The translations under genes were made by a program, and so were the position numbers. A stretch of 64,000 nt of DNA from Pseudomonas alcaligenes (lineage in GTDB: Bacteria; Pseudomonadota; Gammaproteobacteria; Pseudomonadales; Pseudomonadaceae), in assembly GCF_041729615.1 (NCBI RefSeq), contig NZ_CP154874.1:749001-813000 (forward strand), given 5' to 3'. Under the pieces are notes generated by a model. That model was not told where the DNA came from, did no database searches, and worked only from the letters and a program-made list of their open reading frames with translations. Of this stretch, positions 1 to 64,000 are shown in pieces. Within the stretch, counting starts at the first letter, position 1. Every line of letters begins with the position of its first letter.

Positions 1-2664
1 GAGAAGGAAGAGCGCGGCAACAAGGGCGCCGCCCTCACCACCTTCATCAGCCTGGCCGGCCGCTACCTGGTGCTGATGCCCAACAACCCGCGCGCCGGCG
101 GCATCTCGCGCCGCATCGAAGGCGAAGAGCGCAACGAACTGCGCGAGGCGCTGAACGGCCTCAACGCCCCGGCCGACATGGGCCTGATCGTGCGCACCGC
201 CGGCCTCGGCCGCTCCAGCGAAGAGCTGCAGCTCGACCTGGACTACCTGATCCAGCTGTGGACCGCGATCAAGGAAGCTTCCCAGGACCGCGCCGCCCCG
301 TTCCTGATCTACCAGGAATCCAACGTCATCATCCGCGCCATCCGCGACTACCTGCGCCAGGACATCGGCGAAGTACTGGTGGACAGCGTCGAGGCCCAGG
401 AAGAAGCCCTGGCCTTCATCCAGCAGGTCATGCCGCAGTACGCCAGCAAGATCAAGCTGTACGAGGACAGCGTGCCGCTGTTCAACCGCTTCCAGATCGA
501 GAGCCAGATCGAGACCGCCTTCCAGCGCGAAGTGAAGCTGCCGTCCGGCGGCTCCATCGTCATCGACCCGACCGAGGCCCTGGTGTCCATCGACATCAAC
601 TCGGCGCGCGCCACCAAGGGCGGCGACATCGAGGAAACCGCCCTGCAGACCAACCTGGAAGCGGCCGAGGAAATCGCCCGCCAGCTGCGCCTGCGCGACA
701 TCGGCGGCCTGATCGTCATCGACTTCATCGACATGACCCCTGCCAAGAACCAGCGCGCCGTGGAAGAGAAAGTCCGCGAAGCCCTGGAAGCCGACCGCGC
801 CCGCGTTCAGGTCGGCCGCATCTCGCGCTTCGGCCTGCTGGAAATGTCCCGTCAGCGCCTGCGTCCGTCCCTCGGCGAGACCAGCGGCATCGTCTGCCCG
901 CGCTGCAACGGTCAGGGCATCATCCGTGACGTCGAGTCGCTGTCGCTGGCCATCCTGCGTCTGATCGAGGAAGAGGCCCTGAAGGACCGCACCGCCGAGG
1001 TTCGCGCCCAGGTGCCGATCCCGGTTGCCGCCTTCCTGCTCAACGAGAAGCGCAACAGCATCACCAAGATCGAGCTGCGCACCCGTGCGCGCATCGTGAT
1101 CCTGCCGAACGATCATCTGGAAACCCCGCACTTCGAAGTCCAGCGCCTGCGCGACGACAGCCCGGAAGTGCTGAGCGGCCAGTCCAGCTACGAAATGACC
1201 CCGGCGGAAGTCGAAGACGCCCAGCCGGTCAGCGCCACCCGCACCCTGGTGCGCCAGGAAGCCGCGCTGAAGGCAACCCCGCCGCGCCCGGCCGCACCGA
1301 CCCCGGCCGCCCCGCTGGCACCGGCTGCCCCGACGCCGCAACCGAGCCTGTTCAAGGGCCTGGTCAAGTCGCTGGTGAGCCTGTTCGCCGGCAAGGAAGA
1401 AGAGCAGCAGCCGACCGCCGAAGCCAAGCCTGCCGAGCGCAAGCCGCGTGGCGACGAGCGCCGCAACGGCCGCCCGCAGAACCGCCGCGACGGCCGTGGC
1501 AACCGCGACCGCAGCGAGCGTGGCGAACGCGAAGAGCGCAAGCCGCGTGAAGAGCGTCAGCCGCGCGAAGCCCGCGAGCCACGCGAGGAACGCCAGCCGC
1601 GCGCCCCGCGCGAGGAGCGCCAGCCGCGTGAAGAGCGTCAGCCGCGCGAGGCCCGCGAACCACGCGAGCCGCGTGGCGAAGGCCAGGAAAACCGCCGCGA
1701 GCGCCAGCCGCGCGAGGGCCGCGAGCCGCGCGAGGAGCGCCGTCGCGAACTGCGCGAGCCGCTGGACGCCGCCACCGGCGAAGGCCAGGAGCCGCGTGCC
1801 GAACGAGCGCCGCGCGAGGAGCGCCAGCCGCGTCCGCCGCGCGAAGAGCGCCAACCGCGCAGCGAGGCGCTGAGCGCCGAGGCCGCCGAGGAAGAAGTGC
1901 TGGAGAACGTCGAGCAGCTGGAAGACGGCCAGGAAGCCGGTGAAGGCGGCGAGCGTCCGCGTCGCCGCTCCCGTGGCCAACGTCGCCGCAGCAACCGCCG
2001 CGAGCGCCAGCGCGATGCCGACGGCAACCTGATCGGCGAAGAAGGCGAAGAGACCGCAGAGGGCACCGAGGCCAGCGCCGAGCAAGGCACTGTCGTGGCC
2101 GCCGCTGCCGTGGTCGCCGTGGTCGCCGAACAGGCTCAGGCCGAGCCGGAACAGGCTCCGCTGGCCGAGCAGGTGCAGCCGGCCGAAGCCAGCGTGGTCG
2201 CCGAGGCGCCCGTCGCACCGGTGGTCGCCAGCGAGCCCGTGACTGCCGAGATCGCCCCGGTCGAGCCGGCACCCGCCGCTCCAGTCGTGGAAGCCACGGT
2301 TGTGGAAGCTCCGGCCGCACCGGTAGAGGTCGCGCCGACTCCTGCCCCGGCCCAGGCCAGCGGTGGCCGCGCGCCCAACGATCCGCGCGAAGTGCGCCGT
2401 CGCCAGCAGGAAGCGGCCCGCCTGGCTGCCGAAGCGGCCGCTGCCGCCGCAGTGGCTGTCCAGGTAGTCGAGGCCGCCCCGGCCGAGACCGCCCCGGCGG
2501 AAACCGCTGTCGAGGAAGTCGTTGCCGAACCCGCTGCGGTGGTTGCCGAAGAGGTGAACGCCGAGCCGGCTGCTGTGAACAGCGCCGACGAGCAGGCGCC
2601 TGCCGAACTGGTCGCCGAGCCCGCCCCGCAGACGGATGCTGACGAGGCCAAGCCGCAGGTCTGA
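1..2664 (+). CDS. rne: Ribonuclease E, 5'-truncated by the window edge
   Basis: Essential endoribonuclease that initiates mRNA decay and processes rRNA and tRNA precursors, and scaffolds the degradosome at the inner membrane. The reading frame is open from base 1, so the N-terminal S1 region lies outside the window. Visible are the DNase-I-like catalytic core with [10 protein letters not shown] (catalytic Asp codon at 592-594) and [10 protein letters not shown], and the Zn-link CPRC with Cys codons at 895 and 904. The C-terminal half is low complexity: an Arg/Glu/Pro/Gln repeat region (about 1440-1880, RNA-binding type), an Arg-rich patch (about 1955-2010), then an Ala/Glu/Pro/Val-rich tail. 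The tail is poorly conserved in sequence across genera, as is usual for RNase E scaffolds. A strong terminator follows 20 bases after the stop. Confidence 0.97.
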
Positions 2665-2683
2665 GACCTGCGGTAACGAAAAA

Positions 2684-2708
2684 GGGGATGCTTCGGCATC
2701 CCCTTTTT
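2684..2708. terminator. Bidirectional rho-independent terminator between rne and murB
   Basis: Perfect 8-bp stem GGGGATGC / GCATCCCC (2684-2703) closed by a TTCG tetraloop, with five T after it on the plus strand and five A before it, so it can end both rne (plus) and murB (minus). Confidence 0.93.
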
Positions 2709-2724
2709 CATTTCTGCGCCCCGC

Positions 2725-3744
2725 TTACAGCACGTTCGGCTCGATCTCCAGGCGCACGCCGAAGCGCTGCTCGATATCCGCCTGGATGCGCCGGGCCAGG
2801 TCGAGCAGCTGCGCCCCCGTAGCCTGTCCATGGTTGACCAGCACCAGGGCCTGCAGGCGGTGCACGCCGGCGTCCCCCTCGCGAAAGCCCTTCCACCCTG
2901 CCCGCTCGATCAGCCAGCCGGCGGCGAGCTTGCTCTGCCCCACGCCCGCCGGATAGGCGACTAGGTCGGCATGCTCGGCGCGGATACGCCCGGCCAGCTC
3001 GTCCGCCACCACCGGGTTCTTGAAGAAGCTACCGGCATTGCCCAGCTCCGCCGGGTCGGGCAGCTTCTCGCGGCGGATGGCGCAGATGGCGCGGCTGACG
3101 TCGCTCGGCATCGGCAGCTCGATACCCTCGGCCTGCAGGCGCTGGCGCACCGGGCCATAGTCCAGGTGCAGGCGCGCCTGGCGACTGAGGGCAAAGCGCA
3201 CCCGCAGGATCAGCCAGCGCCCCGGCTGCTGCTTGAACAGGCTGTCGCGGTAGGCGAAGGCGCATTCCTCAAGATCGAACTCGCGCAGCTCGCCAGTCTG
3301 GCGATCCAGCGCGGTCAGTCCGGCGAAGACGTCCTTGATCTCCACGCCGTAGGCGCCGATGTTCTGCATCGGCGCGGCGCCGACGGTGCCGGGAATCAGA
3401 CTGAGATTCTCCAGTCCGCTCAGCCCCTGCTCCAGACTCCACAGCACGAAGGGATGCCAGGGCTCGCCGGCCTCGGCCTCGACCAGCCCCCGCGCACCAT
3501 CGTCTTCGAGAATGCGCAGGCCACGGCTGGCCATGCGCAGCACCAGGGCCTCGACGTCGGCGGTCAGCAGCAGGTTGCTGCCGCCACCGATGGGCAGCAG
3601 CGGCAGGCCGCGGCGCGCGGCCTCGACCAGGGCTTCACGTACCTCGTCGTCGTTGCGCGCCTCGGCGAACAGCCTGGCTTTGGCATCGACGCCGAAGGTA
3701 TTGAACGGCTTGAGGGAGACGTCTTCTTGCAGTTGCAGGCTCAC
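2725..3744 (-). CDS. murB: UDP-N-acetylenolpyruvoylglucosamine reductase
   Basis: Cytoplasmic FAD enzyme that reduces UDP-GlcNAc-enolpyruvate to UDP-MurNAc with NADPH in peptidoglycan precursor synthesis. 339 aa, the normal length for the long (type I) gammaproteobacterial MurB. Visible motifs are NTFGVDAKA at the N terminus, the FAD-binding GGGSNLLL and LSLIPGTVGAAPMQNIGAYG segments, the type I YRDSLFK loop, and NAGSFFKNP with the proton-donor Ser. It starts at GTG (3744), which overlaps the TGA of the upstream phosphatase gene (GTGA). It is the last gene of the minus-strand run that begins near exbB. Confidence 0.97.
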   Translation of the reverse strand: MSLQLQEDVSLKPFNTFGVDAKARLFAEARNDDEVREALVEAARRGLPLLPIGGGSNLLLTADVEALVLRMASRGLRILEDDGARGLVEAEAGEPWHPFVLWSLEQGLSGLENLSLIPGTVGAAPMQNIGAYGVEIKDVFAGLTALDRQTGELREFDLEECAFAYRDSLFKQQPGRWLILRVRFALSRQARLHLDYGPVRQRLQAEGIELPMPSDVSRAICAIRREKLPDPAELGNAGSFFKNPVVADELAGRIRAEHADLVAYPAGVGQSKLAAGWLIERAGWKGFREGDAGVHRLQALVLVNHGQATGAQLLDLARRIQADIEQRFGVRLEIEPNVL

Positions 3745-4205
3745 AGGCGCCCCTTGATCTCGGCGAGCAGCGCGTCGCTGGCCTGCTCGATCAGGTCCAG
3801 CACCTGCTCGAAGCCGTCGGCGCCGCCATAGTAGGGATCGGGCACCTCGTCCAGGGCCAGGTCGTAACGGCGCAGCAGCAGGTCCAACTCGCCGCCGCCG
3901 CTGGCCGGACGCAGCGCCTGCAGGCGCGCCAGGTTGTCATGGTCCATGGCCAGGATCAGGTCGAAACGCTGGAAGTCCTCGCGCTGCACCTGGCGCGCGC
4001 GCAGGCCGGACAGGTCATAGCCACGGGCGGCAGCGGCCTGGCTGGAGCGATCGTCCGGCGCCTTGCCCACGTGCCAGTCGCCGGTACCGGCGGAATCCAC
4101 CGTCACCCGCTCGAGCAGGCCGGCCTGCTGCAGGCGCTGGCGAAATACCCCCTCGGCCGTGGGCGAGCGGCAGATATTGCCCATGCAGACGAACAGAACG
4201 CGCAT
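3741..4205 (-). CDS. Low-molecular-weight protein-tyrosine phosphatase
   Basis: Cytoplasmic phosphatase of the LMW-PTP family, 154 aa. The N-terminal P-loop CMGNICRS (nucleophile Cys7, Arg13) and the C-terminal DPYYGG containing the general-acid Asp are both present. In bacteria such enzymes dephosphorylate tyrosine kinases and sugar-activating enzymes of envelope polysaccharide synthesis; the substrate here is unknown. The start at 4205 is chosen because the P-loop must lie at the N terminus and because ATG overlaps the kdsB stop by one base (TGATG), implying translational coupling. A longer open frame upstream lies inside kdsB and is not coding. Confidence 0.93.
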   Translation of the reverse strand: MRVLFVCMGNICRSPTAEGVFRQRLQQAGLLERVTVDSAGTGDWHVGKAPDDRSSQAAAARGYDLSGLRARQVQREDFQRFDLILAMDHDNLARLQALRPASGGGELDLLLRRYDLALDEVPDPYYGGADGFEQVLDLIEQASDALLAEIKGRL

Positions 4206-4969
4206 CAGGCCCCCAGCAGGCGGCGCACCCGCTCCAGGTCTTCCGGGGTATCGACGCCGGCCGGCGGCGCTTCCAGGGCATCGTCGACATGGATGCGCAC
4301 GCCGTGCCACAGGGCGCGCAGCTGCTCCAGGCACTCGGTGTCCTCCAGCCAGCACGGGCCCCAGGCGACGAAGTCATGCAGGAAACCGGCACGGTAGGCG
4401 TAGATGCCGATATGGCGGCGATAGGGCACGCCCTCCGGCAGCAGGTCGCGGCTCCTGGCGAAGGCGTCGCGGGCCCAGGCGATGGGCGCGCGGCTGAAAG
4501 TCAGGGCCAGGCCGCTCTTGTCGCTGACCACCTTGACCACATTGGGGTTGAACAAGGCCTGCACATCCTCGATCGGCTCGGCCAGGGTGGCGATGCCGGC
4601 CTGCGGATTGGCGGCCAGGTTGGCCGCCACCTGATCGATGATGGCGGGCGGAATCAGCGGCTCGTCGCCCTGCACGTTGACCACTATGGCATCGGCGGCG
4701 AGGCCGAGCTGGGTCGCCACCTCGGCCAGGCGGTCGGTGCCGGAGTTGTGGTCGACACGGGTCATCAGCACTTCGGCGCCGAAGCCCTGGCAGGCCTCGA
4801 GGATGCGTACATCATCGGTGGCTACCACCACGCGGGCGGCGGAGCTCTTCTTCGCCTGCTCCCAGACGTGCTGGACCATGGGCTTGCCGGCAATGTCCTG
4901 CAGCGGCTTGCCGGGCAGGCGGCTGGAGGCGTAGCGGGCGGGAATGACTACGGTGAAGGTGTGGCTCAT
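4205..4969 (-). CDS. kdsB: 3-deoxy-manno-octulosonate cytidylyltransferase
   Basis: Activates Kdo with CTP to CMP-Kdo for lipopolysaccharide inner core synthesis, in the cytoplasm. 254 aa, typical length. The nucleotidyltransferase signature [14 protein letters not shown] with the CTP-binding Arg/Lys lies at residues 10-23, and VQGDEPLIP with the metal-binding Asp lies about residue 98-106. It sits directly after the Trm112-like gene (the stop of that gene is adjacent to this start) and near lpxK, which fits an envelope biosynthesis operon. Confidence 0.97.
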
Positions 4970-5155
4970 TTACTTGTCCAGACGCTCGTCGACGGTCAGG
5001 GTGCGCGCCTCGCTCTCCAGCATCACCGGGATGCCGTCGCGGATCGGGTAGGCCAGGCCGGCGCCCTTGCTGATCAGCTCAGTCTTGTCTTCGGAGAGCT
5101 GCAGCGGGCCCTTGCAGACCGGGCAGGCCAGGATATCGAGCAGTTTGGTGTCCAT
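4970..5155 (-). CDS. Trm112-like zinc-ribbon protein (YcaR/UPF0434 family)
   Basis: A 61-residue protein beginning [20 protein letters not shown], the hallmark of the bacterial Trm112/YcaR family, with a CPxC knuckle. Eukaryotic and archaeal Trm112 activates methyltransferases; the bacterial role is less settled. The start at 5155 is supported by family length and by the preceding purine-rich stretch. It is routinely found between lpxK and kdsB in Pseudomonas, as here. Only one CxxC is present, so full zinc binding is not assured. Confidence 0.9.
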
Positions 5156-5193
5156 CGGGGTGTCCTTGCTGGCGTTGTGAGCGCCGGTAAGGC

Positions 5194-6198
5194 TCAGGCC
5201 TTGTCCGGCAGTAGACGGGTCAGTTCGCGGTCGAGCCAGGCGACGAAGGCCGCCGAGGGCGCCGCCTCCACCGCCAGGTACCACCAGTCGGCGGCGGCGA
5301 AGGCCCGGCATTTCACCGCATCCTTCTCGGTCATCAGCAGCGGCAGCGCGGGGCTGAACTGCAGGGCCTCGGGGCTGTAACTGGCGTGGTCGGCGAAGGG
5401 ATGCGCGATCGGCCGCCAGTTTAGCGCTTCGAGGGTATTGAAGAAACGCTGCGGGTTGCCGATACCGGCCACCGCATGGACCCGCTGGCCGGGCGGGAAG
5501 TGATCGAGGGCAGCGCGCTCGCCGCTGCACAGGTTGACCAGGGCGGTGGGCCGCAGCTGCAGGGCATAGCCCTGCGCGTCATCCTCGGCGGCGCCATTGC
5601 GCAGCACCGCATCCACCTCGGTCAGGCGCTCGGCCGGCTCGCGCAGGGGGCCGGCCGGCAGGCAGCGACCATTGCCCAGGCCACGGGCGGCATCCACCAA
5701 TACCAGCTCCAGGTCGCGGGCCAGGCGGTAGTGTTGCAGGCCGTCGTCGCAGAGGATCAGGTCCAGGGTTTCCTGCGCCAGCAACGCCTGCACGGCGCGG
5801 GCGCGCTGCGGGTCGATCACCAGCGGCACGTCCGTGCGCTGCACGATCAGCAGCGGCTCGTCGCCGGCCTGCTCGGCCAGATCCTCGGCACGCACGCGCC
5901 AGGGCAGCTGCGGCGGCGTGGCGCCATAGCCACGACTGACCACGCCGACGCGCAGACCACGGGCCCGGCAGTGCTCGATCAGCCAGAGGATCATCGGGGT
6001 CTTGCCGGTACCACCGACCGTGACATTGCCCACCACGACGACCGGTACGGGTGCGCGATAGATATCGCCCTCCCCGGCCAGGAAGGCGCGACGCTTACCC
6101 TGCACCACGCGCCGGTACAGCCACTCCAGCGGGCGCAGCAGGGTCAGGGCCGGATGGCCCTGGTACCAGGCGGCAGTGAGCCGGGCGGCCAGGCTCAA
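5194..6198 (-). CDS. lpxK: Tetraacyldisaccharide 4'-kinase
   Basis: Inner-membrane kinase that phosphorylates the 4' position of the lipid A disaccharide. 334 aa with an N-terminal hydrophobic/amphipathic segment and a P-loop [12 protein letters not shown] at about residues 57-68, followed by [14 protein letters not shown] with the catalytic Asp region. The family start MSLAARL corresponds to a TTG codon at 6198, which overlaps the exbD stop (TTGA). This rare start and the overlap suggest translation coupled to exbD. Confidence 0.96.
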
Positions 6199-6623
6199 GG
6201 CTTGGCCTCGGCCTCGACCGTGGTGATGCGCAGGTGGGAGAAGCCCAGCTTGCCGGCCGCGTCCATCGCGGTGATCACCGCCTGGTGCGGGGTCTTGGCA
6301 TCGGCGCTGATGGCCAGCGGCAGGCTGTTGTCGCCACCGGACTCCTTGCCCAGGGCCGCCATCAGGCCCTCCAGGTCATTCTTCAGCAGGGCCTGGCCGT
6401 TCAGCGAATAGCTGCCCTCGGGGCTGATCAGCACTTCCAGCTGCTTGAGCTCGGTGGCCTCCGGCGGCGTGCCGCTGGCGGCCTCGGGCAGGTCGACCTT
6501 GAGCTGGGTCTCGCGGGTGAAGGTGGTGGTGACCACGAAGAACAGCAGCAGGATGAACACCACGTCGATCAACGACGCCAGGTTGATCTCGACGTTCTCC
6601 CGCGGTTTGCGCCGGAACTTCAC
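6195..6623 (-). CDS. exbD: Biopolymer transport protein ExbD/TolR family
   Basis: 142-aa inner-membrane protein of the proton-driven ExbB-ExbD/TolQ-TolR motor family. It has a short cytosolic N terminus, one TM helix (about residues 14-34, [18 protein letters not shown], including the conserved membrane Asp that carries protons) and a periplasmic domain. GTG start at 6623 overlaps the exbB stop (GTGA). No TonB/TolA gene is adjacent. Position next to lpxK and comEC matches the second, non-TonB-linked ExbBD copy common in Pseudomonas; its partner is not evident. Confidence 0.92.
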
Positions 6624-7291
6624 GCCTTCCGGCCCTCTTTGCGGGCTTCCTTCGGCGCCGGCGCGCTGCCGTTGCCCAGGTCGACGTCACGGTCACCCTG
6701 CACCACTTCCACCAGCTTGATCGCCTCCTGCTCCATGCCGACCACCAGCTCGTCGACGCGGCGCTGCAGGAAGCGGTGGAAGAACAGCGCCGGGATGGCC
6801 ACGAACAGGCCGGCGGCGGTGGTGATCAGGGCCTTGGAGATGCCACCGGCGAGTTGCGCGGCATTGGCCATGTTGGTGCCGATGAAGGCGCTGAAAATAT
6901 CGATCATGCCCAGCACGGTACCCAGCAGGCCGAGCAGCGGGGCCACCCCGGCGATGGTGCCGAGGGCATTGAGGTAGCGCTCCAGCTCATGGATGACGCG
7001 GGCGGCGGCTTCCTCGATGCACTCCTTCATGATCTCGCGACCATGCTTGGAGTTGGCCAGGCCGGCGGCGAGGATCTGCCCCAGCGGCGAGTTGGCGCGC
7101 AGCTCCTTGAGCTTGTCGTTGGTGAGCTTCTTTTCCTTGATCCACAGCCACACCTGGCCCAGCAGATGGGGCGGCGTGATGCGGCTCGGCCGCAGGGTCC
7201 AGAGGCGCTCGGCGATGATGCCGGCGGCGGCGATGGAACACAGAATGATCGGCAGCATCATCCAGCCGCCAGATTTGACCAGCTCCCACAC
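6620..7291 (-). CDS. exbB: MotA/TolQ/ExbB proton channel family protein
   Basis: Inner-membrane subunit pairing with the downstream ExbD. The protein has an N-terminal TM helix (MMLPIILCSIAAAGIIAE), a cytosolic stretch, then two long TM helices near residues 115-190 with GLLGTVLGMIDIF, the family signature. I place the start at the GTG at 7291 because the sequence then begins MWELVKSGGWMMLP as in relatives and a strong Shine-Dalgarno (GAGGGGGA, 7301-7308 on the minus strand) sits 9 bases upstream. The frame stays open to 7324 but lacks such a site. Confidence 0.92.
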   Translation of the reverse strand: MWELVKSGGWMMLPIILCSIAAAGIIAERLWTLRPSRITPPHLLGQVWLWIKEKKLTNDKLKELRANSPLGQILAAGLANSKHGREIMKECIEEAAARVIHELERYLNALGTIAGVAPLLGLLGTVLGMIDIFSAFIGTNMANAAQLAGGISKALITTAAGLFVAIPALFFHRFLQRRVDELVVGMEQEAIKLVEVVQGDRDVDLGNGSAPAPKEARKEGRKA

Positions 7292-7363
7292 GGTAGTGAA
7301 TCCCCCTCGGAAAAGTGGCGCCACTCTAGCATAGGGTCGCGCCGGCGCAGACCTCCCCGGTTC

Positions 7364-9589
7364 TCATTTTTCCCGCCAGAAACGCGGGCGCTCGCGCCAG
7401 GCGGCAATGCCCTCGCCTGCGCCCAGCACTAGCCGGATGGCGCCGAGCTCGGCGCTGTCATGCAGGGCAATATCTCGCGCCTCGTAGCGCGCCACGACGC
7501 GCGGATGCGGATGGCCGAAGGGGTTGTGCCAGCCGCGCGACAGCAGCGCGCCACGCGGTGCCACGGCGTCGAGGAACGCGCCGCTGGAGGAGCTGCGACT
7601 ACCATGGTGCGGCACCTGCAGCCAGTCCGCGCGCAGATCCCGGCCAGCGGCCATGAGCGCCCTTTCCGCCGCCTCGTCGATATCGCCGGTGAGCAGCAGC
7701 GCCTCGCCTGCGGCCGCCACCTTGAGCAGGCAGGAGGCCTGGTTACCCGCCTGCGCCGCGGACCAGCGCCAGGTGGTGAAACGCACACCGTCCCACTCCC
7801 AGCTGGCGCCATCGACACAGGCACCGGCCTGCAACGCCTCCGGCAGAACCGCTGCCTCGCCGCTCAGCACCCGCCCTACCGCCATGCCTCGCACCACAGC
7901 CCCGGCACCGCCGGCATGATCGCTGTCGGCATGGCTGAGCAGCAACAGGTCGAGGCGGCCGACACCCAGCTGGCGCAGCGAGGGCAGCACCACCCGCTCG
8001 CCCAGGTCGAAGTCGCCGAAGCGCGGCCCGGCGTCGTACAGCAGCACGTGCTCACGGGTACGCACCAGCACGGCCAGGCCCTGGCCGACGTCCAGCTGCC
8101 AGACTTCCGCCTGCCCCGCAGGAATGCGCTCGCGCGGCGGCAGCAACACTGCCAGCAGCATGACCAGGCCGAAGCCACGCAGCGGCACACCGGCCGGCAA
8201 CAGGCAGAGCAGTACCCCCAGGCTGCCGAGCAGCCAGCACCAGAGCGGCACGGCGGTGGGCAACCAGGCTGGCAGCATTGCGGCTATCCAGGCCAGAGTC
8301 TGGAACAACAGCTCCAGCAGGCCACCGGCCAGCCACAGCAACCCCTCACCCAGCCAGGGTACGGGCAGCAACAGGGTTCCGAGCAGCGCCAGCGGCACCA
8401 CCAGCAGGCTGACCCAGGGCACGGCGAGCAGGTTGGCCAGCGGCCCGCTCAGGCTCAGCGGCAGGCCGAGAGCGAAGAACAGCGGCAGCAGGCCCAGCGC
8501 CAGGGTCCACTGGGCACGCCACCAGACGCGCCACCAGGACCAGGTACCGAGCCGCCCACCGAACACCCAGGCGAGCACCGCCACGGCGCCGAAGGACAAC
8601 CAGAAGCCAGCCTGCAGACTGGCCAGCGGCTCGACCAGCAGCACCAGCACGAAGGCCAGCAGCAGCGGCCACCACAGGCCCAGGTGGCGGAAACGCAGGC
8701 GCCACAGCAGCACCAGGGCGACCATCACGCAGGCACGGCGCACCGGCACCTCGAAGCCGGCCAGCAGGCCATAGCCCAGCGCCCCGGCGAAGGCCAGGGC
8801 GCAGGCCCAGGGCAACCAGGGCAGCGCCCGCGGCCACAGCCCGAGCCGCGCCAACCCGGCAACCAGGCCGTAGAGCAGCGCCGCCAGCAGCGCCACGTGC
8901 TGGCCGGAGATCACCAGCAGGTGCACCGTGCCGGTGTCCTGCAGCACCTGCCAGTCAGCCCGACTGAGCCCGGAGTCGTCGCCCAGCACCAGCGCCGCCA
9001 GGCCGCCGGCGCGGCCGAACGCCTCGACGGCGAGCAGGCGCTGGCGCAGCGCATCGCGCCAGGCAGCCGGCCCCGAGGCCGGGCGCAGGCGCTCGCCGGC
9101 CTTGACCGTGCCGCTGGCGCCGATGCGCTGCGCCAGCAGCCAGGCCTCGTAATCAAAGCCCTGTGGGTTGACCAGGCCCCGCGGACGCTTGAGCTTGACC
9201 GCCAGGCGCCAGCGCTCTCCGGCCAGCAGCGGCGGTCCGTCGTACCAGGCCAGGCGCATGCGCGCGGGCAGGCGGTGCGCCCGTGCGGTCGCGTCTTCCA
9301 GCTGGAAGCGCACCACGCCCGCAGCGACTTCCGGCAACCCGCTGACCCGTCCCTCCAGCCACAGGGTGCGGCCATCGAGCTCCACGGCAAGGCGATCATC
9401 CAGGGCCGACTGCGCACTGAAGCAGGCCCAGACGAAGCCGAGCAGAAAAAAGGAGACCGGATGACTGCGCCAGGGCAACAGCATCAGCGCCAGCGGCAGC
9501 AACGCCAGCAGCAGCCAGGTCGGCGGCAGCGCCGGCAACAGCGGCAGGCTGGCCAGCCCCGCCGCCAGCGCGAACATTCCCTTGCGCAT
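7364..9589 (-). CDS. comEC: DNA internalization/competence protein ComEC/Rec2
   Basis: Polytopic inner-membrane protein forming the channel for single-stranded DNA uptake in natural transformation. 741 aa from the ATG at 9589: N-terminal TM helices with a DUF4131-type soluble segment, a central multi-helix Competence domain (LLVISGQHVALLAALLYG), and a C-terminal metallo-beta-lactamase-like domain with SHADSDHAGG (HxDxDH motif). All three domains appear intact. The preceding in-frame extension to 9706 is rejected because it overlaps the divergent promoter region and adds no family sequence. Confidence 0.95.
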   Translation of the reverse strand: MRKGMFALAAGLASLPLLPALPPTWLLLALLPLALMLLPWRSHPVSFFLLGFVWACFSAQSALDDRLAVELDGRTLWLEGRVSGLPEVAAGVVRFQLEDATARAHRLPARMRLAWYDGPPLLAGERWRLAVKLKRPRGLVNPQGFDYEAWLLAQRIGASGTVKAGERLRPASGPAAWRDALRQRLLAVEAFGRAGGLAALVLGDDSGLSRADWQVLQDTGTVHLLVISGQHVALLAALLYGLVAGLARLGLWPRALPWLPWACALAFAGALGYGLLAGFEVPVRRACVMVALVLLWRLRFRHLGLWWPLLLAFVLVLLVEPLASLQAGFWLSFGAVAVLAWVFGGRLGTWSWWRVWWRAQWTLALGLLPLFFALGLPLSLSGPLANLLAVPWVSLLVVPLALLGTLLLPVPWLGEGLLWLAGGLLELLFQTLAWIAAMLPAWLPTAVPLWCWLLGSLGVLLCLLPAGVPLRGFGLVMLLAVLLPPRERIPAGQAEVWQLDVGQGLAVLVRTREHVLLYDAGPRFGDFDLGERVVLPSLRQLGVGRLDLLLLSHADSDHAGGAGAVVRGMAVGRVLSGEAAVLPEALQAGACVDGASWEWDGVRFTTWRWSAAQAGNQASCLLKVAAAGEALLLTGDIDEAAERALMAAGRDLRADWLQVPHHGSRSSSSGAFLDAVAPRGALLSRGWHNPFGHPHPRVVARYEARDIALHDSAELGAIRLVLGAGEGIAAWRERPRFWREK

Positions 9590-9650
9590 CGCATCCCATC
9601 CTGGGTTATCCGCTGTCACAAAGCGGCCAAGCCGCCCTGCCAGCATCGGT

Positions 9651-9656
9651 GCATAA
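9651..9656 (+). promoter_or_regulatory. Possible -10 element of the DUF2062 gene
   Basis: CATAAT 31 bases before the ATG at 9687, in the 97-bp divergent gap with comEC. I see no convincing -35 at the proper spacing, so this is only a candidate. Confidence 0.3.
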
Positions 9657-9686
9657 TAGCCGCGCTTCTGCCTTTCGAGACTGCCC

Positions 9687-10214
9687 ATGCCGCGTCGCTT
9701 GTTCAAACGCTACATGCCCGATCCGACCCTGGTTCGCGAGCACAAGTCCCTGCGCTTTCTCGGCGCACTGCTGCACGACCCCAACCTCTGGCACCTCAAT
9801 CGCCACTCGGTATCGCGCGCCATGGCCGTCGGCCTGTTCGCCGCCTTCGTGCCCATGCCGATGCAGATGCTGCTGGCCGCCAGCCTGGCCATCCCGATCC
9901 GCGCCAACCTGCCGATCTCGGTGGGCCTGGTCTGGCTGACCAACCCCGTGACCATGCCGCCGATCTTCTACTGCACCTACAAGCTGGGCGCGCTGCTGAT
10001 GGGCATACCACCGGTGGAGCTGCCGGAGGAACTGACCTGGGACTGGATCACCGGTGAGCTGGCCACCCATTGGCAGCCCTTCCTGCTCGGCTCCCTGCTA
10101 AGTGGCACGGTGCTGGCGGCCAGCGCCTACGGCCTGACCATGGCCTACTGGCGCTGGTGGGTAGCGCACAACTGGCGCAAGCGCGCCGAGCGCCGCCGGC
10201 AGGCCACCGAGTAG
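9687..10214 (+). CDS. DUF2062 domain-containing membrane protein
   Basis: 175-aa conserved inner-membrane protein with the DUF2062 pattern: HLNRHSVSRAMAVGLFAAFVPMPMQM (first hydrophobic segment), PISVGLVWLTNPVTMPPIFY (second) and a third TM helix near residues 135-155. The tail is basic. The function of the family is unknown. It is transcribed alone, divergently from comEC, and is closed by a terminator immediately downstream. Confidence 0.9.
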   Translation: MPRRLFKRYMPDPTLVREHKSLRFLGALLHDPNLWHLNRHSVSRAMAVGLFAAFVPMPMQMLLAASLAIPIRANLPISVGLVWLTNPVTMPPIFYCTYKLGALLMGIPPVELPEELTWDWITGELATHWQPFLLGSLLSGTVLAASAYGLTMAYWRWWVAHNWRKRAERRRQATE

Positions 10215-10223
10215 ATGAAGAAA

Positions 10224-10246
10224 AACGCCGCGATGATCGCGGCGTT
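10224..10246. terminator. Bidirectional terminator between DUF2062 gene and lolE
   Basis: AACGCCGCGA / TCGCGGCGTT stem of 10 bp around a TGA loop; on the minus strand it is followed by TTTTTCTTC, on the plus strand by CTTGTCTTC. Confidence 0.88.
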
Positions 10247-10253
10247 CTTGTCT

Positions 10254-11498
10254 TCACTCGTAGCGCAAGGCCTCGGCCGGCTGCGTGCGTGACGCCCGCC
10301 AGGACGGGTAGAGGGTGGCGAGGAAGCTCATGCTCAGCGCCGCGCCGCAGATCAGCAGCACGTCCAGGCCGCGCAGGTCAGACGGCAGGCTGCTGATGAA
10401 GTACACATCCGAGCTGAAGATGTGCGCGCCGCTGGCCTTCTCCAGCCAGGCCACCCAGCCGCTGACATTGAGCGCGACCGTCACGCCCAGCACGCCGCCG
10501 ATCAGGGTGCCGATGCAGCCGATCACCGTGCCCTGCACCATGAAGGTGGCCATGATCTGCCCCGGCGTGGCGCCCAGGGTACGCAGGATGGCGATGTCGG
10601 CGCGCTTGTCGGCGACCACCATGATCAGCGTGGCGATGATGTTGAAGGCGGCCACCGCGATGATCAGCAGCAGCAGCAGGCCGATCATGGTCTTCTCCAT
10701 CTGCATGGCGCTGAACAGGCTGCCCTGGGTGCGGGTCCAGTCGATCGCCTTGAAGCCGGCGCCCAGTTGCGTGGCGATGGCGGCCGACACCTGCGGCGCC
10801 TGGTACAGGTCCTTGAGGGCGATGCGCACGCTCTGCACCTGCCCGTCCTGCATGCGCTGGATGCTGGAGGCATCGGCGATATGGATCAGCGCCAGGCTGC
10901 CATCCAGCTCGGCGCCGACCTTGAACACGCCGACCACCGACAGGCGCAGCATGCGTGGGGTGATGCCGCCGGCGGCCTTGCTCGCCTCGGGGACGATCAG
11001 GGTCAGCTTGTCGCCGACACTCAGGCGGAAACGGCGTGCGCTGATCTCGCCGATCACCACACCGAACTCGCCGGCCTTGAGGTCTTCCAGGCGGCCCTGA
11101 ACCATGTGCCGGCCGATGATCGAGACCTTCTGCTCCTCCGCCGGGTCGATGCCGTTGATCTGCACCGGCTGCATGCTGCCCTTGTAGGAGAACATGCCCT
11201 CCAGCTCGGCGAAGGGCGCGGCGCCGGTAACCTGCGGGTGCTGCATCGCGGTGGCGGCCACCGCCTGCCAGTCGTCCAGCGGACGGTCGGCACTCAGGGC
11301 GGCATGCGGCACCATGCCGAGGATGCGCGAGCTCATCTCCTTCTGGAAACCGTTCATCACCGACAGCACCACGATCATCGCCAGCACGCCCAGGCCTAAG
11401 CCGATCATCGAGGTCAGCGAGATGAAGGAGATGTAGTGGTTGCGCCGCTTGGCCCGGGTGTAGCGGGTACCGACGAAAAGCGAGAGTGGTCTGAACAT
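10254..11498 (-). CDS. lolE: Lipoprotein-releasing ABC transporter permease (LolE position)
   Basis: Permease of the LolCDE complex, which extracts outer-membrane lipoproteins from the inner membrane and passes them to LolA. 414 aa: one N-terminal TM helix ([25 protein letters not shown]), a large periplasmic MacB-like domain, and three C-terminal TM helices ending with the EALRYE tail. It is a close paralogue of the gene at 12176 and follows lolD by one base. LolC and LolE cannot be told apart firmly from sequence alone; the symbol follows the usual lolC-lolD-lolE order. Confidence 0.9.
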   Translation of the reverse strand: MFRPLSLFVGTRYTRAKRRNHYISFISLTSMIGLGLGVLAMIVVLSVMNGFQKEMSSRILGMVPHAALSADRPLDDWQAVAATAMQHPQVTGAAPFAELEGMFSYKGSMQPVQINGIDPAEEQKVSIIGRHMVQGRLEDLKAGEFGVVIGEISARRFRLSVGDKLTLIVPEASKAAGGITPRMLRLSVVGVFKVGAELDGSLALIHIADASSIQRMQDGQVQSVRIALKDLYQAPQVSAAIATQLGAGFKAIDWTRTQGSLFSAMQMEKTMIGLLLLLIIAVAAFNIIATLIMVVADKRADIAILRTLGATPGQIMATFMVQGTVIGCIGTLIGGVLGVTVALNVSGWVAWLEKASGAHIFSSDVYFISSLPSDLRGLDVLLICGAALSMSFLATLYPSWRASRTQPAEALRYE

Positions 11499-11499
11499 A

Positions 11500-12183
11500 T
11501 CAGGCGGCTACCAGTCGGCCTTCTTCCAGGCGCAGCACGCGGTCCATCTGGCCGGCCAGCTGCGGGTCGTGGGTCACCACCAGGAAGGCGGTGCGCGAGT
11601 CGCGGCTGAGCTCGCGCATCAGCTCCTGGATGCCCTGGGCGGTGTGCTGGTCGAGGTTGCCGGTGGGCTCGTCGAGCAGCACCAGGGCCGGGTTGTTGAC
11701 CAGGGCGCGGGCGATGGCCACGCGCTGGCGCTCGCCCCCGGACAGCTCGGCCGGCTTGTGCGACAGGCGATGGCCGAGGCCGACCCGCTGCAGCAGCGCG
11801 CTGGCGCGCTGGCGCGCCTCGGGGATCGGCGTCTTGCCGATCAGCAGCGGCATGCACACGTTCTCCAGCGCGGTAAACTCCGGCAGCAGGTGGTGGAACT
11901 GGTAGACGAAGCCCAGCGCGCGGTTGCGCAGCAGGCCGCGGGCCTTCTCGTTCAGCGCCGACAGCTCCTCGCCGGCCAGCCAGACGCTGCCCTTGCTCGG
12001 CGTATCCAGGCCGCCGAGCATGTTCAGCAGGGTGCTCTTGCCCGAACCGGAGGTGCCGACAATGGCCACGCGCTCGCCGGGCAGCAGCTCCAGCTCGACG
12101 TTGCTCAGCACCTCGACCGTCTGCGGGCCTTCCTCGTAGCTCTTGCCCAGGTTGCGGCAACTCAGCACGGACTTGTCACTCAT
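11500..12183 (-). CDS. lolD: Lipoprotein-releasing system ATP-binding protein
   Basis: ATPase of LolCDE. 227 aa with Walker [10 protein letters not shown], signature [15 protein letters not shown], Walker [13 protein letters not shown] and switch His in VVTHDPQ. The ATG at 12183 overlaps the end of lolC by 8 bases (ATGAGTGA), and the family N terminus [16 protein letters not shown] starts there; upstream in-frame codons lie in lolC. Confidence 0.97.
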
Positions 12184-13426
12184 AACGCAAAGCCTCCGCA
12201 GGCTGGGTGCGCGCCGCACGCCAGGCCGGATAAAGGGTGGCAAGGAAACTCAGGACCAGGGCGGCGCCGCAGACCAGCGCCACATCCGAGCCCAGCACCT
12301 GCGAGGGCAGGTAGTCGATGAAATACACCTCGGAATTGAGGAACTGGATGCCCAGCAGGCTCTCCAGCCCCTTGATCGCCGCGCTGACATTGAGCGCGGC
12401 GAGCACGCCGAGCACGCCGCCGACCAGGGTGCCGACCACGCCGATCACCGAGCCCTGGACCATGAAGGTGGCCATGATCTGCCGTGGCGTGGCCCCTAAG
12501 GTGCGCAGGATGGCGATATCGGCCTTCTTGTCGGTCACCACCATCACCAGGGTGGAGATGATGTTGAAGGCGGCCACCGCGACGATCAGCAGCAGCAGCA
12601 GGCCGATCATGGTCTTCTCCATGCGGATGGCCTGGTACAGGTTGCCGTGGGTACGGGTCCAGTCGCGGGCATAGAAGTCCTGCTCGCGCAGCAGGGTGGC
12701 CAGCTCCCAGGCCACCTGCGGCGCCTGGAACAGGTCGTGCAGCTTGAGACGGATGCCCTGCACCTCGCCGGGCTTGAGGCGCAGCAGGCGGCCGGCGTCC
12801 TGCACATGGGTCATCACCACGTGGCCGTCGATCTCGCCGGCGCCGACGTGGAAGATGCCGACCACGGTGAAGCGCTTCATGCGCGGGAACATGCCGGCCG
12901 GGGTCACCGCCACCTCGGGGGCGACGAAGGTGACCTTGTCACCGATGGCCAGGCCCAGTTTCTTCGCCGCCAGGTCGCCGATGAGGATGCCGAAGCCGCC
13001 GGCCTTAAGCGAATCCAGCGAACCCTCGCGGAAGTAGTTGCCGATGATCGACACCTTGGCCTCTTCGGCCGGATCGATGGCGTTGACCAGCACCTTCTGC
13101 ACCTGGCCGTTGTTGGTCAGCAGGCCCTGCATCTGGGTGAAGGGGGCGATGGCCGCCACCTGCGGATGGCGCTGCAGGCCCTCGCCGATGGTGCGCCAGT
13201 CCTGGATCGGCGTGGCGCTGTCGAGGGTGGCGTGGGGCACCATGCCCAGCACGCGCTCACGCATCTCGCGGTCGAAGCCGTTCATCACCGACAGCACGAC
13301 GATCATCACCAGCACGCCCAGGGCCAGGCCGATGATGGAAGTCAGGGAGATGAAGGAGACGAACAGGCTGCGGCGCTTGGCTCGCGTGTAACGCACGCCG
13401 ATGAAGAACGGCAGGGGTCTGAACAT
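12176..13426 (-). CDS. lolC: Lipoprotein-releasing ABC transporter permease (LolC position)
   Basis: First gene of lolCDE, 416 aa, same architecture as the downstream permease: N-terminal TM ([25 protein letters not shown]), periplasmic domain, three C-terminal TM helices and EALRYE end. The start at 13426 gives the family [20 protein letters not shown] terminus; the longer open frame upstream runs under the divergent PilZ gene. Inner membrane; substrates are N-acyl lipoproteins. Confidence 0.93.
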
Positions 13427-13524
13427 GAGTGAGGGGTTCGCTGGCGAAAAGGGAGAAACGTCCTTGTGGCGGGGCTTGGCGCGCGGCTTTACACTCAGAC
13501 CACCACTGCTGCCATGGGTTCGCC

Positions 13525-14100
13525 ATGTCGAATCAAGACGTCGATGATCGCCGCGAATACTACCGTATCGAGGATACGATCGCACTGGATTTCAGCCTGC
13601 TGTCCGGGGCCGAAGCACACGCCAGTGACCCGCTGCACGACAACTCGCCGCTGTTCAATCTGCTCAGCGAACTGCACCTGACCGACTTCGAGTCGCAGCA
13701 CCTGTTGCGCCATATCAGCGAGCGCGACCGCACCATGGCCAACTACCTCAAGGTGATCAACAAGCGCATCGACCTGCTCGGCCAGGCCGTGGCGCAGAGC
13801 CTGCTGCGCGATGTCGGTGCGCCGCGCCGGGTATCCCTCTCCGAGGGCGGCATCAGCTTCAACCACGGCCAGGCGGTGCCCGCCGGCAGTCACCTGGCGA
13901 TCAAGATGGTGCTGATGCCCCAGGCCCTCGGCCTGCTGCTGCGGGCCCGGGTGGTGCACTGCCAGGCACGCGCCGATGGCCAGTTCGAGATCGGTACCGA
14001 GTTCGAGGCGCTGACCGATGCCCAGCGCCAGCTGCTGGCCCGGCACATCCTGCAGAAGCAGGCCCTGGAGCGCCGCCTGGCCAAGGAACAGCAGCGATGA
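13525..14100 (+). CDS. PilZ-domain protein with split, atypical motif
   Basis: 191-aa cytoplasmic protein, PilZ family (counterpart of PAO1 PA2989 as I recall). A PilZ-type Arg motif RREYYR lies at residues 9-14. The second motif region, RRVSLSEGGIS (101-111), has Ser where c-di-GMP binders have Asp/Asn in D/NxSxxG. The two are about 90 residues apart, separated by a mostly helical insert (about 43-95). This recalls the atypical helix-containing PilZ proteins of Xanthomonas. Whether it binds c-di-GMP is open. The start at 13525 is taken over an upstream in-frame codon that overlaps the lolC start. The next gene overlaps by ATGA. Confidence 0.82.
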   Translation: MSNQDVDDRREYYRIEDTIALDFSLLSGAEAHASDPLHDNSPLFNLLSELHLTDFESQHLLRHISERDRTMANYLKVINKRIDLLGQAVAQSLLRDVGAPRRVSLSEGGISFNHGQAVPAGSHLAIKMVLMPQALGLLLRARVVHCQARADGQFEIGTEFEALTDAQRQLLARHILQKQALERRLAKEQQR

Positions 14101-14399
14101 AGTGGGCGCCCGCCCTGCTCTGCGCCCTATTGCTGCCGCCGCCCAGCCTGGCCGAGACTCTGGAAATCCCCCTCGGCCAGCAGGGTGAGGCCGTCGCTGG
14201 CCTGCCCCAGCTGGGCGAGTCCAAGCGCTCGGTGCTGGAGCGCTTCGGCCTGGCCGACGAGGAACATCCGCCGGTGGGCCAGCCTCCCATCACCCGCTGG
14301 GACTACCGCAGTTTCAGCGTCTATTTCGAATACGACCATGTGATCAACAGCGTGCTGCACCACCAGCAGCGCCATGCCATTTCCAAGGAACGACAGTGA
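14097..14399 (+). CDS. Small exported protein, conserved, unknown function
   Basis: 100 aa with a clear signal peptide (MKWAPALLCALLLPPPSLAE, cleavage after Ala19). The mature part, with GESKRSVLERFGLADEEHPPV, PITRWDYRSFSVYFEYDHVINSVLHH, reads like the small periplasmic proteins of the Slam/OmpE-type lipoprotein fold but I cannot name a family. It overlaps the PilZ gene (ATGA) and the downstream phosphodiesterase (GTGA), so the three are probably one operon. Confidence 0.8.
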   Translation: MKWAPALLCALLLPPPSLAETLEIPLGQQGEAVAGLPQLGESKRSVLERFGLADEEHPPVGQPPITRWDYRSFSVYFEYDHVINSVLHHQQRHAISKERQ

Positions 14400-15115
14400 C
14401 CCTGATCTACGGCCACCGCGGCGCCAAGGGCGAAGCGCCGGAAAACACCCTCGCCAGCTTCCAGCGTTGCCTGGAGCACGGCGTCACCCGCTGCGAGCTC
14501 GACCTGCACCTGTCGCGTGACGGCGAACTGATGGTGATCCACGACCCGACCCTCAAGCGCACCACCGGCCGCCGCGGCAAGGTGGTGGAGCACGATGCCG
14601 AGGAACTGGTGAAACTCGACGCCCGCCAGGGCGGGCCGGGCTGGAAGACGCCCTGCCCCATCCCCACGCTTGCCACCCTGTTCGAGCAATGCCCGTTCGA
14701 GCACTGGCAGCTGGAAGTCAAAAGCGCCTCGCGGGTACGCGCGGCGCGCACCGTGCTGGCCATTCAGGCGCTGGCCGAGCGCTTCGGCATCAAGGACCGG
14801 GTCACCGTCACCAGCAGCTCGCGCGAGGTGCTGCGCGCCCTGCGCCGCCTGGCTCCGGAGCTGTCGCGCGGCCTGGTGGCCGAGTACAACTGGCTCGACC
14901 CGCTCAAGGTCGCCGCCCACCACGGCTGCTCGATGCTCGCGCTGAACTGGACCCTGTGCACCCCGGAACGCCTGCTCAAGGCGCAGAAGGCCGGCCTGCA
15001 TGTGTCGGTATGGACGGTCAACGAGCCAGCCCTGATGCGCCGCCTGGCCGACTTCGGCGTGGACAGCATCATCACCGACTTCCCGGGGCTGGCGGTGGAT
15101 ACGCTCAAGCGCTAG
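14396..15115 (+). CDS. Glycerophosphodiester phosphodiesterase
   Basis: 239-aa GDPD-family enzyme that hydrolyses glycerophosphodiesters to glycerol-3-phosphate and an alcohol. Catalytic motifs are at the N terminus: YGHRGAKGEAPENTLASF (HR pair and the Glu) and CELDLHLSRDGELMVIHDPTL (ExD and catalytic His). No signal peptide, so a cytosolic UgpQ-like enzyme rather than periplasmic GlpQ. GTG start at 14396 overlaps the preceding stop. Confidence 0.93.
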   Translation: MTLIYGHRGAKGEAPENTLASFQRCLEHGVTRCELDLHLSRDGELMVIHDPTLKRTTGRRGKVVEHDAEELVKLDARQGGPGWKTPCPIPTLATLFEQCPFEHWQLEVKSASRVRAARTVLAIQALAERFGIKDRVTVTSSSREVLRALRRLAPELSRGLVAEYNWLDPLKVAAHHGCSMLALNWTLCTPERLLKAQKAGLHVSVWTVNEPALMRRLADFGVDSIITDFPGLAVDTLKR

Positions 15116-15187
15116 CAGGCGGCTCCGCTGCCGGATTGCATCCGGGCTACGGACTGTTCCCGAAGCCTATTAGCCCGCGTGTACATT

Positions 15188-15273
15188 CCCTCTCCCATTT
15201 ATGGGAGAGGGTCAGGGAGAGGGTCGATAGCTCGCCCTCTCCCCCAGCCCCTCTCCCGCCAGCGGGAGAGGGG
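15188..15273. repeat. REP-like cluster of CCCTCTCCC palindromes
   Basis: Two inverted repeats: arms CCCTCTCCC/GGGAGAGGG around ATTTAT (15188-15211), and an 11-bp perfect stem CCCCTCTCCCG/CGGGAGAGGGG with CCAG loop (15248-15273). Further GGGAGAGGG and CCCTCTCCC copies between them alternate in orientation. This is the layout of dispersed intergenic palindromes (REP/BIME-like) of pseudomonads. The 299-bp gap 15116-15414 holds only these palindromes, a terminator and one more hairpin. Confidence 0.7.
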
Positions 15274-15284
15274 AGAAAGAAAAA

Positions 15285-15306
15285 CCGGCCCTTGGGCCGG
15301 TTTTTT
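15285..15306. terminator. Bidirectional terminator between the phosphodiesterase gene and sthA
   Basis: Stem CCGGCCC/GGGCCGG with a TT loop (15285-15300), flanked by AAAA before and TTTTTT after. Confidence 0.92.
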
Positions 15307-15383
15307 CTTGCAGCATCGTGCCTGGTCAGAAGCTCTCCCGGTTCGGCCAGCGCCAGCTGCGGGAGTCGCCGAGGGGGTCATCC

Positions 15384-15408
15384 CCGACCGGTTCAGGCCA
15401 CCGGTCGG
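15384..15408. other. Inverted repeat just downstream of sthA
   Basis: 9-bp perfect arms CCGACCGGT/ACCGGTCGG with a 7-base loop, 7 bases after the sthA stop on the minus strand. No U-tract follows it, so it is more likely a 3'-end stabilising hairpin than a terminator. Confidence 0.45.
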
Positions 15409-15414
15409 AGCCGC

Positions 15415-16809
15415 TCAAAAAAGCCGGTTGAGACCGTCGAACGCCGCCACCCGGTAGGCCTCGGCCATGGTCGGGTAGTTGAAGGTGGTGTTGACGAAGT
15501 ACTTGATGGAATTCGCCTCGCCCTTCTGGTTCATGATCGCCTGGCCGATATGCACGATCTCCGAGGCCTGGTAGCCGAAGCAGTGCACGCCGAGGATCTC
15601 CAGGGTCTCACGGTGGAACAGGATCTTCAGCATGCCCACCGGCTCGTGGGAGATCTGCGCGCGGGCCATGCCCTTGAAGAAGGCCTTGCCGACCTCGTAG
15701 GGAATCTTGGCCTGGGTCAGCTCCTTCTCGTTCTTGCCGATCGAGCTGATCTCCGGGATGGTGTAGATGCCGGTCGGCACGTCGTCGACGAAGCGCCAGC
15801 TGTCGTTCTCCACCGCGCTGCCGGCTGCCGAACGGCCCTGGTCATAGGCGGCGCTGGCCAGGCTCGGCCAGCCGATCACGTCGCCGGCGGCGAAGATGTT
15901 GCTGATCGGGGTGCGGTAGAACTGGTCGACCTCGATCTGCCCGCGGCTGTTGACCTTGATGCCGATGTTCTCCAGGCCCAGCTTGTCGGTGTTGCCGGTA
16001 CGGCCGTTGCACCACAGCAGGCAGTCGGCCTTGATCTTCTTGCCCGACTTGAGGTGCAGGATCACGCCGTTCTCCAGGCCCTCGATGCGCTCGTACTCCT
16101 CGTTGTGGCGAATCAGCACGTTGTTGTTGCGCAGGTGGTAGCTCAGTGCGTCGGAGATCTCGTCGTCGAGGAAGCTGAGCAGCTGGTCGCGGTTGTCGAT
16201 CAGGTCGACCAGCACGCCGAGGCCGCTGAAGATCGAGGCGTACTCGGAGCCGATCACCCCGGCGCCGTAGATGATGATGCGGCGCGGCGTATGGGTCAGG
16301 CTGAGGATGGTGTCGCTGTCGTAGATGCGCGGGTGGTTGAAGTCCACATCCGCCGGGCGGTAGGGGCGCGAGCCGGTGGCGATGACGATCTGCTTGGCCA
16401 CCAGTTTTTCCACCACGCCGCTGGCGCACACCACTTCCACGGTCTGCTCGTCGGCGAAGCTGGCGGTGCCGAAGAACACGTCGATGCGGTTGCGCGCGTA
16501 GTAGCCGGTGCGCGAGGCGACCTGCTTGGCGATCACCCGCTCGGCGCTCTTCAGCACATCGGGGAAGGAGAACCAGCGCGGCTCGCCGATCTGGCGGAAC
16601 AGCGGGTTGGTGTTGTACTGCATGATCTGCCGTACCGAATGGCGCAGGGCCTTGGACGGGATGGTACCGAGGTGGGTGCAGTTGCCGCCGACCAGCGGGC
16701 GGTTGTCGACCACCGCCACCTTGCGCCCGGCCTTGGCCGCGTTCATCGCCGCGCCCTCGCCCGCCGGGCCGGAACCGAGCACCACCACGTCGTAGTTGTA
16801 GACCGCCAT
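15415..16809 (-). CDS. sthA: Soluble pyridine nucleotide transhydrogenase
   Basis: FAD flavoprotein that moves hydride between NADPH and NAD+, mainly reoxidising excess NADPH. 464 aa, flavoprotein disulfide-reductase fold: FAD-binding [10 protein letters not shown] (12-21), NAD(P)-binding [13 protein letters not shown], and the C-terminal dimerisation domain. At the place of the redox disulfide it has [13 protein letters not shown]: only one Cys (Cys44) with Thr49 instead of the second, which is the known mark separating transhydrogenases from lipoamide dehydrogenase. Cytoplasmic, monocistronic. Confidence 0.97.
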
Positions 16810-16832
16810 GCTTACTCCTTTCAGAACTGCTC

Positions 16833-16851
16833 AGGGCGCCCGAGGCGCCCT
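16833..16851. other. Hairpin in the nqrM-sthA gap
   Basis: 8-bp perfect stem AGGGCGCC/GGCGCCCT with a CGA loop, 24 bases upstream of sthA. No U-tract on either strand. It may mark the 3' end of the nqr transcript or lie in the sthA leader. Confidence 0.4.
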
Positions 16852-16916
16852 GCAGGTGCCTTAGCGGCACTTTCTTGTCATCGTCCCAGCTTAGCCGGGC
16901 CGTTTTGCCCGGCACA

Positions 16917-17150
16917 TTAGCGCTTGGTCGCGTCGTAGGCGAGCTTTGCGTCCACTACATCGCCTTTCTGTTCGCGATTGACCTCTTCGCACTTCTCGCG
17001 GCTGCCGCCACAGATCGAGCATTCCTTCTCGATGCCGAGGTTGGCGATGCCGCCGCAGGAACCGGCGATGGGCTTGCGCCCCATGAGCACGCCGACGGCC
17101 ATGCCCAGCACCACCAGCAGCATGAGACCGAATACCAGCAACCAGGTCAT
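16917..17150 (-). CDS. nqrM: Na+-NQR maturation factor NqrM
   Basis: 77-aa protein (DUF539 family) with one N-terminal TM helix (WLLVFGLMLLVVLGMAVGVLM) and conserved cysteines in SCGGIANLGIEKECSICGG. NqrM is needed to assemble the iron centre at the NqrD/NqrE interface. It is the last gene of the nqr operon and overlaps the apbE stop (ATGA). Confidence 0.93.
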   Translation of the reverse strand: MTWLLVFGLMLLVVLGMAVGVLMGRKPIAGSCGGIANLGIEKECSICGGSREKCEEVNREQKGDVVDAKLAYDATKR

Positions 17151-18157
17151 GGCGTTTCTCCTGCGCCGAAATGGCGCTCGAAAGCGGGCGTCGCGCGTGT
17201 GGCGAAACCCTGGTCGGTACGGGTGACGAAGAAGGCCGCCACTTGCGCCTGTTCGGCGAAGGCATAGCCACGCTCGGGGCCCAGTACCATCAATAGCGTA
17301 GACAGCCCATCGGCACGCAGGGTCTGCGCATCGACCACCGTCACCGCCGCCAGGCGGTGGCTGATCGGTGCGCCGGTCTGCGGGTCGAGGGTGTGCGAGT
17401 AGCGCTTGCCGTCGCGTTCGAAATAGTTGCGGTAGTCACCGGAAGTCGAGACGCCCAGCCCATCCAGCGCCAGCACCTTCTGCGCCACCTGGCGATCGTC
17501 GCGCGGCGCCTCGATGGCCACGCGCCAGGCGCTGCCGTCCGGCTTGCGCCCGGCCGCCTTGAGCTCGCCGGTGACATCCAGCAGGTAGCTCTGCACGCCC
17601 AGCTCGGCCAGGCGCGCGGCGATGCGATCGACCGTATGGCCGGCGGCGATGCTGTTGAGGTCGAGCTGCACGGCGGCGTCCTTACAGAGCTGGTCGCCGT
17701 CGATGCGCAGGTGCTGATGACCGGTGCGTAGGCGCACCTCGGCGATTTCCTCGGCCGTCGGCACCCGCTCGCCACGCGACTGCGGGCCGAAGCCCCAGAG
17801 GTCGAGCAGCGGCTCCAGGGTCAGGTCGAAGGCACCGCCACTGTCGGCGGACAGCCGCTCGCCGAAACGCACCAGCTCCAGCACCGACGCAGGCATGGCG
17901 CGGCAGCTGCCGGCCGGCAGGCGATTGAACGCGGAGAGGTCGGAATCGGCGCGCCAGGTGGACATCTGCTGGTCCACCTCGGCCAGCAGGCCCTCGACTT
18001 CAGCCTTGAGGGCGGCAGGCTCAGGCGTACCCTCGCCCGCCACATATTTCAGCGAGTAGTGGCTACCCATGGTCGGGCCGCCGAACTCCTCGATCTTCTC
18101 GCCGCAACCGGCCAGCAGGACGCTGGCCAGCAGGGCGAACAACGCGGGTTTAACCAC
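17147..18157 (-). CDS. apbE: FAD:protein FMN transferase (ApbE)
   Basis: Periplasmic lipoprotein flavin transferase that attaches FMN through a phosphoester to Thr in NqrB and NqrC. 336 aa with a lipoprotein signal ending LLAGC (Cys18), the MGSHYSLKY start of the fold, and the [13 protein letters not shown] motif near the C terminus. It overlaps nqrF by 8 bases. Its substrates are encoded in the same operon. Confidence 0.95.
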
Positions 18158-19373
18158 CGAAATCGTCCAGCAGGATGTTCTCGCGCTCGACGCCCAGGTC
18201 CAGCAGCATCTTGATCACGGCGGCGTTCATCATGGGCGGGCCGCACATGTAGAACTCGCAATCCTCGGGGGCCGGATGGTCCTTGAGGTACTGCTCGTAG
18301 AGCACGTTGTGGATAAAGCCTTTCAACCCCTGCCAATTGTCTTCCGGCTGCGGATCGGACAGCGCCAGGTGCCACTCGAAGTTGGGGTTCTCCGCGGCGA
18401 GCTGGTCGTACTCCTCGACGTAGAACGCTTCACGCAGCGAGCGTGCGCCATACCAGAAGCTGATCTTGCGCTTGGACTTGAGGCGCTTGAGCTGGTCGAA
18501 GATGTGCGAGCGCATCGGCGCCATGCCGGCGCCACCGCCGATGAAGATCATCTCGGCGTCGGTGTCCTTGGCGAAGAACTCGCCGAACGGGCCGTACACG
18601 GTGACCTTGTCGCCCGGCTTGAGGTTGAACACCCAGGACGACATCTGGCCCGGCGGCAGATGGTCCTTGCCCGGCGGCGGCGAGGCGATGCGGATGTTGA
18701 ATTTGACGATGCCCTTCTCGTCCGGGTAGTTGGCCATGGAGTAGGCGCGGATCACCGTCTCGTCGACCTTGGACACGTACTTCCACTGGTTGAACTTGTC
18801 CCAGTCGCCACGGTACTCGGGCTGGATGTCGAAGTCCTTGTAGTTGACCACGTGCGGCGGGCATTCCAGCTGCACGTAGCCACCGGCGCGGAAGTCCACG
18901 CTCTCGCCTTCCGGCAGGCGCAGGGTCAGCTCCTTGATGAAGGTGGCGACGTTGGGGTTGGACTCCACCGTGCACTCCCACTTCTTCACGCCGAACACCG
19001 ACTCTTCCACCTCGATGTGCATGTCCTGCTTGACCGGGGTCTGGCAGGACAGGCGCCAGCCGGCCTTGGCCTCGCGCTTGGTGAAGTGCGACTCCTCGGT
19101 CGGCAGCATCTCGCCGCCGCCGCTTTCGACGATGCACTTGCACTGCGCGCAGGTGCCGCCGCCACCACAGGCCGAGGACAGGAACACGTTGTTCGCCGCC
19201 AGGGTCTGCAGCAGCTTGCCGCCGGCCGGCACGGTCAGGGTGCGCTCGCCGTTGATGACAATGTTCACGTCGCCGCTGGAGACCAGCTTGGCGCGGGCCG
19301 CCAGGATGATCACCACCAGCGCCAGGACGATGGCGGTGAACATGCCGATGGCCAATGCGATTTCGAAACCCAT
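18150..19373 (-). CDS. nqrF: Na+-translocating NADH:ubiquinone reductase subunit F
   Basis: Electron entry subunit: oxidises NADH and passes electrons through FAD and a [2Fe-2S] cluster. 407 aa: N-terminal TM helix (about 5-27), ferredoxin domain with Cys69, Cys75, Cys78 and Cys110 as ligands, FAD-binding RAYSMANYP, and NADH-binding [14 protein letters not shown], ending in DDFGG. Anchored in the inner membrane with the catalytic domains in the cytoplasm. Confidence 0.97.
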
Positions 19374-19383
19374 CAGGTGCTCC

Positions 19384-19992
19384 TTACAGCTGAATGCCGC
19401 CGAACGACATGAAGCCGAGCGACATCAGACCGATGGTGATGAAGGTGATGCCCAAGCCCTGCAGGCCCTCGGGAACATCGCTGTACTTGAGCTTCTCGCG
19501 GATGCCGGCCAGCAGGGCGATGGCCAGGGCCCAGGAGAAGCCGGAACCGAGGCCGTAGGTGACGCTCTCGGCCAGGTTGTAGTCGCGCTCCACCATGAAC
19601 AGCGAGCCGGCCATGATGGCGCAGTTCACCGTGATCAGCGGCAGGAACACGCCGAGCGCGTTGTACAGGCTGGGCACGAACTTATCGAGGAGCATCTCGA
19701 GGATCTGCACGAGGGCGGCGATCACCCCGATGTAGCTGAGCAGGCCGAGGAAGGACAGGTCCACCTCCGGCAGCCCGGCCCAGGCCAGCGCACCTTCCTT
19801 GAGCAGGTAGGTGTAGATCAGGTTGTTGGCCGGCACGGTGATGGTCTGCACCACCACCACAGCGATGCCGAGGCCAATGGCGGTTTCCACCTTCTTCGAG
19901 ATGGCGATGAAGGTGCACATGCCGAGGAAGAAGGCCAGCGCCATGTTCTCGATGAACACGGCCTTCACGAACAGGCTGAGGTAATGCTCCAT
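19384..19992 (-). CDS. nqrE: Na+-NQR subunit E
   Basis: 202-aa inner-membrane subunit with six predicted helices, of the NqrE/RnfA family. It begins [26 protein letters not shown] and carries conserved membrane Cys residues ([18 protein letters not shown]) that help hold the intramembrane iron centre with NqrD. The nqrD stop shares its last base with this start. Confidence 0.97.
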
Positions 19993-20660
19993 CAGTAGGC
20001 CTCCTTATCCGAAACCTGCGGGGCCATGCGGAAGGCCGGAGCCTCCTTCTGTGCCGGCTTCCAGCTGCGCAGCGCCCAGATGATCAGGCCGATCAGGAAG
20101 AACGCCGAAGGCGGCAGCAGCAGCATGCCGTTGGGCTGGTACCAGCCGCCGTCGCTGACGGTGGGCAGCACGCTGTAGCCGAGCAGCTTGCCGGCACCGA
20201 ACAGCTCGCGGATCACCCCGAGGACGATCAGCATGGCGCTGTAGCCCAGGCCGTTACCGATGCCGTCGAAGAACGACAGCAGCGGCGGGTTCTGCATGGC
20301 GAAAGCCTCGGCGCGGCCCATGACGATGCAGTTGGTGATGATCAGGCCGACGAACACCGACAGCTGCTTGGCCAGGCTGAAGGCGAAGGCCTTGAGGATC
20401 TGGTCCACCACAATCACCAGCGAGGCGATGATCACCATCTGCACGATCATGCGGATCGAGCTGGGGATCTGGCTGCGGATCAGCGAGATGAACAGGTTGG
20501 AGAAGCCGGTCACCAGGGTCAGGGCAACCGACATCACCAGCGCGGTCTTCAGGTTGGAGGTCACCGCCAGCGCCGAGCAGATGCCGAGGATCTGCAGGCC
20601 GATGGGGTTGTTATGCACGATCGGGTCGAGCAGTACGCTTTTGATGGTGGGTTGCGACAT
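19992..20660 (-). CDS. nqrD: Na+-NQR subunit D
   Basis: 222-aa membrane subunit of the NqrD/RnfE family. It has [22 protein letters not shown] at the N terminus and [15 protein letters not shown] with a conserved Cys that pairs with NqrE at the iron centre. The start at 20660 ([13 protein letters not shown]) is set by family length; the open frame extends upstream into nqrC. Confidence 0.97.
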
Positions 20661-20662
20661 GC

Positions 20663-21448
20663 TCACGCCTCCCCTTTCTTGAGGTTGGCCAGCAGCGGGC
20701 CGAAGCCGCTCTCGCCGAGCCAGAAATGCAGCAGGTTGTTGACGCCCTTGCTGGTCAGGGTGGCGCCGGCCAGGCCGTCGACCTGGTGGGTGGCCCTGGC
20801 CGACTGCGCATCGACGCTGCCCTTGATGATCTCCACGGCCAGTTGGCCCTGCTCGTCGAACAGGGTCTTGCCGGACCACAGCGCCTTCCACTTCGGGTTG
20901 TCCACTTCGCCGCCGAGACCGGGGGTCTCGCCATGCTGGTAGAAGCCGAAGCCGACCACGGTGTTGAGGTCACCCTTGACGGCGATGAAGCCGTACAGGG
21001 TCGACCACAGGCCGTAGCCGCGCACTGGCAGGATCAGGGTGTCCAGCGCGCCGTCCTTCTCCACCAGGTAGACGGTGGTGAAGTTCTCGCGACGCTTGAT
21101 CGAGGCGATGTCCTGCTCGCCGGACAGGGCCAGGGACAGCTTGGGGTCCTTGGCCGCCTTGAGCGGGTCGAAGCTGGCAGGGTCCTGGGCGTCGCTGAAG
21201 GCGCCCTTGTCCAGGTCCACCACGCGGGCCTGGATGCGCTCGGCGAACAGCGCCTTCACTTCGCGGGCGGACATGCCCGCCTCGCCCAGGCCGGCGATGG
21301 CCAGGATGCTGCGCTGCTTGTCCAGCTGGCGGTTCTCCACCTGCGCAGGCTTGAGCGCCACGGCCGCGCCGGCGACGAACACCGAGCAGACCAGGCACAC
21401 CAGCACCGCGACGGTGAGGGTACGTACAGTCGATTCCTTGTTAGCCAC
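20663..21448 (-). CDS. nqrC: Na+-NQR subunit C (covalent FMN)
   Basis: 261 aa with one N-terminal TM helix (about 10-32) and a periplasmic FMN-binding domain. The flavinylation motif reads [10 protein letters not shown] (224-233), so FMN is expected on Thr230; the usual SGAT is AGAT here. It overlaps nqrB by 8 bases. Confidence 0.97.
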
Positions 21449-22649
21449 GGGCGAGCCTCCGCTTGATGTTGGCCTGCACCACGAAGTGGTCGATCAGCGG
21501 TGCACAGAGGTTGGCGAACAGGATCGCCAGCATCATGCCTTCCGGGAAGGCCGGGTTGACCACGCGGATCAGCACCACCATGACGCCGATCAGCGCGCCG
21601 AACAGCCACTTGCCGGTGTTGGTCATGGACGCCGAGACCGGGTCGGTGGCCATGAAGATCATGCCGAAGGCAAAGCCGCCGACCACCAGGTGCCAGTACC
21701 AGGGCATGGCGAACATGGGGTTGCTGTCCGAGCCGATGGCGTTGAACAGGGTGCTCATGGCGATCATGCCGAGCATGACGCCGGAGACGATGCGCCAGGA
21801 GGCGATCTTGGTCAGCAGCAGGAAGGCGCCGCCGATGAAGATGGCCAGGGTGCTGGTTTCGCCCATGGAGCCCTGCTCCAGGCCGATGAAGGCATTCGTC
21901 CAGGTCAGGCCGTTGGCCGCAACCTGCTCCATGCCGCTGGCGGCGGCCACGGACAGGGCGGTGGCGCCGGCATAGCCGTCCACCGCGGTCCACACCATGT
22001 CGCCGGACATGTCCGCCGGGTAGGCGAAGAACAGGAAGGCCCGCCCGACCAGAGCCGGGTTGAGGAAGTTCTTGCCGGTGCCGCCAAACACTTCCTTGCC
22101 GATCACCACGCCGAAGCTGATGCCCAGGGCCACCTGCCACAGCGGGATGTCCGGCGGCAGGGTCAGGGCAAACAGCACGGAGGTGACGAAGAAGCCTTCG
22201 TTGACCTCGTGCCGGCGGATGGAGGCGAACAGCACCTCCCAGAAGCCGCCGACGATGAAGGTGGTCAGGTACACCGGCAGGAAGAAGGCCGCGCCCTGGA
22301 TGAAGTTGTCCCACACACTGGTCGGGTCGAAGCCCGCCAGCGCGCCGATCAGGCCGAAGCGCCAGCCGTCCTGGGCCGCCAGCAGCTCGGCGTTGCCGGC
22401 GAAGATGCTGTTGGCCTGGTAGCCGATGTTCCACATGCCGAAGAACATCGCCGGGAAGGTGCACAGCCACACGGTGATCATCATGCGCTTGAGGTCGATG
22501 CCGTCACGCACGTGGGCGGTGCTCTTGGTCACGCTGCCGGGGCGGTAGAAGAAGGTGTCGACCGCCTCGTACAGGGCGTACCACTTCTCGTACTTGCCGC
22601 CTTGCTCGAAGTTGTGCTCGATCTTGTCGAGGAATTTACGCAAGGACAT
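21441..22649 (-). CDS. nqrB: Na+-NQR subunit B (covalent FMN, Na+ channel)
   Basis: 402-aa polytopic membrane subunit that holds one covalent FMN, riboflavin and the quinone site. Flavinylation motif [10 protein letters not shown] places FMN on Thr230. The N-terminal amphipathic stretch and [16 protein letters not shown] helix match the family. Starts 3 bases after nqrA. Confidence 0.97.
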
Positions 22650-22652
22650 GAA

Positions 22653-24147
<1,495 letters not shown>

Positions 24148-24258
24148 CCAATCGGTCTCAACTTCGACCAGCAAGTCGTAACACCAAGCAACAGCAGCGG
24201 TCTTGACGCTTCGGCCAGGTCGCGCAAAAAAGCGATAAACCCTACAGGAGAATTGTCC

Positions 24259-24819
24259 ATGCGCCGACTCGTGCTTCTGCTCCTGCTGAGCATCGCCACC
24301 ACCAGCCACGCCAACAGCGCGGACCGCCTGCGCGAAGCCGCCTTTGCTGAACGCCAGCAGCAGGCCGGCACCACCCTGGAGCGCAAGAACCAGGCCCTGC
24401 TCACCTACCTGTGGGCCGATGTCTACTCCGCCGCCTATTACACGGAAGCCGGCACCAGCCCCCAGCAGGCCAGCGGCCAGAAGGCCAACCAGCGCCTGGA
24501 GCTGTACTACTACCGCGACATCGCCCGCGCGGATGTGATCAAGGCCGCCTGGGTCACCCTGGAGCGCCAGCACCCAGCGGCCCGGCTGGACGCCCTGCGC
24601 CCGATGATCGACGCGCTGCACGCCAGCTTCCGCGACATCCGCCCCGGCGACCGCTACGCCCTGAGCTACGCCCCGGGAGCCGGGCTGAGCCTGGAGATCA
24701 ACGGCAGCCGCGCCTTCCACAGCGACAGCGACGAGCTGGCCAGCGCCTACCTGGGCATCTGGCTGGCACCGAACGGCCTGTCCGACGAACTGCGCGAGCA
24801 GTTGCTGGCCGAACGCTGA
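24259..24819 (+). CDS. Chalcone isomerase-fold exported protein
   Basis: 186 aa with a signal peptide (MRRLVLLLLLSIATTSHANS). The mature protein matches the bacterial chalcone-isomerase-like domain pattern: LWADVYSAAYYTEAG, RLELYYYRDIARADVIKAAW and a GLSDELREQLL tail (DELREQLLG-type ending). These bacterial proteins are not known flavonoid enzymes; fatty-acid binding has been proposed. The ATG at 24259 has AGGAG 8 bases upstream. Confidence 0.82.
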   Translation: MRRLVLLLLLSIATTSHANSADRLREAAFAERQQQAGTTLERKNQALLTYLWADVYSAAYYTEAGTSPQQASGQKANQRLELYYYRDIARADVIKAAWVTLERQHPAARLDALRPMIDALHASFRDIRPGDRYALSYAPGAGLSLEINGSRAFHSDSDELASAYLGIWLAPNGLSDELREQLLAER

Positions 24820-24824
24820 AAAAC

Positions 24825-24850
24825 AAAACGGGAGCCGAAGCTCCCGTTTT
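24825..24850. terminator. Bidirectional terminator before the GAPDH gene end
   Basis: AAAACGGGAGC/GCTCCCGTTTT, 11-bp stem with a CGAA loop; works for the CHI-like gene (plus) and for GAPDH (minus). Confidence 0.93.
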
Positions 24851-24867
24851 GCATCCTGCCCTGGCGC

Positions 24868-26316
24868 TTAGTACGGGAAGGCCGGCGGGTTGACCCCAGC
24901 CATGTCTTCCATCACACGCACGACCTGGCAGCTGTAGCCGAACTCGTTGTCGTACCACACGTACAGCACGACGCGGTTGTCGTTGGCGATGGTGGCTTCG
25001 GCATCGACCACACCGGCGTGGCGCGAGCCGACGAAGTCGGTGGACACCACTTCCTGCGAATTGACGAAGTCGATCTGCTTCTGCAGCTCGGAGTGCATGG
25101 CCATCTGGCGCAGGTACTCGTTGATCTCTTCGCGGGTGGTGGCCTTTTCCAGGTTCAGGTTGAGGATGGCCATGGACACGTTCGGCGTCGGCACGCGGAT
25201 GGCGTTGCCGGTCAGCTTGCCCTTCAGCACCGGCAGGGCCTTGGCGGCAGCGGTGGCGGCACCGGTCTCGGTGATCACCATGTTCAGCGCGGCACTGCGG
25301 CCACGACGACTGCCCTTGTGGAAGTTGTCGATCAGGTTCTGGTCATTGGTGTACGAGTGAACGGTCTCGACGTGGCCGTTGACGATGCCGTACTTGTCAT
25401 TCACGGCCTTCAGCACCGGCACGATGGCGTTGGTGGTGCAGGAGGCGGCGGAGATGATCTTGTCGTCGGCGGTGATGTCACCATGGTTGATGCCATGCAC
25501 GATGTTCTTCAGCGCGCCCTTGCCCGGCGCGGTCAGCACCACGCGGTCGATGCCCGGGCACTTCAGGTGCTGGCCCAGGCCTTCGGCGTCACGCCACTTG
25601 CCGGTGTTGTCCACCAGCAGGGCGTTCTTGATGCCGTACTGGGTGTAGTCGATGGACGCCGGGTCGTTGGAGTAGATGACCTGGATCAGGTTGCCGTTGG
25701 CGGTCAGGGTGTTGTTGGCTTCGTCGATGGTGATGGTGCCGTCGAACGGGCCGTGCACGGAATCGCGACGCAGCAGGCTGGCGCGCTTGACCAGGTCGTT
25801 CTCGGCGCCCTTGCGCACGACGATGGCGCGCAGGCGCAGGCCGTCGCCACCACCGGTCTTCTCGATCAGGATGCGCGCCAGCAGGCGGCCGATGCGGCCG
25901 AAGCCGTACAGCACGACGTCGGTGCCTTCGCGGCCGGCGCCGTTCTGCTTGCCAGCCACGTCGGCCAGCTCGTCCTTAGTGAACTGCTCGATGCTGCGAC
26001 CGGCGCCTTCGGCCTTGAACTTGGCGACCATCTTGCCCAGGTCCACGGAAGCGGCGCCCAGCTTGAGCTCGCTCATGGTCTTGAGGATGGGGAAGGTGTC
26101 ATGCACGGACAGTTCGTTCTCGCCGTCCAGACGGTGACGGGCGAAACGGTGGGCCTTGAGGATATCGATCACCGAGCGGTTGATCAGGCCACGGCCGTAG
26201 ATCGAGGTCACGACGTTGTTGTTGCGGTAGAGCTGGCCGATCAACGGAATCATCGCTTCCGCGAGGGCTTCACGGTCGATCCACTCACCGAGACACTGGT
26301 CGGGCTTCTGAGTCAC
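24868..26316 (-). CDS. Glyceraldehyde-3-phosphate dehydrogenase with long N-terminal extension
   Basis: About 482 aa, versus about 335 for ordinary GAPDH. Residues about 1-125 form an extra helical domain, then the NAD-binding start DVVLYGFGRIGRLLAR and catalytic SAASCTTNAIVP with the active Cys near residue 300, and WYDNEFGYSCQVVRVMEDM at the end. It corresponds to the second Pseudomonas GAPDH beside mfd. Start: I favour GTG at 26316 (MTQKPDQCLGEW), because GGAAGG lies 8 bases upstream on the minus strand; an ATG six codons earlier (26334) has no such site. Cofactor preference and direction are not deducible here. Confidence 0.92.
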   Translation of the reverse strand: MTQKPDQCLGEWIDREALAEAMIPLIGQLYRNNNVVTSIYGRGLINRSVIDILKAHRFARHRLDGENELSVHDTFPILKTMSELKLGAASVDLGKMVAKFKAEGAGRSIEQFTKDELADVAGKQNGAGREGTDVVLYGFGRIGRLLARILIEKTGGGDGLRLRAIVVRKGAENDLVKRASLLRRDSVHGPFDGTITIDEANNTLTANGNLIQVIYSNDPASIDYTQYGIKNALLVDNTGKWRDAEGLGQHLKCPGIDRVVLTAPGKGALKNIVHGINHGDITADDKIISAASCTTNAIVPVLKAVNDKYGIVNGHVETVHSYTNDQNLIDNFHKGSRRGRSAALNMVITETGAATAAAKALPVLKGKLTGNAIRVPTPNVSMAILNLNLEKATTREEINEYLRQMAMHSELQKQIDFVNSQEVVSTDFVGSRHAGVVDAEATIANDNRVVLYVWYDNEFGYSCQVVRVMEDMAGVNPPAFPY

Positions 26317-26467
26317 GAGCAATACCTTCCACATGTAGGGGCTGAAAAAAGGGGCTACATGATATGCCTTGGCTCAGCCCCGAGCAATGCGCGCCTGTCG
26401 CCACTGACAGCCGCCACCTCGCCTCGCTACAATCGCCCCCTTCTTTTCGCCTGGGGCCGCGACACCC

Positions 26468-29400
26468 GTGTCCGTACTGCAACTGCCGAAACTGCCCGGC
26501 GCCGCCGGCAAACAGCACTGGGGCAACCTGCCCGGCGCCGCGCTGAGCCTGGCCATCGCCGAGGCGGCAAGCGCCGCCAAACGCTTCACCCTGCTGCTGA
26601 CCGCTGACAGCCAGAGCGCCGAACGCCTGCAGGAAGAGCTGGCGTTCTTCGCCCCGGACCTGCCGGTGCTGCACTTCCCGGACTGGGAAACCCTGCCCTA
26701 CGACGTCTTCTCGCCGCACCAGGACATCATCTCCCAGCGCATCGCCACCCTCTATCGCCTGCCGGAGATCAAACACGGCGTGCTGGTGGTGCCGATCGCC
26801 ACTGCCCTGCACCACCTGGCGCCGACCCGTTTCCTGCTTGGCTCGGGCCTGTTGCTGGACGTCGGCCAGAAGCTCGACGTCGAGGAGATGCGCGCCCGTC
26901 TGGAAGCCGCCGGCTACCGCTGCGTGGACACCGTCTACGAGCATGGCGAGTTCGCCGTGCGCGGCGCGCTGATCGACCTGTTCCCCATGGGCAGCGAGAC
27001 GCCCTACCGCATCGACCTGTTCGACGACGAGATCGAGACCCTGCGCACCTTCGACCCGGAGACCCAGCGCTCGGTGGACAAGGTGGAGTCGATCCGTCTG
27101 CTGCCGGCCCGCGAGTTTCCCCTGGAGAAGAAAGCCGTCACCGATTTCCGCGGGCGCTTCCGCGAGCGCTTCGACGTCGACTTCCGCCGCTGCCCGATCT
27201 ACCAGGACCTGGCCTCGGGCATCACCCCGGCCGGCATCGAGTACTACCTGCCGCTGTTCTTCGAGGAGACCGGCACCCTGTTCGACTACCTGCCGGGCGA
27301 CACGCAGGTGTTCTCCCTGCCGGGCATCGAGCAGGCCGCCGAGCAGTTCTGGCTGGATGCGCGCAACCGTTACGAGGACCGCCGCGTCGACCCCGAGCGC
27401 CCGCTGCTGCCGCCGGCCGACATCTTCCTGCCGGTGGAGGACTGCTTCGCCCGCCTGAAGCACTGGCCACGCGTGGTGGTCAGCCATGAGGACGTGGAAG
27501 TCGGCGTCGGTCGCGAGCGTTTCGACGCCCGCCCCCTGCCCGACCTGGCGATCCAGGCCAAGGCCAGCGAGCCGCTGGCCGCCCTGCGCCGCTTTATCGA
27601 GGAATATCCAGGCCGCGTGCTGTTCTGCGCCGAATCCGCCGGCCGTCGCGAGGTACTGCTGGAGCTGCTCGCCCGCCTCAAGCTCAAGCCGCTGGAAGTG
27701 GCCAACTGGCACGAGTTCACCGCCAGCCGCGAGCGTCTGGCCATCTGTATCGCACCGCTGGACGAGGGCCTGCTGCTCGACGACCTGGCCCTGGTCGCCG
27801 AGAGCCCGCTGTTCGGCCAACGGGTGATGCAGCGCCGCCGCCGCGAGAAATCGCGCGACGGTGGCGACAACGTGATCAAGAACCTCACCGAGCTGCGCGA
27901 AGGCGCGCCGGTGGTGCACATCGACCACGGCGTGGGCCGCTACCTGGGCCTGGTGACCATGGAGTTCGACGGCCAGGCCGCCGAGTTCCTCGCCCTGATG
28001 TACGCCGAGGAAGCCAAGCTCTACGTGCCGGTGGCCAACCTGCACCTGATCGCCCGCTACACCGGCAGCGACGATGCCCTGGCGCCGCTGCACCGTCTGG
28101 GCTCGGAAACCTGGCAGAAGGCCAAGCGCAAGGCCGCCGAGCAGGTGCGCGATGTGGCGGCGGAATTGCTCGATATCTACGCCCGCCGCGCCGCCCGCGA
28201 GGGCTATGCGTTCAAGGACCCGGCCGCCGACTACGCCACCTTCAGCGCCGGCTTCCCCTTCGAGGAGACGCCGGACCAGCAGGCCGCCATCGACGCGGTA
28301 CGCGAGGACATGCTGGCCGGCAAGCCGATGGACCGCCTGGTGTGCGGCGACGTCGGCTTCGGCAAGACCGAGGTGGCCATGCGCGCCGCCTTCATCGCCG
28401 TACACAGCGGCAAGCAGGTGGCGGTGCTGGTGCCCACCACCCTGCTCGCCCAGCAGCACTACAACAGCTTCCGCGACCGCTTCGCCGACTGGCCGGTGAC
28501 GGTCGAGGTGATGAGCCGCTTCAAGACCGCCAAGGAAGTCAACGAGGCGGTGGCCAGGCTGGCCGAAGGCAAGATCGACATCGTTATCGGCACACACAAG
28601 CTGCTGCAGGACGACGTGAAGTTCCACAACCTCGGCCTGGTGATCATCGACGAGGAGCACCGCTTCGGCGTGCGCCAGAAGGAGCAGCTCAAGGCCCTGC
28701 GCAGCGAAGTGGATATCCTCACCCTCACCGCCACGCCGATTCCGCGCACCCTGAACATGGCGGTGTCGGGCATGCGCGACCTGTCGATCATCGCCACCCC
28801 GCCGGCGCGGCGCCTGTCGGTGCGCACCTTCGTCATGGAGCAGCACGACTCGGTGATCAAGGAAGCGCTGCTGCGCGAACTGCTGCGCGGTGGCCAGGTG
28901 TACTACCTGCACAACGACGTGAAGACCATCGAGAAGTGCGCCGCCGACCTGCAGGCCCTGGTGCCCGAGGCGCGCGTCGGCATCGGCCACGGGCAGATGC
29001 ACGAACGCGACCTGGAACGGGTGATGAGCGACTTCTACCACAAGCGCTTCAACGTGCTGGTGGCCTCGACCATCATCGAGACCGGCATCGACGTGCCCAG
29101 CGCCAACACCATCCTCATCGAGCGCGCCGACAAGTTCGGCCTGGCCCAGCTGCACCAGCTGCGCGGCCGCGTCGGCCGCAGCCACCACCAGGCCTACGCC
29201 TACCTGCTGACGCCGCCGCGCAAGGGCATGACCGAAGACGCGCAGAAGCGCCTGGAAGCCATCGCCAATGCCCAGGACCTCGGCGCCGGCTTCGTCCTGG
29301 CCACCCACGACCTGGAAATCCGCGGCGCTGGCGAACTGCTCGGCGACGGCCAGAGCGGGCAGATCCAGGCGGTCGGCTTCACCCTCTACATGGAAATGCT

Positions 29401-29908
29401 GGAACGGGCCGTCAAAGCCATCCGCAAGGGCGAGCAGCCCAACCTGGAGCAACCGCTGGGGGGCGGCACCGAGGTCAACCTGCGGGTGCCGGCGCTGATC
29501 CCCGACGACTACCTGCCGGACGTGCACAGCCGTCTGATCCTCTACAAGCGCATCGCCTCGGCCGCCGACGAGGACGCCCTGAAGGAGCTGCAGGTAGAGA
29601 TGATCGATCGCTTCGGCCTGCTGCCGGAGCCGACCAAGAACCTGATGCGCCTGACCCTGCTCAAGCTGCAGGCGGAGAAGCTCGGCATCCGCAAGATCGA
29701 CGCCGGCCCCCAGGGCGGGCGCATCGAGTTCGCCGCCAACACCTGCGTCGACCCGCTGACCCTGATCAAGCTGATCCAGAGCGCGCCGGCTCGCTACAAA
29801 TTCGAGGGCGCCACCCTGTTCAAGCTCCAGGTGCCCATGGAGCGCCCGGAAGAACGCTTCAATACCCTGGAGGCGCTGCTGGAGCGCCTCGCCCCGCAAT
29901 CCGCCTGA
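26468..29908 (+). CDS. mfd: Transcription-repair coupling factor
   Basis: 1146-aa ATP-dependent translocase that removes RNA polymerase stalled at DNA damage and recruits UvrA. Domains in order: UvrB-like N-terminal region (1-350), RNA-polymerase-interacting CarD-like domain (about 470-560, VVHIDHGVGRYLGLV), RecG-like motor with Walker A GDVGFGKTEVAMRAA and DEEHRFG, helicase C region with TIIETGIDVPSANT, and the TRCF C-terminal domain. GTG start at 26468 gives the family MSVLQLPKLP N terminus. Divergent from the GAPDH gene. Confidence 0.97.
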   Translation: MSVLQLPKLPGAAGKQHWGNLPGAALSLAIAEAASAAKRFTLLLTADSQSAERLQEELAFFAPDLPVLHFPDWETLPYDVFSPHQDIISQRIATLYRLPEIKHGVLVVPIATALHHLAPTRFLLGSGLLLDVGQKLDVEEMRARLEAAGYRCVDTVYEHGEFAVRGALIDLFPMGSETPYRIDLFDDEIETLRTFDPETQRSVDKVESIRLLPAREFPLEKKAVTDFRGRFRERFDVDFRRCPIYQDLASGITPAGIEYYLPLFFEETGTLFDYLPGDTQVFSLPGIEQAAEQFWLDARNRYEDRRVDPERPLLPPADIFLPVEDCFARLKHWPRVVVSHEDVEVGVGRERFDARPLPDLAIQAKASEPLAALRRFIEEYPGRVLFCAESAGRREVLLELLARLKLKPLEVANWHEFTASRERLAICIAPLDEGLLLDDLALVAESPLFGQRVMQRRRREKSRDGGDNVIKNLTELREGAPVVHIDHGVGRYLGLVTMEFDGQAAEFLALMYAEEAKLYVPVANLHLIARYTGSDDALAPLHRLGSETWQKAKRKAAEQVRDVAAELLDIYARRAAREGYAFKDPAADYATFSAGFPFEETPDQQAAIDAVREDMLAGKPMDRLVCGDVGFGKTEVAMRAAFIAVHSGKQVAVLVPTTLLAQQHYNSFRDRFADWPVTVEVMSRFKTAKEVNEAVARLAEGKIDIVIGTHKLLQDDVKFHNLGLVIIDEEHRFGVRQKEQLKALRSEVDILTLTATPIPRTLNMAVSGMRDLSIIATPPARRLSVRTFVMEQHDSVIKEALLRELLRGGQVYYLHNDVKTIEKCAADLQALVPEARVGIGHGQMHERDLERVMSDFYHKRFNVLVASTIIETGIDVPSANTILIERADKFGLAQLHQLRGRVGRSHHQAYAYLLTPPRKGMTEDAQKRLEAIANAQDLGAGFVLATHDLEIRGAGELLGDGQSGQIQAVGFTLYMEMLERAVKAIRKGEQPNLEQPLGGGTEVNLRVPALIPDDYLPDVHSRLILYKRIASAADEDALKELQVEMIDRFGLLPEPTKNLMRLTLLKLQAEKLGIRKIDAGPQGGRIEFAANTCVDPLTLIKLIQSAPARYKFEGATLFKLQVPMERPEERFNTLEALLERLAPQSA

Positions 29909-29920
29909 AAGGACTGACCC

Positions 29921-30445
29921 ATGCGCGTGCTTCGCCCTCTCCTCCTGCTGCTCTGCCTGCTGGCCCCGCAGGCCTTCGCCGACGGCCTGTTCCAGATCGA
30001 AGTGATCGTCTTCCGCCAGGCCGGCGAGGCCCTCTCCTCCAGCCAGCCGGCGCCGGATGACTGGGCCGTGGGCGCCAGCCCCATCGCCGGCAACGAGCGC
30101 GGCACCGCGCTGAACGATGAGGCCGCCAAGCTCAACCCGGGCAACGGCTACCAGGTGTTGCTGCACAAGGCCTGGGCGCAGAACCTGACCGCCGCGCCGA
30201 GCAAGGCAGCACTGAGCACCGGTGACGAGCAGTTCGGCCACTTCCCGGTGGAGGGCGTGGTGTCCTTGAGCGAACAGCAGCGCCTGGTCGACCTCGAGGC
30301 CGACTTCTGGATCAACCGCTTCGACGCCGACGGCCTGCTCACCGGCAGCGAGCGCGTGCGGCAAAAGACCCGCCTCAAGCTGAACGAGCTGACCTACCTG
30401 GACAACGGCGGCCTCGGCGTGCTGGTGAAAGTCACCCAGCCCTGA
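29921..30445 (+). CDS. csiV: CsiV-family exported protein
   Basis: 174 aa with signal peptide (MRVLRPLLLLLCLLAPQAFA). The mature protein begins DGLFQIEVIVFRQ and contains SEQQRLVDLEADFWIN and KTRLKLNELTYLDNGGLGVLV, the pattern of CsiV proteins, first described in Acinetobacter as partners of a peptidoglycan-binding system. It follows mfd by 12 bases and is probably co-transcribed. Confidence 0.8.
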   Translation: MRVLRPLLLLLCLLAPQAFADGLFQIEVIVFRQAGEALSSSQPAPDDWAVGASPIAGNERGTALNDEAAKLNPGNGYQVLLHKAWAQNLTAAPSKAALSTGDEQFGHFPVEGVVSLSEQQRLVDLEADFWINRFDADGLLTGSERVRQKTRLKLNELTYLDNGGLGVLVKVTQP

Positions 30446-30460
30446 TTGCGCCGCCCCATG

Positions 30461-30489
30461 AAAAAAGCCCCGCAGTGCAGGGCTTTTTT
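30461..30489. terminator. Bidirectional terminator after csiV / after the MTI phosphorylase gene
   Basis: AAAAAAGCCC and GGGCTTTTTT arms with a 9-base loop, the loop-side GC pairs extending the stem; works on both strands. Confidence 0.9.
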
Positions 30490-30505
30490 ATTCCGGCCTG
30501 ATGAC

Positions 30506-31252
<747 letters not shown>

Positions 31253-31256
31253 TTAA

Positions 31257-32264
31257 TCAGTCGATCAGCTGCGCGGCGCGCAGCGCGGCAACGGCCTGCA
31301 GCCAGCGCGGCTGCTCGCGGTAGTCGGTACGGGCGAAGCCACGCCCGCGCATACGCGCCAGGCCCTTGGGCGGCTGCACCTTGAGGCGCTGCAGGGCGCC
31401 GAGGGCCAGCTCGGCCGAGGCGCGGTCGTTGCACACCAGGCCCATGTCGCAGCCGGCGCTCAGCGCCGCCTCGATACGGCTGGCGGCATCGCCCACCACA
31501 TGGGCGCCAGCCATGGACAGGTCGTCGCTGAAGATCACGCCGTCGAAGCCCAGCTCGCCGCGCAGGATGTCCTGCAGCCAGCGCCGCGAGAATCCGGCCG
31601 GGCCGGCGTCCACCTGCGGGTAGATGACATGCGCCGGCATCACCGCCGCCAGCTGCTGGCTCAAACGCTGGAACGGGATCAGGTCCCTGGCACGGATCTC
31701 GTCCAGGCTGCGTTCGTCCACCGGGATGGCCACGTGCGAATCGGCCTCGGCCCAGCCGTGGCCGGGGAAGTGCTTGCCGGTGGCGGCCATCCCCGCCGCG
31801 TCCATACCGCGGATGAAGGCGCCGGCCAGGCGCGTGGCCAGCTCGGCATCGCGCTCGAAGCTGCGGCTGCCGACTACGGCGCTGCGCTGGTGGTCGAGAT
31901 CCAGCACCGGGGCGAAGCTGAGGTCCAGGCCCACGGCCAGCACCTCGGTGGCCATCAGCCAGCCGCAGTGCTCGGCCAGCTGCTCGGCGTTGTCGTTGTC
32001 GGCCAGGGCACGCATGGCCGGCAGGCGCACGAAACCGTTGCGCAGGCGCTGCACGCGGCCGCCTTCCTGGTCCACCGCCAGCAAGAGGTCGGGGCGTACG
32101 GCGCGAATGGACGCGCACAGCTCGCGCACCTGGCGCGGATCTTCGATATTGCGGGCGAACAGGATCAGGCCGCCCACCTCGGGCTGGCGAAGAATCCGGC
32201 GGTCCTCGGCGGTCAGCCAGGTACCGTGGATGTCCAGCATCAGGGAACCAAACAGGGTCGTCAC
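31257..32264 (-). CDS. nagZ: Beta-N-acetylhexosaminidase
   Basis: 335-aa GH3-family cytosolic enzyme that releases GlcNAc from anhydromuropeptides during cell-wall recycling; its products feed AmpR-type beta-lactamase control. The signature KHFPGHGWAEADSHVAIP is intact, with the catalytic His/Asp loop, and IFSDDLSMAGA holds the nucleophile Asp. GTG start at 32264 has AAGGA about 7 bases upstream. Confidence 0.96.
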   Translation of the reverse strand: MTTLFGSLMLDIHGTWLTAEDRRILRQPEVGGLILFARNIEDPRQVRELCASIRAVRPDLLLAVDQEGGRVQRLRNGFVRLPAMRALADNDNAEQLAEHCGWLMATEVLAVGLDLSFAPVLDLDHQRSAVVGSRSFERDAELATRLAGAFIRGMDAAGMAATGKHFPGHGWAEADSHVAIPVDERSLDEIRARDLIPFQRLSQQLAAVMPAHVIYPQVDAGPAGFSRRWLQDILRGELGFDGVIFSDDLSMAGAHVVGDAASRIEAALSAGCDMGLVCNDRASAELALGALQRLKVQPPKGLARMRGRGFARTDYREQPRWLQAVAALRAAQLID

Positions 32265-32274
32265 AGAGAAGTCC

Positions 32275-32799
32275 TTAAACGAGATCGGCCGTGGCCCACT
32301 GCGGGCACGGCGCTTCGTCGATCATCACCGCGCAGTGAGACGGCACGCGGGGAAAGAGGTTCAACAGATCGGCGTTGCGCAGACGCACACAGCCGTGCGA
32401 CAGCGGCACACCCATGGGCTGATTGTCCGGCGTGCCGTGCAGATAGATGTAGCGGCGAAAGGTATCGACCTGCCCTAGCCGGTTGAAGCCCGGCTCGCAA
32501 CCGCTGAGCCAGAGGATGCGGGTAAGAATCCAGTCGCGACCGGGGAACTGCGCATCCAGCGCCTCCGACCAGACTTCGCCGGTCCAGCGTCGCCCGCGCA
32601 GCACGGCGCCCTCGGGCAGGCCTTCGCCGATCTTCGCGCGCACCTGATGGCGACCACGCGGCGTGCAGTTGGAGCCACTGCGCTCGCCGGCACCGTTCAG
32701 TGCGGTGGAAACCGGCAGGCGCACGACCAACTGCCCGTCGGCAAAGCCGTACAGGCGCTGATCGGCAATGGAGATGTGCAGGAAATCGAGCGGGCGCAT
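32275..32799 (-). CDS. L,D-transpeptidase (YkuD) domain protein lacking a signal peptide
   Basis: 174 aa. The YkuD active site is complete: His121 (HGTPDN), His135, catalytic Cys137 and Arg139 in SHGCVRL. Such enzymes cross-link peptidoglycan through 3-3 bonds or cleave tetrapeptide tails. The N terminus MRPLDFLHISIADQRLYGF runs straight into the domain and shows no export signal, which is unusual for a wall enzyme. Lies between psrA and nagZ on the same strand, 10 bases before nagZ, hinting at cytosolic muropeptide recycling. Confidence 0.9.
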   Translation of the reverse strand: MRPLDFLHISIADQRLYGFADGQLVVRLPVSTALNGAGERSGSNCTPRGRHQVRAKIGEGLPEGAVLRGRRWTGEVWSEALDAQFPGRDWILTRILWLSGCEPGFNRLGQVDTFRRYIYLHGTPDNQPMGVPLSHGCVRLRNADLLNLFPRVPSHCAVMIDEAPCPQWATADLV

Positions 32800-32839
32800 G
32801 GGCCGCTAGCTTAGCCCATCGGCCCGCTTGGGCACAGCG

Positions 32840-33547
32840 TCAGACGGCCTTGGCGGCCGCCTGCGCCTTGTTGCGCGGCTTGAACTGGGCGTTGGCCAGC
32901 ACTTCGTCGCTCACCCCGCTCTCGGCGCGCATGCCGGCGGCAAGGAAGGGCACCATCAGGCGCATGACCTGCTCGATCGAGGTGTCCACGCCGAAGTCGT
33001 TCTCCGCCATGCCCCGCAGGGCCTTGATACCGGACATGCTGAAGGCCGCCGCACCGAGCATGAAATGCACGCGCCAGAAGATCTCCAGCGGCGGCAGCTT
33101 GGGCGCTGCCTCATTGAGAAGCAGCATGTAGCGGCGGAAGACCTTGCCGTACACCTCTTCCAGGTACTTGCGCAGGTGCCCCTGGCTCTGGCTGAAGGCC
33201 AAGCCCAGCAGGCGCATGAAGATGGACAGGTCATTGCCGCTGCGCGGCTTCACCGCCAGGGCTTGCTCCACCAGCATCTCCAGCAGCTCTTCGAGGCTGG
33301 CCTTGCCATCCGGCTTGGCCTGGCGACGATCCAGCTCGCGCTCCAGGCTGACGCAGAAGGGCCCGAGGAAACGCGAGAACACCGCCTGGATCAGCGCCTT
33401 CTTGGAGCCGAAGTGATAGTTCACGGCCGCCAGGTTGACGCCGGCCTTGCTGGTAATCAGACGCAGAGAGGTCTCGGCGAAGCCCTTTTCCGCGAACAGC
33501 TGCTCGGCAGCATCCAAAATGCGCTCAACAGTTTCTGATTGAGCCAT
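32840..33547 (-). CDS. psrA: TetR-family regulator PsrA
   Basis: 235-aa TetR-type regulator that in Pseudomonas represses fadBA and itself, activates rpoS, and is released by long-chain fatty acids. N-terminal HTH: ERILDAAEQLFAEKGFAETSLRLITSKAGVNLAAVNYHFGSKKAL. Start at 33547 (MAQSETVERIL) is chosen over a codon 18 bases upstream by family alignment. Two operators sit 16-42 bases upstream of the start. Confidence 0.95.
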   Translation of the reverse strand: MAQSETVERILDAAEQLFAEKGFAETSLRLITSKAGVNLAAVNYHFGSKKALIQAVFSRFLGPFCVSLERELDRRQAKPDGKASLEELLEMLVEQALAVKPRSGNDLSIFMRLLGLAFSQSQGHLRKYLEEVYGKVFRRYMLLLNEAAPKLPPLEIFWRVHFMLGAAAFSMSGIKALRGMAENDFGVDTSIEQVMRLMVPFLAAGMRAESGVSDEVLANAQFKPRNKAQAAAKAV

Positions 33548-33562
33548 GACACCCTCACCTGA

Positions 33563-33589
33563 CAAACACTTGTTTGAAACATACGTTTC
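33563..33589. promoter_or_regulatory. Two overlapping PsrA operators at psrA
   Basis: CAAACACTTGTTTG (33563-33576) and GAAACATACGTTTC (33576-33589) both fit the reported PsrA consensus (C/GAAAC-N2..4-GTTTC/G) with no mismatch. They share base 33576, so centres are 13 bp apart. The pair covers the -10 of the promoter below, as expected for autorepression. Confidence 0.85.
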
Positions 33590-33607
33590 AGGCTACTGCC
33601 CTGTCAA
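33578..33607 (-). promoter_or_regulatory. psrA: psrA promoter
   Basis: Minus strand TTGACA (33607-33602), 18-base spacer, TATGTT (33583-33578). The -35 is perfect, the -10 matches 4 of 6; the element lies inside the operator pair. Confidence 0.65.
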
Positions 33608-33729
33608 GTCTGGCAGGCCCATTCATGGCTGGTCAGTCACGCATTTAACCATAGGCCAGGCAGGGAAAATCCCAACCCGCTCAGCGAGGCAGGAGTAATG
33701 GCGCTTTCGCCACAGAGATGAAAGAAGGG

Positions 33730-33757
33730 TTGCCAGTCAAGAATCACTGTATATAAT
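33730..33757 (+). promoter_or_regulatory. lexA: lexA-sulA promoter
   Basis: TTGCCA (33730-33735), 16-base spacer, TATAAT (33752-33757). The -10 lies inside the first SOS box. Confidence 0.75.
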
Positions 33758-33781
33758 CACAGCAACTGTATAAACAGACAG
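33747..33781. promoter_or_regulatory. Two SOS boxes (LexA operators)
   Basis: CTGTATATAATCACAG (33747-33762) and CTGTATAAACAGACAG (33766-33781), both CTGT-N8-ACAG, 19 bp apart, just before lexA at 33791. Dual boxes give tight autoregulation of the SOS response. Confidence 0.95.
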
Positions 33782-33790
33782 ACCACCAGC

Positions 33791-34402
33791 ATGCTCAAAC
33801 TGACGCCGCGACAATCCGAAATCCTCGCCTTCATCAAGCGCTGCCTGGAGGACAACGGCTACCCACCGACTCGCGCCGAGATCGCTCAGGAGCTGGGCTT
33901 CAAATCGCCCAACGCCGCCGAGGAGCACCTCAAGGCCCTGGCCCGCAAGGGCGCCATCGAGATGACCCCGGGCGCCTCGCGCGGCATCCGCATCCCCGGT
34001 TTCGAGCCGGCTGCCGCCGAGGAAGAAGGCTTGCCGGTGATCGGCCGGGTCGCCGCCGGCGCCCCGATTCTCGCCCAGCAGAACGTGGAGGACTCCTGCA
34101 AGATCAACCCGGAGTTCTTCCACCCCAAGGCCGACTACCTGCTGCGTGTGCGCGGCATGAGCATGAAGGACATCGGCATCCTCGACGGTGACCTGCTGGC
34201 CGTGCATACCACCCGCGAGGCCCGCAACGGCCAGATCGTGGTGGCGCGCATCGACGACGAGGTCACCGTCAAGCGCTTCCAGCGCAACGGCAACAAGGTC
34301 CTGCTGATCGCCGAGAATCCGGAGTTCGCCCCCATCGAGGTGGACCTGGAAGAACAGGACCTGGTGATCGAAGGCCTGAGTGTCGGCGTGATCCGCCGCT
34401 AA
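33791..34402 (+). CDS. lexA: LexA repressor
   Basis: 203-aa SOS master repressor and self-cleaving serine protease. N-terminal winged helix ([20 protein letters not shown]), Ala89-Gly90 cleavage site in GRVAAGAPI, Ser124 in RGMSMKD and Lys161 in VTVKRF form the catalytic dyad. RecA* stimulates cleavage after DNA damage. sulA follows 17 bases later. Confidence 0.98.
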
Positions 34403-34419
34403 GCATCAAGGAGAGCTTC

Positions 34420-34890
34420 ATGCAGTTCCCGCAGTCGCTGAATCGTTCGCAACTCCCGCTGTTTGAAGCCTTCCTGGGTGCCAGCATGGCACCACTACTC
34501 GAAGATGCACTGGAAACGCCCTGGATCGATGAACCTGAACCCTTCAGCGAGCTGCGCCTGTCCGGCTCACCCGGCAACTGCCGCCACCTGCTCGGCCCGG
34601 TGTTGCGCGAGCTGAGCCAGAACCAGGACGCCCGCTGGCTGACCCTGGTTGCCCCGCCCGCTTCCATCACCACCATCTGGCTGCGCAGCATCGGCCTCAA
34701 CCTCGACCGACTGCTGGTGCTGCAGCCACGCGCCGGCCAGGACGCTCTGGAGCTGGCTCGCGAGGCTCTGCGCCTGGGGCGCAGCCATACGGTGGTGAGC
34801 TGGATCAGCCTGCAAGCCGGGCAGCGCGCAACCCTCACCAGCGCCGCCCGTCTGGGCAGCGCGCAGAGTCTAAATATCCGCTTGGACTAA
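34420..34890 (+). CDS. sulA: SOS cell division inhibitor SulA
   Basis: 156 aa. SulA binds FtsZ and blocks septation during the SOS response. RecA/SulA-like fold, with LLGPVLRELSQNQDARWLTLVAPP and GRSHTVVSWI typical of Pseudomonas SulA. Co-transcribed with lexA under the double SOS box, as in PAO1. Confidence 0.92.
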   Translation: MQFPQSLNRSQLPLFEAFLGASMAPLLEDALETPWIDEPEPFSELRLSGSPGNCRHLLGPVLRELSQNQDARWLTLVAPPASITTIWLRSIGLNLDRLLVLQPRAGQDALELAREALRLGRSHTVVSWISLQAGQRATLTSAARLGSAQSLNIRLD

Positions 34891-34930
34891 CGAGGGAATC
34901 GAATCAGCTGCACCAATGGGCAGCTGTGGA

Positions 34931-35164
34931 TCAGTGCAGCACGCGTGGCTGCTCGTCCTGTTCCATGTCGCCTTCGGCCAGACGACCGGCCATCTGCACG
35001 CCGACATTGAGCATGGCCTTGGCCACCTCGACGTGATGCCCCTGCAGGAAGGCCTTGGCATCCGCCGAGAAATCCAGGGTCACCAGCACTTCCTCATCCT
35101 CGGCACGGCGCAGGATGATGCGCCCATCGGGCAGTTCGACGATTTCGAGGAAGGAAGTGGACAT
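34931..35164 (-). CDS. Conserved small hypothetical protein
   Basis: 77 aa, acidic, with ELPDGRIILRRAEDEEVLVTLDFSADAKAFL. Opposite strand to sulA. I do not recognise a named family; the gene is a regular companion of lexA-sulA in Pseudomonas. GGAG-type Shine-Dalgarno upstream of 35164. Confidence 0.75.
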   Translation of the reverse strand: MSTSFLEIVELPDGRIILRRAEDEEVLVTLDFSADAKAFLQGHHVEVAKAMLNVGVQMAGRLAEGDMEQDEQPRVLH

Positions 35165-35333
35165 GGTGTGGTTCTCCTAGCAGACAGCCAGTGTAACAGC
35201 ACCCGCCCGCAGGCCCTAGCCCGCAGGCCGACGGGAGGCCTACGGAAGCGCTGGCCACGGGATGCTCTAGCTGCCTGTAATATGCGCGCTAGAGCCTTGC
35301 ATGATTACCGCGCAACCGCTCAGCAGCAGGACT

Positions 35334-35855
35334 TCAGCACTCGCTGAGTGACTCACGGTAACGCAGCACCAGTTGTTTGAGCTGCTGGCGCCAGCCTTCC
35401 AGCTCCGCATGCCCCAGCCGAGGCGCCTCCTCGGCCTCCAGGCTGACCGTCTGGATCAGCGGCAGGGTCGGGTCGACCTTGGCCGTCTTCGGTGTCTGCG
35501 GCGGCTCGAACAGCGCGGCATAGGCGGCCAACAGCCGCGCCAGCCAGCTCTCCGGCTGAGCGGCGATCTCCATCAGCTCGGCGAGCTCGGGTGTCGGGGA
35601 ACGCTGCAGGACCTCCTGATTCAGCAGCAGCTCGACACGAGGCGCGCGAGCCTCCGCCAGCTTGTAGTAGTCAGCAATCTCGTGACACAGCCCCAGCACG
35701 GCCCCATAGAGATGGAACAGCACGGCCTCGCGCTCAGACTGCATCAGCGCCTGGGCATTCATGGCCTCGCCGGCCTCGGCTTTGCGCAGACTCTCCAGCG
35801 CCAGGCCGGCGAAGAAGATCTTCTGATTGGTGCGGGTATAGGGCTCGTGAGCCAT
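35334..35855 (-). CDS. DUF6586-like conserved protein
   Basis: 173-aa helical cytosolic protein beginning MAHEPYTRTNQKIFFAGLALESL, with a central helix run (LFHLYGAVLGLCHEIADYYKL) and a coiled-coil-prone C-terminal helix. The family name is from memory and the function is unknown. It follows topA on the same strand with a 71-base gap, so it may be read from the topA side only through its own promoter. Confidence 0.75.
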   Translation of the reverse strand: MAHEPYTRTNQKIFFAGLALESLRKAEAGEAMNAQALMQSEREAVLFHLYGAVLGLCHEIADYYKLAEARAPRVELLLNQEVLQRSPTPELAELMEIAAQPESWLARLLAAYAALFEPPQTPKTAKVDPTLPLIQTVSLEAEEAPRLGHAELEGWRQQLKQLVLRYRESLSEC

Positions 35856-35926
35856 GACCTACTCCTCGACTGCGAGAGCGGAACATGCCGGGTGCATGGG
35901 CACCCGGTATCAGAGGGCAACAGAGA

Positions 35927-38536
35927 TCAGCGCTTGTCTTCGACCTTCCACTTGCCGCCATCGAAGAAAGCGCGCCAGCCGGTGGGCTTGCCGTCCACCT
36001 CGCTCTGCACATACTGCTCCTTGGTCTTGCGGCTGTAGCGGATCACCGCCGGACGGCCATCGGGATCCTTGGCAGGAGCTTCCAGCAGGAAGTGGTACTT
36101 GGGATCGATCTCGTCCTTGTGCGGGATCAGTTCCAGCACCAGCGGTGCGCGGGTCTCGCGGTTCTTGGGGAAGCCGCTGGCGGCGAGGAACAGGCCGGAA
36201 GCTCCGTCACGCAGCACGTAAGTGTCGTCGACCTTCTCGCACTTGAGTTCAGGCATCGGCACCGCATCCATCTTCGGCGGCGCCGCCTCGCCGTTCTTCA
36301 GCAGCTTGCGGGTGTTCTTGCAGCTGGCATTGGTGCAACCGAAGAACTTGCCGAAACGACCAGTCTTCAGCTGCATCTCGCTGCCGCACTTGTCGCACTC
36401 CAGGCTCGGACCTTCGTAGCCCTTGATGCGGTATTGGCCCTGCTCGATCTCGTAGCCGGCGCAGTCCGGGTTGTTACCGCAGATATGCAGCTTGCGGGTC
36501 TCGTCCAGCAGATAGGCGTCCATGGCCGTACTGCAGATCGGGCAGCGGTGCTTGCCCAGCAGCACGCGGGACTCAGACTCGCCCTCGTCGTCCGCGGCGA
36601 TCTCGTCGCCCGGGATCAGGTTGAGGGTGGCCTTGCAGCGCTCCTTCGGCGGCAGCGCATAGCCGGAGCAGCCGAGGAATACACCGGTGGAGGCGGTACG
36701 GATCATCATCGGCCGGCCACAGTCGCGACAGGCGATATCGGTCGGAGTCGGCTGGTTGGCACGCATGCCCTTGTCCGCCGTCTCAGCCACTTCGAGCTTT
36801 TTCTTGAAGTCGCCATAGAATTCGTCGAGCAGGTGCTTCCAGTCGCGCTCGCCCTGGGCCACGTCGTCCAGATGCTCCTCCATGGCGGCGGTGAAGCCGT
36901 AGTCCATGAGGTTGGCGAAGCTCTCGTCGAGGCGCTCGGTGACGATGTCACCCATCTTCTCGGCATAGAAGCGACGGTTGTGTACGGTGACGTAGCCGCG
37001 CTCCTGGATGGTGGAGATGATCGCCGCATAGGTGGACGGGCGGCCGATGCCGCGCTTCTCCAGCTCCTTGACCAGGCTGGCTTCGGAGAAGCGCGCCGGC
37101 GGCTTGGTGAAGTGCTGGCTGGGGTCGAGCTTGAGCAGCTTGAGCGCCTCGCCTTCCTTCATCTCCGGCAGTACGTCGTCTTCGCCCGGCTTGCTCTGTT
37201 GCGGCAGCACGCGGGTGTAGCCGTCGAACTTGAGGATGCGGCCCTTGGCACGCAGTTCGAAGCCACTGGCCGCCACGCTGACGCTGGTGGACAGGTATTC
37301 GGCCGGCGGCATCTGGCAGGCCACGAACTGGCGCCAGATCAGCTCATACAGACGCTCGGCGTCACGCTCCATGCCGGACAACTGGGTCGGGCGCAGGTTG
37401 ACGTCGGACGGGCGAATCGCCTCGTGCGCCTCCTGGGCGCCCTCCTTGCTGGAGTACAGGTTCGGCTTGGCCGGCAGGTATTTCTGGCCAAACTCGCTGT
37501 CGATGAAACCGCGCACCATGTCGATGGCGTCGTTCGACAGGTTGGTCGAGTCGGTACGCATATAGGTGATGTAGCCGGCCTCGTAGAGACGCTGGGCCAT
37601 CATCATGGTCTTCTTCACGCCGAAGCCGAGACGATTGCTCGCCGCCTGCTGCAGGGTGGAGGTAATGAAGGGCGCGGACGGTTTGCTCGAGGTCGGCTTG
37701 TCCTCGCGCTTGACCACGCTGTAGCTGGAGGCCTTGAGCTTCTCCAGCGCCGCCATGGCTTGGGCTTCATTCAGCGGCTTGAAGGCCTCACCGTTCTCGC
37801 GGACCACCTCGAAGCGCACCTTGTCGCTCTTGGCGGTGCCCAGGTCGGCGTGCACTTCCCAGTATTCTTCCGGGACGAAGGCGCGGATTTCCTTCTCGCG
37901 CTCCACCACCAGCTTCACCGCCACCGACTGCACGCGACCGGCGGAGAGGCCACGGGCGATCTTGGCCCACAGCAGCGGCGAGACCATGTAGCCCACCACG
38001 CGATCGAGGAAACGGCGCGCCTGCTGCGCATTGACCCGGTTGATGTCCAGCTCGCCGGGCTGGGAGAAGGCCTCCTGGATGGCCTTCTTGGTGATCTCGT
38101 TGAACACCACGCGCTTGTAGCGGCTGTCGTCGCCGCCGATGGCCTCGCGCAGGTGCCAGGCGATGGCCTCCCCTTCGCGGTCCAAGTCGGTTGCGAGGTA
38201 GATGGTGTCGGCATCCTTGGCCAGGCGGCGCAATTCCTCGATCACCTTCTCCTTGCCGGGCAGGATCTCGTACTTGGCTTTCCAGCCATGCTCGGGATCG
38301 ACGCCCATGCGCGCGAACAGCTGACGCTTGGCCTTCTCCTTGGGCGATAGGGCCGGCGCCTCGGCAGCCGCGGCCTTGCCGCGCTTGGCCGGCTCCTTGC
38401 TGGCACTGGCGGAACCGCTGGTGGGCAGGTCACGAATATGGCCGATGCTCGACTTCACCACAAACTGGTTGCCCAGGTACTTGTTGATGGTCTTGGCCTT
38501 GGCCGGGGATTCCACGATGACCAGCGATTTGCCCAT
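35927..38536 (-). CDS. topA: DNA topoisomerase I
   Basis: 869-aa type IA topoisomerase that relaxes negative supercoils. Toprim domain with [18 protein letters not shown] at the N terminus and [10 protein letters not shown]; active-site Tyr in [11 protein letters not shown]-terminal Zn-ribbon modules with several CxxC pairs ([23 protein letters not shown]) and a basic tail. An Ala/Lys-rich insert at residues about 40-70 ([16 protein letters not shown]) interrupts the Toprim, as in other Pseudomonas TopA. Confidence 0.97.
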
Positions 38537-38626
38537 GGACTGGAGAATTCCTGAATACGAAAAAGAAAGAATAAGCGGCGGGAGCCTATCAAGGCACCGC
38601 TATATATAGTGGCTGTCGAGTTGCGG

Positions 38627-38881
38627 TCAAGCGCGATTCCCGGCAGCCCCCTGCCCGATCACTGCCGGTTCGGCCTCGATCAGAGCAAAGCGCGGCACCG
38701 TCTCGCCGTCCAGTTCGACCGTGCCACAGAACATCTCCAGTGGCCGCACCCACAGGCCGAAATCGCCATAGAGCGCCTGATAGACCACCAGCCACTCCTC
38801 GCTTTCCGAATGGCGCGCGGTACCGAACACGCGGTACTGCGGGCCCTTGTAGTGACGGTAGAGACCGGGTTGCAGTTGCAT
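38627..38881 (-). CDS. DUF1653 domain-containing protein
   Basis: 84-aa protein starting MQLQPGLYRHYKGPQYRVFG, the DUF1653 signature, with LYGDFGLWVRPLEMF. Function unknown. The start at 38881 has AGGAG upstream; the longer open frame extends into the fadA terminator. It lies between fadA and topA on the minus strand. Confidence 0.88.
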   Translation of the reverse strand: MQLQPGLYRHYKGPQYRVFGTARHSESEEWLVVYQALYGDFGLWVRPLEMFCGTVELDGETVPRFALIEAEPAVIGQGAAGNRA

Positions 38882-38899
38882 GGGAGTTCTCCTGAAAAA

Positions 38900-38925
38900 C
38901 AAAAACCGGGGCACAAGGCCCCGGT
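38900..38925 (-). terminator. Terminator of fadBA
   Basis: ACCGGGGC/GCCCCGGT 8-bp stem with a 5-base loop (38905-38925) followed on the minus strand by TTTTTGTTTTTC; 19 bases after the fadA stop. Confidence 0.93.
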
Positions 38926-38943
38926 CTTCGCATCGACTAACGC

Positions 38944-40149
<1,206 letters not shown>

Positions 40150-42297
40150 TTAACCGAAGAACTTCTGGCCCTTGGCGGCCATTTCACGAAGCTTGGCGGT
40201 CGGGTGGTACAGGGCGCCCAGCTCGGCGTACTTGTCGGCCAGGGCGACGAACTCGGCCACACCGATGGAATCGATGTAACGCAGAGCACCACCGCGGAAG
40301 GGAGGGAAGCCGATACCGTAGATCAGGCCCATGTCGGCCTCAGCTGCGGTCTCGACGATGCCGTCTTCCAGGCAACGAACGGTTTCCAGGCACAGCGGGA
40401 TCATCATGAAGTTGATGATGTCCTCATCGCTCAGCTCGCGCTGCTCGACGACGATCGACTTCAGCAGCTCGTAGGCGGCCGGGTCGGAGACTTTCTTCGG
40501 CTTGCCGCGCTTGTCGGTCTCGTAGGCGTAGAAGCCCTTGCCGTTCTTCTGGCCCAGGCGGTTGGCTTCGTACATCACGTCGACGGCGGTCTTGCCTTCA
40601 ACGCCCATGCGGTCCGGGAAGCCTTCGGCCATCACGTCACGGCCGTGGTGGCCGGTGTCGATGCCGACCACGTCGGACAGGTAGGCCGGGCCCATGGGCC
40701 AGCCGAACTTCTCCATGACCTTGTCGATGCGCACGAAGTCGACGCCGAAGCCCAGCAGCTTGGAGAAGCCACCGAAGTACGGGAACAGCACGCGGTTGAC
40801 CAGGAAGCCGGGGCAGTCGTTGACCACGATCGGGTTCTTGCCCATCTTCTTGGCGTAGGCCACGGTGGTGGCAACGGCCACGTCGCTGGACTTCTCGCCA
40901 CGAATGACCTCAACCAGCGGCATCATGTGCACCGGGTTGAAGAAGTGCATGCCGACGAAGTTTTCCGGACGCTTGAGGGCCTTGGCCAGCAGGTTGATCG
41001 AGATGGTGGAGGTGTTGGAGGCCAGGATGGCATCTTCCTTCACCACGCCTTCCACCTCGGCCAGCACGATCTGCTTGACCTTCGGGTTCTCGACCACGGC
41101 CTCGACCACGATGTCGACGTTGCCGAAGTCACCGTAGGACATGGTCGGGCGAATGGCGTTCAGTGCCTCGGCCATCTTGGCCGGAGCCATGCGGCCCTTC
41201 TCGACGCGCTTGCCGAGCAGCTTGGAGGCCTCGTTCAGACCCATCTGGATACCCTCTTCGCGGATATCCTTCATCAGGATCGGGGTGCCCTTGGAGGCCG
41301 ACTGGTAGGCGATGCCGCCACCCATGATGCCGGCGCCGAGTACGGCAGCCAGTTTCACGTCGCGAGCGATCTCGTCATGCTGCTTGGCCTTCTTCTTCAG
41401 TTCCTGGTCATTCAGGAACAGACCGATCAGGCTCTCGGCAACGGAGGTCTTGGCCAGCTTGACGAAGCCAGCGGCCTCGACTTCCAGGGCCTTGTCGCGA
41501 CCGAAGTTGGCGGCTTTCTGGATGGTCTTGATGGCTTCGACCGGAGCCGGGTAGTTCGGGCCGGCCTGGCCAGCGACGAAACCCTTGGCGGTTTCGAAGG
41601 CCATCATCTGCTCGATGGCGTTGAGCTTGATCTTTTCCAGCTTGGGCTGACGCTTGGCCTTGTAGTCCAGCTCGCCGGAGATGGCGCGCTTGACCAGGTC
41701 CAGAGCGGCGTCCTTGAGCTTGTCGGCGGCAACCACGGCGTCGACGGCACCCACTTTCAGGGCGTCGGCAGCCTTGTTTTCCTTACCGGAAGCAATCCAC
41801 TCGATGGCGTTGTCGGTACCGATCACGCGCGGCAGGCGCACGGTGCCGCCGAAGCCCGGGTAGATGCCCAGCTTGACTTCCGGCAGGCCGATCTTGGCGC
41901 TCTCGGCGGCAACGCGGTAGTCGCCGGCCAGGCACATCTCGAAACCGCCGCCCAGGGCGATGCCGTTGATGGCGATGACGGTCGGAACGGCCAGGTCTTC
42001 GAAATCGCTGAAGATCTTGTTGGCTTCGAGGTTGCCGGCAACCAGCTCTTCGTCGGGCAGCTTGAAGTTGTCGACGAATTCGGTGATGTCGGCGCCGACG
42101 ATGAACACGTCTTTGCCGCTGGTGACGATTACGCCCTTGATCGAACCGTCGGCCTTGATGGCATCCACGGACTGACGCAGCTCGGTCAGGGTGAGACGGT
42201 TGAACTTGTTAACGGACTCACCCTTGAGGTCGAAATTCAATTCGACGATGCCGCCCTCAAGAGCCTTAACCGTGATGGCTTTACCTTCGTAAATCAT
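40150..42297 (-). CDS. fadB: Fatty acid oxidation complex subunit alpha
   Basis: 715 aa. Bifunctional: enoyl-CoA hydratase/isomerase domain at the N terminus with [21 protein letters not shown] and the Glu pair, then 3-hydroxyacyl-CoA dehydrogenase with NAD motif [11 protein letters not shown] and [14 protein letters not shown]. Start at 42297 ([10 protein letters not shown]) by family; 16 upstream in-frame residues are excluded. Repressed by PsrA in P. aeruginosa; degenerate PsrA sites are visible upstream. Confidence 0.97.
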
Positions 42298-42450
42298 CAA
42301 CTGATCTCCACGGTATGGAAGCTGGACTGTACACATCGGAGCCAACCGGCCGGGGCCGCTCTAGGCATAGAGCCGTCGAGCATAGCCCCAATCGATCCGA
42401 CACACCCGCCGACGCGATAATCGGGCTGTAAAGGCGCTGCCTTGAGAGGC

Positions 42451-42477
42451 GAAACGCTCGATTCATACGCCCGTTTG
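42451..42477. promoter_or_regulatory. Tandem degenerate PsrA operators upstream of fadB
   Basis: GAAACGCTCGATTC (42451-42464) and CATACGCCCGTTTG (42464-42477) each differ from the PsrA consensus by one base. They share base 42464, the same 13-bp phasing as at psrA. They sit between the promoter and fadB, just downstream of the -10. Confidence 0.72.
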
Positions 42478-42490
42478 ATTTGGGTGGGCG

Positions 42491-42520
42491 TACATTCAGT
42501 GAAAACCCGGCAATTGTCAA
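42491..42520 (-). promoter_or_regulatory. fadB: Candidate fadBA promoter inside a palindrome
   Basis: Minus strand perfect TTGACA (42520-42515) with weak -10 GAATGT/AATGTA 17-18 bases on. The -35 lies within the interrupted palindrome GGCAATTGTCAATTGCC (42509-42525). The rest of the 334-bp gap (42298-42631) holds the PsrA pair, a GCCCG/CGGGC repeat at 42523-42535 and no gene I can support. Confidence 0.5.
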
Positions 42521-42631
42521 TTGCCCGTCACGGGCGCCCCAAATGAGCGCAACGTCACAGAGTGACCGGATTCACTCGAAAAGCCACGAAAAACCCATGC
42601 AAACCCCGCGCTAGAGCCTCTGCACTATCAC

Positions 42632-43069
42632 TCAGGCCAGGGCGGCGAGCAGCTCGGCAATCCTCTGCAGCTCCGCTTCGCCACCTCGCTCCCCCCAGTA
42701 CAACGCCACCATCTGCGGCCCAGCCTCGACCTTGTAGACATCGGCCGGCAGGGTCTGCAGATGCGCCAGCAGCACGGCGTCGACGCAAGGCTCGCGCCAC
42801 TGGTTGCACCACTGCCCGGGTGCAGTCTGCCAGTAGCTCCAGCTATCGCTGCGCCCGGCACGCCGCCCCCGGTAATACTGCGCGCAGTTGTCCGGTGCCG
42901 AACCGCTCAGCCAGTGCGGCCACTCCTGCTGGCTGAGCTGCATGCCCAGCCCCATTCGGCGCGCCGCCAGGCGCTGCGCCATCTGTCCGCTCTGCCGGCG
43001 CGAGGGCCGCAACCAGACCAGCGGGCTGAGGGCGACGGCGACCATCAGAAGCACTATCCACCAGGTCAT
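42632..43069 (-). CDS. Membrane-anchored conserved protein, unknown function
   Basis: 145 aa from the ATG at 43069 (a GTG three codons earlier is possible). One N-terminal TM helix (WWIVLLMVAVALSPLVWL), an Arg-rich loop, then a soluble domain with Trp-rich WSYWQTAPGQWCNQWREPCVD. Orientation suggests the soluble part is cytosolic or periplasmic with an N-terminal anchor; I do not recognise a family. Confidence 0.75.
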   Translation of the reverse strand: MTWWIVLLMVAVALSPLVWLRPSRRQSGQMAQRLAARRMGLGMQLSQQEWPHWLSGSAPDNCAQYYRGRRAGRSDSWSYWQTAPGQWCNQWREPCVDAVLLAHLQTLPADVYKVEAGPQMVALYWGERGGEAELQRIAELLAALA

Positions 43070-43153
43070 TTGGGTCACTTTATGGAAAAGCCTGTGTTAT
43101 GAAGGGAGCAACGCCATACTGCAAGTACGACCATTGGAGTGGAGGAGACTCAG

Positions 43154-43597
43154 ATGCCCTACCAGCACATCCTGATCGCCGTCGACCTGACCGATGAATG
43201 CCACCCGGTTGCCGAGCGCGCGCTGGCCATTGCCGCCAGCAGCGGCGCCAAGACCTCGCTCGTGCACATCGTGGAGCCGATGGCCATGGCCTTCGGCGGC
43301 GACGTGCCGATGGACCTGTCGATGCTGCAGCAGCAACAGTTCGACCAGGCCCGCGAGCGGCTCGACACCTTCGCCGGGCGCTACCCGCAGCTGGGCGCGG
43401 AACAGCGCCACCTGGCCTACGGCCAGCCGCGCCAGGAAATCCATCGACTGGCCGAGGAACAGGGCTGCGACCTGATCGTGGTCGGCAGCCACGGTCGCCA
43501 CGGCCTGGCCCTGCTGCTCGGCTCCACCGCCAACGACGTGCTGCACGGCGCCCCCTGCGACGTGCTGGCGGTACGCCTGAAAAAACCCAAGGAGTGA
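43154..43597 (+). CDS. Universal stress protein (UspA family)
   Basis: 147-aa cytosolic protein. It begins MPYQHILIAVDLTDECHPVAERAL and has the ATP-binding G2xG9xGS/T motif in VVGSHGRHGLALLLGST. GGAGGAG (43141-43147) 7 bases upstream of the ATG at 43154 decides the start. Regulated by stationary phase or oxygen limitation in relatives; no such signal checked here. Confidence 0.95.
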   Translation: MPYQHILIAVDLTDECHPVAERALAIAASSGAKTSLVHIVEPMAMAFGGDVPMDLSMLQQQQFDQARERLDTFAGRYPQLGAEQRHLAYGQPRQEIHRLAEEQGCDLIVVGSHGRHGLALLLGSTANDVLHGAPCDVLAVRLKKPKE

Positions 43598-43625
43598 GGA
43601 AAGGCCCGGCAACGGGCCTGGTCCG

Positions 43626-44312
43626 TTATTCCTGGACTTCGCCGGCGCTCATCACCAGCGGGCGGATCTTCTGCAGCTGCGTCTCCATGGACACCGTCAT
43701 GCTCGACGACATGGAGAAGAAGGTGAGGAAGGCCTTGAGGTTGGAATCGCCCTCGCAGACATCGTGAATGCGCTGCCAGAAGGCCTGGTTGACCAGCTGC
43801 AGCTGCTGGAACTGCTTGACCAGCCCCTTCAGTTCCCAGTCAGGGCGACGCCCTTCGCGGAAGTTGAAGTACTGCCGGGTCAGGTACAGGGAGATGGTGC
43901 GCAGGATGAACTCCTGGCTGCTGGCGAACGGCAGGTGGTTCTGCGCCATCGGCTTGAGCTTGCCCAGCACCGGGCAGGCGCTGGTGGCCATGATCACGCC
44001 GAGCAGAGAACGCAGCCCTTCTTCCAGGCCGACCTGCTTGCTGTACTCGCGCTCAGGGGTGCGCACCCACACCTGGGCCTTCTTGAAGGCCGGCAGACCA
44101 TGGAAATCCTCGATCACCCGGTGCAGGTCGACCGCCGCCGGGCAACGGCTGAACTCGTCTCTCTTCAGTGGGCAGTTGCTGCACTGGTTGTGTTCCAGGC
44201 GCGTCCACTTGGGGGTTTCTTCCGCACTCCGGGGGTCGTACTGACGGTCCAGCTCGATCCTGTAGCTGAACTGATGGTTGTCATCCAGAGTGATGCGGTA
44301 CTCAATCGCCAT
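43626..44312 (-). CDS. Conserved cysteine-cluster protein, possibly DUF6901
   Basis: 228 aa cytosolic. N-terminal beta-rich part (MAIEYRITLDDNHQFSYRIELDR), a Cys cluster QCSNCPLKRDEFSRCPA (about 43-59, three Cys) that could bind a metal, then mostly helical. I recall such proteins annotated as DUF6901 but cannot confirm it. The next gene, uup, is on the same strand upstream. Confidence 0.78.
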   Translation of the reverse strand: MAIEYRITLDDNHQFSYRIELDRQYDPRSAEETPKWTRLEHNQCSNCPLKRDEFSRCPAAVDLHRVIEDFHGLPAFKKAQVWVRTPEREYSKQVGLEEGLRSLLGVIMATSACPVLGKLKPMAQNHLPFASSQEFILRTISLYLTRQYFNFREGRRPDWELKGLVKQFQQLQLVNQAFWQRIHDVCEGDSNLKAFLTFFSMSSSMTVSMETQLQKIRPLVMSAGEVQE

Positions 44313-44387
44313 GCATGTCTCCGACAGGCTTAATGCGGTCCCGCCGTGGCTCCGTCACCCACGGGCGACGTATCAGCAGCGGGCCTC

Positions 44388-46298
<1,911 letters not shown>

Positions 46299-46455
46299 GG
46301 GGGGTACCTAGTGAGACGGGGCGCGCATTCTAACCGAGTTGCAGGGCGCACAGGCTGCGGCAAAGCGCCAAGCATTCTCGCGCCTTGCGCAAAAGGCTAA
46401 GCTAGCCCTATCGAGAGCCTTGCGCTCGTCTTCGTTTCTTCTGCCCGGATGTGTC

Positions 46456-48384
46456 ATGCGCCGCCCTCTGTTCTGCCTGCTTTCCGCCCTGCTCTCCTGC
46501 ACCTTCGCCCTGTCCAGCGCCCAGGCCGCCAGCCTGGCCCAGCAACGGCAGATGTACGACGAAGCCAAGCGTGCCCTGGCCAAGGGCGACAAGGGCCCCT
46601 ACCTGCGCTACGCCAGCGCCCTGCGCGACTATCCACTGGAGCCCTACCTGGCCTACGAGGAGCTGACCGCACGTCTGAAATGGGCCAGCAACGACGAGAT
46701 CGAGGCCTTCCTCACCGAGCACGGCGACCTGCCCCAGGCCGGCTGGATGAAGCTGCGCTGGCTGCGCTGGCTGGCCGAGCGCGGCGAATGGCAGACCTTC
46801 GCCAACCACTACGACCCCAGGCTCAACTTCACCGAACTGGACTGCCTGCACGGCCAGTACCTTTACAAGCAGGGGCTGCAGGCCGAGGCGCGCGCCGCGG
46901 CGGAGAAGCTGTGGCTGGTCGGCAAATCCCAGCCCGAAGCCTGTGACACCCTGTTCAACACCTGGCGCGCCGATGGCCAGCTCACCGAGGAGCGCCGCTG
47001 GCAGCGCGCCAAGCTGGCCGCCGAGGCGCGCAACTACGGCCTGGCCAGCTATCTGGTGAAGGGCCTGCCGAGCCTGGGCAAGCAGGGCCAGCTGATGCTC
47101 GAGGCGGCGCAGAAGCCGCAGATGATGAGCCAGACCGCGCGCTTCGCCCCGGCCGACCGCCACATGGCCGACGCCGCCGGCCTCGGCCTGCGCCGCCTGG
47201 CACGCCAGGATCCGGAGAAGGCCCTCAACCTGCTGCAGGTCTATGCCGCCAAACTGCCCTTCTCCGCCGAGGAGAAGGTCGCCATCGCCCGCGAAATCGG
47301 CCTGACCCTGGCCAAGCGCTTCGATATCCGCGCTCTGCAGGTCATGGCCCAGTACGACCCCGAGCTGCGCGACAACACGGTGTCCGAATGGCGCGCCCGC
47401 CTGCTGCTGCGCCACGGCCGCTGGGACGAGGCCTACCAGCTGACCAGCCGCCTGCCGGCGGACCTGGCCGGCACCAGCCGCTGGCGCTACTGGCAGGCGC
47501 GCAGCCTGCAACTGGCGCAACCACAGGGCCAGCAGGCCATCGCCCTGTACCAGCCGTTGGCCAAGGAACGCGACTTCTACGGTTTCCTCGCCGCCGATCG
47601 CATCGAGGTGCCCTACAGCCTCAACCACAAGCCGATGGCCATCGACCCGCAGCTGATGCAGAGGGTGCGCAACACCGCCGGCATCCGCCGCGCCCTGGAA
47701 TTCCACGACCGCGGCCAGATCGTCGACGGCCGCCGCGAGTGGTACCACGTCAGCCGCCTGTTCAGCCGCGAGGAACTGGTGGCCCAGGCCCGCCTGGCCT
47801 ACGACAAGGGCTGGTACTTCCCGGCGATCCGCACCATCAGCCAGGCGCAGTACTGGGACGACCTGGACATCCGCTTCCCGATGGCGCACAAGAACAGCCT
47901 GACCCAGCAGGCCAGGCTGCGCGGCCTGCACTCCAGCTGGGTATTCGCCATCACCCGCCAGGAGAGCGCCTTCATGGCCGACGCCCGCTCGCCGGTCGGC
48001 GCCATGGGCCTGATGCAGCTGATGCCGGCCACCGCCAAGGAGACCGCGCGCAAGTTCGGCATTCCGCTGGGCAACCCGCAGCAGGCGCTGATACCGGAGA
48101 AGAACATCCAGCTCGGCGCCGCCTACCTGAGCCAGGTACATGGCCAGTTCAACGGCAACCGGGTGCTCGCCTCGGCTGCCTACAACGCCGGCCCCGGCCG
48201 CGTGCGCCAATGGCTGCGCGGCGCCGACCACCTGTCCTTCGATGTCTGGGTGGAGAACATCCCCTTCGACGAGACCCGCCAGTACGTGCAGAACGTGCTG
48301 TCCTACTCGGTGATCTACGGCGACAAACTCGGCGCGCCGCAGAAGCTGGTGGACTGGCACGAACGCTTCTTCGACGATCAGTGA
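46456..48384 (+). CDS. slt: Soluble lytic murein transglycosylase
   Basis: 642-aa periplasmic GH23 enzyme that cleaves MurNAc-GlcNAc with 1,6-anhydro product. Signal peptide MRRPLFCLLSALLSCTFALSSAQA; long helical superhelical U-domain; C-terminal SLT domain with catalytic Glu in AITRQESAFM and GAMGLMQLMPATA, AAYNAGPGRVRQW. Start at 46456 chosen because the signal peptide begins there; 39 upstream codons are discarded. Confidence 0.96.
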   Translation: MRRPLFCLLSALLSCTFALSSAQAASLAQQRQMYDEAKRALAKGDKGPYLRYASALRDYPLEPYLAYEELTARLKWASNDEIEAFLTEHGDLPQAGWMKLRWLRWLAERGEWQTFANHYDPRLNFTELDCLHGQYLYKQGLQAEARAAAEKLWLVGKSQPEACDTLFNTWRADGQLTEERRWQRAKLAAEARNYGLASYLVKGLPSLGKQGQLMLEAAQKPQMMSQTARFAPADRHMADAAGLGLRRLARQDPEKALNLLQVYAAKLPFSAEEKVAIAREIGLTLAKRFDIRALQVMAQYDPELRDNTVSEWRARLLLRHGRWDEAYQLTSRLPADLAGTSRWRYWQARSLQLAQPQGQQAIALYQPLAKERDFYGFLAADRIEVPYSLNHKPMAIDPQLMQRVRNTAGIRRALEFHDRGQIVDGRREWYHVSRLFSREELVAQARLAYDKGWYFPAIRTISQAQYWDDLDIRFPMAHKNSLTQQARLRGLHSSWVFAITRQESAFMADARSPVGAMGLMQLMPATAKETARKFGIPLGNPQQALIPEKNIQLGAAYLSQVHGQFNGNRVLASAAYNAGPGRVRQWLRGADHLSFDVWVENIPFDETRQYVQNVLSYSVIYGDKLGAPQKLVDWHERFFDDQ

Positions 48385-48392
48385 CGACACAG

Positions 48393-48418
48393 CGGGCGCC
48401 CAAGGGCGCCCGTTCTGT
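48393..48418 (+). terminator. Terminator after slt
   Basis: CGGGCGCCC/GGGCGCCCG, 9-bp stem with a two-base AA loop, followed by TTCTGTTT. Confidence 0.8.
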
Positions 48419-48456
48419 TTGGTGAGTTCGCAGCAGGCGTCCGCGGCTTTGGCCAG

Positions 48457-49053
48457 TCAGGGCTGGCGCAGGTGGTTGCGCCTGTAGGTGTCCTCGCCCA
48501 TCGCCGCGATCTGCCCCTCGATCAGCGCCTCGAACGGGCGCAGCAGCTCGGCGAAACAGGCCGGCGCCTCCTGCAACTCGAGCGCCGCGACTATCGCCTC
48601 GATGGTCGCCAGCGCGCCCTCCGCCGGCGCCTTGCGCAGGCGGTAGCGCGAACTCAGCCCGGACGGCAGGCAGACACGCGGCAACTGCGCCAGCTGCGGA
48701 TTGAGGTGCAGCAGCTTGCGCGCCTTGCGCCAGGTGCCATCGGGCACCACCAGCAGCAGCGGACGCGCATCGGCCGCTGACGGCGCCAGCGGCAGTACCT
48801 GCGCCGTCTCACCGGGAAACAGCAGGCAGGCGCGGTAGGCGGGATCGAAGTGCAGATCGGCGAACACTTCACCCACCTGCAGTTCTGCGTTTTCCAGGCC
48901 CAGCGCCGCCAGGCGGGCCGTGTTCAGCGCGTGGCCGACCTCGTCCGGGTGCTGCAGGATCAGCACCCGGGTACGGCTCGGCAGACGCGGAATCAGGTGG
49001 CACAGGCAGTGTTTCAGCGGGCGGGCACAGCGCTCGCAGCGCGCTCGGGACAT
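48457..49053 (-). CDS. tRNA-uridine aminocarboxypropyltransferase (DTW domain)
   Basis: 198 aa. N-terminal zinc knuckle CERCARPLKHCLC, then the DTW-superfamily core with VVPDGTWRKARKLL and the C-terminal SGLSSRYRLRKAP. Family members (TapT/YfiP) install acp3U in tRNA from S-adenosylmethionine. Identity within the DTW family is inferred from motifs. Confidence 0.9.
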   Translation of the reverse strand: MSRARCERCARPLKHCLCHLIPRLPSRTRVLILQHPDEVGHALNTARLAALGLENAELQVGEVFADLHFDPAYRACLLFPGETAQVLPLAPSAADARPLLLVVPDGTWRKARKLLHLNPQLAQLPRVCLPSGLSSRYRLRKAPAEGALATIEAIVAALELQEAPACFAELLRPFEALIEGQIAAMGEDTYRRNHLRQP

Positions 49054-49095
49054 GGCGGCATTCCTCCGGGCGCGCAGTGTGCCATAGCGCCCGGA

Positions 49096-50661
49096 TCAGC
49101 GGTTGAAGCGCTCCGCCAGGCTATGCAGGTACTCGGCCATCTGCTCCAGCTCCTGGCTGATGCCGACTCCCTGCTGGGCCTGGCCGGCGCTGTGGTCGGA
49201 GAGCTGGGCGATGCGGGTGATCTGCCGGCTGATGTCCTCGGCGACATGCGCCTGCTGCTCGGAAGCGGCGGCCATCTGCTGGCTCATGCCGGTGATGCGG
49301 CTCACCGCCTGACTGATGCCGTCCAGCGCCTCACGCACCGCCTCGACGCTGCGCACGCTGTCGCGGGAGATTTCCTCGCCGCGGCTGGCGGTGTTCACCG
49401 CCTTGTCCGCGCCATTGCGCAGGGAAGAGATGATCTGGTGAATCTGCTCGGTGGACTCGCGGGTACGCCCGGCCAACGCACGCACCTCGTCGGCCACCAC
49501 GGCGAAGCCGCGGCCCTGCTCGCCGGCGCGTGCCGCCTCGATGGCGGCATTGAGCGCCAGCAGGTTGGTCTGCTCGGCGATGGAGGTGATCACGTCGGCG
49601 ACGCTGCCGATGGACTGGGTCGAGGCGGCCAGCTCGTTGACCGCCTGGCCGATCTCGTGCACCGCATCGGCCATCTGCCGCATGGCCTGCAGGCTGCCGC
49701 CCGCCAGGTCGCGCCCCTGCAGGGCCAGACGGTCGGCCTCCTCGGCCGCATGCGAGGTGTTCTGCACGTTGTGCGCCACCTCCTGGATGGTCGCCGCCAT
49801 CTGGTTGATCGCCGTGGCCGACTGGTCCGTCTCGCTGCGCTGCTGCTCCAGCAGGTCGGCGCCGGAGCGCGACAGCTCGGCGGACTGCGCCGCGCGCCGG
49901 CGCACGTTCTCGCCGGCGTCCTCCAGGCGCGTGAGGGCGGTCTGCAGGCGCGCCTCCTCGCTGATCATGGCCATGTCCAGCAGGGCCTGGGCACCGCGGT
50001 TGTCACTGTAGGTCAGGGCCACCAGGGCGCTGGTAAAGGCCTTGGGATGCTCGGCCAGAGTGCGCCGGATCAGCTGGCGCTTGCTGTACAGCTGGTAGGA
50101 GCCGAGGGCGAACATCACCGCGACGATGAAGGCCAACAGCCAGGGACCACTCAGCAGCGAATGGCTAGCCACTATGACCAGCCCGGCCAGAATCAGCGGC
50201 CAGGAGCGCAGCAGGTCGTAGGTCCAGTATTCGATCATCGGCACCGGCGGCTTGCCGGCGCGCAGGCGGGCGTATAGGGCCTCGGCACGGCGCTTCTGCG
50301 CCTCGCTGGGCACCGAGCGCACCGACTCGTAGCCGGCCAGCTTGCCGTTTTCATAGATGGGCGTGACATAGGCGCTGACCCAGTAGTGGTCACCGTTCTT
50401 GCAGCGGTTCTTGACGATGCCCATCCAGGGTTTGCCCTGCTTGATGGTGTCCCACATGTGCCCGAACACCCCCGGCGGCATGTCCGGGTGACGCACGATG
50501 TTGTGCGGCTGGCCGACCAGTTCCTCACGGGAAAAGCCGCTGATGGCGACGAAGGCGTCGTTGACGTAGGTGATCTTGCTGTTGAGGTCGGTGGTGGAAA
50601 TCAGGCGCTCGGCATCGGTGAAGGTGCGCTCGCGCTGGGTCACGGGCAGGTTCTGGCGCAT
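49096..50661 (-). CDS. aer: Methyl-accepting chemotaxis protein, Aer type
   Basis: 521 aa. N-terminal PAS (residues about 10-120; [37 protein letters not shown]), expected to bind FAD and sense redox/oxygen; two hydrophobic stretches about 152-192; C-terminal MCP domain with the hairpin tip [35 protein letters not shown]. No HAMP is obvious. Matches Pseudomonas Aer (aerotaxis) rather than a ligand-binding receptor. Its position beside aceK is not the PAO1 one as I recall. Confidence 0.88.
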
Positions 50662-50813
50662 AGGCAGACCGTCCTTGGGGAAATATGGGGGTGGTGGTTA
50701 TTACTTCCAGGTCTTACACATCTCAGGTCTAGCACATCCGTACCAAACCGGCATAAGGCCACCACTGCCCCGACAATCTCCCGACAAACGGTATGGCTAT
50801 AGCCGCGGACGGC

Positions 50814-52541
50814 TCAGACGATCAGGTCCGCCTTGCGCCGGTAGGGGAACACGTCGATCACCTTGCCGGCACGGATCGCCTCCTGCAGCCCCTGCCAGTA
50901 TTCGGCGGTGTAGAGATCGCCGTGCAGCTGGTTGAACAGGCGGCGCTGGCCGAGATCGGCGAACAGGAAGCGCGGGAACTCCTCGGGGAACACGTCGTTC
51001 GGCCCCACCGAGTACCAGGGCTCGCCGGACATCTCGTCCTCCGGGTAACGCGGCGGCGGGATGCGCCGGAAGTTCACCTCGGTCAGGTAACTAATCTCGT
51101 CGTAGTCGTAGAACACCACGCGGCCGTGACGGGTGACGCCGAAGTTCTTCAGCAGCATGTCGCCGGGGAAGATGTTGGCCGCCGCCAGCTGCTTGATGGC
51201 CAGGCCGTAGTCCTCCAGCGCCTCGCGCACCTGGGCCTCGTTGGCGTGCTCCAGGTAGATGTTCAGCGGGGTCATGCGCCGTTCGGTCCAGCAGTGGCGG
51301 ATCAGCACGGTATCGCCGTTCTCGATCTGCACGGTGGACGGCGCCACCTCCAGCAGCTCGGCCAGGCACTCGGGGTCGAACTTGGCCAGCGGGAAGCGGA
51401 AGTCGGAGAACTCCTGGGTGTCGGCCATGCGCCCGACCCGGTCGACGCTTTTGACCAGGCGGTACTTCTCGATCACCGTGTTGCGGTCGACGTTCTTCGA
51501 CGGCGAGAAGCGGTCCTTGATGATCTTGAACACGGTATTGAAGCCCGGCAGGGTGAACACGCTCATCACCATGCCGCGCACGCCGGGGGCCATGATGAAC
51601 TTGTCGTCGGTGCCCGCCAGGTGGTTGATCAGCGCACGGTAGAACTCCGATTTGCCGTGCTTGTAGAAGCCGATCGAGGTGTACAGCTCGGCGATGTGCT
51701 TGCCCGGCAGGATGCGCTTGAGGAAGCCGATGAACTCCGCCGGGATCTCCACCCGCACCATGAAGTAGGAACGGGTGAAGGAGAAGATGATCGACACTTC
51801 CGCCTCGTCGGTGATCAGGGTGTCGATCTGCACGCCCTGCCCTTCGCGGTGCAGCAGCGGGAACACCAGCGGCCACTGTTCGTCGGGGGTGAAGATGCGC
51901 CCGACCAGGTAGGCGCCCTTGTTGCGGTACAGGGTCGAGGAGAACAGCTCGATGGTCAGCTCCTGGTCCTTGCACACCCAGTCCGGCAGGTTGGCGCGCA
52001 GCTGCTGCTCCAGCCTGGCCAGGTCGCGGTCGAGGTCCTCGAAGGGCACGCTGTAGCTGTAGTCGGTGAAGATCTGCCGCAGCGCCTGGTTGAGGTCGCC
52101 ACGCGGATGGTAGCTGCGGGTCTGCGGCGTGCGCTCGTGGGGGCGCAGCGAGGGCCGGGTGGTGTGGATGAACATGCAACCGTCGCTGATCTGGTCATGG
52201 CTGAACAGGCCGCAGAAGATCGAGTTGTACCAGGTCTCGGCCAGCTCGTCGTCGTTGCGCAGGTCGATCAGGCCGATGTAGGCACTCTTGGCCAGCGGCC
52301 ACAGGTCGATGTCCAGCAGCAGCTCATCGCTGAAGGCCTGGCGCAGGCGCTCGCTGACCTCAGCCACCTTCTCCTCGTACAGGTTGATGCGCGCCGCCGA
52401 GGCGCGCTGGGCCTCCTGCCACTGGGCCTGCTCGAAACGGGCGCGGGCACCGTTGGTGATCTCGCGGAAGTGCGCGCGATAGTCGTCGAAGCCATCGAGG
52501 ATCATTCGGGCGATATCGGCGGCCGGCCGTTGCTGCGACAT
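50814..52541 (-). CDS. aceK: Isocitrate dehydrogenase kinase/phosphatase
   Basis: 575-aa bifunctional enzyme that phosphorylates ICDH and so shifts carbon from the TCA cycle into the glyoxylate bypass. Family features: [24 protein letters not shown] N terminal, ATP-binding [22 protein letters not shown] region ([16 protein letters not shown]) and DYDEISYL. Start at 52541 ([13 protein letters not shown]); 23 upstream in-frame codons rejected. Stands alone, not with aceBA. Confidence 0.96.
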
Positions 52542-52644
52542 GGGTAAGCCTCTGCTGCATGTGCGGAAGGCCGAGCTTAGCCAGTGCCGCGGCCGAGGAA
52601 AAGCCGCCACGGGGATGAGTCTTCCCGGTCAGTTTGCGAACGGC

Positions 52645-52679
52645 AAAAAAACAGGCGATGCCGGGGTGGTCATCGCCTG
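52645..52679 (-). terminator. Terminator in the aceK upstream region
   Basis: CAGGCGATG/CATCGCCTG 9-bp stem (52652-52679) with a 10-base loop, followed on the minus strand by TTTTTTT (52651-52645). It lies 104 bases before aceK and 237 bases after the dctA terminator, so some transcript other than dctA ends here. Confidence 0.88.
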
Positions 52680-52916
52680 AAAGGCTCTCGGGTCGAGCAG
52701 AAACGCAGAATGCCGCGCCGGCCAGCGCCGGGGCGGTTCAACAATAGAGGCAGGAGGTCGGTGCGAGGCGCGCAACCCCGGACGGGGTCGGGTGCGGGGC
52801 GGTCGACATGGCATCCATTCCAGAGTCGTTGCACAGGCCGACAGTTATGCCCGAAGGCGCGAGGCGGCGCCGCAATCATCGCTCAGGGCTGTGAGGGCCG
52901 TCATGCTTTGTCTCGC
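52652..52916 (-). ncRNA. Candidate small RNA or leader transcript between dctA and aceK
   Basis: The 447-bp gap 52542-52988 holds two minus-strand terminators. The first closes dctA. The second, at 52645-52679, needs a start between them, giving a transcript of up to about 260 bases. It contains a 23-codon ORF (52738-52809) and GC hairpins but I see no clear promoter. Boundaries are estimates. Confidence 0.35.
52738..52809 (-). CDS. Possible small ORF of 23 codons
   Basis: ATG at 52809 to TGA at 52738; product MSTAPHPTPSGVARLAPTSC then LYC. A weak GGA lies 8-10 bases upstream. It lies 59 bases before the terminator. No family recognised; could be a leader peptide or non-coding. Confidence 0.25.
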   Translation of the reverse strand: MSTAPHPTPSGVARLAPTSCLYC

Positions 52917-52944
52917 ACAAAGAAAGCCCGCCGCGAGGACGGGC
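52917..52944 (-). terminator. Terminator of dctA
   Basis: GCCCGTC/GGCGGGC stem (one G-T pair, 52926-52944) followed on the minus strand by TTTCTTTGT; 44 bases after the dctA stop. Confidence 0.8.
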
Positions 52945-52988
52945 CAGGAGAGTGCCGCCCCGCTGTCAGGGGCGACCGAGAAAGGGCA

Positions 52989-54287
52989 TCAGGCGGTTTC
53001 GCGGGCAGCGACGGCCTCGACCAGCGGCTTGCCGCCCTCGGCCAGTTCGCGCTGCAGGGTGCTCTCGTCGAGCTGCTTGCACCACTTGGCGACCACCAGG
53101 GTGGCCACGCCGTTACCGATCAGGTTGGTCAGGGCGCGGGCCTCGGACATGAAGCGGTCGATGCCGAGGATCAGCGCCAGGCCGGCCACCGGCAGATGGC
53201 CCACAGCCGAGAGCGTGGCGGCCAGCACGATAAAGCCGGAACCGGTCACTCCCGCGGCGCCCTTGGAGGCGATCAGCAGCACCGCCAGCAGGGTCAGCTG
53301 GTGGGTGATGTCCATCGGCGTGTCGGTGGCCTGGGCGATGAACACGGCAGCCATGGTCAGGTAGATCGAGGTGCCGTCGAGGTTGAAGGAGTAGCCGGTG
53401 GGGATCACCAGGCCGACCACCGACTTGTTCGCCCCCAGCTTCTCCATCTTGGTCAGCATGCGCGGCAGGGCCGACTCGGAGGACGAGGTGCCCAGCACGA
53501 TCAGCAGTTCCTCGCGGATGTACTTGATGAACTTGAGGATGCTGAAGCCGTGGGCACGGGCGATGCCACCCAGCACCACAAGGATGAAGAAGGCGCAGGT
53601 GATGTAGAAGCACAGCATCAGCTGGCCCAGTTGCACCAGCGAACCGACGCCGTACTGGCCGATGGTGAAGGCCATGGCGCCGAAGGCACCGATCGGGGCG
53701 ACCTTCATGATCATGTTGATGATGCCGAACATCACCTGGGCGATGCGGTCGATGAACTCCAGCACCGGCTTGCCGTAGTCGCCCATGCGCTGCAGGGCGA
53801 AGGCGAAGATCACCGAGAAGAACAGCACCTGCAGGATGTCGCCGTTGGCGAAGGCGCCGACCACGGTGGACGGGATCACGTTGAGCAGGAAGGCCACGGT
53901 GCTCTGCGCCTCGCCGGCCTTGGCGTAGGCGGCGATGCTGCTGGCGTCCAGGGTGCTCGGATCGACGTGCATGCCCACGCCCGGCTCGGCCAGGTTGACC
54001 ACCACCAGGCCGATGACCAGGGCCAGGGTGGAAACGATCTCGAAGTACAGCAGCGCGTAGCCGCCGGTCTTGCCCACCGCCTTCATGTCCTGCATGCCGG
54101 CGATGCCGCTGACCACGGTGCAGAAGATGATCGGCGCAATGGCCATCTTGATCAGCTTGACGAAGCCGTCGCCGAGCGGCTTCAGCGCCACCCCGGTTTC
54201 CGGATAGAAGTGGCCGAGCAGGATACCGATGGCGATGGCCACCAGGACCTGGACATACAGGCTCTTGTAGAAGGGTTTGCGGGTCAT
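52989..54287 (-). CDS. dctA: C4-dicarboxylate transporter DctA
   Basis: 432-aa DAACS-family proton symporter for succinate, fumarate and malate in the inner membrane. Eight TM helices with two hairpins; family motifs [29 protein letters not shown] (substrate Ser loop), [14 protein letters not shown] and [14 protein letters not shown]. In Pseudomonas it is controlled by DctB/DctD and sigma-54; a matching promoter is present upstream. GAGGAA precedes the ATG. Confidence 0.97.
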
Positions 54288-54413
54288 GGCAGTTCCTCGC
54301 TCGCCGCCTCGGCCACCCTGGTGGGGTGATCGCTCGGCTACTCAAAGTGCTAGCCCTCCTGCACGGGAGGGATTTCTTGTAAGCGCCCCGACCTGGGGGC
54401 TGACGCACCTATC

Positions 54414-54428
54414 GCAAGCGCTGTGCCA
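54414..54428 (-). promoter_or_regulatory. dctA: Sigma-54 promoter of dctA
   Basis: Minus strand TGGCACAGCGCTTGC, an exact match to TGGCAC-N5-TTGC. Predicts a start near 54403 and a leader of about 116 bases with a CCCTCC/GGAGGG hairpin. Confidence 0.9.
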
Positions 54429-54442
54429 TACCGCTAAAGAAC

Positions 54443-54470
54443 AATAAATCCTTTATTATCAATTACTTGA
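54443..54470. repeat. Copy 1 of a 28-bp direct repeat, with IHF-like site
   Basis: 28-bp block that recurs at 54678-54705 in the same orientation with 23 of 28 bases equal. It contains TATCAATTACTTG (54457-54469), an exact fit to the IHF consensus WATCAANNNNTTR. It lies just upstream of the dctA sigma-54 promoter. Confidence 0.65.
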
Positions 54471-54677
54471 TTAATCACAAGCGCACTCGCCCGGGCTTTT
54501 TTGGCGGAAATCCGCCAGGCCGGCGGCGGCCCTTCGCCGAGCGTCATGGAACAGAGCGCCGAGACCGCATTGCCCCTGCCCGTCCTGCCAGGCGAGCGAT
54601 TCACAATAGGGCAGCGCACCCTTTTCGCGCATCGTTTTGGGTCTTGCCCGCCTCGCATCGGCCACCCGAACAACCAG

Positions 54678-54705
54678 AATAAATCCACTAATATCAGATA
54701 CTTGA
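54678..54705. repeat. Copy 2 of the 28-bp direct repeat, with IHF-like site
   Basis: Partner of 54443-54470. Its IHF-like TATCAGATACTTG (54692-54704) has one mismatch. It lies 16 bases upstream of the nirB sigma-54 element. The 631-bp gap 54288-54918 otherwise has no gene I can support; small open frames here lack coding character. Confidence 0.6.
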
Positions 54706-54721
54706 GAACAATAAAGGCATC

Positions 54722-54736
54722 TGGCACAGGCAGTGC
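54722..54736 (+). promoter_or_regulatory. nirB: Candidate sigma-54 promoter of nirBD
   Basis: TGGCACAGGCAGTGC, with GG and GC at the invariant spacing (GG-N10-GC) and one mismatch (GTGC for TTGC). Fits NtrC-dependent nitrite assimilation. Confidence 0.7.
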
Positions 54737-54775
54737 ATAAGCCCCAGCGAGCCCGCTACATCCGGGCCGTCCAGT

Positions 54776-54824
54776 CGATCAATGGCGATCGCGCGATGGA
54801 CGTCAGGGTGCCCACGTAGGCACC
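54776..54824 (+). promoter_or_regulatory. Two hexaloop hairpins in the nirB leader
   Basis: CGATC-AATGGC-GATCG (54776-54791) and GGTGCC-CACGTA-GGCACC (54807-54824), both perfect stems with six-base loops, between the promoter and the terminator. The first loop has A1 and G4, as ANTAR-protein targets do; the second has G4 but C1. Candidate NasT/NasR-type antitermination element. Confidence 0.5.
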
Positions 54825-54840
54825 GCACAGAACAGGCAAA

Positions 54841-54875
54841 GGCGCCTGAGACCGCAAGGTTTCAGGCGCCTTTTT
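54841..54875 (+). terminator. Leader terminator upstream of nirB
   Basis: GGCGCCTGAGACC/GGTTTCAGGCGCC stem with a GCAA loop and TTTTT, ending 43 bases before the nirB start and after its promoter. No gene precedes it on this strand, so it is an attenuator candidate. Confidence 0.88.
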
Positions 54876-54918
54876 ATTTGCCGCGGAAAAACCTGATGAG
54901 CTTTGGCCGGGAAACGCT

Positions 54919-57477
54919 ATGAACAGCACAGACGCCTCCACTGACAAGCAACGACTGATCGTCGTCGGCAACGGCATGGTCGGCCACCACTGCGTCGAGC
55001 AACTGCTCGCGGGCGGCGCCCTGGCGCACTACCGTATCGAGGTGTTCGGCGAGGAGGCGCAGCGCGCCTACGACCGCGTGCATCTGTCCGAGTACTTCGG
55101 CGGCCGCGATGCCGAGTCCCTGGCCATGAGCGCCGCCTCCCTCTATGAAGCGGAAGGCCTGACCCTGCACCTGAGCAGCCAAGTGCTGGAGATCGACCGC
55201 GCCCGGCGCGAGGTGGTCACCGCCCAGGGCCGCTTCGGCTACGACAAGCTGGTGCTGGCCACCGGCTCCTACCCCTTCGTGCCGCCGATCGAAGGCGCCG
55301 AGGGCGACTCGCGCCTGGTCTACCGCACCCTGGACGACCTCGACGGCATCCGTGCCGCGGCCAAGGGCAAGCGCCGCGGCGTGGTGGTCGGCGGCGGCCT
55401 GCTCGGCCTGGAAGCGGCCAATGCGCTGAAGTCCCTGGGCCTGGAAGCCCATGTGGTGGAATTCGCCCCGCGCCTGATGCCGGTGCAGCTGGACGACTTC
55501 GGCGGCGCGGCGCTGAAGCAGCGCATCGAGGACCTGGGCGTCGGCGTGCACCTGTCCAAGGCCACCCAGAGCATCAGCGCCGGCAGCGAGTACCGCTACC
55601 GGATGAACTTCGCCGGCGATGACTTCCTGGAAACCGACCTGATCGTGTTCTCCGCCGGCATCCGCCCGCAGGACGCCCTGGCCCGCGCCTGCGGCCTGGA
55701 GCTGGGCCCGCGTGGCGGCATCGCCATCAACGACCAGTGCCTGACCAGCGACGAGCACATCTTCGCCATCGGCGAATGCGCGGCGTGGAACGGCAGCATC
55801 TTCGGCCTGGTCGCCCCCGGCTACCAGATGGCGCGCCTAGTGGCGGCGCAGCTGTGCGGCCAGGAGGGCCAGCCCTTCCTCGGCGCGGACATGTCGACCA
55901 AGCTCAAGCTGCTCGGCGTGGACGTCGGCTCCATCGGCGATGCCCACGGCGCCATGCCCGGTGCCAAGAGCTACCGCTACATCGACGAGGCCACGGCCAG
56001 CTACCGCCGTCTGGTCGTGTCCGCCGATGGCAAGCAGGTACTCGGCGCCGTGCTGGTCGGCGACAACAGCTACTACGACACCCTGCTGCAGTACGCGCAG
56101 AACGGCATCCAGCTGCCGGAAGATCCGGCCAGCCTGATCATGCCCGCCGGCGAAGGCGCCCCGGCGCTGGGCGCCGACGCCCTGCCGGACAGCGCCACCA
56201 TCTGCTCCTGCCACAACGTCAGCAAGGGCGCGATCTGCGCGGCCATCGACGGCGGCTGCAGCGACATCGCCGGGATCAAGGCCTGCACAAAGGCGGCCAC
56301 CGGCTGCGGCGGCTGCGCGGCGCTGCTCAAGCAGGTTGTCGAGCACGAGCTGACCGCCCGCGGCGTGGAAGTCGACAAGAGCCTGTGCGAACACTTCGCC
56401 TACACCCGCCAGGAGCTCTACCACTTCGTCCGCGTCGAAGGCATCGAGAGCTTCGAGGAACTGCTGGCCAAGCACGGCAAGGGCCACGTCGGCTGCGACA
56501 TCTGCAAGCCGGCGGTGGGCTCGATCCTCGCCTCCTGCTGGAACCAGCCGATCATGAACCCGTCGCTGGTGCCGCTGCAGGACACCAACGACACCTTCAT
56601 GGCCAACATGCAGAAGAACGGCACCTACTCGGTGGTGCCGCGCATCCCCGGCGGCGAGATCACCCCGGACGGGCTGATCGCCATCGGTGCGGTGGCGAAG
56701 AAGTACGACCTCTACACCAAGATCACCGGCGGTCAGCGCATCGACCTGTTCGGTGCTCAGCTGCACGAGCTGCCGGACATCTGGGGCGAACTGATCGCCG
56801 CCGGCTTCGAGACCGGCCACGCCTACGGCAAGTCCACCCGCACGGTGAAGAGCTGCGTCGGCAGCACCTGGTGCCGCTACGGCGTGCAGGACAGCGTGAA
56901 GATGGCCCTGGACATCGAGCACCGCTACAAGGGCCTGCGCTCGCCGCACAAGCTCAAGTTCGCCGTCTCTGGCTGCACCCGCGAGTGCGCCGAGGCGCAG
57001 AGCAAGGACATCGGCGTGATCGCCACCGAGAACGGCTGGAACCTCTACGTATGCGGCAACGGCGGCATGCGCCCGCGCCACGCCGAGCTGTTCGCCACCG
57101 ACCTGGATGACGCCACCCTGATCCGCTACATCGACCGCCTGCTGATGTTCTACATCCGCACCGCCGACAAGCTGCAGCGCACCTCGGTGTGGCGCGAGTC
57201 GCTGGAAGGCGGCCTGGACTACCTCAAGGCCGTGGTCATCGACGACAGCCTGGGCCTGGCCGCCGAGTTGGAGGCGCAGATGCAGCTGGTGGTCGACCGC
57301 TACGAATGCGAATGGGCCAACGCGCTCAAGGACGAGGAGAAGCTCAAGCGCTTCCGCACCTTCGTCAACGAGCACGGCGGCGATCCGGACATCCACTTCG
57401 TCCGCGAACGCGGCCAGCGCCGCCCGGCGCGCGAAGACGAACTGCAACTGATCCCCGTGACCGAGGAGGCCGTCTGA
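54919..57477 (+). CDS. nirB: Assimilatory nitrite reductase (NADH), large subunit
   Basis: 852-aa cytoplasmic enzyme reducing nitrite to ammonium. N-terminal FAD/NADH domain (VVGNGMVGHHCVEQLL, GGGLLGLEAANALKSLG), a BFD-like [2Fe-2S] domain with CSCHNVSKG and CTKAATGCGGC, then the nitrite/sulphite reductase part holding siroheme and [4Fe-4S] via SCVGSTWCRYG and SGCTRECAEAQSKD. Ends within the nirD start (TGATG). Confidence 0.97.
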   Translation: MNSTDASTDKQRLIVVGNGMVGHHCVEQLLAGGALAHYRIEVFGEEAQRAYDRVHLSEYFGGRDAESLAMSAASLYEAEGLTLHLSSQVLEIDRARREVVTAQGRFGYDKLVLATGSYPFVPPIEGAEGDSRLVYRTLDDLDGIRAAAKGKRRGVVVGGGLLGLEAANALKSLGLEAHVVEFAPRLMPVQLDDFGGAALKQRIEDLGVGVHLSKATQSISAGSEYRYRMNFAGDDFLETDLIVFSAGIRPQDALARACGLELGPRGGIAINDQCLTSDEHIFAIGECAAWNGSIFGLVAPGYQMARLVAAQLCGQEGQPFLGADMSTKLKLLGVDVGSIGDAHGAMPGAKSYRYIDEATASYRRLVVSADGKQVLGAVLVGDNSYYDTLLQYAQNGIQLPEDPASLIMPAGEGAPALGADALPDSATICSCHNVSKGAICAAIDGGCSDIAGIKACTKAATGCGGCAALLKQVVEHELTARGVEVDKSLCEHFAYTRQELYHFVRVEGIESFEELLAKHGKGHVGCDICKPAVGSILASCWNQPIMNPSLVPLQDTNDTFMANMQKNGTYSVVPRIPGGEITPDGLIAIGAVAKKYDLYTKITGGQRIDLFGAQLHELPDIWGELIAAGFETGHAYGKSTRTVKSCVGSTWCRYGVQDSVKMALDIEHRYKGLRSPHKLKFAVSGCTRECAEAQSKDIGVIATENGWNLYVCGNGGMRPRHAELFATDLDDATLIRYIDRLLMFYIRTADKLQRTSVWRESLEGGLDYLKAVVIDDSLGLAAELEAQMQLVVDRYECEWANALKDEEKLKRFRTFVNEHGGDPDIHFVRERGQRRPAREDELQLIPVTEEAV

Positions 57478-57827
57478 TGAACACCGCACTCAACCTCGAA
57501 GCCAGCTGGCAACCGCTGTGCAGCGCCGCCGACCTGGTGGCGGGCTCCGGCGTGGTCGCCCTGCTGGATGGCCAGCAGGTGGCCCTGTTCTACCTGCCGC
57601 AAACCGAGCAGCAGGTGTTCGCCATCGGCAACTGCGACCCCAAGTCCGGCGCCAACGTGATCGGCCGCGGCATCCTCGGTCACCTGCAGGGTGAGCTGGT
57701 GATCGCCTCGCCGCTGTACAAGCAGCACTACCGCCTGCGCGACGGCAGCTGCCTGGAGTACCCGGACCAGCAGCTGCCGGTTTGGCCGGCGCGGCTCAAC
57801 GGCGAGCAGGTGGAAATCTTCCGCTAA
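57477..57827 (+). CDS. nirD: Nitrite reductase (NADH) small subunit
   Basis: 116-aa Rieske-fold protein beginning MNTALNLEASWQPLCSA, with IGNCDPKSGANVIGRGILGH. The Rieske cluster ligands are missing, as in all NirD, so it has a structural role with NirB. ATG overlaps the nirB stop by one base. No nasA or cobA follows. Confidence 0.95.
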   Translation: MNTALNLEASWQPLCSAADLVAGSGVVALLDGQQVALFYLPQTEQQVFAIGNCDPKSGANVIGRGILGHLQGELVIASPLYKQHYRLRDGSCLEYPDQQLPVWPARLNGEQVEIFR

Positions 57828-57962
57828 CGGCCTTTGCTGCACAGGGTAACGGGGCGCAGTAGATGACTGCCCCCGACAAACCATCACGCCGCCACAGGGG
57901 TGGTCTTGTTCTCGTCGAAGGCGAACGCCTAACATCCGCCGACGCCCTCGACGAGCCCGCCC

Positions 57963-58964
57963 ATGCGCGAACGCACCATCGCCAGCCACTTCATCCGTGC
58001 CGCCCTGCGCGGCGCCGAGCGCCAGGGCCGCGACTGTGGCGGCCTGCTGCGCGAGGTCGGCATCCAGCCGGCACTGCTCGACGAGCCGCGCGCGCGCCTC
58101 GACCCGCAACAATTTTCGCAACTGATCCAGGGCCTGTGGGCGCTGCTCGACGACGAGTACATGGGCTTCGGCGCCATCCCCAGCAAGCGCGGCACCTTCG
58201 CCATGATGTGCCACGCCATCATCCACTGCCACAGCCTGGAAAAGGCCCTGGTACGCGGCATGCTGTTCTACGGCCTGTTCCCCGAGGCGCCGCGCGTGGC
58301 CCTGCAGCGCGAGGGCGAACGGGTGCGCCTGACCTTGGACAGCTCGGCCCTGTGGGACCCGGACCACTTCCTCACCGAGAGCCTGCTGGTGATCTGGCAC
58401 CGCCTCGGCAGCTGGCTGATCGGCCAGCGCATCCGCCTCGAAGAAGCCAGCTTCGCCTACCCCGAGCCGGCCCACAGCGGCGAGTACGACCTGCTGTTCC
58501 CCTGCCCACGGCGTTTCGAGGCGGGCAGCACCAGCCTGCTGTTCCACACCCGCTACCTGGGCATGCCGCTGCTGCAGGACGAGCGCACCCTCAAGCAGTT
58601 CCTCGAACACTCGCCGGCCGACCTGCTGGCCCGCCCCGACGGCGGCGACAGCCTGACCAGCCGCATCCGCCGCCTGCTCGGCCGCGACTGCGCGCACTGG
58701 CCGGACCTGGAAAGCGTCGCCGCGCAGCTGCACATCAGCCCGCAGACCCTGCGCCGCCACCTGCGCGAGGAAGGCAGCAGCTTCCAGGAGCTCAAGGACC
58801 ACCTGCGCCGCGACCTGGCCATCTACCACCTGGGCCGCGACGAACTGTCGATCAACGCCCTCGCCGAACAGCTCGGTTTCTCCGAGCCCTCGGCCTTCCA
58901 CCGCGCCTTCAAGAAATGGACCGGGCTCACCCCCGGCGCCTACCGCGCCCACCAGGACGGCTAG
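57963..58964 (+). CDS. AraC-family transcriptional regulator (arabinose-binding-like N terminus)
   Basis: 333 aa. N-terminal part (about 20-210) matches the Arabinose_bd regulator family (FGAIPSKRGTFAMMCHAIIHCHSLEKAL). C-terminal double HTH: SVAAQLHISPQTLRRHLREEG and SINALAEQLGFSEPSAFHRAFKKWTGLTPGAYR. Target genes are not visible; neighbours are nirD and an M23 peptidase, neither of the usual catabolic type. Confidence 0.9.
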   Translation: MRERTIASHFIRAALRGAERQGRDCGGLLREVGIQPALLDEPRARLDPQQFSQLIQGLWALLDDEYMGFGAIPSKRGTFAMMCHAIIHCHSLEKALVRGMLFYGLFPEAPRVALQREGERVRLTLDSSALWDPDHFLTESLLVIWHRLGSWLIGQRIRLEEASFAYPEPAHSGEYDLLFPCPRRFEAGSTSLLFHTRYLGMPLLQDERTLKQFLEHSPADLLARPDGGDSLTSRIRRLLGRDCAHWPDLESVAAQLHISPQTLRRHLREEGSSFQELKDHLRRDLAIYHLGRDELSINALAEQLGFSEPSAFHRAFKKWTGLTPGAYRAHQDG

Positions 58965-59001
58965 CCGCACGCCCCAACACCCGCCGCAAGGACGCGCCTC
59001 C

Positions 59002-59535
59002 ATGAACCTGAAGAAACTCCGCAAACGTCACCTGCTGCTCGGCCTCGCGCTGGCCTGGCTGCTGGCCCCGGAATGGCCAAAAATCCCCGTGCAGGGTGCC
59101 AGCGCCCGCGACTGGCACCCACAGAGCTTCTGGTTCGAGCCCTGGGGCCGCTCCGGCACGCACAAGGGCATCGACATCTTCGCCGCCACCGGCACTCCGC
59201 TCGTCGCCCCCAGCTACGGCCTGGTGCTGTTTCGCGGCGAAATCCAGATGGGCGGCAAGGTCATGCTGATGCTCGGCCCGAAGTGGCGCCTGCACTACTT
59301 CGCCCACCTCGACAGCTACAGCGCCCTGCCCGGCCAACCGGTGCGACCCGGCAGCCTACTCGGCACAGTCGGCAGCACCGGCAACGCCCAAGGCAAGCCA
59401 CCCCATCTGCACTACTCGGTCGTCACCCTGTTGCCCTATCCCTGGCGCTGGGACGACAGCAGCCAGGGCTGGAAGAAAATCTTCTACCTGGACCCGAGCG
59501 CGATACTGGGCGCCCCCCCGATGGACAGCCGCTAG
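59002..59535 (+). CDS. M23-family metallopeptidase
   Basis: 177 aa with an N-terminal TM/signal anchor (HLLLGLALAWLLAPEWP). LytM-type Zn site: HKGID (His and Asp ligands), and PPHLHYSVV. Likely a periplasmic peptidoglycan endopeptidase or its regulator. The last host-type gene before the cassette array. Confidence 0.9.
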   Translation: MNLKKLRKRHLLLGLALAWLLAPEWPKIPVQGASARDWHPQSFWFEPWGRSGTHKGIDIFAATGTPLVAPSYGLVLFRGEIQMGGKVMLMLGPKWRLHYFAHLDSYSALPGQPVRPGSLLGTVGSTGNAQGKPPHLHYSVVTLLPYPWRWDDSSQGWKKIFYLDPSAILGAPPMDSR

Positions 59536-59668
59536 GCGAGCCAGTAGCGTCGCAGATGAAACAGATATCGGCCCTGCCCCGCAGCCTGTCTTTTTCCAAT
59601 CGGCAAAGCCGTCGTGTTTGCCGTAGCAGCCACAAGGGAAAACAGGGGCTTAGCCAAGGGCAAGGAAT

Positions 59669-59729
59669 GTTATGCGACACAAGTGGCGGAAAAAATTACG
59701 CCATTTGTGTCGTCTACTTATAGTTAGGT
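59669..59729 (+). other. Possible attI- or attC-like left boundary of the cassette array
   Basis: 13-bp hairpin GACACAAGTGGCG / CGCCATTTGTGTC (one G-T pair, 10-base loop) followed by a core-site sequence GTTAGGT (59723-59729; fits GTTRRRY). No matching RYYYAAC on the left and no extrahelical base, so it is not a regular attC. The first cassette would begin at 59724. Confidence 0.35.
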
Positions 59730-59734
59730 TACCA

Positions 59735-60475
59735 ATGAATATCGAGCAAGAATTAGATTGGGTAAAACAATCAAAGAACATTGATTGCCTTGATCTTGAA
59801 GTGTGCTTTCAGTTGCACGATAACTTTTATATTGGCGATCCAAATAGCCATGAGCAATTCCAAGACGAGAAATATCGTGAGACTGTCAAACTACCTCCCT
59901 TTGAACGCGTTGTTCCAATGATGGCAAGAACAAGTGAAGCCATTGGACACACGAATGAACTCGCCTCTTACTACAAAAATCTCATTGAGAAATCGGTAGG
60001 TCGAAACAAGCCATTCAACGAGATAAGGCAGTATTTTTGGTTGCGACTTTGGCTCTGGAATACGGAAGAGGATGTACATGTTTCCTTTCCATGGTATGAC
60101 AGCCTATCTGAAATGCAGCAGCTTTTTTCATGGTTAAAGGGCAACCCTGAAGAGCCATATATAGATATGGATCAGGGATGGCAAATAGAGGCCGTTCGCA
60201 TTGGAGAGAATGTTCATATAAGACAATCCGATCCTGACTGCGATGAAGAATATGCAAACGTATCTGTCCCGTTTGAGGTATTTTTTAATAAAGCAAACGA
60301 AGTAGAGAATAGAGCACAGCAAATAATCACTAATCTATCAAAAGAGCTTGGTGTTGATGTATGGTCAAAATATCTCCAAGATGCCAGATTTGGTACCGAG
60401 AAATGGCAACCTAACAAAAAAATCAACCGGACAAAAAAAGCCGATGGCTTTTTTAGCCGGTTATTTAAGCGTTAG
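59735..60475 (+). CDS. Cassette-encoded protein of unknown function (cassette 1)
   Basis: 246 aa, acidic, from MNIEQELDWVKQSK. Base composition is far more AT-rich than the host genes. Central part Trp-rich (YFWLRLWLWNTEEDVHVSFPWYD). No family recognised; could be an immunity- or defence-type protein but nothing shows it. The start at 59735 follows AGG of the core site GTTAGGT by 6 bases; the upstream in-frame ATG at 59672 lies outside the cassette. The C-terminal 22 residues and stop codon are encoded by its attC. Confidence 0.7.
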   Translation: MNIEQELDWVKQSKNIDCLDLEVCFQLHDNFYIGDPNSHEQFQDEKYRETVKLPPFERVVPMMARTSEAIGHTNELASYYKNLIEKSVGRNKPFNEIRQYFWLRLWLWNTEEDVHVSFPWYDSLSEMQQLFSWLKGNPEEPYIDMDQGWQIEAVRIGENVHIRQSDPDCDEEYANVSVPFEVFFNKANEVENRAQQIITNLSKELGVDVWSKYLQDARFGTEKWQPNKKINRTKKADGFFSRLFKR

Positions 60476-60477
60476 AA
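60409..60477 (+). repeat. attC site 1 (69 bp)
   Basis: R'' ACCTAAC and R' GTTAGAA. Between them AAATCAACCGG pairs with CCGGTTATTT, leaving one unpaired C (extrahelical base), then a long A/T-rich hairpin. Different family from the other three. Confidence 0.8.
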
Positions 60478-60483
60478 ACCATC

Positions 60484-60876
60484 ATGGACAACTGGTACAG
60501 CACAATCGAATACCAAATCCATATCACCGAAAAACTAGAGGCGCTTGGAGAAACAAAGTACAACCGCGAGGCTTATGAGTTCGCGCTTGAGGCATACCAG
60601 TGTGCACCTGAATATCATGAAAACATTCCCGCGCCGCCTGCTAATCTTGGGCTCACCTACCATGTAAGCGCCTTCAATTTTGCACACTGCTATGTCCTTC
60701 ACGCCAAGGAAGTATTTGAAGCTCCCAAAGAAACACTGAGCTCTTGGGGCATATCTTCATCAATGGATATTGGTGAAATTGTTTATGGCTTAGTCCGCAT
60801 TGGCTTGCTGGACCAAGGCCCCGAAGACAAAAAAGAGCAGTTTGAAGGCTTATTTTTAATCAACGATGTGCTGTGA
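60484..60876 (+). CDS. Minf_1886-like cassette protein (cassette 2)
   Basis: 130-aa small cytosolic protein. YNREAYEFALEA (26-37), YHVSAFNFAHCYVLHAKEVFE (about 59-79) and SSWGISSSMDIGEIVYGLVRIGLLD (86-110) resemble the Minf_1886 domain family, which has no known function. AT-rich. Starts 13 bases after the core site at 60471. Confidence 0.6.
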   Translation: MDNWYSTIEYQIHITEKLEALGETKYNREAYEFALEAYQCAPEYHENIPAPPANLGLTYHVSAFNFAHCYVLHAKEVFEAPKETLSSWGISSSMDIGEIVYGLVRIGLLDQGPEDKKEQFEGLFLINDVL

Positions 60877-60880
60877 TGCC

Positions 60881-60957
60881 TTCTAACTACCGGTTCAAGC
60901 CGCTCGCTTCGCTCACTCGGGACCGGCTAAAGCCGGCCCCTTAACCAAACGTTAGGC
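60881..60957 (+). repeat. attC site 2 (77 bp)
   Basis: R'' TTCTAAC, R' GTTAGGC. Stem arms GGTT-C-AAG and CTTAACC leave the extrahelical C; the terminal part carries CCGGC/GCCGG and GCTCGCTTCGCTC repeats. Long form typical of Pseudomonas chromosomal integrons. Confidence 0.93.
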
Positions 60958-60963
60958 ACTCCG

Positions 60964-61491
60964 ATGACAGTACCAGCAGCCCGTGAGAATCTAATCGAGG
61001 CGCTTTTGCGAGCAGACGAATTGTCTCGTAATGCACGAGCGGAGCGAATTGAGTGGCTAGCTCAACATATTTCAAATACTGGAGCGATAACAGGTGAGAT
61101 CACCGTCCTCCACATGATGGAAGAAGCAAGACTTTGCTTTATTTCCGGCCATTTCATTGGCGCATTACTTCTTGCCACTTCTTTCATAGAACAAACCCTT
61201 AGCGAAGAGCTTGAAAGTTTCGCATCAGCACAAGAACGACGGACTTTAGAGCTAATGATCAAGTCCGCACGCAATCATCTGCCACTGCCAAGTGATCTGT
61301 TGGATCGCACTGACCACCTCAGGGAACTACGTAATCCTTTTACGCACCGCAAGGCCCATGACCACCCTCATTCATTTGGTGCAAGGTTCTTAGCAGGCAA
61401 GGCACACCCCGTCTCAATTCTTGAGGAGGATGCAAAGCTGGCTATGGCAGTTATGTATGAGTGGTTTCAACGCACGCTGCGGAGCGCCTAA
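60964..61491 (+). CDS. HEPN-like protein with RNxxxH motif (cassette 3)
   Basis: 175 aa, all-helical in appearance. FISGHFIGALLLATSFIEQTL (59-79) is a HEPN-like helix and RNPFTH (123-128, in LRELRNPFTHRK) gives the RNxxxH element of HEPN ribonucleases. Such proteins act in toxin-antitoxin and anti-phage systems or as RNA-binding helpers. There is no antitoxin or MNT partner next to it. The stop TAA is part of attC R''. Confidence 0.6.
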   Translation: MTVPAARENLIEALLRADELSRNARAERIEWLAQHISNTGAITGEITVLHMMEEARLCFISGHFIGALLLATSFIEQTLSEELESFASAQERRTLELMIKSARNHLPLPSDLLDRTDHLRELRNPFTHRKAHDHPHSFGARFLAGKAHPVSILEEDAKLAMAVMYEWFQRTLRSA

Positions 61492-61562
61492 CAACTGGTT
61501 CAAGTCGCTCGCTTCGCTCACTCGGGACCGGCTAAAGCCGGCCCCTTAACCAAACGTCAGGG
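61486..61562 (+). repeat. attC site 3 (77 bp), degenerate R'
   Basis: R'' GCCTAAC matches; R' reads GTCAGGG rather than GTTRRRY, which should weaken recombination. Inner part nearly identical to site 2. Confidence 0.88.
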
Positions 61563-61573
61563 AAAACATTAAA

Positions 61574-61939
61574 TTGCACCGCGCAGCTTCAATCCTACTC
61601 CTCGCATTACCTCTCTGCGCCATCTCAGCCGAAAAGCGCTGTGGCTGGCTAGAAAATCCCACACCAGCAAACCTATGGCTAATTGATAGCGACTCTGAGT
61701 GGACGATATCAACACAAGGTCGAGGTTTTATAGACGAAGCCTCAATGGACAAAATCCCAACAATTGACCAAAAGGAATTTGTCCGTACAAATGGAAATTA
61801 CGGCTTCTCATGCGTCTGTCTTAACGTCAAAACCAACAAAAAACGCTCAGAAATATTAGAAATTTACGGCGGGGAGCAACTGCTATTAAAGCAATGCTTA
61901 GAGGACTCGAAAATTAACAAAAAAACACCTCTGCGCTGA
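61574..61939 (+). CDS. DUF4087-like exported protein (cassette 4)
   Basis: 121 aa from a TTG codon at 61574, with signal peptide LLLALPLCAISA. The mature part RCGWLENPTPANLWLIDSD, EWTISTQG and FVRTNGNYGFSCVC follow the DUF4087 pattern of small secreted cysteine proteins with unknown role. No ATG is available before the signal peptide, so TTG is the best start; SD weak. Confidence 0.65.
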   Translation: MHRAASILLLALPLCAISAEKRCGWLENPTPANLWLIDSDSEWTISTQGRGFIDEASMDKIPTIDQKEFVRTNGNYGFSCVCLNVKTNKKRSEILEIYGGEQLLLKQCLEDSKINKKTPLR

Positions 61940-61943
61940 AGTT

Positions 61944-62020
61944 CCCTAACAAATGATTCAAGTCGTTCGCTTTGCTCACTCGGGACCGGCTAAAGCCGGC
62001 CCCTTAACCAAACGTTAGAC
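61944..62020 (+). repeat. attC site 4 (77 bp), last in the array
   Basis: R'' CCCTAAC, R' GTTAGAC. Inner part as sites 2 and 3 with a few changes (GATT, GTTCGCTTTG). Host-like GC-rich sequence resumes within about 30 bases after it. Confidence 0.92.
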
Positions 62021-62149
62021 GCAAGAGCAATATCGTTTTCCAGCATCGAACCAAGGAATAAACCCCTCGACTCGTCGCGGCACGCGCTCCCCACCTTCGC
62101 CTCTGCCAACGCCTAATCTCCATCGAGAGCCACCGCCCCGGAGTCGCCC

Positions 62150-62557
62150 ATGTCACCCTCACTGCTCGCGCTGCTCGGCTTCATCACCTGGACCCTGCTG
62201 CTCCTGCTGCTGATGGAGGCCATCCGTTCCCAACTGGTGCTGAGCGGCAAGGTCGCCGCCAACGGCTTCAATCCCGAGAACTCCAACCTGTCGCCCTTCA
62301 TGCAGCGGCTCGCCCGGGCCCATGCGAACTGCCTGGAGGGGCTGCCCGTCTTCGGCGGCCTGCTGCTACTCGCGGTGGTGGCCGGCCAGGCCGTAGTCAC
62401 CGACCCGCTCGCCTATGGGTTGCTGGCAGCCCGTATCGTGCAGTCCGTCATCCACCTCGCCTCCCTTTCGGCGGCGGCCGTCACCGCGCGCTTCGCGGCG
62501 TTCGGCGTGCAGCTCGGCATTGCCCTGTACTGGGCGGTCGCGCTGTTGCTGGCCTAG
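62150..62557 (+). CDS. MAPEG family membrane protein
   Basis: 135 aa with four TM helices. The family motif RAHANCLEGLPVFGGLLLLAV and RIVQSVIHLASL are present. Members include glutathione-dependent membrane enzymes; the bacterial role is uncertain. First host gene after the array. Confidence 0.88.
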   Translation: MSPSLLALLGFITWTLLLLLLMEAIRSQLVLSGKVAANGFNPENSNLSPFMQRLARAHANCLEGLPVFGGLLLLAVVAGQAVVTDPLAYGLLAARIVQSVIHLASLSAAAVTARFAAFGVQLGIALYWAVALLLA

Positions 62558-62559
62558 GG

Positions 62560-62805
62560 ATGATCACGGCAGTGCGCATCCTGGCGACCCTGCTCGGCTA
62601 TCTCCTGGCCCTGGTGCTGGTGGCGGCGCTCGCCCTGTTCGGCGTACTGGTGCTGGCCGGGCCGCACGCCGGTATTTTGCCCGGCTGGCTCGAGCCCGCG
62701 GTTCTGGTGCTGGGCTGGCTGGCAGTGCTGCTCTTGCCGCTGTGGCTTGCCCGATGGATCTGGCGCGGCCTGGGTGGAACCAGGCGCGGCAGGACTCCAC
62801 GATAA
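62560..62805 (+). CDS. Small two-helix membrane protein, unknown
   Basis: 81 aa, with two hydrophobic helices (about 7-32 and 46-65) and a basic tail. It starts 2 bases after the MAPEG stop. No family recognised. Confidence 0.6.
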   Translation: MITAVRILATLLGYLLALVLVAALALFGVLVLAGPHAGILPGWLEPAVLVLGWLAVLLLPLWLARWIWRGLGGTRRGRTPR

Positions 62806-62830
62806 GCGTGGTACGCCAGAGGGACAGATG

Positions 62831-63256
62831 ATGAAGGCTCGCCTTTCCGTGATTACGCTGGGCGTTGATGACCTGGAGCGCTCGCTGCGGTTCTACCGGG
62901 ACGGACTAGGGCTGCTGACGGACGGCATCGTCGGCCAGGAGTTCGAGCATGGCGCGGTGGCCTTCTTCGCGCTGCAGTCCGGCCTGCGCCTGGCCCTGTG
63001 GCCGCGCCGGAGCCTGGCCCGGGACTGCGGGCTGCCGCTCGGCCCCGGCAGCCCGACGAATTTCTCGCTGGGGCACAACCTGGCCAGCCGCGCCGCGGTG
63101 GATGCCCTGATGGCACGGGCGCAGGCGGCCGGGGCACGCATCGTCAAACCCGCACAGGACACCTTCTGGGGTGGCTACGCCGGGTACTTCCAGGACCCGG
63201 ACGGGCATCTCTGGGAGCTGGTGTGGAACCCGCAGTGGCTCCCCCAGGACGACTGA
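62831..63256 (+). CDS. VOC family protein (glyoxalase-like)
   Basis: 141 aa, one vicinal-oxygen-chelate fold: RLSVITLGVDDLERSLRFYRDGLGL at the N terminus and FQDPDGHLWELVWNP at the C terminus. Metal-dependent enzymes of varied function; not specific here. GAGGGA upstream fits the ATG at 62831 better than the one three bases earlier. Confidence 0.87.
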   Translation: MKARLSVITLGVDDLERSLRFYRDGLGLLTDGIVGQEFEHGAVAFFALQSGLRLALWPRRSLARDCGLPLGPGSPTNFSLGHNLASRAAVDALMARAQAAGARIVKPAQDTFWGGYAGYFQDPDGHLWELVWNPQWLPQDD

Positions 63257-63329
63257 GCGCCCCGGTGGCGCACGAAGCTGCCTTACGCTCTCACGCCCTC
63301 TCTGCTGAGCGGTAGAGGGGTCGCCGCCA

Positions 63330-63983
63330 CTAGTGCGGCGCCCTGGTAGTGCGCAGGTAGGGCAGCTTGATGTCGATCTCGCCGTACTGCTCGCGGGCCT
63401 GCTGGTCGTTGAGGGCGAGCGCGACTATCACGTCCTGGCCTACCGCCCAGTTGGCCGGGGTGGCCAGCGGCACGTTGTAGGTCAGCTGCAGGGCGTCGAG
63501 GGCGCGCAGCACTTCGGCGAAGTTGCGGCCGACCGACATCGGGTAGGTCATGGACAGCTTGAGCTTCTTGTCCGGCCCGATGATGAACACAGAACGCACC
63601 GTGGCGGTGTCCGCGGCGGTGCGCCCATCCGGCAGGTAGGCCTCGGCCGGCAGCATGTCGAAGGCCTTGGACACCGCCAGGCCCTCGTCGGCGATGATCG
63701 GGAAGTGCGCCGGGGCGCCACAGAAGGACTCGATGTCACCCTTCCACTGGCGGTGGGCCTCGGCGCCATCCACCGAAACGCCGATGACCTTGGTGTTGCG
63801 CTTGCGCCACTCCTCCGCCAGCTGGGCGACCACGCCGAACTCGGTGGTGCAGACCGGGGTGAAATCCTTGGGATGGGAGAACAGGATGGCCCAGCCCGAG
63901 CCTATCCACTCATGGAAACGGATCGGGCCCTGGTCGGTTTCGGCGGCAAAGTCGGGCACGGGATCGTTGATGCGCAAGGTCAT
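63330..63983 (-). CDS. 1-Cys peroxiredoxin (Prx6 type)
   Basis: 217 aa. Peroxidatic Cys45 in FSHPKDFTPVCTTEFG; long Prx6-type C-terminal domain with YPMSVGRNFAEVLRALDALQLT. Only other Cys is in SFCGAP, so no regular resolving Cys. Detoxifies H2O2 and organic peroxides; LsfA of Pseudomonas is the nearest type and is induced with sulphur limitation. Upstream bases 63984-64000 are too few to find a promoter. Confidence 0.93.
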   Translation of the reverse strand: MTLRINDPVPDFAAETDQGPIRFHEWIGSGWAILFSHPKDFTPVCTTEFGVVAQLAEEWRKRNTKVIGVSVDGAEAHRQWKGDIESFCGAPAHFPIIADEGLAVSKAFDMLPAEAYLPDGRTAADTATVRSVFIIGPDKKLKLSMTYPMSVGRNFAEVLRALDALQLTYNVPLATPANWAVGQDVIVALALNDQQAREQYGEIDIKLPYLRTTRAPH

Positions 63984-64000
63984 GCTGGCGGTCTCCCTGG

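What the first reader, a model, noticed from the sequence alone, without database searches (positions are those of the whole stretch)
59724..62014. Integrase-less gene cassette array (CALIN) in a Pseudomonas chromosome
Four attC sites (69, 77, 77, 77 bp) with paired R boxes and extrahelical C, four same-strand AT-rich genes, host genes on both sides and no intI. The three 77-bp sites share an almost identical core and resemble Pseudomonas chromosomal-integron repeats. Cargo is uncharacterised.
Basis: partly seen in the sequence, partly recalled or inferred. Interest (0 to 1): 0.8.

Follow-up and report, generated by a model that had tools for sequence, protein, structure and literature searches.

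The report
Integrase-less integron outposts with own attI
This Pseudomonas chromosome holds a small gene-cassette array that has no integrase gene of its own but starts with a copy of the integron docking site attI behind a predicted promoter, and it is likely still restocked by the single integrase encoded elsewhere in the same genome, so that one enzyme would serve several arrays.

Summary
The four attC sites are real (94.9, 94.5, 87.7 and 24.6 bits; model trained on the genome's other arrays; nothing else in 64 kb). Such heads occur in 28 of 298 genus genomes, in eight of them at two or three places; 28 of 37 intI-less copies show the promoter motif, and a few keep decayed first codons of intI. 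In a strain with 98% identical flanks the same head carries other cassettes, the change lying between GTTAG of attI and GTTAG of the last attC. The head sits at this locus without intI in seven genomes. Cores of intI-less and intI-linked attI match within genomes (exact p 7e-5); upstream DNA does not (p 0.12). Best reading: an integron platform that lost its integrase and is likely served in trans. Against: 20 of the 28 genomes lack a good intI match, and nothing has been tested at the bench.

The parts
59522..59550 (+). predicted cassette promoter Pc (TGGACA, 17 bp, TAGCGT), overlapping the end of the M23 peptidase gene
   Evidence: position; motif in 25 of 29 orphan heads against 0.16 of 29 in shuffles, in 3 of 8 further divergent ones. 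Activity not tested.
59585..59622 (+). two diverged copies of the TGTCGC(T/G)TTT repeat that heads share between promoter and attI
   Evidence: alignment of heads; positions
59661..59727 (+). attI copy (67-bp core) with inverted repeat (59675-59712) and crossover box GTTAG at 59723-59727
   Evidence: 94% to the attI beside intI over 70 bp; the 36-bp hairpin occurs only at these two places in the genome with up to 3 mismatches; folds with z -4.5
59735..60475 (+). cassette 1 ORF, 246 aa, family of hypothetical proteins
   Evidence: no Pfam match; 49 homologues, the named ones all 'hypothetical protein'
60409..60477 (+). attC 1 (69-bp type)
   Evidence: 24.6 bits, E 7e-4
60484..60876 (+). cassette 2 ORF, 130 aa, resembles the Minf_1886 family
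   Evidence: TIGR04138, 51.8 bits, below its cut-off of 60
60881..60957 (+). attC 2
   Evidence: 94.9 bits
60964..61491 (+). cassette 3 ORF, 175 aa, probably HEPN-like
   Evidence: 44 homologues, one named Cthe-2314-like HEPN by a source; RNPFTH resembles the HEPN RxxxxH motif (recalled)
61486..61562 (+). attC 3
   Evidence: 94.5 bits
61574..61939 (+). cassette 4 ORF, 121 aa, DUF4087
   Evidence: PF13316, 111 bits
61944..62020 (+). attC 4, last full site
   Evidence: 87.7 bits
62017..62058 (+). decayed start of an ORF-less cassette known from other arrays
   Evidence: 81% over 43 bp, E 6e-7

Best explanation
The window holds a cassette array that begins with a copy of the genome's attI behind a predicted cassette promoter, has no integrase gene of its own, and is likely emptied and refilled in trans by the full-length IntI encoded 2.6 Mb further along the same contig. 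Shown by sequence: homology of the head to the intI-linked attI, absence of intI at the locus, a different set of cassettes behind the same head in a near-identical strain with both borders at GTTAG, decayed intI codons in some sister heads, closer match of attI cores within genomes than between them. Inferred: each such head is what stays of a complete integron after its intI body is lost; promoter and attI were kept by selection; IntI from the remaining gene cuts and joins at them. In this genome one intI would then serve its own attI (one cassette) and this array, and perhaps the two arrays that start with a second kind of head. The origin of that second head, and how attI cores stay alike, are open.
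For: Full-length intI, 526.7 bits over a cut-off of 265, aligned over residues 8-320 of 321 with the solved integron integrase 2a3v. Head = attI copy. P. alcaligenes MB-090714: flanks 98.2 and 98.3% identical, head 99%, no cassette shared, change bounded by GTTAG on both sides, IntI 100% identical to own. The same at array d. NBRC 14159 and RU38D: same orphan head, different first cassette. The head stands at this locus without intI in seven genomes, so the exchange most simply came after the local intI was lost. Promoter motif in 28 of 37 orphan heads. Decayed intI start codons, best z 6.5. attI core matching within genomes, exact p 7e-5, upstream p 0.12. Closely similar cassettes in orphan and intI-linked arrays.
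Against: No experiment. 20 of 28 genomes with type-1 heads have no intI match at 1e-60, and 18 of those 20 none at 1e-20 with this IntI, so heads persist without an integrase. BMS12 and GOM6 lack a complete intI yet count in the core-matching test. 4 of 11 orphans are not closest to their own genome's attI; G166a is furthest from its own of 12. Upstream DNA comes near the line in the centred test (p 0.054). 9 of 37 heads did not show the motif (3 of them could not be anchored). The window's four cassettes match none of the other cassettes compared, so no exchange between arrays of this genome was seen. Type-2 heads lack the promoter motif.
Confidence: 0.72

Rival explanations
1. A frozen relic: an old integron that lost intI and whose cassettes no longer move; promoter and attI are just slow to decay.
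For: 18 genomes keep heads with no intI match at 1e-20; in 10 of 14 divergent heads no attC was found downstream (with a model tuned to this genome's sites); in GOM6, whose intI is deleted inside, the attI core at this locus is wrecked. CALINs have been proposed to be degraded integrons (PMC9024848, passages).
Against: Different cassettes in two strains with 98% identical flanks and 99% identical heads; attI core matched to the resident attI.
Confidence: 0.13
2. The array was swapped as a block by homologous recombination with DNA of another strain, without IntI acting at this locus.
For: attC sites and flanks offer homology; closely similar cassettes occur in several species.
Against: Both borders lie at the GTTAG crossover boxes, at two separate loci, while tracts of homologous recombination would end anywhere in the flanks. 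It would also still need another strain in which cassettes had moved behind the same intI-less head.
Confidence: 0.1
3. A CALIN made by cassette insertion at a chance genomic attG site.
For: Insertion at attG sites is described (passage in PMC12444791).
Against: The head is homologous to the integron's attI well beyond a core box and shares a promoter motif and repeats with heads at other chromosomal places.
Confidence: 0.03

Closest known systems
CALIN (cluster of attC sites lacking an integron integrase; IntegronFinder, PMC9024848, passages seen)
   Same: attC cassettes in a row without a neighbouring integrase
   Different: starts with an attI copy and a predicted cassette promoter, which IntegronFinder does not look for outside class 1 (same paper)
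CALIN with its own attI in Shewanella prophage M16-3 (PMC9892861, passages seen)
   Same: a complete integron and an integrase-less array, each starting with the same attI
   Different: there one prophage; here chromosomal loci in many Pseudomonas genomes, one locus shared by seven genomes, with a promoter motif and strain-to-strain cassette exchange
Sedentary chromosomal integron
   Same: intI, attI, 77-bp attC family, cassettes of mostly unknown function at the 3.43-Mb locus
   Different: cassettes are spread over four loci and only one of them has intI
Delta-attI-type cassettes of class 1 and 2 integrons (PMC12901181, abstract and first part of the discussion seen)
   Same: attI sequence outside its usual place, recombined by IntI1
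   Different: there attI pieces lie downstream of the ORF as part of a cassette; here a whole head stands upstream of an array
Xanthomonas CALINs at conserved loci (PMC12444791, passages seen)
   Same: intI at one locus, CALINs at other conserved loci
   Different: no attI at their heads is mentioned in the passages I saw

Membership tests
CALIN | at least two attC sites | tested here: met
   four sites
CALIN | no integron integrase gene nearby | tested here: met
   none in the 20-kb locus L012; the single match over the cut-off lies at 3.43 Mb
Complete integron | intI beside attI | tested here: not met
Complete integron | attI at the head of the array | tested here: met
   94% to the intI-linked attI over 70 bp; recombination activity not tested
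Complete integron | cassette promoter Pc | tested here: inconclusive
   conserved motif like PcW TGGACA-17-TAAGCT of class 1 (PMC2791841, passages); no transcript data
CALIN from attG insertion | host sequence with only a short core box before the first cassette | tested here: not met
   head homologous to attI and to other heads
Platform served in trans by IntI | cassettes change at an intI-less attI | tested here: met
   own against MB-090714 at two loci; by sequence comparison only
Platform served in trans by IntI | change depends on the distant intI | not testable with these tools
   needs a gene removal

The most novel reading that the evidence does not exclude
In the Pseudomonas alcaligenes group the integron is a distributed system: one integrase gene serves several promoter-attI platforms scattered over the chromosome, each made by losing its own integrase, each kept expressed and refillable, and their attI cores evolve in concert with the attI beside the integrase.
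Probability: 0.57. Interest if true: 0.78.

Novelty: new variant of a known kind. Interest (0 to 1): 0.68.

Why it matters
CALINs are about as common as complete integrons (2961 against 2760 in PMC9024848, passages) and have been proposed to be degraded integrons. If some carry an attI and promoter that current software does not look for, they would be working platforms rather than debris, and a genome would have several places where a new cassette can be expressed. The case also makes testable how one integrase and several scattered attI sites stay matched.

Tried and rejected
attG-made CALIN: rejected, the head is homologous to attI well beyond the core box. End of a transposable element: the TGTCGC repeats and the left edge of conservation suggested it; the edge turned out to be a promoter-like motif that lies inside intI in complete copies, and a few orphans keep decayed intI codons. 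Empty site: P. guryensis has the M23 gene followed by another gene (PpiC-like by eye, no call) and no array; the right flank was sought in ten relatives: in the six whose left flank I had placed (G118, G028, G013, G012, G027, G148) it lies elsewhere, in the other four I did not place the left flank, so no clean empty site was found. attI as hairpin: 89% of cells paired over 40 distinct cores, 1 of 500 column shuffles does as well; weak, since the sequences are related. Rfam: nothing in 57000-64000. A first attC pattern script found nothing because its cut-off was too strict. The matching test was repeated without the conspecific strain and without the divergent G166 pair, since that outlier column lowered the permuted mean.

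Rows dropped before counts: the 8 most divergent orphan heads were left out of the 29 (3 of them have the motif, 3 could not be anchored). One search used 20 heads chosen for having the motif; six others were removed as likely orthologues, and two that stayed (G220, G105) still look related. One search used 11 orphans of 8 genomes (MB-090714 and G166 left out). In one search several weak attC matches, one of them in array d (24.4 bits), were not entered in the cassette table, and cassettes were cut only where 61-2499 bases lay between sites. G240:C333 and the head in L174 were not searched for attC.

Full report
What was claimed and what is there. A covariance model trained on 12 attC sites of the genome's other arrays finds the four and nothing else in 64 kb at E up to 10. 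GC falls to 40-52% in the array against 65-71% around it. No intI is beside it.

The rest of the genome. The window is part of a single 4,091,487-bp contig. That contig has one match over the cut-off to the integron integrase model, full-length and open, at 3,427,937-3,428,878 (526.7 bits); its protein aligns over residues 8-320 of 321 with the solved integron integrase 2a3v. Beside it lie an attI and one cassette. Sites of the window's type also occur in two more arrays, at about 352-360 kb and 2,521-2,529 kb, with 16 sites each in the table (one more weak match in the second). So the genome has four cassette loci and one full-length integrase.

The head of the window array. The DNA before the first cassette is a copy of the attI beside intI: 94% over 70 bp. 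Its 36-bp hairpin occurs at just these two places in the genome with up to 3 mismatches. The two other arrays share a different head with each other, 83% over 101 bp. That type-2 head was found in 2 of 298 genus genomes, own and BMS12, two copies each, and once in P. alcaligenes MB-090714; none of these five copies has intI beside it.

Spread. In a sample of 298 genomes of the genus, 28 (own included) match the type-1 head, eight of them at two or three places. Seven copies have intI or a piece of it directly upstream; no intI was found beside the others whose loci were examined. The attC model finds sites behind 21 of 22 better conserved type-1 orphan copies (the exception is G266b) and behind 4 of 14 divergent ones.

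What the head consists of. Aligned orphan heads are conserved from a motif TRGACA-N17-TARNNT to GTTAG. The motif is in 25 of 29 orphan heads, against a mean of 0.16 of 29 in shuffled sequence (maximum 2 in 200 rounds), and in 3 of 8 more divergent heads. I defined the motif after looking at these sequences, and some heads are orthologous, so this is not a clean probability. Over 20 heads chosen for having the motif, columns 41-100 bp upstream of it are at the random level (0.376 against 0.379). In 10 of 12 intI-linked copies a like motif with an 18-bp spacer lies 223 bp before the crossover, inside the start of intI, as the class 1 Pc does (PMC2791841, passages seen). I read it as the cassette promoter; this is a prediction.

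How such heads arise. Of 25 orphan heads compared with the intI start, one is clear: L177 of strain PDM15 keeps decayed first codons of intI (z 6.5); G266a (3.4), G118a (2.8) and G185a (2.8) are weaker, and the window's own head gives only z 1.6. BMS12 shows an earlier stage: its intI match ends after 117 codons while motif, attI and array are in place. GOM6 has an internal deletion in intI, G185 three intI pieces. The best reading is that the intI body is lost and the promoter-attI head stays.

Is the platform used? P. alcaligenes MB-090714 has the same locus: 56551-59727 is 98.2% and 61947-64000 98.3% identical to the window and the head is 99% identical, but no cassette is shared and there are seven attC sites against four. 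Left of GTTAG in attI and right of GTTAG in the last attC the two agree; the last attC itself differs. The same holds at array d: flanks 98.5 and 98.0%, two sites against 16. NBRC 14159 and RU38D share an orphan head at the window's locus and differ in the first cassette right after GTTAG. The locus carries the promoter motif without intI in seven genomes: own, MB-090714, NBRC 14159, RU38D, BMS12, PDM15 (with another attI core) and GOM6 (core wrecked). The integrase was therefore gone here before own and MB-090714 parted, and most simply before all seven did; the exchange came later, so an integrase acting from elsewhere is the simplest agent. MB-090714 encodes an IntI identical to own; NBRC 14159 has no match in its draft at 1e-20.

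Matched attI cores. For 11 orphans in 8 genomes, identity of the 67-bp core to the intI-linked core of the same genome is 0.948 against 0.904 over all 40,320 relabellings (exact p 7e-5). For the 110 bp upstream it is 0.604 against 0.598 (p 0.12; 0.054 after centring). Own is the best match for 7 of 11. Two of the genomes (BMS12, GOM6) no longer have a complete intI. G166, whose intI-linked attI is divergent, was left out there; its orphan matches its own attI worst of 12. Recent duplication should have matched the upstream DNA too, so concerted evolution of the core, by gene conversion or by selection for the resident IntI, is the likelier reading; the route is not known.

Results against. 20 of the 28 genomes with type-1 heads have no intI match at 1e-60, and 18 of those 20 have none at 1e-20 with this IntI. 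Heads thus outlive the integrase, and many of them may be relics. Of 14 divergent heads 10 have no attC that this model sees.

Shared cassettes. Of 270 cassettes cut out, similar ones link orphan and intI-linked arrays: BMS12 type-2 orphan and PDM15 intI-linked (98.7% over 299 nt), and the first cassettes of a G194 orphan and of the PDM16 intI-linked array (92% over 236 nt). The window's four cassettes match none of the others at that threshold.

Cargo. Cassette 4 is DUF4087. Cassette 2 is Minf_1886-like, below cut-off. Cassette 3 has 44 homologues, one named HEPN-like, several in Xanthomonas. Cassette 1 has 49 homologues, the named ones all 'hypothetical protein'. The best PADLOC match is E 0.024.

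What is known. A CALIN with its own attI is on record for one Shewanella prophage (PMC9892861, passages). [quoted passage not shown] Xanthomonas CALINs at conserved loci are described, with no attI at their heads in the passages I saw (PMC12444791); Shewanella CALINs likewise (PMC9229058, passages). Searches of the held library listed no paper whose title or abstract start describes attI-headed CALINs across a bacterial genus; the library lacks most subscription journals, including early Pseudomonas integron papers (one looked for and not held).

Verdict. A real array and more than an ordinary CALIN: an integrase-less platform with its own attI, likely worked in trans. New variant of a known kind; activity untested.

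Noticed in passing
L219, L220, L099, L097, L214, L088, L089, L090, L215, L222; remnant at window 62017-62058: An ORF-less cassette of about 239 nt (longest ATG ORF 33 aa in 11 of 12 copies checked, 57 aa in one) recurs in intI-linked and orphan arrays, four times as the first cassette behind attI. It holds an inverted repeat GTTATTTGTG/CACAAATAAC; the consensus fold is 2.8 sd better than column shuffles; no Rfam match but tRNAs in the three loci scanned.
   Followed up: partly
G000:C1:351824-351924 and 2529449-2529579; L093, L094, L225: A second kind of array head (ATGCCTAYCCCTAGGCATGTCGTATAAACACTAGTTAG) with no intI beside it in the five copies seen and without the promoter motif; its cognate integrase, if any, was not found.
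   Followed up: partly
L091 (Pseudomonas sp. BMS12), L223 (GOM6), L231/L235/L236 (G185): Three stages of intI loss: truncated after about 117 codons, internal deletion, three pieces with stops.
   Followed up: partly
L053:6423-6833 and 10427-10837: The same cassette stands twice in array d of this genome, 99.5% identical over 415 nt.
   Followed up: no
   Followed up: no
DNA upstream of heads in G220, G105, G240, G214: Several orphan heads sit just behind a repeat like GGCAGAGGTCGGCCAAAAGCAGAC, perhaps a favoured neighbourhood.
   Followed up: no
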